From Candidatus Abyssobacteria bacterium SURF_5 (lineage in GTDB: Bacteria; Abyssobacteria; SURF-5), in NCBI GenBank assembly GCA_003598085.1, contig QZKU01000136.1, positions 1 to 24,618 of the forward strand: DNA of 24,618 bases, written 5' to 3'. Made by a program: the position numbers and the translations under genes. The stretch's first letter is position 1. Each line of letters opens with the position of its first letter. The notes under the pieces were generated by a model. The model was not told where the DNA came from, ran no database searches, and saw only the letters and a program-made list of their open reading frames with translations. Shown piece by piece: positions 1 through 24,618 of this stretch.

Positions 1-219
1 TTGAAGGAGATGATACCACAAAAAGAGGCTATTGTCAACCATAAATTAATATCTTGAACTATAGTTCAACAACTTTAATCGTCGGACAGTCTCACAGAGA
101 CCATATTTCGCCCTACAATAATCAAAATATATTATTTAGTGATAAGGGGTTATCTCGTAACAATAAGCAAATAGAGGAGTTATAAATAAAAAATGGGCTC
201 TGTCCCTATATTTCTTCCA
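1..219. other. AT-rich non-coding edge with a repeat-like tag
   Basis: No gene was found here. Base composition is much more AT-rich than the rest of the window. Besides the palindrome at 54-69, bases 193-210 read, on the minus strand, ATAGGGACAGAGCCCATT. This closely resembles a short tag I associate with repetitive or transposase-linked sequence in related genomes; that association is from memory and untested. The tag begins about 10 bases beyond the DUF362 stop codon. Confidence 0.35.
54..69. promoter_or_regulatory. 16-bp perfect palindrome (possible operator)
   Basis: The sequence TTGAACTATAGTTCAA is a perfect 16-bp palindrome in a strongly AT-rich stretch (about 1-190) at the window edge. 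It lies downstream of the leftward DUF362 gene, so it does not look like that gene's control site. It may serve a gene lying outside the window to the left. Perfect palindromes of this size are typical of dimeric repressor sites, but no regulator can be named. Confidence 0.35.
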
Positions 220-1434
220 TTAGGCGAAGGTAACCATTTGGGCGAGTTTTTGTTTGGTCTCGAGGGGGACGGTTTCGGTGGGATCGAGAAGCGCGACGCG
301 GGGGACGCCGCCCAGAAGGTGGAACGCGCGGTTGAGGATGCGGTCGTCCCAGATGGCGTCGATGTCGTTGCGGATGAGTCTCTCGGCCGTCAGTGCGGAA
401 ATGATGCCGCCGAGCCAGTTGACGACGACGCGGTTGGCGATGCCGACAATGGCTTGGGAGGTGTAAGGGTCGCTAGAGCCCGTTTTCTCGGATTCGGGCG
501 CGAGCTTGCGGTTTTCGAGCAGCCAGGCCAGCGAGACCATGTCGTGAGCGACGACGCACTGCGAGGCGACGATCAAACCGATGTCGGGATCGGTCGCATA
601 TCCCTTGTCCGGTCCGTAGGTGGCCTGAGTGCGCGTAGCCGTCGTTAGAACGAGGCGTTGTTTTTCACGAAGAGAGGGCACCCAATTGGCCTCTGCTGTT
701 TTCTCCTGAAAGGTTGCCGCATCGTGATGGTATTCGAGCCGCGAATCAGTGCGCCAATAGCCGACGGCCGCCTTGAGACCGAGGGTGCTGCCTGCCAGCG
801 GATGGCGGCTGCAGCGAGGCATGAGGATGATGTGGTCAACCTCCTTCAGGACTTTGGGCATCATGATGCCTGCTTTCCAGTGCGATTTGGAGGCGGGGCC
901 GTCCTCAAAGAATGCGTTCCAGCCCTCTTCCTCGGGAAAATACAGTTCGGCGCCCGCCGACTCTGCGGCGCGGGCGATTCCGGAATTTTGCATCAAGCGG
1001 CGGGAGCTGCCGGTTATCTTGTCGCGGTAGAATCTAACGTGCTCGATGCCTGCAGTATCGCTCACGATGACGCGGCCGGCGCCCTTTTCCTTTAAGAGGG
1101 CCACCATGGCGGCGATTCCCGCCGGATGAGTGGTGGCGGGGTACGGATTGCCGGAATTGAGGGCCGGCTTGATGAAGACTGTATCGCCTGCGGACAACCA
1201 GGAGAAGTCGGTGGCCGATTCGGCAGCGGTTCGAACGGCTTTGATGAGTGCTTCTTCTGCCGCTCCCTTCGGTACACCAGCCAGATGCACGGAGGTTTCG
1301 GGTCCCGGCTGCGGGACACTCAGTTTGGCGTGTGCGGTTTCTGGACGCAGTGCAGTCGACGCAGCGGCAGCGCCGGCGGCGCTTATTTTCAGGAAACGGC
1401 GCCGGTCGATTTGGCATTTATGAAGAAAGTTCAT
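220..1434 (-). CDS. Tat-exported DUF362 domain protein
   Basis: The 404-residue product starts with a Tat signal: RRRFLK at residues 11-16, then an alanine-rich hydrophobic stretch ending near AHA (about residue 36). The mature part resembles DUF362 proteins, with an early IKPALNSGNPYPATTHP segment and a VIVSDTAG segment. DUF362 proteins are often linked to iron-sulphur or redox maturation, but their biochemical role is unsettled. No ferredoxin cysteine motif is visible in this copy. The Tat signal implies export of a folded, possibly cofactor-loaded protein. The start is backed by GGGAG about 6 bases upstream of the ATG. It is transcribed alone, divergently from the M20 peptidase gene. The family call is fairly firm; the function is unknown. 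Confidence 0.82.
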   Translation of the reverse strand: MNFLHKCQIDRRRFLKISAAGAAAASTALRPETAHAKLSVPQPGPETSVHLAGVPKGAAEEALIKAVRTAAESATDFSWLSAGDTVFIKPALNSGNPYPATTHPAGIAAMVALLKEKGAGRVIVSDTAGIEHVRFYRDKITGSSRRLMQNSGIARAAESAGAELYFPEEEGWNAFFEDGPASKSHWKAGIMMPKVLKEVDHIILMPRCSRHPLAGSTLGLKAAVGYWRTDSRLEYHHDAATFQEKTAEANWVPSLREKQRLVLTTATRTQATYGPDKGYATDPDIGLIVASQCVVAHDMVSLAWLLENRKLAPESEKTGSSDPYTSQAIVGIANRVVVNWLGGIISALTAERLIRNDIDAIWDDRILNRAFHLLGGVPRVALLDPTETVPLETKQKLAQMVTFA

Positions 1435-1461
1435 TGTATTACTCCCGCCTGTTGCCGGTTA

Positions 1462-1490
1462 ATATTATGTCATCGGGAGAAGGATTGCAA
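1462..1490 (-). promoter_or_regulatory. Probable sigma70-type promoter for the DUF362 gene
   Basis: On the minus strand there is a -35 box TTGCAA (1485-1490) and a -10 box TAATAT (1462-1467) separated by exactly 17 bases. The gene begins at 1434, which gives a leader of roughly 20 bases. Both boxes are close to consensus. No experimental support is available. Confidence 0.5.
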
Positions 1491-1517
1491 ACGGTGTGTC
1501 ACAAGAAATTGGCAAGC

Positions 1518-1538
1518 GGGCGACCCGCCGGGTCGCCC
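1518..1538. repeat. GC-rich perfect hairpin (REP-like)
   Basis: Nine-base arms GGGCGACCC and GGGTCGCCC flank a GCC loop. It sits upstream of both divergent genes and has no T-tract on either side, so it is not a terminator for a neighbouring gene. GC hairpins of this form recur as REP-like units in many Gram-negative genomes; whether this one recurs cannot be tested within the window. Confidence 0.4.
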
Positions 1539-1710
1539 CTGGGTGTAAACACAGGTCAAGAAGAATAATAATGGATTGCCGGGAGTGAGCGCTACGAGCG
1601 GATGATTCCACCGAAGAGGAAGATTGAAATGGGGCGGCTACCACCGCACATCCCGGATTCCTTCTTCCGCTTCCGCAGGAATGACGGCGAACGGAGGGGA
1701 CGGAATCACG

Positions 1711-1739
1711 TTGACGGATTGCGGGGAACCTTGTATCAT
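1711..1739 (+). promoter_or_regulatory. Probable promoter for the M20 peptidase operon
   Basis: There is a -35 box TTGACG (1711-1716) and a -10 box TATCAT (1734-1739) with a 17-base spacer, ahead of the peptidase gene at 1822. The spacing is ideal and the boxes are near consensus. The predicted leader is about 75 bases. Confidence 0.45.
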
Positions 1740-1821
1740 GGCATAAGCGTGTCCGGATTCTTAGGGTTCGGAGCCTTCGCTTGTCAGGGCTCGGTTTTCT
1801 GCGGTCGCCATGGAGGTCGAG

Positions 1822-3075
1822 ATGGATTACACGAAAGCTTTTGAGGCAGTTGAAAAGAACCGGAATTATATTGTCGAGACACTCAGGAAACTGGTGCAGA
1901 TTGATACGTCCGTTCCGCCCGGCCTCAACTATGACAAAATTGCGGACGCGCTCGAACCGGACCTCGAGACATTCGGGTTCGACACCGAGCGCGTGATCAT
2001 ACCGGAGGAGAAGGTGCGTGAGATCCCGTACGATCTGAAGGGACCGCGAGTGAACCTTGTCGCGCGGAAGCTGTCGGGCAAGGAGCCGGTTTCCATTTAC
2101 GGGCACATCGACGTGGTTCCGATTGAAGAGGGCTGGGAGTGCGATCCATTTGCGGGCATTGTCAAAGGCGACACTTTCTATGCGCGCGGCGCGTCCGACA
2201 TGAAGGGATCGATTGCCTGTCTGATGGGCGCACTGAAGGTGATGCATGATTTGTCGCTCGAGCCGAAATTCGATATGCACTGCATGTTTTGCACGGATGA
2301 AGAGATCGGCGTTTATCCGGGCGTTTACCATCTTGCCCTGAACGGATACGTGAAGGGGCATATGCTGAATCTTGAGCTTGGGGCGCAGGAGCCGATTTTG
2401 CTGCAGGCGTGCGAGGGCGCCATCAATATCTTTGTAACGGGCATCGGCAAGAGCTGCCACAGCGGCATGAACTTTATGGGGATCAACGCGCTCGAGGAAA
2501 TGGTTCCGATCATGAATGAACTGCTTGCGTTGAAGAAGATTGTGGAGAAGCGCGAATCGAAAGTGCCCGCCTTCCCGCTGCCGGGCACGCCATCGCCGCA
2601 GCTCACGCCGATGTTTAACCTTTCAGTGATGCGAAGCGGCGCGAAGTCCAACATCACGCCCGGCGAGTGCAGGCTGACCATCAATCGGCGTTATCTTCCC
2701 GAGGAGAAGGCCGACGACGTTGTCGGGGAAATCAAGGAGGCGATCGCGCGGGGAAGAGCGAACAGCAAGCTGCTCGACGTACAGGTGAAGGCGGTCATCG
2801 ATTACCCGCCGGTGGTTTTCGACATGGAAAGCGTGTACATGAAAAAGATGAAGGATGCGCGCCGGGCGGTACACGGATACGACGACTTTCTGATCGGCGG
2901 GCTGGGCGGCTCGACGGATATGGGCTCAGTGGCGGAGGCGTTAAGAACCGACAAATTCATCGGAGTGTCTCCGGTCCGAGCCGATAATATATCGGCTCAC
3001 GCGGCCAATGAACGCGTGCAGATTTCGGACCTGGTGAACATGACAAAGGAGCTGGTGCATTATCTGGCGTTTTGA
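1822..3075 (+). CDS. M20 family metallopeptidase (ArgE/DapE/CPG2-like)
   Basis: This is a zinc-dependent amidohydrolase or peptidase of the M20 family, likely cytoplasmic, acting on N-acyl amino acids or small peptides. Counting from the upstream ATG at 1810, visible metal-site residues are H99 and D101 in GHIDVVP, D130 in ASDMKG, the E164-E165 pair in TDEEIG, and a C-terminal histidine in ISAHAANERV. The middle part (GKSCHSGMN onward) fits the dimerisation domain. I prefer the ATG at 1822 because GGAGGT lies 4 bases upstream of it, inside the longer frame. This gives 417 residues, normal for the family. The next gene follows after 54 bases in the same direction. The exact substrate cannot be read from sequence. 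Confidence 0.88.
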   Translation: MDYTKAFEAVEKNRNYIVETLRKLVQIDTSVPPGLNYDKIADALEPDLETFGFDTERVIIPEEKVREIPYDLKGPRVNLVARKLSGKEPVSIYGHIDVVPIEEGWECDPFAGIVKGDTFYARGASDMKGSIACLMGALKVMHDLSLEPKFDMHCMFCTDEEIGVYPGVYHLALNGYVKGHMLNLELGAQEPILLQACEGAINIFVTGIGKSCHSGMNFMGINALEEMVPIMNELLALKKIVEKRESKVPAFPLPGTPSPQLTPMFNLSVMRSGAKSNITPGECRLTINRRYLPEEKADDVVGEIKEAIARGRANSKLLDVQVKAVIDYPPVVFDMESVYMKKMKDARRAVHGYDDFLIGGLGGSTDMGSVAEALRTDKFIGVSPVRADNISAHAANERVQISDLVNMTKELVHYLAF

Positions 3076-3129
3076 CGTGCGAAGCGCTTTCAAACGTTTA
3101 CAATAAGTAAGACGGAGAAATTTTCTCAC

Positions 3130-4230
3130 ATGCAAGAGACCGACCGCGAAGAATCATCCCTCCTCTGTGATCTTCCCTCCAGCGTCTCGCTACAGGTAAC
3201 CGAAGTCTGCAACTTGCGCTGCAGGATGTGTTATGAGTGGGGAGAAAAGGGACGCTATGGAAAGGCGAGCGGCAAGAAACCCGCTACGCTCGATATTGAT
3301 TTGTTGAGACGGGTCATCCGCGAACTGGCGCCGGCAAGGCCGTCGTATGACCTGTTCGGAGGCGAGCCATTTGTCTATCCTCATCTTGAGGATTTGATCC
3401 TGGCGATCAAGCAAGCGGGCTCGCCGATAGATACGCCGACAAACGGCACTCTCCTGGAAAAGCATGCCGTGATGCTGGTGCGCACCGGCTTCGATTCAGT
3501 GCGCGTTTCACTTGACGGCCCTCGAGAAATCAACGATGCCCAGCGGGGCCCCGGCAGTTACGAGAAAGCCATGAGCGGCATTGCGGCGCTTTACCGCGAA
3601 AAGCAGAAGTCGGGCGGCCGCACTCCGCTTATCAGCATCATTTATACAATTACAGCGGACAACTATCTTGCGCTCGATCAATTCTTTCTGCGCGAGCTGA
3701 ACCTGGAGGCGATCGATTGGGCAACGATCCAGATGCAGAACTTTATCACGGCTCCGATGGGAGCCGCATATGCGCGAATGCTCGATTCGCAGTTCGGCAT
3801 AAAAAGCAATCGTTACTGGAGCGGGCTCGTGCGCTCCCCCGCCGATTTCTCGAATATCGATGCAATCAAACTTGCGGACCAGGTGAATAGAGTGTGCGAC
3901 TCCCTTCAGGAGATGGGGAAAAATGTGCTGCTATTGCCGCCTACATTTTCACCGGAAAATCTTTCCGCCTATCTCGGTGCTCATTGGAACAAGATGACCG
4001 ACACCTATCGTCGCTGTCCGATTCCGTGGAACGTCATAGATATCACGGCCGACGGCGATGTGGCGCCATGCCATGTGTTCTATGACCTCGTGATGGGGAA
4101 TCTGCATGAGCGGAGTTTTGAGGACATCTGGAACGGCGAGAGATACCGCTCGTTCAGGGGATATATGGAGAGACACGGGCTCATGTCGATCTGTCCCGGC
4201 TGCTGTATTCTTTACCTGGCAGGCAGTTAG
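3130..4230 (+). CDS. Radical SAM/SPASM-type protein
   Basis: The 366-residue product carries the radical SAM cluster motif C27-x3-C31-x2-C34 (CNLRCRMC), followed by a DLFGGEPFVYP segment that fits the SAM-binding GGEP motif. The C-terminal part has cysteines in RRCPIPWNV, DVAPCHVF and ICPGCC with the ADGDVAPC and GNLHERSFEDIW pattern of SPASM/twitch domains, which bind auxiliary Fe-S clusters. The C-terminus ends soon after CPGCC, so the auxiliary site may be reduced. Such proteins modify peptides, act as sulfatase-maturing enzymes, or handle small molecules. No precursor peptide is evident next to it. It is probably co-transcribed with the M20 peptidase 54 bases upstream. Function is open. 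Confidence 0.85.
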   Translation: MQETDREESSLLCDLPSSVSLQVTEVCNLRCRMCYEWGEKGRYGKASGKKPATLDIDLLRRVIRELAPARPSYDLFGGEPFVYPHLEDLILAIKQAGSPIDTPTNGTLLEKHAVMLVRTGFDSVRVSLDGPREINDAQRGPGSYEKAMSGIAALYREKQKSGGRTPLISIIYTITADNYLALDQFFLRELNLEAIDWATIQMQNFITAPMGAAYARMLDSQFGIKSNRYWSGLVRSPADFSNIDAIKLADQVNRVCDSLQEMGKNVLLLPPTFSPENLSAYLGAHWNKMTDTYRRCPIPWNVIDITADGDVAPCHVFYDLVMGNLHERSFEDIWNGERYRSFRGYMERHGLMSICPGCCILYLAGS

Positions 4231-4311
4231 AGAGCCTCAAATAGGCGGGGAATTGCCCGAAAGAAGAAGTTGGTGTTCGAAAACGTACGACGAAAAAAAT
4301 CGAGCAAGGAT

Positions 4312-4341
4312 TTGACATTGCGCTAAACCCAATGGCATAAT
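4312..4341 (+). promoter_or_regulatory. Probable promoter for the M23 peptidase gene
   Basis: A perfect -35 box TTGACA (4312-4317) is followed after 18 bases by CATAAT (4336-4341). The predicted leader to the start at 4483 is about 135 bases, AT-rich, with no clear structure seen by eye. Confidence 0.5.
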
Positions 4342-4482
4342 AGCTTAACGTACTGGGAAAAATATTCTTTTTGCGCATCCTCAGTTCGGCATGATCGATG
4401 CCTATGTGCGTTAAACAGACCTGTAGCAGAATTCATTTCCTTTGTAAGCTTGCGTACCCGTTGATAACCAATAGAGGAAGTG

Positions 4483-5895
4483 ATGTTGAAAAGAAAGAAC
4501 ACCTCTTTTATCCGATTGCCGATCGGCCGCAAGTCTTTTTCCGCCCGTAATACTGGACATCCATTCTCCATCCGGCATCTCTTAAGCATGGCCGCGGTGG
4601 CCGTCCTCGTTTCGTATTTGACTTTTCGAAACTCACCAAGCGAGGAACTCGCGTTTTCGAATGCTTCGGAGCCCTCGCCGGAGGATGCAGCGGCAATGGA
4701 ACAGGTCGCAGCGCCCGCAGGGGAAGCAAAGGCCGAGGAGGGACCCGCTCCTCGTTCATACGAGCAGAACATATGCGCCACAGTTGAAAAAGGGGATAAT
4801 CTTTACGATCTTCTGAAAAAACGGGGAATCCCTTCACCGTGCATTCAGGAACTGGTGAGTGCTACGCGTCCTGTTTACAACCTTGCGCGTTTGCAGCAGG
4901 GACAGGTGGTAACGCTTGATTTTGACGAAAGAGACGGCAAGATTAACCGTTTCGAGACCGAACTTGCGGACAGCAGATTGATAGTCCAGCGCCAGGATGA
5001 GAGCCTGACGGCGAGGAAAGAAATATTTGAATACAACACGCGTCATCAACTAGCGGTGGGCACCATCAAGGATTCCCTTTTTCTTGCAGCCGATGCAGCC
5101 GGTCTGCCCGCTTCATTAACGATGTCTTTGGCCGACATTTTTGCTTGGGATATCGATTTTCACGTTGATATTCGGACGGACGACTCTTTTGCCGTCCTTT
5201 ATGAAGAACGATATCTTAAAGGGCGATCGTCGCAACCCGGTCGCATTCTAGCCGCCGGTATCGAGAACAAGGGGAAGTCCTACTGGGCTTTTTCTTTCGG
5301 ACAAGACGGCAAAGAGGCTTATTACGATCAAGATGGGCGCGCATTGCGCAAGGCGTTTCTGAAGTCTCCGCTGAAGTACAGCCGCATCTCCTCGACGTTC
5401 AGCCATAGGAGGTTCCATCCGATCCTCAAGACGTATCGGCCTCACCTCGGCGTTGACTATGCCGCCCCCGCGGGGACCCCGATCCGCTCGATTGGCGACG
5501 GCAAGATCGCCTTTGCCGGATGGAAGAGCGGATACGGCCGCTACATCAAGATCAAGCACAACAACACATACGCGTCGACGTATGGACATCTCAAGAGTTT
5601 TGCCAAGGGAATCCAGCGGGGCAAGCACGTGCGGCAGGGCGACGTAATCGGTTATGTCGGCGCGACCGGCCTTGCCACCGGCCCTCATCTGGATTTTCGG
5701 TTGCTCAAGAATGAGCAATTCATCAATCCGCTGAAGGTCAATTTTCCCAGCGCCGATCCCGTAGCGAAGGAAGAGATGACCGAATTCAAGAAACAGGTCG
5801 AACAATACTTGCTTGAAATAAAAAACGGGAAGGCGGTTTCGCCTGCGCCTCCTTATCAACTGATTTCGCTCCAGATGGCACAGCTCAGCTCCTGA
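4483..5895 (+). CDS. Exported LysM-like/M23 peptidase (murein endopeptidase type)
   Basis: Residues about 34-50 form one N-terminal membrane anchor or signal. A LysM/OapA-like segment follows (VEKGDNLYDLLKKRGI, about 102-117), and an M23 (LytM) domain lies at about 300-425. Numbering from the GTG at 4480, H322 and D326 (HLGVD) are the usual zinc ligands and H370 is in YGHLKS. The last motif reads GPHLDF (H403, D405), where most members have HxH. The architecture matches MepM/ShyA-type endopeptidases that cut peptidoglycan cross-links in the periplasm. I place the start at ATG 4483 behind GAGGAAG; the GTG at 4480 adds one residue. It is monocistronic, with its own promoter. Confidence 0.85.
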   Translation: MLKRKNTSFIRLPIGRKSFSARNTGHPFSIRHLLSMAAVAVLVSYLTFRNSPSEELAFSNASEPSPEDAAAMEQVAAPAGEAKAEEGPAPRSYEQNICATVEKGDNLYDLLKKRGIPSPCIQELVSATRPVYNLARLQQGQVVTLDFDERDGKINRFETELADSRLIVQRQDESLTARKEIFEYNTRHQLAVGTIKDSLFLAADAAGLPASLTMSLADIFAWDIDFHVDIRTDDSFAVLYEERYLKGRSSQPGRILAAGIENKGKSYWAFSFGQDGKEAYYDQDGRALRKAFLKSPLKYSRISSTFSHRRFHPILKTYRPHLGVDYAAPAGTPIRSIGDGKIAFAGWKSGYGRYIKIKHNNTYASTYGHLKSFAKGIQRGKHVRQGDVIGYVGATGLATGPHLDFRLLKNEQFINPLKVNFPSADPVAKEEMTEFKKQVEQYLLEIKNGKAVSPAPPYQLISLQMAQLSS

Positions 5896-6167
5896 GGCTG
5901 ATCCCTCTCTCTCAAGCTCCCATTAATCCTGTCACCCACTCCGCCTCACATCTATTTTCCTGAAGAAGAGAAGCGGGTATTTTCCGGCATGACCGGCTCA
6001 TTTCAGTTGCTCTCGTCTGGTGCGCGTGTTAGATTAACGTAAGATTAAAAATAAAAACAATCGCGAGATAGTCAATTCAGGAAGAGTCGTCTCTTCCTGT
6101 CCATGCGTTGAGAGGAAATGCGGTCTGTTCCGAAGACCGTGCGCGAATGGGAAGAAAGAGGTGAAGA

Positions 6168-7994
6168 ATGATCGGTAAAACGGCCAGCGATTATTTGGTA
6201 AAGCGGCTTCATGCATGGGGGATACGACGGATATTCGGCTATCCGGGTGACGGAATAAACGGAGTGATGGGAGCCCTGGATCGTCACAAGGAGAAAATCG
6301 AGTTCATTCAGACGGCTCATGAGGAGATAGCCGCCTTCATGGCATGCGGGCATGCAAAATTCACGGGAGAGGTAGGCGTTTGTCTCGCCACGTCGGGTCC
6401 GGGAGCTATCCATTTGGTAAATGGACTATATGACGCTCAAATGGATCGCCAGCCGGTGGTCGCGATTGTCGGCCAACAGGCAAGGGCTTCGCTGGGGGCC
6501 GAATACCAGCAGGAGGTCGACCTCATTTCCCTCTTTAAGGATGTAGCCCATGAGTATGTGCATATGGCATCCACCGCCGAGCAGATCCGCCATCTGGTTG
6601 ACCGGGCGGTGCGCATAGCGAAAGCGGAGCGCACGGTAACCTGCATAATCATTCCGCAGGACGTGCAGGAGTCGGATGCAATTGAGAAACCGGATCGCAA
6701 GCATGGAAGTGTGTTCTCGGGCATCGGTTATTCTCACCCTCGAATTATTCCGCAGGAAGATGACATCAAACGAGCCGCCGACGTTCTCAATGAAGGCAAG
6801 CGAGTAGCGATGCTGGTTGGAGCGGGCGCACTCAAAGCCGCAAGAGAGGTTCAGCAGGTGGCCGAGTTGTTGGGCGCCGGAGTCGCAAAGGCATTGCTGG
6901 GGAAAGCGGCTCTTCCGGATGACGTTCCGTATAACGTCGGCTCGATCGGCCTTTTGGGGACGAAGCCAAGCTGGGACATGATGACCGAATGCGACACGCT
7001 CTTGTGGGTGGGCAGCGGTTTCCCCTATTCCGAGTTTCTGCCGAAAGAGGGCAAGGCGCGCGGTGTCCAGATCGACATAAGGCCTCGCATGTTAAGCGCA
7101 CGATATCCGATGGAGGTGAATCTGCATGGAGACAGCGCGCTCACGCTGCGGGCGCTGCTCCCGTTGCTGAAGCAAAAGAATAAAGATTGGCAAAAGGATA
7201 TTGAGCAATCGATGAAGGAATGGTGGGAAGTAATGGAGGCGCGCGCGATGCTGGAGGCAGACCCAATCAATCCGCAGCGCGTGTTCTGGGAACTCTCCCC
7301 CCTGCTTCCCGACAACTGTATCATTACCTCCGATTCCGGTTCAGCCGCCTCCTGGTTCGCGCGGGACCTGAAGATAAGACACGGAATGATGGCTTCCCTT
7401 TCCGGCAACCTGGCCACGATGTGTCCGGCACTCCCCTATGCGCTTGCGGCGAAAATGGCCCATTCCGATCGGGCCGTGATCGCAACCACCGGCGACGGCG
7501 CGATGCAAATGCTCGGAAACGCCGCACTGATCAACATTGCGCGCTCTTGGAGGAGTTGGAAGGACCCGCGCCTGGTCGTGCTCGTCCTGAACAATCAGGA
7601 CCTCAACCAGGTGACGTGGGAGCAAAGGATCATGTCGGGCAATCCCAAGTTCGAGGCCTCACAGGAAGTTGAGGAATTCAATTACGCCCGGTACGCCGAA
7701 ATGCTGGGACTGAGAGGGATCGAGATCGATGATCCCAAGCAGATACGGCCGGCATGGGAGGAAGCCTTCAGGACAGACCGGCCGGTGGTCGTCGATGCGC
7801 ACACCGATCCCGATGTTCCGCCTCTTCCGCCGCATATTACCTTCGAACAGGCCAAAGGCTATATGTTCTCCATTTTCAAGGGGGACCCGAACAGCCTGGC
7901 GATCATCAAGATGTCGGCGAAAGAGATGAAGGAGTCCTTCCTTCATCATGGAAGGAGCGAGGCGGGGTTCATCGGAAAGGTGATCAAGCGGTAA
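6168..7994 (+). CDS. TPP-dependent pyruvate-oxidase-like enzyme
   Basis: The 608-residue product has the three-domain layout of the acetolactate synthase/pyruvate oxidase superfamily. The N-terminal Pyr domain carries the catalytic glutamate in AHEEIAAFMA (E52). The central domain includes LLWVGSGFPYSEF and VQIDIRPR. The C-terminal PP domain has the TPP/Mg motif beginning GDGAMQM at about residue 442 and NNQDLNQ about 30 residues later. The central segment resembles PoxB (pyruvate:quinone oxidoreductase) more than acetolactate synthase. PoxB is a peripheral membrane enzyme making acetate and CO2, but no obvious membrane-binding C-terminal helix was seen. Start ATG has GAGGTG upstream. The true 2-oxo acid and electron acceptor are uncertain. 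Confidence 0.85.
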   Translation: MIGKTASDYLVKRLHAWGIRRIFGYPGDGINGVMGALDRHKEKIEFIQTAHEEIAAFMACGHAKFTGEVGVCLATSGPGAIHLVNGLYDAQMDRQPVVAIVGQQARASLGAEYQQEVDLISLFKDVAHEYVHMASTAEQIRHLVDRAVRIAKAERTVTCIIIPQDVQESDAIEKPDRKHGSVFSGIGYSHPRIIPQEDDIKRAADVLNEGKRVAMLVGAGALKAAREVQQVAELLGAGVAKALLGKAALPDDVPYNVGSIGLLGTKPSWDMMTECDTLLWVGSGFPYSEFLPKEGKARGVQIDIRPRMLSARYPMEVNLHGDSALTLRALLPLLKQKNKDWQKDIEQSMKEWWEVMEARAMLEADPINPQRVFWELSPLLPDNCIITSDSGSAASWFARDLKIRHGMMASLSGNLATMCPALPYALAAKMAHSDRAVIATTGDGAMQMLGNAALINIARSWRSWKDPRLVVLVLNNQDLNQVTWEQRIMSGNPKFEASQEVEEFNYARYAEMLGLRGIEIDDPKQIRPAWEEAFRTDRPVVVDAHTDPDVPPLPPHITFEQAKGYMFSIFKGDPNSLAIIKMSAKEMKESFLHHGRSEAGFIGKVIKR

Positions 7995-8097
7995 AGGATC
8001 GACGCGGCAAGAAAAGAAGCATTCGATTCTGGCGGGAAAAAGGGATAATCTTTCATAAGAAGAGCGCGTGACGAGCGCTTGCAGCGGGATCGACGCC

Positions 8098-8538
8098 ATG
8101 AGAAGCAAATGCATCAACGCAACGAATCCGAGCACATACGCGGTCATTTTCGACAAGGGGGATGAACTGATCACGGGCCTTACGCGCTTCGCAATCGAGA
8201 AGGTCCTTTCGGGCAGTCAGATCAATGCCGTCGGGGGATTCTCCCATGCGACGATTGGCTTTTTTGACCGCGACCGGAAAGACTATAAGAAAATAGAATT
8301 GGATGAGCAGGTCGAGGTGCTCTGCCTGTTTGGAGATATAACCATAGAAGGCGGGACGCCCAAAGTGCACGCCCACGCAATCATTGGCAGGGCCGACGGC
8401 ACAACTCGCGGAGGTCACCTGATCAAGGCTCTGGTCTGGCCGACGCTCGAGGTGATCGTGACCGAATCGCCGGGATACCTGGTCCGAAGGCACGACCCGG
8501 ATACCGGGCTCGCGCTCATCGATCCTGAGGCGGAATGA
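8098..8538 (+). CDS. PPC (DUF296) domain protein
   Basis: The 146-residue product is a single PPC/DUF296 domain, a small trimeric fold found in plant AT-hook proteins and stand-alone in prokaryotes. Visible marks are INAVGGFSHATIGFFD, the metal-site-like VHAHAIIGRADG and GGHLIKALVWPTLEVIV. I choose the ATG at 8098 because MRSK near the start fits the family N-terminus; a GTG at 8068 in frame would add ten residues. Neither start has a strong ribosome site. It follows the TPP enzyme by about 100 bases and may share its transcript. Some relatives are described as DNA-binding, but this protein has no separate DNA-binding part. Role unknown. Confidence 0.82.
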   Translation: MRSKCINATNPSTYAVIFDKGDELITGLTRFAIEKVLSGSQINAVGGFSHATIGFFDRDRKDYKKIELDEQVEVLCLFGDITIEGGTPKVHAHAIIGRADGTTRGGHLIKALVWPTLEVIVTESPGYLVRRHDPDTGLALIDPEAE

Positions 8539-8637
8539 ATTCGCTTCCTGCACCGGCACCGATAATACGCAAGGCTGGTGGCGATCAATGCATTGTTCTT
8601 GCTTCGGGGAACTTCACCTTGTGATCCATATCGGGCA

Positions 8638-9186
8638 TTAGCTGATCAACTGGTGCGCCTTCAGGCGCCGCACGACGGCAGGAACCATTGCGGAACCGAC
8701 CCCGCCAAAAATAGTGGTGAGAATAGATGAGTAGATTGCGTGCTGCAGCATAATGGTCTTTTCCATGCCCAGCAGCCAGTCCACCAGCAAAAAGAAAAAG
8801 AACCGGGTTGCGGAGGCGATGCAACCGAGGAGAACAGATGCAGCAAGGCTTTCGGCGAGGCGCGGACACAAAGTAAACCCCACATCGACAATGACGGCGG
8901 GGAAAACGGACTTGGATATCACCAGCGGTCCGCCCTTGCCCATCCCAAGCAGCATACTGAGCGTACCGGCCACAACCCCCATCAGCGTGGCCGCCCACCG
9001 ATACGGAACGCACGCACGTCCGAGAATAAGGAAGAACATAGTGAAGAACATGGCGTGACCGGGGATGTTCAGGTGCAGCCGCAGCATGGCTCGTGTGATT
9101 ATGATGAAGGTTGCGCAGAAACCCAGGTAAATTGCATCGCGCAGGGGAAGAAACTGGAATGTGTGAATGCGATTGGAAGTCTTCAT
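8638..9186 (-). CDS. Putative ECF transporter S component (substrate-binding membrane protein)
   Basis: This is a hydrophobic protein of 182 residues with about six membrane segments and a lysine/arginine-rich end, the size and shape of ECF S components. I recognise no known vitamin-specific signature (no BioY, ThiT, RibU or CbiM motifs). The assignment rests on size, topology and being the last gene of an operon that has an ECF ATPase and EcfT but no other S component. I use the ATG at 9186, which overlaps the stop of the upstream gene as ATGA and points to translational coupling. An in-frame start at 9228 would lie inside that upstream gene and add a charged tail. Substrate unknown. Confidence 0.6.
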   Translation of the reverse strand: MKTSNRIHTFQFLPLRDAIYLGFCATFIIITRAMLRLHLNIPGHAMFFTMFFLILGRACVPYRWAATLMGVVAGTLSMLLGMGKGGPLVISKSVFPAVIVDVGFTLCPRLAESLAASVLLGCIASATRFFFFLLVDWLLGMEKTIMLQHAIYSSILTTIFGGVGSAMVPAVVRRLKAHQLIS

Positions 9187-9917
9187 TTCTTCTTCTTGTC
9201 TTTCTTCTTGCCCCCTATCGGGCGCCACATGCCGTCGCTCGTTCGGTCGACGAACAGGATGATCTCATGATTCTGCAACACTGGCCGAACCCAGTCGCGC
9301 GTGTCGATGATGTCATCATCCCGAAGCGATGTTCCCGAGGCGGCGGCGACCTTCTGGATTCCCGTCCTTGAGAGCAGTTCCTTCACATTCATAATACCGC
9401 TGATCTCTCGAATTCCCTCGAGCCCGATGAAACGGCCGTCGCATCCCGTGCTTCGCAGGCCGACGCCCCCCATCGCGCCGATAGCGCCTCGCCACGGCTC
9501 TCCCCGGCACCACGTGAAAATCTCGAGGCGCTCAGCCAGCAGTCGCGCCTCATCCGGCTGAATGACTTCGCGCTGGGCGCGCAGGCCGAAATCAACCAGT
9601 TCCCTTGGAACCTCTTCCTCATTGGCAATACATAAACCCGGATCGGCTCCTTCATGAAAATTGCGGTCCAGGAAATCGACTGCATAATTGATAGTCATTC
9701 GCAGGTTGACTCCTGCCGCCTGTCGCGCTCCGACACAGGCGCAACTGTTGTGCGACGTGTACGGGATATCCGGATGCACGAGAAATTGGTGTCTCGTAAC
9801 GCTGGGCGCCTGGAGGAGCTTCTCCTTCACGAGCTCGTCGGCCAGCATCCGCGCCAGTCTTCCCGTACCGATACTTTCCTCATTATCGGTGTCGTCAATC
9901 GCAATAAGAACATTCAT
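9183..9917 (-). CDS. Stand-alone TiaS-like kinase-domain protein
   Basis: This 244-residue protein resembles the N-terminal kinase-type domain (TCKD) of archaeal TiaS, the enzyme that makes agmatidine on tRNA-Ile. Matching points in order are IAIDDTD (5-11), followed by GTGRLARMLADEL; HPDIPYTSHN (48-57); DPGLCIA (92-98), like the NPG motif of TiaS; and RGAIGAMGGVGL (143-154), like the GxIGALAAIG motif. It appears to lack the C-terminal OB-fold and zinc-ribbon parts that hold the tRNA, and it ends in a run of lysines. It starts behind AAAGGAGT, overlaps the end of ecfT by 23 bases, and its stop overlaps the start of the S component. A role tied to the imported compound is inference. The similarity was judged by eye. 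Confidence 0.55.
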   Translation of the reverse strand: MNVLIAIDDTDNEESIGTGRLARMLADELVKEKLLQAPSVTRHQFLVHPDIPYTSHNSCACVGARQAAGVNLRMTINYAVDFLDRNFHEGADPGLCIANEEEVPRELVDFGLRAQREVIQPDEARLLAERLEIFTWCRGEPWRGAIGAMGGVGLRSTGCDGRFIGLEGIREISGIMNVKELLSRTGIQKVAAASGTSLRDDDIIDTRDWVRPVLQNHEIILFVDRTSDGMWRPIGGKKKDKKKK

Positions 9918-10677
9918 TGTTGACTCCTTTGCATCTCATCGCCGGATGGCGCGGGACAGTCTGAACAGCCTGGCCGGGCGGGGTGACGAACAGATATTGT
10001 TGATGAAAAGATGGATCGGCGCCGGAACGCATCCCACGCGCCTCGGCCGACAGGGCGGCCTCGTCGGCTGTTCTGAGCGCCCGCACTATTAAAGGAATGA
10101 ACAGGCAGTCGGCGGCGTATTTCCAGTTCCGGGGGTTCAGCATCTTCCGCGGCGAAAGCGGCGCTCCTCGCAGGCGTTGCGCCATCGCGATCTCTTGGAA
10201 CTCGCGAAAAAAGACCGGAATGAACCGGAAACTACACAGAACGACAAACGAGAAACGGGGCGACAAAAACCGTCGCAGCGACCTGATAAGCTGCAGGCTG
10301 TTGGTGGTCCTCAGAAAGATGGCGCCGGGCATGAAAAACAGGAAAATCTGCATGCTCACTCGCAGACCAGGGTAGAGACCTTCGGCGCCGAATCGTAAAA
10401 AATACAGGATAACCACGATAACCGCCTGCACTAGGAAAAAGCGGATATCGCGCCAGAGGTCGACCAGCTTCATGCGCGAGAGGAGGTACAGCGAAAAATT
10501 CAGCACCAGAAGGACGCTGAGTGTCCATGGCTCACGCGCCGCGAAAGCCGCCATGCTGAACAGCGTCATGAACACAAATTTGAAAGCCGGGTTCACGCGA
10601 TGCAGCGGGGACAGAGCATGCCGGTATTCAAACGCGCTTCCCGGCAGCGCGGTCGAGAGAAAACGTTCAACCTTCAC
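9895..10677 (-). CDS. ecfT: ECF transporter transmembrane component EcfT
   Basis: The 260-residue protein has several hydrophobic segments and the two short coupling motifs of EcfT that touch the ATPases: AQRLRG at 166-171 and AEARG at 211-215, both of the Ala-x-x-Arg-Gly type. The family scaffold couples ATP hydrolysis to toppling of the S component in the inner membrane. The start overlaps the end of the ATPase gene by 11 bases. The C-terminus runs past the usual end (a Cys-containing tail) and overlaps the next gene by 23 bases. Confidence 0.85.
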   Translation of the reverse strand: MKVERFLSTALPGSAFEYRHALSPLHRVNPAFKFVFMTLFSMAAFAAREPWTLSVLLVLNFSLYLLSRMKLVDLWRDIRFFLVQAVIVVILYFLRFGAEGLYPGLRVSMQIFLFFMPGAIFLRTTNSLQLIRSLRRFLSPRFSFVVLCSFRFIPVFFREFQEIAMAQRLRGAPLSPRKMLNPRNWKYAADCLFIPLIVRALRTADEAALSAEARGMRSGADPSFHQQYLFVTPPGQAVQTVPRHPAMRCKGVNNECSYCD

Positions 10678-12055
10678 TTATCTTTCCGTTTTTTAAAATG
10701 ATGTGTCTATTCACCCACTCGCCTGCCGGCAGCGGCCCATGCGAGGCGAGGATTATGGTCGTTCCGTTTCTTTGAAGCCTGCTCAGGATTGTAAGCATCC
10801 GGCGCCTCTGCGGAAAATCGAGCCCGGCGAACGGCTCGTCGAGCAAGAGGACTTCGGGATTTGCGGCGATAACTGAGGCCAGAGCGACCCGATGCTGCTC
10901 TCCGTAGCTCAGAGTAAAAGGAGATCGTTCGGCGAACCGCTCGACCTCGCAGAGGGCAAGCGCTCCGTTTACTCTCGGCATCACCTCCCGTTCTCCATAC
11001 TTCAGCATACGCAGGGTAAAAGCCGCCTCGGAAAAGACCGAATCCTCGAATAATTGCTTTTGCGGGTTCTGAAACAGAAGCCCTACATTTCCCACAAGCT
11101 GTTCGGGTTTCGGCGCGGTGATTCCCGCGGTGCGAATGCTTCCCGCCTGAGGAGATTCCAATCCAACCATCAGCCTCAGCAGGGAGGACTTGCCCGCCCC
11201 GTTTTCGCCATACAGATAGACGAACTCTCCGCGCCCAATCCGCAGGCTGAGGCAATCGAGCACTACTTTCCCGTTCGGCTCGGTCCAGACAATGCCGTCC
11301 ATCTCGAGCGCCGGCTCGGCGGAGGACGCTGGTTTGGAGGAATCGGCGCCGCCCGGCCCGGGCGCATAAGAACCCGATCCGTGGAAGAACCCAAACGAAC
11401 GTTCCCGAAGACAACCCTTTTCAAGTTGGAAGAGTCTGTCTACGACCCCATGGAACACGCCGGGCTCGTGGTCGGCTATCAGCAGAGCGTGCCCCTGCCG
11501 TTTCAGCTCATGTATGATTTGAACGAGGTCCGCCTTGCCCTGTTCGTCCAACTGACTCGTCGGCTCGTCGAGCAGAACTACGGCAGGTCGTGAAGACAGG
11601 ACAGCGGCGAGAGCGACCCGTTGTTTTTCGCCCGCGGACAGGCGGTCAACGTTTCTCTTTTCAAAACCGGCCAATCCCACGGATTGAAGCGCATGATGCG
11701 CCTGGGCGGCCGTTTCTTCTCCAGTGAATCCAATGGCGTCGGGACCAAACGCAGCCTCCTCTTCCACCGTAGAACAGAGGATCTGCGAATCGACGTTCTG
11801 AAAGAGCAGTCCGACCGGTTTTTTCCATCCGTTTGCATCAATCGTGATCCGCCCGTTGCAGTGACCGCCTTTGAGCAGCCCCTGGATCGCAAGCAGGAGC
11901 GTGCTTTTGCCGGCGCCCGATGAGCCGGTTATACAGACGCATTCGCCCCTGTTGACGGTAAACGAAAGAGAACGGAGGATGGCCTCTCCATTGCCCGGAT
12001 AGCTGTAGGAGAAATCTTCAACCTTCAAAGCCCAAGCCATCCCCCGGTTCCCCAT
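10667..12055 (-). CDS. ecfA: Fused double ECF ATPase (EcfA-EcfA')
   Basis: One 462-residue chain contains two ABC ATPase domains. The first has Walker A GSSGAGKST (44-52), Q-loop LLFQN, signature LSAGEKQ (139-145), Walker B VVLLDEP and H-loop IADHE. The second has Walker A GENGAGKSS (283-291), signature LSYGEQH (382-388), Walker B VLLLDEP and H-loop LASHG. A glycine/serine-rich linker joins them at about 226-248. All catalytic motifs look intact in both halves. It powers the ECF transporter encoded next to it. The start lies 3 bases after the TonB receptor's stop; a second ATG at 12040 behind a G-rich stretch is possible. Fused EcfA pairs are known but less common than separate subunits. Confidence 0.9.
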   Translation of the reverse strand: MGNRGMAWALKVEDFSYSYPGNGEAILRSLSFTVNRGECVCITGSSGAGKSTLLLAIQGLLKGGHCNGRITIDANGWKKPVGLLFQNVDSQILCSTVEEEAAFGPDAIGFTGEETAAQAHHALQSVGLAGFEKRNVDRLSAGEKQRVALAAVLSSRPAVVLLDEPTSQLDEQGKADLVQIIHELKRQGHALLIADHEPGVFHGVVDRLFQLEKGCLRERSFGFFHGSGSYAPGPGGADSSKPASSAEPALEMDGIVWTEPNGKVVLDCLSLRIGRGEFVYLYGENGAGKSSLLRLMVGLESPQAGSIRTAGITAPKPEQLVGNVGLLFQNPQKQLFEDSVFSEAAFTLRMLKYGEREVMPRVNGALALCEVERFAERSPFTLSYGEQHRVALASVIAANPEVLLLDEPFAGLDFPQRRRMLTILSRLQRNGTTIILASHGPLPAGEWVNRHIILKNGKISEG

Positions 12056-12058
12056 GAA

Positions 12059-14062
12059 TCAGAATACGAGCCTGCCGCCGGCATAGATAAACCTGCCGGG
12101 CCGTGGCAACGCGTAACTTTCTTCATATTCCTCGTCGAAAAGGTTCTCGACGCCGACGTACACGCGAAGGAGATTGTCAAGAAACGCCTGCTCAAGTTTT
12201 GCATTCACCACAGTGTAGTCGTCGAAATCGTCTTTTACAAGAGGTTCCGTCCTGGAATAGACGACCTGGTCGGCGACGCGCAGGATGCTTAGATATGCGC
12301 TCAGACCGAAATCGAAATAGTATCTGGTTTCGAGCGCGAGCTTATGCTCCGGACGGTACTGCAATTCATCCCGCTCCGAGCCCGGCGATTTGTCTTGCGA
12401 GTCGAGGTACGTATAGCTGAGCTTCACAAGCAGATTTTCAATCGTCCGATTCTCGGCGGCCACTTCGAAACCGGCGAACTCGTATTCGTCATTATTCGTG
12501 AAGATGTCGTCGGGCGGGATTTTCTCGATATAATCCTCGACGTCGAGATAGAACGCCGTGAAGCTGGCCCATGTGTTCCAAGGGAGCGCCTGCTCAATGC
12601 CGGCCTCGTAGTTGATCGATTCTTCCGTTGTCAGGTCGATGTTGCCCTCGCCGACGCCGTACAATTGACGAATCGAGGGGAAGCGTACTTGTTTGGAGAC
12701 GGAGCCTTTGAGGCGAGTGTTCGTGGGAAAATCGTAATATGAGCCGATGAGCCAGGCGCCGGCGTCATCGTCTTCGCCCTCCTCTTTGTCCAGCCAGTTG
12801 TGGTTGTATCCGAGGACCACAGCCCATTGTTCGATGGGAAACACCTCATACTCGAGGGCGACGGAATAGACGTCAAGCTCGCGGTCGTCATCGAAAGGCA
12901 CCGGCGTATCCACGCCGCCAACGCGCTCAATTTCGAAGCCGTCTGTCTCGAATTCTTCGGTCCGGGCGTTCAGCGCGAGGGTTATCTGGCCGGCCCGCCC
13001 GAGATCGTATCTGGGCTGGACGGCGACGCCGCTGACAAAGGTCTCTTCGTTTGCGTGAAAATTGCCGCGCCGAGTGATGGTATCATAGTGATCGTCATCG
13101 TAGCGGTTGGTTTCCTGATCGAGTTGGTTGAAGAAGGCCCAGGAGCGGACATCGAGCGGGCCCGGAGCATTGTACCGCACGGCGAACTGGCCGGAAATTC
13201 CTTCAAAATCATCGACACGTTCAAATCTTGCCCGGTTCGCGAATATGTCGGCGGGGTCATCAATGACGCTCGGGGGCTTCCCAAATTCTCCCTGAAGGTA
13301 ATTCAAGGTTACGCCGAACTCCCACTCATCATTCGGAGCGTACACGAAATTGCCAAAGAAATTGTCACGCTCGAAGTCGCTGTTCTCGCGAAAATCGCCG
13401 TCCTCGACCGGGGTATCATCGAAATCATCGGATAGCGGGAAGGCATGCCTATCGAATATGCTTCCGCTCAAAAAGAAACTCCATTTCTCCTGCCCGCCCA
13501 GCACGTTAAAGCGCTCGAGGTAATGGTCTCCCTCACCGGCCTCGGCCGACACCATTCCGTGGATGCCTTCCGTTCCCTTCCTGGTGATGATGTTGATGAC
13601 GCCCGCCAAGCCGCCGTCGCCGTACAGGATGGAATGATTGCTGTAGCTGACCTTGATCTCGGCGATGTTTTCCACCGGAATGAGCGACGGATCAAATTGG
13701 CCGTCATTGGTAGAGTTGATAGGGATTCCATTCAGCAGCAGGGTGACGTGCCGCGAACGCAGGCCGCGGATGTCGACGCGCGGAGTCCCTTCGGCTCCAA
13801 CTCGGATCACGATGCCCGGCAACAGTTCCAGCGCCTCTGAAAGCGTGCGTGCACCCTTGTTTCGAATTTCTTCGGCTGTCACCCGTCGTACCGTTGTCAC
13901 ACCTTCCACGCCTTCCCGCTCGCCGGTAACCACTATCTCGCCGAGGGTATACATATCGAAATATTCACCTGGAGCGACGTAATCCGTCTCCTGCGAATAA
14001 GCTGAAAGGTGAAATAAGAACAGAATGAAAAGGCTGAAGATACCGATGTTGCGCCTGCCCAT
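12059..14062 (-). CDS. TonB-dependent outer-membrane receptor
   Basis: The protein has a signal peptide (IGIFSLFILFLFHLSAYS), a TonB-box-like segment near GEIVVTGERE, a plug domain (VTAEEIRNKGARTLSEAL through GVINIITRKG) and a long barrel ending in phenylalanine (AGGRLVF), as usual for outer-membrane proteins. It would take up a scarce or large ligand using TonB energy. I set the start at ATG 14062 because AGGAGG lies 9 bases upstream; the longer frame from 14110 has no ribosome site. This gives 667 residues. It is the first gene of the ECF operon, followed 3 bases later by the ATPase. The ligand cannot be told from the sequence. Confidence 0.9.
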   Translation of the reverse strand: MGRRNIGIFSLFILFLFHLSAYSQETDYVAPGEYFDMYTLGEIVVTGEREGVEGVTTVRRVTAEEIRNKGARTLSEALELLPGIVIRVGAEGTPRVDIRGLRSRHVTLLLNGIPINSTNDGQFDPSLIPVENIAEIKVSYSNHSILYGDGGLAGVINIITRKGTEGIHGMVSAEAGEGDHYLERFNVLGGQEKWSFFLSGSIFDRHAFPLSDDFDDTPVEDGDFRENSDFERDNFFGNFVYAPNDEWEFGVTLNYLQGEFGKPPSVIDDPADIFANRARFERVDDFEGISGQFAVRYNAPGPLDVRSWAFFNQLDQETNRYDDDHYDTITRRGNFHANEETFVSGVAVQPRYDLGRAGQITLALNARTEEFETDGFEIERVGGVDTPVPFDDDRELDVYSVALEYEVFPIEQWAVVLGYNHNWLDKEEGEDDDAGAWLIGSYYDFPTNTRLKGSVSKQVRFPSIRQLYGVGEGNIDLTTEESINYEAGIEQALPWNTWASFTAFYLDVEDYIEKIPPDDIFTNNDEYEFAGFEVAAENRTIENLLVKLSYTYLDSQDKSPGSERDELQYRPEHKLALETRYYFDFGLSAYLSILRVADQVVYSRTEPLVKDDFDDYTVVNAKLEQAFLDNLLRVYVGVENLFDEEYEESYALPRPGRFIYAGGRLVF

Positions 14063-14140
14063 CTCGCCGTGCCTCCTCTGGATCCGCCACTGGTTCAGAT
14101 GTACATTCATGGAATGGAATTCTGGTTATTTCTGCGTCGC

Positions 14141-14169
14141 ATAATATCCCTAATAGTTATTTTTGTCAA
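14141..14169 (-). promoter_or_regulatory. Strong sigma70-type promoter of the TonB receptor-ECF operon
   Basis: On the minus strand TTGACA (14164-14169) and TATTAT (14141-14146) are separated by 17 bases, an almost ideal promoter in a very AT-rich patch. The predicted leader to 14062 is only about 70 bases, too short for a cobalamin or other large riboswitch, so control is more likely by a DNA-binding protein. GGTTATT (14124-14130) and AATAACC (14194-14200) flank the promoter as inverted heptamers and could be operator halves. Confidence 0.65.
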
Positions 14170-14386
14170 GAAGATTTTGCGATCCGACATTAGAATAACC
14201 AATAATTACTATATATGACATCAATCGCCGATTGGAGGAAACAACTAGCAAAAATGCTGGCAGAATGAATTCGGCCCCGCCGAGGAGGAGACTCGGAAGA
14301 GGTGTAATCAGGAGAAGGGACATGGGCGGAGTTGGAACTCAATAGAATCTTTAGATAAAAGAAGGCGAGGGACAGGTTTTTGGGTG

Positions 14387-14510
14387 AGGTTCCGCTGCAG
14401 AACCCCCATTGGTAGGGCCGAATTCATTCGGCCAGTCTTGAATGTGCGAATAAATTCGCACCTACCATAGCGCGGTTGAACCCGAGGGTGGGGGTTTTGC
14501 AGCAGAACCT
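14387..14510. repeat. Nested inverted-repeat element (MITE/REP-like)
   Basis: Outer arms of 22 bases (14387-14408 and 14489-14510) are inverted copies matching at 20 of 22 positions. Inside them a second pair GGTAGG (14411-14416) and CCTACC (14461-14466) encloses two perfect hairpins: GGCCGAAT/ATTCGGCC (14416-14433) and GTGCGAAT/ATTCGCAC (14444-14461). The element is about 124 bases and encodes nothing. This nested design fits a non-autonomous mobile element or composite REP unit. No target-site duplication was recognised, and copy number cannot be seen from one window. Confidence 0.65.
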
Positions 14511-14570
14511 GGGTGAAAGAGATCAGAAAAAGGGATAGGGAGGGGGCGTGGAGAGCTGAAAGAATCTTGT

Positions 14571-15509
14571 TCAGCTTTTGGAGGCGCTGTCTGCCACTTC
14601 CTGCGGAAAGACCATTTTGCCGCACAACGAGAGATCGTAGCCCTCGAAATCAGCGGCTGATTCCCGGAATTGAGGCTCGTGCAGGAGTCCGATGAAGAGT
14701 TGGATGCCCTCCTCAAAGAAGCGTTCTTTCAGGATGATCAGGTCGAAGCGTTCCCAGCCCCAGGAGATGAAGTCGAGTCCGAGGAGGCCGGCGACCGCGC
14801 GGATGCATGGTCCGGCATCGGCCCTGCCGGCGAGGATTTCGAGACCAACGTCGAGATGGCGCCCTACCTCATTCTCATATCCTTGAATGTGGTTACTTTG
14901 AGCCAAGTGTTCCTGCAGCTTCTTATCAAAGAGCAGGCGCGTTCCGGTGCCCAAGGGGCGATTCACGATGCGAACGTTCGGGCGCAACAGATCGGATACG
15001 GTGCTGATAGACTTTGGATTCCCCTTTTGCAGCAGGAGACCCTGTTCGCGGCGGCAGAAATTTACGACGGCTGGAAGTTGTCCGAGTTCTACGTTGGCAA
15101 AGCGGAAGTTGTACTCGTTCTCGTTTTCCTCCTGCAAATGACTTGAGGCAATATGGCAAAGTCCCCGCCGCAGCGCCCTGATGCCGCCGAGACTGCCCAG
15201 ATTACCGAAGACGGCCACGTGATCGGGGTACAGGCGATTGAAGAGCGAAAGGGCGCGGTCAAGCAAGATATCATTGCTCCCGCTGACGATGAGAAGCCCC
15301 TGGTAGGGCGGCGCCGGATGCGCCGATTTCGGGTAGTTGATGGTCTGGTTCTCGAGCCATTGCTCGACAAGCCGCTTCGGGAACAGCCATTTCCCGGTCG
15401 CCTTCGTCGCCGGGAGCCCCTTCTCGGAGATCAGGCTGTAGACCATCTTCTCGTTTATATCCAGAAGCTTGGCGACTTCGTGCGTATTCAAGAAAGCTTT
15501 TTCTTCCAT
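14571..15509 (-). CDS. One-component regulator: excisionase-type HTH plus PBP-like ligand domain
   Basis: The first about 55 residues form an excisionase/MerR-type helix-turn-helix (LNTHEVAKLLDINEKMVYSL, then KWLFPKRLVEQWL). The rest resembles the periplasmic-binding-like domain fused to such HTHs (PBP_like, PF12727), with GSLGGIRALRRGLCHIASSH, RPLGTGTR and GRADAGPCIRAVA. Proteins of this type are thought to sense small ligands, with molybdate- or tungstate-like oxyanions as frequent guesses. I start at ATG 15509 behind GGAGGG; the track's longer frame from 15617 has no support. This gives 312 residues. It points toward the TonB receptor operon and is divergent from the AbrB-like gene, so either could be its target. 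Confidence 0.78.
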   Translation of the reverse strand: MEEKAFLNTHEVAKLLDINEKMVYSLISEKGLPATKATGKWLFPKRLVEQWLENQTINYPKSAHPAPPYQGLLIVSGSNDILLDRALSLFNRLYPDHVAVFGNLGSLGGIRALRRGLCHIASSHLQEENENEYNFRFANVELGQLPAVVNFCRREQGLLLQKGNPKSISTVSDLLRPNVRIVNRPLGTGTRLLFDKKLQEHLAQSNHIQGYENEVGRHLDVGLEILAGRADAGPCIRAVAGLLGLDFISWGWERFDLIILKERFFEEGIQLFIGLLHEPQFRESAADFEGYDLSLCGKMVFPQEVADSASKS

Positions 15510-15526
15510 CGCGCCCTCCGTAGTGG

Positions 15527-15556
15527 ATTTAATCATTTTCACCGGCGCGATGTCAA
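15527..15556 (-). promoter_or_regulatory. Probable promoter of the HTH-PBP regulator
   Basis: On the minus strand a perfect TTGACA (15551-15556) is followed after 18 bases by TTAAAT (15527-15532). The start codon at 15509 is then only about 10-12 bases past the expected transcription start. It lies about 75 bases from the divergent promoter at 15631-15659. Confidence 0.4.
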
Positions 15557-15630
15557 GGCGACGGCCGGTCGGAGAATTTCGCTTCGTGATCGAGGGGAGC
15601 CGGTTTTTTTCGGGCACCCACTGTTTTTGC

Positions 15631-15659
15631 TTGACAGCGCCCGACCCGAATGATATGAT
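15631..15659 (+). promoter_or_regulatory. Strong promoter of the AbrB-like/nitroreductase/hydrolase genes
   Basis: TTGACA (15631-15636) and TATGAT (15654-15659) are separated by exactly 17 bases. A palindrome begins at the last base of the -10 box, which suggests repression at the transcription start. The first gene starts at 15714. Confidence 0.65.
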
Positions 15660-15676
15660 TTCAGAAAATTCTGAAA
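15659..15676. promoter_or_regulatory. Palindromic operator candidate at the transcription start
   Basis: Perfect 8-bp inverted arms TTTCAGAA and TTCTGAAA are separated by AA. The site covers the expected transcription start of the divergent promoter at 15631-15659, a classic repressor position. Candidate binders are the AbrB-like product of the first gene or the HTH-PBP regulator encoded on the other side. Confidence 0.55.
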
Positions 15677-15713
15677 AATAGGAAATGACAGCAATTGCTG
15701 CAGAGGCGGGACA

Positions 15714-16016
15714 ATGAGAAAAAAGAGGAAGAAGTCACAGGGGGATACCGGGTTGGAACGAGCGTCGGGTCCGGCTCCGTGCTGCCGGATCGAGGCGCTG
15801 GTGTCGCTCGATGCGCGCGGGCAGGTGCTGCTCCCGAAAGAAGTCAGAGAGAAGGCCGGGCTGCAGACAGGCGACAAGCTCGCGGTCGTTCTCTGCGAGG
15901 CAGATGACACGGTAGCCCGGATCACGCTCATCAAGGCGGAGGCGTTCGCCCAGACCGCCCGCGAGATGCTCGGCCCGATGATGGGCATGATCGAAGACAC
16001 GAACCGATCCAAATGA
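15714..16016 (+). CDS. AbrB/SpoVT-type protein resembling HgcC (HgcAB-associated)
   Basis: The 100-residue protein contains an AbrB/MazE-type swapped-hairpin domain (VSLDARGQVLLPKEVREKAG, then GDKLAVV) after a lysine-rich N-terminus. The CCRIEALVS segment and the C-terminal LGPMMG resemble the small HgcAB-associated AbrB-like family (HgcC) as I recall it. No hgcA or hgcB mercury-methylation gene is present in this window. Likely a DNA-binding regulator or a small partner protein. Its stop overlaps the nitroreductase start in an ATGA arrangement, indicating one transcript. Confidence 0.72.
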   Translation: MRKKRKKSQGDTGLERASGPAPCCRIEALVSLDARGQVLLPKEVREKAGLQTGDKLAVVLCEADDTVARITLIKAEAFAQTAREMLGPMMGMIEDTNRSK

Positions 16017-16918
16017 CAGTTGACGCACAAATAAAAGGGGGGTTATCCAAGATGAGTTGGGTTTCAATTGACAAAGAAAAGTGCACCGAATGCGGCATCT
16101 GCGCGGTGAGGTGTCCGCTCTGTTTTGTCCAGCAGAACGGCGCGACGGTCGCATTTGCAAGCGAAAACAATTGCAGCCTCTGCGGCCACTGCGTGGCATT
16201 ATGCCCCGGCGAAGCGATCGTACATAGAAAAATGAACATGTCGAATTTCCCTGAGGGCGGCGGCGCGACATTCGAGACGGAGACCTTCATCCGCTTCATT
16301 CGCGAGCGGAGGAGCCACCGCCATTTCAAAGACAAAGCAATTCCGGGGGGCGTGCTCGAACAGTTGGTTGATGTCTGCCGGTATGCGCCGACGGGCGGCA
16401 ATGAGCAAACGGTCGAGGTCATTGTCGTGCTGGACCCGAAACGGCGCCAAACTCTTTCCGACCTGACGGTTGATTTTTTCATTGAGATGGGTGGCGCCGC
16501 GGAGAAGATACTGGAAGATCCATCGTCTGAAGCCGGCGAAACGATGATAGCTCCGGAATCTCTGCAGATACTCGCACATTACAAGAATCGCCTGTCCATG
16601 GCCCGCGCGGCGGGGTATGATCCGATTCTTTACAAGGCGCCCGCGGTTTTCATTTTTCATTCGCCCACGTATACCCGCACCCCGAAGGATAATTGCGTCA
16701 TCGCATCGACTACCATGGCTTTGACTGCGAGGACCATGGGGCTCGAATCGACGTATATCGGACTGCTCGAAATGGCCTCGAAAGCATACCAGCCGCTGGC
16801 GGAGGAATTGAAGCTGCCGCCGAGGCATGAGGTATATAGCGTCGTGATCATGGGGTATCCGAGGCTGAAATTCCTGAAAGCAGTCGACAGAAAATCCTTG
16901 AAAGTGAGATGGGAATAG
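16013..16918 (+). CDS. Nitroreductase with N-terminal 2x[4Fe-4S] ferredoxin domain
   Basis: Two cluster motifs are complete: C24-x2-C27-x2-C30-x3-C34 followed by P, and C54-x2-C57-x2-C60-x3-C64 followed by P. A nitroreductase-type FMN domain follows (RERRSHRHFKD at about 98, RYAPTGGNEQ at about 124, MGYPRLKF near the end). Such fusions pass electrons from the ferredoxin part to FMN to reduce nitro or quinone-like compounds in anaerobes. The ATG at 16013 overlaps the previous stop; a second ATG at 16052, behind a G-rich stretch, would trim 13 residues and keep both clusters. Physiological substrate unknown. Confidence 0.88.
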   Translation: MTVDAQIKGGLSKMSWVSIDKEKCTECGICAVRCPLCFVQQNGATVAFASENNCSLCGHCVALCPGEAIVHRKMNMSNFPEGGGATFETETFIRFIRERRSHRHFKDKAIPGGVLEQLVDVCRYAPTGGNEQTVEVIVVLDPKRRQTLSDLTVDFFIEMGGAAEKILEDPSSEAGETMIAPESLQILAHYKNRLSMARAAGYDPILYKAPAVFIFHSPTYTRTPKDNCVIASTTMALTARTMGLESTYIGLLEMASKAYQPLAEELKLPPRHEVYSVVIMGYPRLKFLKAVDRKSLKVRWE

Positions 16919-16932
16919 AGGAGCGGGGATTC

Positions 16933-18858
16933 ATGAGAATGCAGATACAGCAGAAATTAGTTTCGAAACGGGTTTATTCGTTAGCGATTGCAGTTATGGT
17001 CGTTCTCTGCATTGCACTGTTGTTAGCCGGCCGGACAGAGGGCAAGCAGTCGCAGGGGAAGATCAGCTATCCGGGACAATACAGCGGGTATTCCTCACCG
17101 AAATATACCGGCATGGTCACGTCCTCGTTTTATCTCACGATGCGCGACGGGGTGAAAATCGCCGTTGACCTGCACTTGCCGAAGGGCTTGCCCGACGGCG
17201 AGAAGATCCCCACCATCATCTATCAGACGCGGTATATCCGGTCGCTCGAATACCGGTGGCCGTTCAGTCTCCTGATTGGCACGCCGAACGAGGTGACGCG
17301 GTCGCAGAAGTTTTTCACGTCTTACGGATACGCATGGGTGAGCGTGGATGCCCGCGGCTCGGGCGCTTCATTCGGAAGCTGGCCATACCCGTATGCGCCC
17401 GATGAGATAAAGGACGGTGCGGAAATTGTCGATTGGATCATCCGGCAGCCGTGGTCGGACGGAAAAGTCGGGACATTCGGCACTTCCTATACGGGCTCGA
17501 CCAGCGAATTTCTTCTGGTGAACAACCATCCGGCCGTCAAAGCGGCGGCGCCGCGCTTCTCGTTGTTTGACGGTTATACCGACATCGCCTTCCCGGGGGG
17601 CATACATCAGACGTGGTTCACCGAGAAATGGGCTGCCGGCAATCTTGCCATCGACACGAATACCATCACGGACAAGTTCGGCCTGAAGGTGCGGATGATG
17701 GTCAGAGGCATCAAGCCGGTTGACAAGGATAAGGATCGCTCGCTCCTTGCCGCGGCCATCAAAGACCATGAACACAATGGCAATGTTCATACGGAGGCGC
17801 TCGGAATCACGTTCCGAGATGATGTTGGCCCGTCCGGGACGGGCACTGCGGATTCTTTCAGCGCGCATGTGTATCTTGATAAAATTGAGTCCTCAGGCGC
17901 GGCCGTCTACTGTTACAGCGGCTGGTATGACGGCGCCTATCAGCATTCGGCAATAAAGCGATACCTTTCAATCAGTAATCCCACAAAACTCATCATTGGA
18001 CCCTGGGATCACGGCGGACGGCAGGGTATCAGCCCTTGGGGCTCGGAAAAGCCGGAGTTCAACCATGACATCAAGATGCTGAGGTTTTTCGATTATCATC
18101 TGAAGGGAATAGACAACGGCATCATGCGGGAAAAGCCGATTTATTATTTCACGATGGGCGAAGAGAAATGGAAATGGGCCGATGCATGGCCATTGCCGAA
18201 CCAAGAGACAAGAAGGCTCTATCTTTCCGCCGGCAACGGGTTGGCGGAAGATCGTCCGACTGACGGGAACGGGCGCGACGAGTATACGGTCGATTACACC
18301 GCCGGCACCGGCAGCGCCGCCCGGTGGAACTCCCTGACCGGACCGCGCGGCGACGTCCATTTCGGATATCCAAATCGGACGGAGGAGGATAAGAAGCTGC
18401 TTTGCTATACAAGCGCCCCGCTTGCCGAAGAGATGGAGGTGACCGGCCATCCCATCGTGACATTATATGTAACGTCGACGGAGAGCGACGGCAATTTCCT
18501 TGTCTATCTTGAAGATGTGTCGCCTGACGGTCATGTCACGTATGTGACTGAGGGCCAGTTGCGCGCGATCCATCGCAAAGTGAGCGATGCGGAGCCTCCA
18601 TATAGGCTTGTTGTCCCGTATCACACGTTCAAACGGGAGGATGCGATGCCGCTCGTTCCGGGCGAGGTGGCGGAATTGCAGTTCGATTTGCTTCCCACGT
18701 CTTATCTCTACAAGAAAGGGCATTCCATTCGGATCGCGATTGCGGGGGCGGACGCGGACCATTTCGCGCTCCTGAAGAGCGATCCACCGCCAGCCCTGCA
18801 GTTTCAGCGAAACGAGGCTTATGCCTCGGCCATTGATTTGCCGGTAATTCCGCGGTGA
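16933..18858 (+). CDS. Exported CocE/NonD family hydrolase (S15-like)
   Basis: After an N-terminal hydrophobic signal (VYSLAIAVMVVLCIALLLAG) the protein shows the alpha/beta-hydrolase domain of the CocE/NonD and X-Pro dipeptidase group. It has the nucleophile motif GTSYTG with its serine near residue 185, DARGSGAS ahead of it, and GPWDHGG holding the acid and histidine. The C-terminal part is the jelly-roll PepX_C-type domain. Members split esters, amides or acyl groups; the substrate here is unknown. I start at ATG 16933 because GAGGAG lies about 9 bases upstream; ATG 16909 would overlap the nitroreductase. About 641 residues. It follows the nitroreductase by about 14 bases, so likely one operon. 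Confidence 0.88.
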   Translation: MRMQIQQKLVSKRVYSLAIAVMVVLCIALLLAGRTEGKQSQGKISYPGQYSGYSSPKYTGMVTSSFYLTMRDGVKIAVDLHLPKGLPDGEKIPTIIYQTRYIRSLEYRWPFSLLIGTPNEVTRSQKFFTSYGYAWVSVDARGSGASFGSWPYPYAPDEIKDGAEIVDWIIRQPWSDGKVGTFGTSYTGSTSEFLLVNNHPAVKAAAPRFSLFDGYTDIAFPGGIHQTWFTEKWAAGNLAIDTNTITDKFGLKVRMMVRGIKPVDKDKDRSLLAAAIKDHEHNGNVHTEALGITFRDDVGPSGTGTADSFSAHVYLDKIESSGAAVYCYSGWYDGAYQHSAIKRYLSISNPTKLIIGPWDHGGRQGISPWGSEKPEFNHDIKMLRFFDYHLKGIDNGIMREKPIYYFTMGEEKWKWADAWPLPNQETRRLYLSAGNGLAEDRPTDGNGRDEYTVDYTAGTGSAARWNSLTGPRGDVHFGYPNRTEEDKKLLCYTSAPLAEEMEVTGHPIVTLYVTSTESDGNFLVYLEDVSPDGHVTYVTEGQLRAIHRKVSDAEPPYRLVVPYHTFKREDAMPLVPGEVAELQFDLLPTSYLYKKGHSIRIAIAGADADHFALLKSDPPPALQFQRNEAYASAIDLPVIPR

Positions 18859-18971
18859 GTCCAAGACCGGCCTGATTCAAGTAAACTCTTGAAGGATGTC
18901 TTGCGGCGTCCTCAAGACCTGCGCGTGTTCCCGTCGAGGGGAGAATTTTGTCCTGTTCCCGACCGGATGGT

Positions 18972-19000
18972 TTCGACATGCATATACTTTTTTGTATAAC
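18972..19000 (+). promoter_or_regulatory. Candidate promoter(s) for the histidine kinase
   Basis: TTCGAC (18972-18977) and TATAAC (18995-19000) stand 17 bases apart. A second option is TTGACA at 19003-19008 with GAAAAT 17 bases later. A TATAC-tttttt-GTATA inverted motif lies between the first pair of boxes. The leader to 19111 is about 100 bases. Which promoter is used cannot be told. Confidence 0.35.
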
Positions 19001-19110
19001 GTTTGACAGAAGTTTATTGATGTGGGAAAATTAAAATAGGGGCGCAGGGAGGCAGTCTTGGTTGCCCGCACTCCCTGTGAAGATTCTTCTGAATGTTGAG
19101 GAAAATTGCA

Positions 19111-20307
19111 ATGAAGCGCCTGCTGAAAACCAGGGGCATGCTTCTTAATGAAAACGACAGGCTTCGCGCTCTCGCGGCCGAAGCGGAGAAGCTTTCGGCC
19201 GAGTGCCGGGTGGCAAACAAGAATTTGCGCGAGGGCGAGGAAAAGTTTCGACTCGTGACCGAGACGATCCAGGATGTATTCTGGATGATAACTCCGGACC
19301 TCGGTCGGATGCTCTACATAAGCCCGGGTTACGAGAAAATCTGGGGACGCACGCGCGAGAGCCTGTATAGAGAGCCCCGCTCTTTTCTTGACGCCGTACA
19401 TCCCGAGGATCGGGCTTACATGGATGAGAAGATTCAGGACCCGAACAAAGACGTGGAATTCCGGATTATTCGGCCCGACGGCTCGATCCGCTGGATTCGA
19501 ACGCGCGCGTTCCCCATTTTGGACGAGCAGGGAAACCTGGTGAAAATAACCGGAGTCGCAACGGATATAACCGAGCTAACGGATAAGATTTCCCAGCTTC
19601 AGGAGGCGGAGAGTCTCTCCGCCATCGGCCGCACGGTGGCCTTTGTCGCACATGAGGTGCGAAACCCCCTTCAGATCATTCAACTTGGCGCCGAAACTCT
19701 CCAGAGAGAGCTGCAGCACGAGGCGCGGTACCGCGAGACTTTGCAGGAAATATTGCACGGTGTTGATGTTTTAAATGATACTATCTCACAGTTGCTCGAT
19801 TACGCTCGTCCGGCTTGTCTTGATATGTCGCCGACGACCATCGAGGAGATTATAGAAGGCGCTCTGAAGAATGTAAGCCGGAGACTTGACAACATTGATG
19901 TCAAGACTCAGGTCGAAACGGGGCGGGAGAGAATACTTGCAGACAAAGAAAAATGTGTCCAGGTTCTTTATAACATCCTTCTCAATGCCGTCGAGGCGAT
20001 GCCTGATGGCGGCCGCATCTCTATCCGGTCCCGCTTCATAAGCCAGAACGGCGCCAGAAAGGCGGAGATCAGTATCGCCGACAGCGGGATAGGGATTCGC
20101 GAGGAGAATCTGGCGCGGCTTTCCGAGCCGTTCTTCACCACGAAACTCGGCGGCATCGGTTTAGGTTTGAGCATTTGCAGGAAGATTCTCCAGGCGCACA
20201 ATGGCACTCTGAACATCACGAGCAAGGAGCACCAGGGCACCACAGTCGAAATCGTCCTGCCGGCGCAGAGCGAGAATGAACTCCCGTCTGAACATCCTGT
20301 TGCCTGA
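19111..20307 (+). CDS. Soluble PAS-domain sensor histidine kinase
   Basis: No membrane segment is visible, so the kinase is cytoplasmic. A short N-terminal coiled-coil-like stretch (LLNENDRLRALAAEAEKLSAE) precedes one PAS domain with PAC end (GEEKFRLVTETIQDVFW to VKITGVATDITEL). The HisKA box is AHEVRNPLQ, with the phosphorylated histidine at residue 181 of this start. The ATPase boxes are NILLNAVEAM (N), DSGIGI (G1), FFTTK (F) and GIGLGLSI (G2), all intact. I prefer ATG 19111 because GAGG lies 9 bases upstream; ATG 19093 adds six residues. It likely signals to the receiver protein encoded 100 bases downstream. The PAS ligand is unknown. Confidence 0.88.
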   Translation: MKRLLKTRGMLLNENDRLRALAAEAEKLSAECRVANKNLREGEEKFRLVTETIQDVFWMITPDLGRMLYISPGYEKIWGRTRESLYREPRSFLDAVHPEDRAYMDEKIQDPNKDVEFRIIRPDGSIRWIRTRAFPILDEQGNLVKITGVATDITELTDKISQLQEAESLSAIGRTVAFVAHEVRNPLQIIQLGAETLQRELQHEARYRETLQEILHGVDVLNDTISQLLDYARPACLDMSPTTIEEIIEGALKNVSRRLDNIDVKTQVETGRERILADKEKCVQVLYNILLNAVEAMPDGGRISIRSRFISQNGARKAEISIADSGIGIREENLARLSEPFFTTKLGGIGLGLSICRKILQAHNGTLNITSKEHQGTTVEIVLPAQSENELPSEHPVA

Positions 20308-20328
20308 TATCCGCCTTTGTGGCATAAT
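20300..20328 (+). promoter_or_regulatory. Possible own promoter of the receiver gene
   Basis: TTGCCT (20300-20305) and CATAAT (20323-20328) are 17 bases apart and overlap the end of the kinase gene. The leader to 20409 is about 75 bases. Co-transcription with the kinase is equally possible. Confidence 0.35.
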
Positions 20329-20408
20329 ATTGTGTCCTTCCTTTCCGTGATTCGACGCCTGCCGGCGGGAAAACAGTAAATCAAGCGTGCGCGAGGGGCC
20401 AAGTTTAC

Positions 20409-20774
20409 ATGATGAACAAGTACATGCACACGGTGCTCGTCGTAGAGGACGAGTTCCTCCAGAGACGCCAGATGGTGCGCGTCCTGGAAATGTACGGTTA
20501 CGGGATACTCGAGGCCTCCGACGGGATGGAGGCCATCCGCATCCTTGACAGCCAAAAGGTGGACCTTATCCTGACAGACCTGAGGATGCCGTTCGGAGGC
20601 GGCATCTCGCTTCTCAAATACGTCAAGATATTTTTCCCTCGCATCCCTGTCCTGATTGTCACCGCCTATCCGGAAGACATTGAAGATATCAAACCCGACG
20701 CTTTACTGTGCAAGCCCTACGGCCCGGACGAACTGATACGGTCCGTCCAGTACCTCACGTCGATCATCGCATAA
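20409..20774 (+). CDS. Single-domain response regulator
   Basis: The 121-residue protein is a receiver domain only. It has the acidic pair in VVEDE (E13-D14), the phosphoacceptor D57 in LILTDLRMP, T85 in IVTAY and K102 in CKPY. There is no output domain, so it may act on another protein by contact or pass phosphate onward. Its place behind the PAS kinase suggests a pair. Start ATG at 20409 is followed by another ATG at 20412; GAGGGG lies upstream. Confidence 0.88.
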   Translation: MMNKYMHTVLVVEDEFLQRRQMVRVLEMYGYGILEASDGMEAIRILDSQKVDLILTDLRMPFGGGISLLKYVKIFFPRIPVLIVTAYPEDIEDIKPDALLCKPYGPDELIRSVQYLTSIIA

Positions 20775-20881
20775 AGAAGGAAAGGAGGACCGAAAAAGGA
20801 TCTGGGAAAACCCATAGGGTTGATCCCTCTGTCGGCCAGGCTGCTGCAATTCTCTTCATTCCCGTTCTTGCCATATTCGGT

Positions 20882-21301
20882 TCATTTTTCATCTTCAGGT
20901 TTGAGGCAAATGAAGATTGGCAGTTCCTGATCTCCAATTCGCCTGATCTGCTCGTGCAGTTCAAAGCCGGTCTCCCTCAACAAATTCCTCCACGTTTCCA
21001 ATGAGAAAAGTCCTCCCCGATGCAGATCGTGCTCTATTCGCAGTCTTCCCTGCTCGCGAATCAGAAAAACGAAAACCGATTCAAACTGCCCTCCAAACGA
21101 GTTGCTGCCAATGACCCTGGAAACCATGGTTTTCTCCGATAAAATGTCGTCCTTGAAGGTCTTGGATAGCAATGATTCAACAATATAGATCGGACGTCCG
21201 GGAAAGTCAAAAGACATGGTGAGCAAAATCGAGAGTCTGAAGATTTTGGAGATTCCTCTCTCATGTTCTGGTTTGGCTTTCGCATGAGAAAGTTTTGGCA
21301 T
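20882..21301 (-). pseudogene. Possible C-terminal remnant of a SAM-dependent methyltransferase
   Basis: The 139-residue frame ends with a pattern typical of class I methyltransferase C-termini: FESVFVFLIREQGRL, then GLFSLETWRNLLRETGFEL and LPIFICLKP. The SAM-binding half (an E/DxGxGxG motif) is absent. No upstream frame on the minus strand up to 21660 supplies it, so the gene looks truncated. It is surrounded by non-coding sequence. It could instead be a short intact protein of a family I do not know. Confidence 0.4.
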
Positions 21302-21570
21302 CCGACTTGCCCATTACAAGCCGAGAGATGCACGCCCTGCACCGGACGGCGCAGGCTTGAGAATCTAAAAACGTCGGGACTGTGGGATTTCTTGGAATAA
21401 AAGAGATTATTTATGGCGATCGTCTGCTTTGTGAACCACATGGATCTCTTGGCTGCATCTGCCTATTTTTGGTGCAAATGCTCGATCAAGATGCACAGCG
21501 CCTTGAATAGTTTTCTTTTTTGTCGAATGTGAAGGGAGGTGAGTTGACTGCTTCTCCGGGCCGCGGTCTA

Positions 21571-21680
21571 GGCTTCGTCTAGCTAACAAGCCGACCAGCC
21601 GTATGCCTGACGGCGTCCGCGGGAAAGAAGGCAGACAACTGCAAGGCAGGTTGTCTTTCATTTATGAAAGGTAACCTGCC
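21571..21680 (+). ncRNA. Hairpin-rich leader ahead of the porin-amt-glnK genes
   Basis: Four inverted repeats follow each other: GGCTT/AAGCC (21571-21592), GCCGT/ACGGC (21598-21614), AGACAAC/GTTGTCT (21633-21656) and a 36-base repeat (21645-21680). The last can form a 17-bp RNA stem with two G-U pairs and a tiny loop. The third and fourth share bases 21650-21656, so they exclude each other, as in attenuators or riboswitches. No match to a known riboswitch class was recognised and no T-tract follows. It may instead be a DNA operator or repeat. Confidence 0.35.
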
Positions 21681-21732
21681 GCGCCTTCTATGTGGCAAAA
21701 CAGGGCCGGGAGGCTGCAAGAGGAGGAAAACA

Positions 21733-22509
21733 ATGAGCAGAAGAAATTCGTATCCTTGCTGGTTGGCGCTTTTGACCATCTTCTTGTCATTTGGTTCAGT
21801 CGCGTTTGCGGAGAGCGAGCCGGCACCCGTGAGAGATGATCCCGCCGAAGCGCGCTCGAGCGAAGAGGCTGCAGAGTGGGATATTGAAATCGGCGCCTGT
21901 GCGGCTCTGCTTACCGAATACGTCTGGCGCGGGCAGGTGCTCGTAGACGATGCGGTCTTCCAGCCGGCCGCAAACGTAACCGTCGAGAACTTCACCGCCG
22001 CCCTCTGGGGAAACTATGCGCTCAATGACGGCGAGTGGACCGAACTGGATTATATTCTCGATTATTCCGCAGGACTTGGCGCGCTCTCGCGGAGCCTGGC
22101 GAAGATGACCCTGTCACTCGGTTATATCTACTATGATTTCCCGAATCTGACGGCCGGCGATGATTCACAGGAAATTTATGCCACCATCGGCATGGATGCC
22201 TTCCTCAGCCCGTACGCGTCCGTTTACTGGGATTTCGATCAGGGCGACGGAACGTACTATGAAGTCGGAGTTTCCCATAGCGTGCCGGTTGACGAAGCCT
22301 CGCTGAACGTTGGCGGGAGTTTCGGATACAACGATGGGCAATGGGACTTCGATTCATCCCTGACGGCCCTCTTGCTCAAAGCGAGCCTGGCCGTACCCAT
22401 TGGAAGCAAAGTCGTTTTTGAGCCCGGCGTCTTTTATTCGCTGGCGCTGGACAGCCAGTATGAAGACGAGTTTTACGGCGGCCTGTCGTTCAGCTTTCTC
22501 GTCTGGTGA
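21733..22509 (+). CDS. TorF-like putative outer-membrane porin
   Basis: A signal peptide (WLALLTIFLSFGSVAFA) is followed by a beta-strand-rich sequence with alternating aromatic residues, repeated GxxxxD turns and a final LSFSFLVW, as expected for an outer-membrane barrel. The pattern (ACAALLTEYVWRGQVLVDDA, then WGNYALNDG and LGYIYYDFPN) resembles TorF-type putative porins. The start ATG at 21733 has AGGAGG 6 bases upstream; the longer frame from 21664 begins inside a hairpin. About 258 residues. It lies 26 bases before amt, which suggests a role in letting ammonium or small nitrogen compounds through the outer membrane; that is inference. Confidence 0.68.
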   Translation: MSRRNSYPCWLALLTIFLSFGSVAFAESEPAPVRDDPAEARSSEEAAEWDIEIGACAALLTEYVWRGQVLVDDAVFQPAANVTVENFTAALWGNYALNDGEWTELDYILDYSAGLGALSRSLAKMTLSLGYIYYDFPNLTAGDDSQEIYATIGMDAFLSPYASVYWDFDQGDGTYYEVGVSHSVPVDEASLNVGGSFGYNDGQWDFDSSLTALLLKASLAVPIGSKVVFEPGVFYSLALDSQYEDEFYGGLSFSFLVW

Positions 22510-22535
22510 GAAAATGAAAGGAAGGAAGTGCTCCA

Positions 22536-23900
22536 ATGACACACATGAAAATGCTTCTGCCCCTTTTTTTGGCCGTTAGCGTCGCACTGCTTCTGCTTCC
22601 GGGCGGCGCACACGCAGAAGAGGCGGCATCTGCAGATTTTGAAATCGCGTTGAACACAGTTTGGACGCTGATGGCGGCATTCCTCGTGTTTTTCATGCAG
22701 GCGGGCTTCGCCATGGTGGAGAGCGGATTCACCCGGGCGAAAAATGCCGCGAATATCATGATGAAAAATCTGATGGATTTCTCCGCCGGCTCGCTCGCCT
22801 ATTGGGCGGTCGGTTTCGGGCTGATGTTTGGAACCGACCGATTCGGCTTGTTTGGCACCGACGGCTTCCTCTTGAGTTCCGCTTCCCCTTCGACTGCCGA
22901 GGGAATGTGGCAGTTTGCGTTCTGGATCTTTCAGGTCGTCTTTGCGGCAACGGCGGCCACTATCGTCTCGGGCGCCATGGCGGAGCGGACCAAGTTCATC
23001 GGGTACCTGCTGTACAGCGTGGTCATCTCCGCCTTCATCTATCCCGTCGTCGGCCACTGGATTTGGGGCGGCGGCTGGCTCAGCGAGAGAGGGATGTTGG
23101 ATTTCGCCGGCTCGACTGTAGTCCATTCCGTTGGAGGATGGAGCGCACTCGCGGGCGCTCTGATGTTGGGCCCGCGCATCGGAAAGTACGGACCGAATGG
23201 AAGCGTCAAGGCGATACCGGGTCACAATATTCCCCTGGCGTCACTCGGGGTTTTCATCCTGTGGTTCGGGTGGTTCGGCTTTAATCCCGGCAGCACAACC
23301 AGCGGCACCAACCTGAGCATCGCCGCGATCGCCGTGACCACGAACCTTGCGGCGGCGGCGGGAGCGGCCTCTGCCATGGTCACTATCTGGATCCGCTATG
23401 GCAAGCCCGACACCAGTATGACGCTCAACGGAGCGCTCGCCGGATTAGTGGCAATTACGGCGCCGTGCGCATTGGTTTCGCCGGCAAGCGCGGTGATAAT
23501 CGGATTGATCGCAGGCGTTCTCGTGGTCTTCTCGGTTGAATTCATCGACCGCGTCCTCAAAATCGATGACCCGGTCGGCGCCATTTCGGTCCACGGGGTT
23601 TGCGGCGCTTTCGGCACGCTCTGCGTCGGCATTTTTGCACAGGCTGCTTACGCACAAGCAAGCGGCCTTGGCGCGGTAAACGGACTGTTGTTCGGCGGAG
23701 GCGCGAAGCAGCTACTGGCGCAGCTTACCGGCGTCGTTTCGGTTTTCCTCTGGACGTTCGCGTCGGCAACCGCTTTATTCGCTTCAATCAAGTACACGGT
23801 CGGCCTGCGTGTGGAACGGGACCACGAACTGAGAGGGCTTGATATTGGCGAGCACGGCATGGAGGCCTACAGCGGATTTCAGATATTTATCACCGAATGA
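22536..23900 (+). CDS. amtB: Ammonium transporter Amt/AmtB
   Basis: The 454-residue protein has an N-terminal signal-like segment (MLLPLFLAVSVALLLLPG) and eleven or so membrane segments of the Amt family. Visible marks are FMQAGFAMVESGFTRAKNA, the twin pore histidines H197 (VHSVGG) and H353 (SVHGVCGAFG), WFGWFGFNPGS and the conserved DDPVGA. It moves ammonium across the inner membrane, and its C-terminal tail is the usual docking site of PII. Start ATG follows AAGGAAG. It sits between the porin (26 bases) and glnK (27 bases). Confidence 0.95.
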   Translation: MTHMKMLLPLFLAVSVALLLLPGGAHAEEAASADFEIALNTVWTLMAAFLVFFMQAGFAMVESGFTRAKNAANIMMKNLMDFSAGSLAYWAVGFGLMFGTDRFGLFGTDGFLLSSASPSTAEGMWQFAFWIFQVVFAATAATIVSGAMAERTKFIGYLLYSVVISAFIYPVVGHWIWGGGWLSERGMLDFAGSTVVHSVGGWSALAGALMLGPRIGKYGPNGSVKAIPGHNIPLASLGVFILWFGWFGFNPGSTTSGTNLSIAAIAVTTNLAAAAGAASAMVTIWIRYGKPDTSMTLNGALAGLVAITAPCALVSPASAVIIGLIAGVLVVFSVEFIDRVLKIDDPVGAISVHGVCGAFGTLCVGIFAQAAYAQASGLGAVNGLLFGGGAKQLLAQLTGVVSVFLWTFASATALFASIKYTVGLRVERDHELRGLDIGEHGMEAYSGFQIFITE

Positions 23901-23927
23901 ACCGAATCATGTCCAAGGAGGTGGAGC

Positions 23928-24269
23928 ATGAAACTCGTCATTGCATATATTCAGCCGCACAAACTGCCGGACGTAAAAAAAGCGCTTTCAGATGCCGACG
24001 TCTTCAAGATGTCGGTCACCAACGCCCTAGGCTGCGGCCAGCAGAAAGGATATCAGGAAACGTACCGCGGAGTTGGGATGGAGATAAATCTGCTGAAGAA
24101 AGTGAGACTCGAAATCGCGGTAAATGAGGATTTTGTGGAGCCGACGGTCAAAGCTATCATGGACGGAGCGCGAACAGGACATATCGGCGACGGGAAGATT
24201 TTTGTCCTCGATCTGGGCTCGTGCATTCGCATCAGGACGGGTGAATGGGGAAACGAGGCGATCGGGTGA
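23928..24269 (+). CDS. glnK: PII nitrogen regulator (GlnK-type)
   Basis: The 113-residue protein aligns without gaps to E. coli GlnB through the core: KP-like start, [12 protein letters not shown] before the T-loop tip, K58, [11 protein letters not shown] and IRIRTGE. It would sense ATP/ADP and 2-oxoglutarate and block Amt by inserting the T-loop. At the position of E. coli Tyr51, the uridylylation site, it has methionine (RGVGMEINL). Arg38 is replaced by glutamine. Start follows a strong AAGGAGG. Its link to amt marks it as GlnK-like. Confidence 0.93.
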
Positions 24270-24373
24270 GGCGTCTCTCACGTTGACATCCTTCTGCCTT
24301 TGTCGGTCATGGACGGAAAGCTGTCGGGCGGAAGTAGGATTCACAAAGGGGTGCCGGTAACTGACTGGCGGGG

Positions 24374-24458
24374 TGCGGAAGGGGGGACTTGAACCCCCAC
24401 GGGATCTAATCCCACTGGACCCTGAATCCAGCGCGTCTGCCAATTCCACCACTTCCGC
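24374..24458 (-). tRNA. tRNA-Leu (anticodon CAG)
   Basis: On the minus strand the gene reads from GCGGAAG to CTTCCGC plus discriminator A. The D-arm (TGGCAGACGCGC) is followed by an anticodon arm CTGGA-TTCAGGG-TCCAG with anticodon CAG. A long variable arm (GGGAT/ATCCC) and a T-arm GGGGG-TTCAAGT-CCCCC come next. The 85-base length and long variable arm fit leucine tRNA. The 3' CCA is not encoded. Confidence 0.95.
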
Positions 24459-24475
24459 TTCGGGATTTCATCCTC

Positions 24476-24504
24476 ATTGTAAACAAAAAAGCGGGGCAAG
24501 TCAA
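24476..24504 (-). promoter_or_regulatory. Promoter of tRNA-Leu
   Basis: On the minus strand TTGACT (24499-24504) and TACAAT (24476-24481) are separated by exactly 17 bases. The mature tRNA begins about 18 bases past the -10 box. Close to consensus, as expected for a tRNA gene. Confidence 0.65.
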
Positions 24505-24618
24505 GCGCCGCCGGAGCGCGCCAGCGATTCCGCAACCCGACATTCGGAAGTGAGTGAAAGGGCACAAAGACAGGGTTTTTATGGTGAAAGAGGAATAGAG
24601 CAATGTCGCAGAGGGTAT

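Follow-up and report, generated by a model that had tools for sequence, protein, structure and literature searches.

A TiaS-type kinase-domain protein encoded in an ECF transporter operon and its probable place in tungsten assimilation

The 244-aa protein encoded at 9183-9917 of the window (the whole 24,618-nt stretch of DNA analysed here) belongs to a branch of its own within the TCKD superfamily, and this branch probably has its role in tungsten assimilation. The fold of the protein is of the kinase type, and the catalytic positions are conserved. The branch is monophyletic and is linked in the genomes to tungsten/Moco genes and to Moco/Tuco riboswitches of the P3-less type; the theme common to its members is tungsten/molybdenum-cofactor metabolism and not ECF transport as such. 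In the open-access literature (most subscription journals lay outside the scope of the search) no paper was found that ties TCKD or TiaS-like proteins to ECF transporters or to tungsten.

Operon organization

The operon is encoded on the minus strand, in the order regulator, receptor, double ATPase, EcfT, TCKD protein, membrane protein:

14571-15617, minus strand: candidate regulator, HTH_17 and PBP_like domains (PF12727, E=2e-60)
12059-14110, minus strand: TonB-dependent outer-membrane receptor of 683 aa, separated from EcfA downstream by 3 nt
10667-12055, minus strand: EcfA, 462 aa, two fused ATPase domains (ABC_tran matched twice)
9895-10677, minus strand: EcfT transmembrane component, CbiQ family (PF02361, E=9e-19)
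9183-9917, minus strand: TCKD-family protein, 244 aa, TiaS-type kinase domain (residues 1 to ~155) with a C-terminal extension of ~90 aa
8638-9186, minus strand: predicted ECF S component of 182 aa, modelled with six long helices and a short C-terminal one

The open reading frame claimed in an earlier note on this DNA is exact in its coordinates, and so is the description of the gene as locked between ecfT and the S-component gene by overlaps. The first 23 nt of the TCKD gene (start at 9917) are shared with the end of the EcfT gene (stop at 9895), and the TGA of the TCKD gene shares 4 nt with the ATG of the S component, as ATGA (9186-9183). The longest reading frame for the S component would begin at GTG 9228; it is the ATG at 9186 that overlaps the TCKD stop. 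EcfA overlaps EcfT by 11 nt. From this arrangement of reading frames, the TCKD gene appears translationally coupled to the ECF transporter.

The model of the S component (pLDDT 91.4) has ECF S components as all of its best 17 structure matches (top 5edl, Z 16.1), with FolT among the structural neighbours, and no curated family is matched above the cut-off. The EcfA matches to the ECF_ATPase models (E=7e-92 and 6e-87) are both below the curated cut-offs, as are the best curated matches of the receptor, which are generic siderophore and B12 receptor models. The operon resembles ECF transporters of the CbiMNQO or vitamin type in that a single unit of overlapping genes encodes EcfA, EcfT and a protein predicted to have the S-component fold. 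It differs from them in the kinase-type gene placed between T and S, in the TonB receptor, and in an S component outside the curated families.

The candidate regulator is encoded on the same strand as the receptor, 460 nt upstream of it, and has homologues near TCKD genes in two other loci (L019 and L042). Some MoeA-type proteins carry the PBP_like domain as well, at their C-terminus. Neither a Moco/Tuco aptamer (RF01055) nor a degenerate copy of it was found in the window, nor did a cobalamin riboswitch turn up at the operon.

Three other genes in the window, all on the plus strand, were noted. An HgcC-like protein (15714-16016; NCBIfam NF040962, 91 bits, cut-off 70) overlaps by 4 nt a ferredoxin-nitroreductase gene (16013-16918), relatives of which occur near TCKD genes in L060 and L092. 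A radical SAM/SPASM protein (3130-4230) has the tungsten-cofactor oxidoreductase maturase model TIGR04317 as its best curated match (E=2e-29, below the cut-off).

Domain and fold of the TCKD protein

All four motifs claimed for the protein are present: IDDTD (residues 7-11), HPDIPYT (48-54), DPG (92-94) and GAIGAMGG (144-151). The assignment to the TiaS-type kinase domain stands as well, since the profile search and the overlay on TiaS, both proposed in the earlier note, agree. As a single sequence, the protein matches Pfam TiaS_TCKD over residues 5-62 (E=1e-5, 26 bits, curated cut-off 27); the same model matches 49 of 83 family members at E≤0.01, with a best value of 1.8e-9. The NCBIfam TiaS model aligns, again with the single sequence, to residues 1-154 only (E=2.7e-11), and the alignment ends at model position 152 of 422. 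The methanogenesis marker 11 model (TIGR03280, NCBIfam) covers the same residues 1-154 (2.3e-9) and matches all 83 tested family members. The profile built from 83 relatives finds the solved TiaS chains at E values of about 1e-14 to 6e-14.

The AlphaFold2 model, built from 81 sequences (mean pLDDT 94.4), superposes on TiaS 4rvz with Z 22.1 and an rmsd of 1.8 Å over 151 residues; the best unrelated chain has Z 7.6. A likeness to the pterin pyrophosphokinase HPPK (Z about 6.9) is weak, inside the range of unrelated folds, and was set aside.

D8, D9, T10, D11 and T18 are invariant in all 81 aligned members, as are R42, H43, Q44, T54, N57, G144, G147, L154, G161 and R162. T18 reportedly corresponds, from work of Terasaka et al. 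in 2011, to the residue that TiaS autophosphorylates. This conservation suggests that the protein is catalytically active; its location is presumably cytosolic.

The tRNA-binding C-terminal parts are indeed missing, as had been claimed: the protein stops at 244 aa, the ferredoxin-like, OB and zinc-ribbon domains of TiaS have no match in it, and no second Pfam domain was found in the 83 family members. The C-terminal ~90 aa are without an identified relative.

Family and phylogeny

At least 295 relatives were found in a scan with one genome per species, of which 80 loci were retained. These include Deltaproteobacteria, Bacteroidota, Bacillota, Planctomycetota, Acidobacteriota, Chloroflexota, Myxococcota, Riflebacteria, Poribacteria and Methanomicrobiales, and further copies are found on haloarchaeal megaplasmids, adjoining a BtuCDF-type transporter. 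The scans found no viral relatives, and no second copy in the window's genome.

In a tree of 44 sequences a split with support 95/90 sets the TCKD branch off from TiaS, from methanogenesis marker 11 and from the HTH-TCKD proteins. TiaS forms a long branch (support 100/100), and the group of the window protein is separate from this archaeal TiaS. Compared with TiaS (tRNA-Ile2 2-agmatinylcytidine synthetase; PDB 4rvz, 3amt, 3amu, 5xob, 3u02), the fold is the same over residues 1 to ~155, with the IDDTD and Thr18 positions and the DPG/NPG and GxIGA motifs in common. Unlike TiaS, the TCKD branch has its own RHQ and TSxNS motifs and a unique C-terminal ~90 aa with the invariant G161-R162, is both bacterial and archaeal, and occurs in a tungsten context. 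In methanogenesis marker 11 the kinase-type domain is the C-terminal half, and the N-terminal domain of that protein is missing in the TCKD protein.

Among the methanogens, three proteins with an N-terminal HTH and a C-terminal TCKD (L141 715-1887, L142 1112-2239, L143 929-2077) may represent a class of regulators. Their genes adjoin homoserine dehydrogenase in two of the three genomes, and no Mo/W genes were seen beside them. The gene for marker 11 adjoins a radical-SAM marker-10-like gene and has formylmethanofuran dehydrogenase genes no more than about 10 kb away, a context that allows no conclusion on a tungsten link of the wider TCKD superfamily. In a Methanoculleus, two adjacent overlapping TCKD genes (L140 958-2046 and 1976-2923) encode marker 11 and a divergent paralogue.

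Transporter neighbourhoods

A survey of neighbourhoods had been set beforehand as a test of co-location with ecfT/ecfA. The ECF-specific part was weakened, with EcfT in just 11 of 85 loci, and ECF co-location was rejected as the unifying theme; an S component is present in 48 of the 85 loci, in most of which its gene lies directly before or after the TCKD gene. Other relatives are accompanied by BtuFCD-type, Tup or Wtp transporters or by the molybdenum-storage protein.

Two loci stand out in their arrangement. A Syntrophomonas contig carries three tandem TCKD-family genes (L088, 6184 onward) behind a riboswitch-led BtuFCD-type operon. A Pimelobacter 'plasmid' (L008, NZ_CP097987.1, 3820 bp) holds three genes, namely a TCKD gene, one for a divergent membrane protein of the S-like kind and a further ORF; no replication gene is listed, and it is possibly a misassembled chromosomal piece.

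Tungsten and molybdenum gene context

Clustering of the neighbourhoods places TupA, TupB, WtpABC, ModE-like proteins, AOR, MoaA/C/E, MoeA, MOSC, FdhD and XdhC near TCKD genes. The molybdenum storage protein (MoSto) is also found beside them (PDB match E=1.8e-78), a MOT1-type molybdate permease is encoded nearby in L093, and in L045 the TCKD gene abuts WtpA (E=2e-100).

For comparison, 36 stretches of 20 kb from carrier genomes served as controls. The density of Mo/W genes is 73 per Mb near TCKD and 10 per Mb in the controls, a contrast that is post hoc, as genes already noticed beside TCKD supplied the category profiles. At least one Mo/W gene is present in 21 of 45 long loci and in 3 of 36 controls (p=1.8e-4). 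No listed Mo/W gene is nearby in 48-49 of the 85 loci, which is partly due to short contigs and to the dominance of Bacteroidales.

The association extends to whole genomes. Genes of the AOR family, which are tungsten oxidoreductases, are present in 35 of 42 carrier genomes (thus absent from 7) and in 48 of 140 non-carriers of a broad sample (p=1.6e-8). In a one-phylum sample of 392 genomes, the TCKD gene is present in 7, and all 7 have AOR (65 of 392 overall); these carriers represent about three independent lineages, as five are from one family. Eight AOR-family genes are present in the genome of the window.

Two kinds of small protein, about 75-85 aa long (clusters c11 and c12, e.g. L018 4351-4608 and L033 10760-11005), recur beside TCKD and molybdenum-storage genes. 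They are without a Pfam match, and those of c12 have a CxxCxxRRW...C pattern and may bind metal. Another recurring type is a shrunken molybdopterin-oxidoreductase-like exported lipoprotein upstream of TCKD (L069 9392-9997, L066 2095-2646, L041 1854-2327, L024 9408-9995, L019 9507-9992), perhaps ligand-binding; that of L069 matches PF00174 with E=2e-4.

Moco/Tuco riboswitches

Rfam scans located the RF01055 aptamer in 16 of 47 loci, and in 13 loci the TCKD gene or its apparent operon lies downstream of such a riboswitch. In L018, L072, L076, L077 and L089 the distance from the aptamer to the TCKD start downstream of it is 74-104 nt. In L066 and L069 the aptamer precedes a lipoprotein-TCKD-S unit, and in L020, L026, L058 and L088 a BtuFCD-type operon with TCKD as the last gene. 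The aptamer is rare overall (38 matches in 145 genomes), and a riboswitch model made from the TCKD-linked aptamers found none in the 36 control stretches (720 kb).

In L054, from the same family as the window's organism, two aptamers precede TupA, upstream of TonB-ECF-TCKD-S genes; given the 455-nt gap between TupA and the receptor gene, co-transcription is presumed. The window's closest tree neighbour, G043 (with four genomes only in its one-phylum sample), has an aptamer at L177 15479-15600 that precedes the same-strand genes TonB-EcfA-EcfT-TCKD-S, whose order is that of the window; here co-transcription is likewise presumptive, across one 460-nt gap inside the apparent unit.

The aligned TCKD-linked aptamers, among those examined, are without the P3 hairpin, whereas a distant copy in L057 has it. 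The window's genome contains one P3-less aptamer, ahead of tupABC, moaC, MOSC and mogA. As described by Regulski et al. (2008, PMC2408646), P3-less copies are nearly confined to tungsten-cofactor organisms and operons, and the type is assigned to the tungsten cofactor; those of Syntrophomonas precede 'sulphite oxidase' genes. Relatives of the window operon are led by this same P3-less variant. The passages of that paper on the content of the regulon list molybdate/tungstate transporters, Moco genes and unassigned genes, and name no TCKD protein or TonB/ECF system.

Proposed role and alternative explanations

For the window operon itself, a link to tungsten is suggested by its relatives, by the host genome and by the type of regulator, and tungsten is presumably the cargo metal rather than molybdenum. 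The TonB receptor would bring a tungsten-containing cargo (oxyanion, chelate or cofactor-like pterin compound) across the outer membrane, and the ECF module (S component, EcfT and double EcfA) would carry it across the inner membrane. In the cytosol, the co-translated TCKD enzyme may then perform an ATP-using phosphoryl transfer that converts tungsten, a ligand or a pterin acceptor into a form fit for cofactor assembly or storage.

Several chemical steps are compatible with this scheme. Activation of tungsten or of a pterin for insertion or storage is possible. To the same degree, the enzyme may modify a tungsten ligand or a cofactor fragment that has been imported, with its release or trapping; neither step reaches an even chance. 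The trapping or modification of an imported compound is one of several options. The TCKD gene is kept while the transporter varies (TonB/ECF, BtuFCD-type, Tup, Wtp), so that an intracellular step on tungsten or the cofactor is at least as likely as trapping, and a cargo restricted to a single importer is less favoured. A non-catalytic or sensing role is rather unlikely, and equally so a step other than these. The more specific proposal, that the branch performs a tungsten-specific ATP-dependent step (e.g. earmarking over molybdenum) and that the TonB/ECF system represents a tungsten importer of a new type, is put forward tentatively.

Several other explanations were considered. The protein might act as a sensor or gatekeeper, with ATP and tungstate bound in the phosphoryl-transfer site, and so control uptake or insertion without turning over a substrate. 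Tungstate is a phosphate analogue, the protein is co-translated with transporter subunits, and the fusions to HTH in methanogens indicate that the TCKD domain can be used in regulation. We regard this role as unlikely: the invariance of the core catalytic positions and Thr18 across the 81 members fits catalysis better, a DNA-binding domain is absent in the TCKD branch, and regulation is already provided by the riboswitches or the HTH-PBP protein.

Somewhat more doubtful is the salvage of a dephosphorylated tungsto-/molybdopterin or another pterin fragment, imported and then trapped through phosphorylation by the TCKD protein. TonB and ECF S components usually bring in vitamin-like compounds, FolT is a structural neighbour of the S component, and cofactor-uptake genes are often under cofactor riboswitches; exported lipoproteins of the PF00174 fold also lie directly upstream in L069 and near TCKD in methanogens (E=6e-14). 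Carriers, however, often have moaA/moaC/moeA, in some cases in the same locus, and so make the pterin themselves. The TCKD gene also accompanies plain tungstate importers (Wtp, Tup) that have no TonB/ECF system, and the cofactor is described as unstable (PMC2408646).

It is improbable that the cargo is unrelated to tungsten, i.e. a cobalamin-, heme- or siderophore-like compound that is imported and trapped by the kinase, with the tungsten link of the relatives being inapplicable here. The generic siderophore/B12 matches of the receptor, the CbiQ-like EcfT and the lack of a riboswitch in the window would fit such a cargo. Against it, G043 has the same gene order downstream of a P3-less Moco/Tuco riboswitch, the same-family genome G001 has TupA and two P3-less riboswitches ahead of the operon, no cobalamin riboswitch was found, and the upstream regulator has a MoeA-type PBP domain.

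Finally, a true bacterial TiaS that modifies tRNA shares the kinase domain with this protein, but it is rejected as highly improbable, because all tRNA-binding domains are absent, the branch is separate, the host encodes TilS (above the cut-off) and so does not need TiaS function, and in three methanogens a protein of the TCKD branch coexists with marker 11 and a full-length TiaS (E 1e-103 to 1e-116). The suggestion in the earlier note of a function other than tRNA modification is thereby borne out.

Significance

The uptake and trafficking of tungsten and its discrimination from molybdenum form a poorly understood field. The tungsten context, which the earlier note did not include, shifts the question from a trapped import compound to an ATP-dependent step needed in tungsten assimilation. 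If the proposal is true, tungsten biology would gain one enzyme and one type of transporter, and a second biological role would be added for a kinase domain whose single known use is in an archaeal tRNA enzyme. The family is widespread, its cultivable carriers include Geomonas, Neobacillus, Syntrophomonas and Methanocalculus, and the riboswitch and operon context yields clear testable predictions in these organisms.
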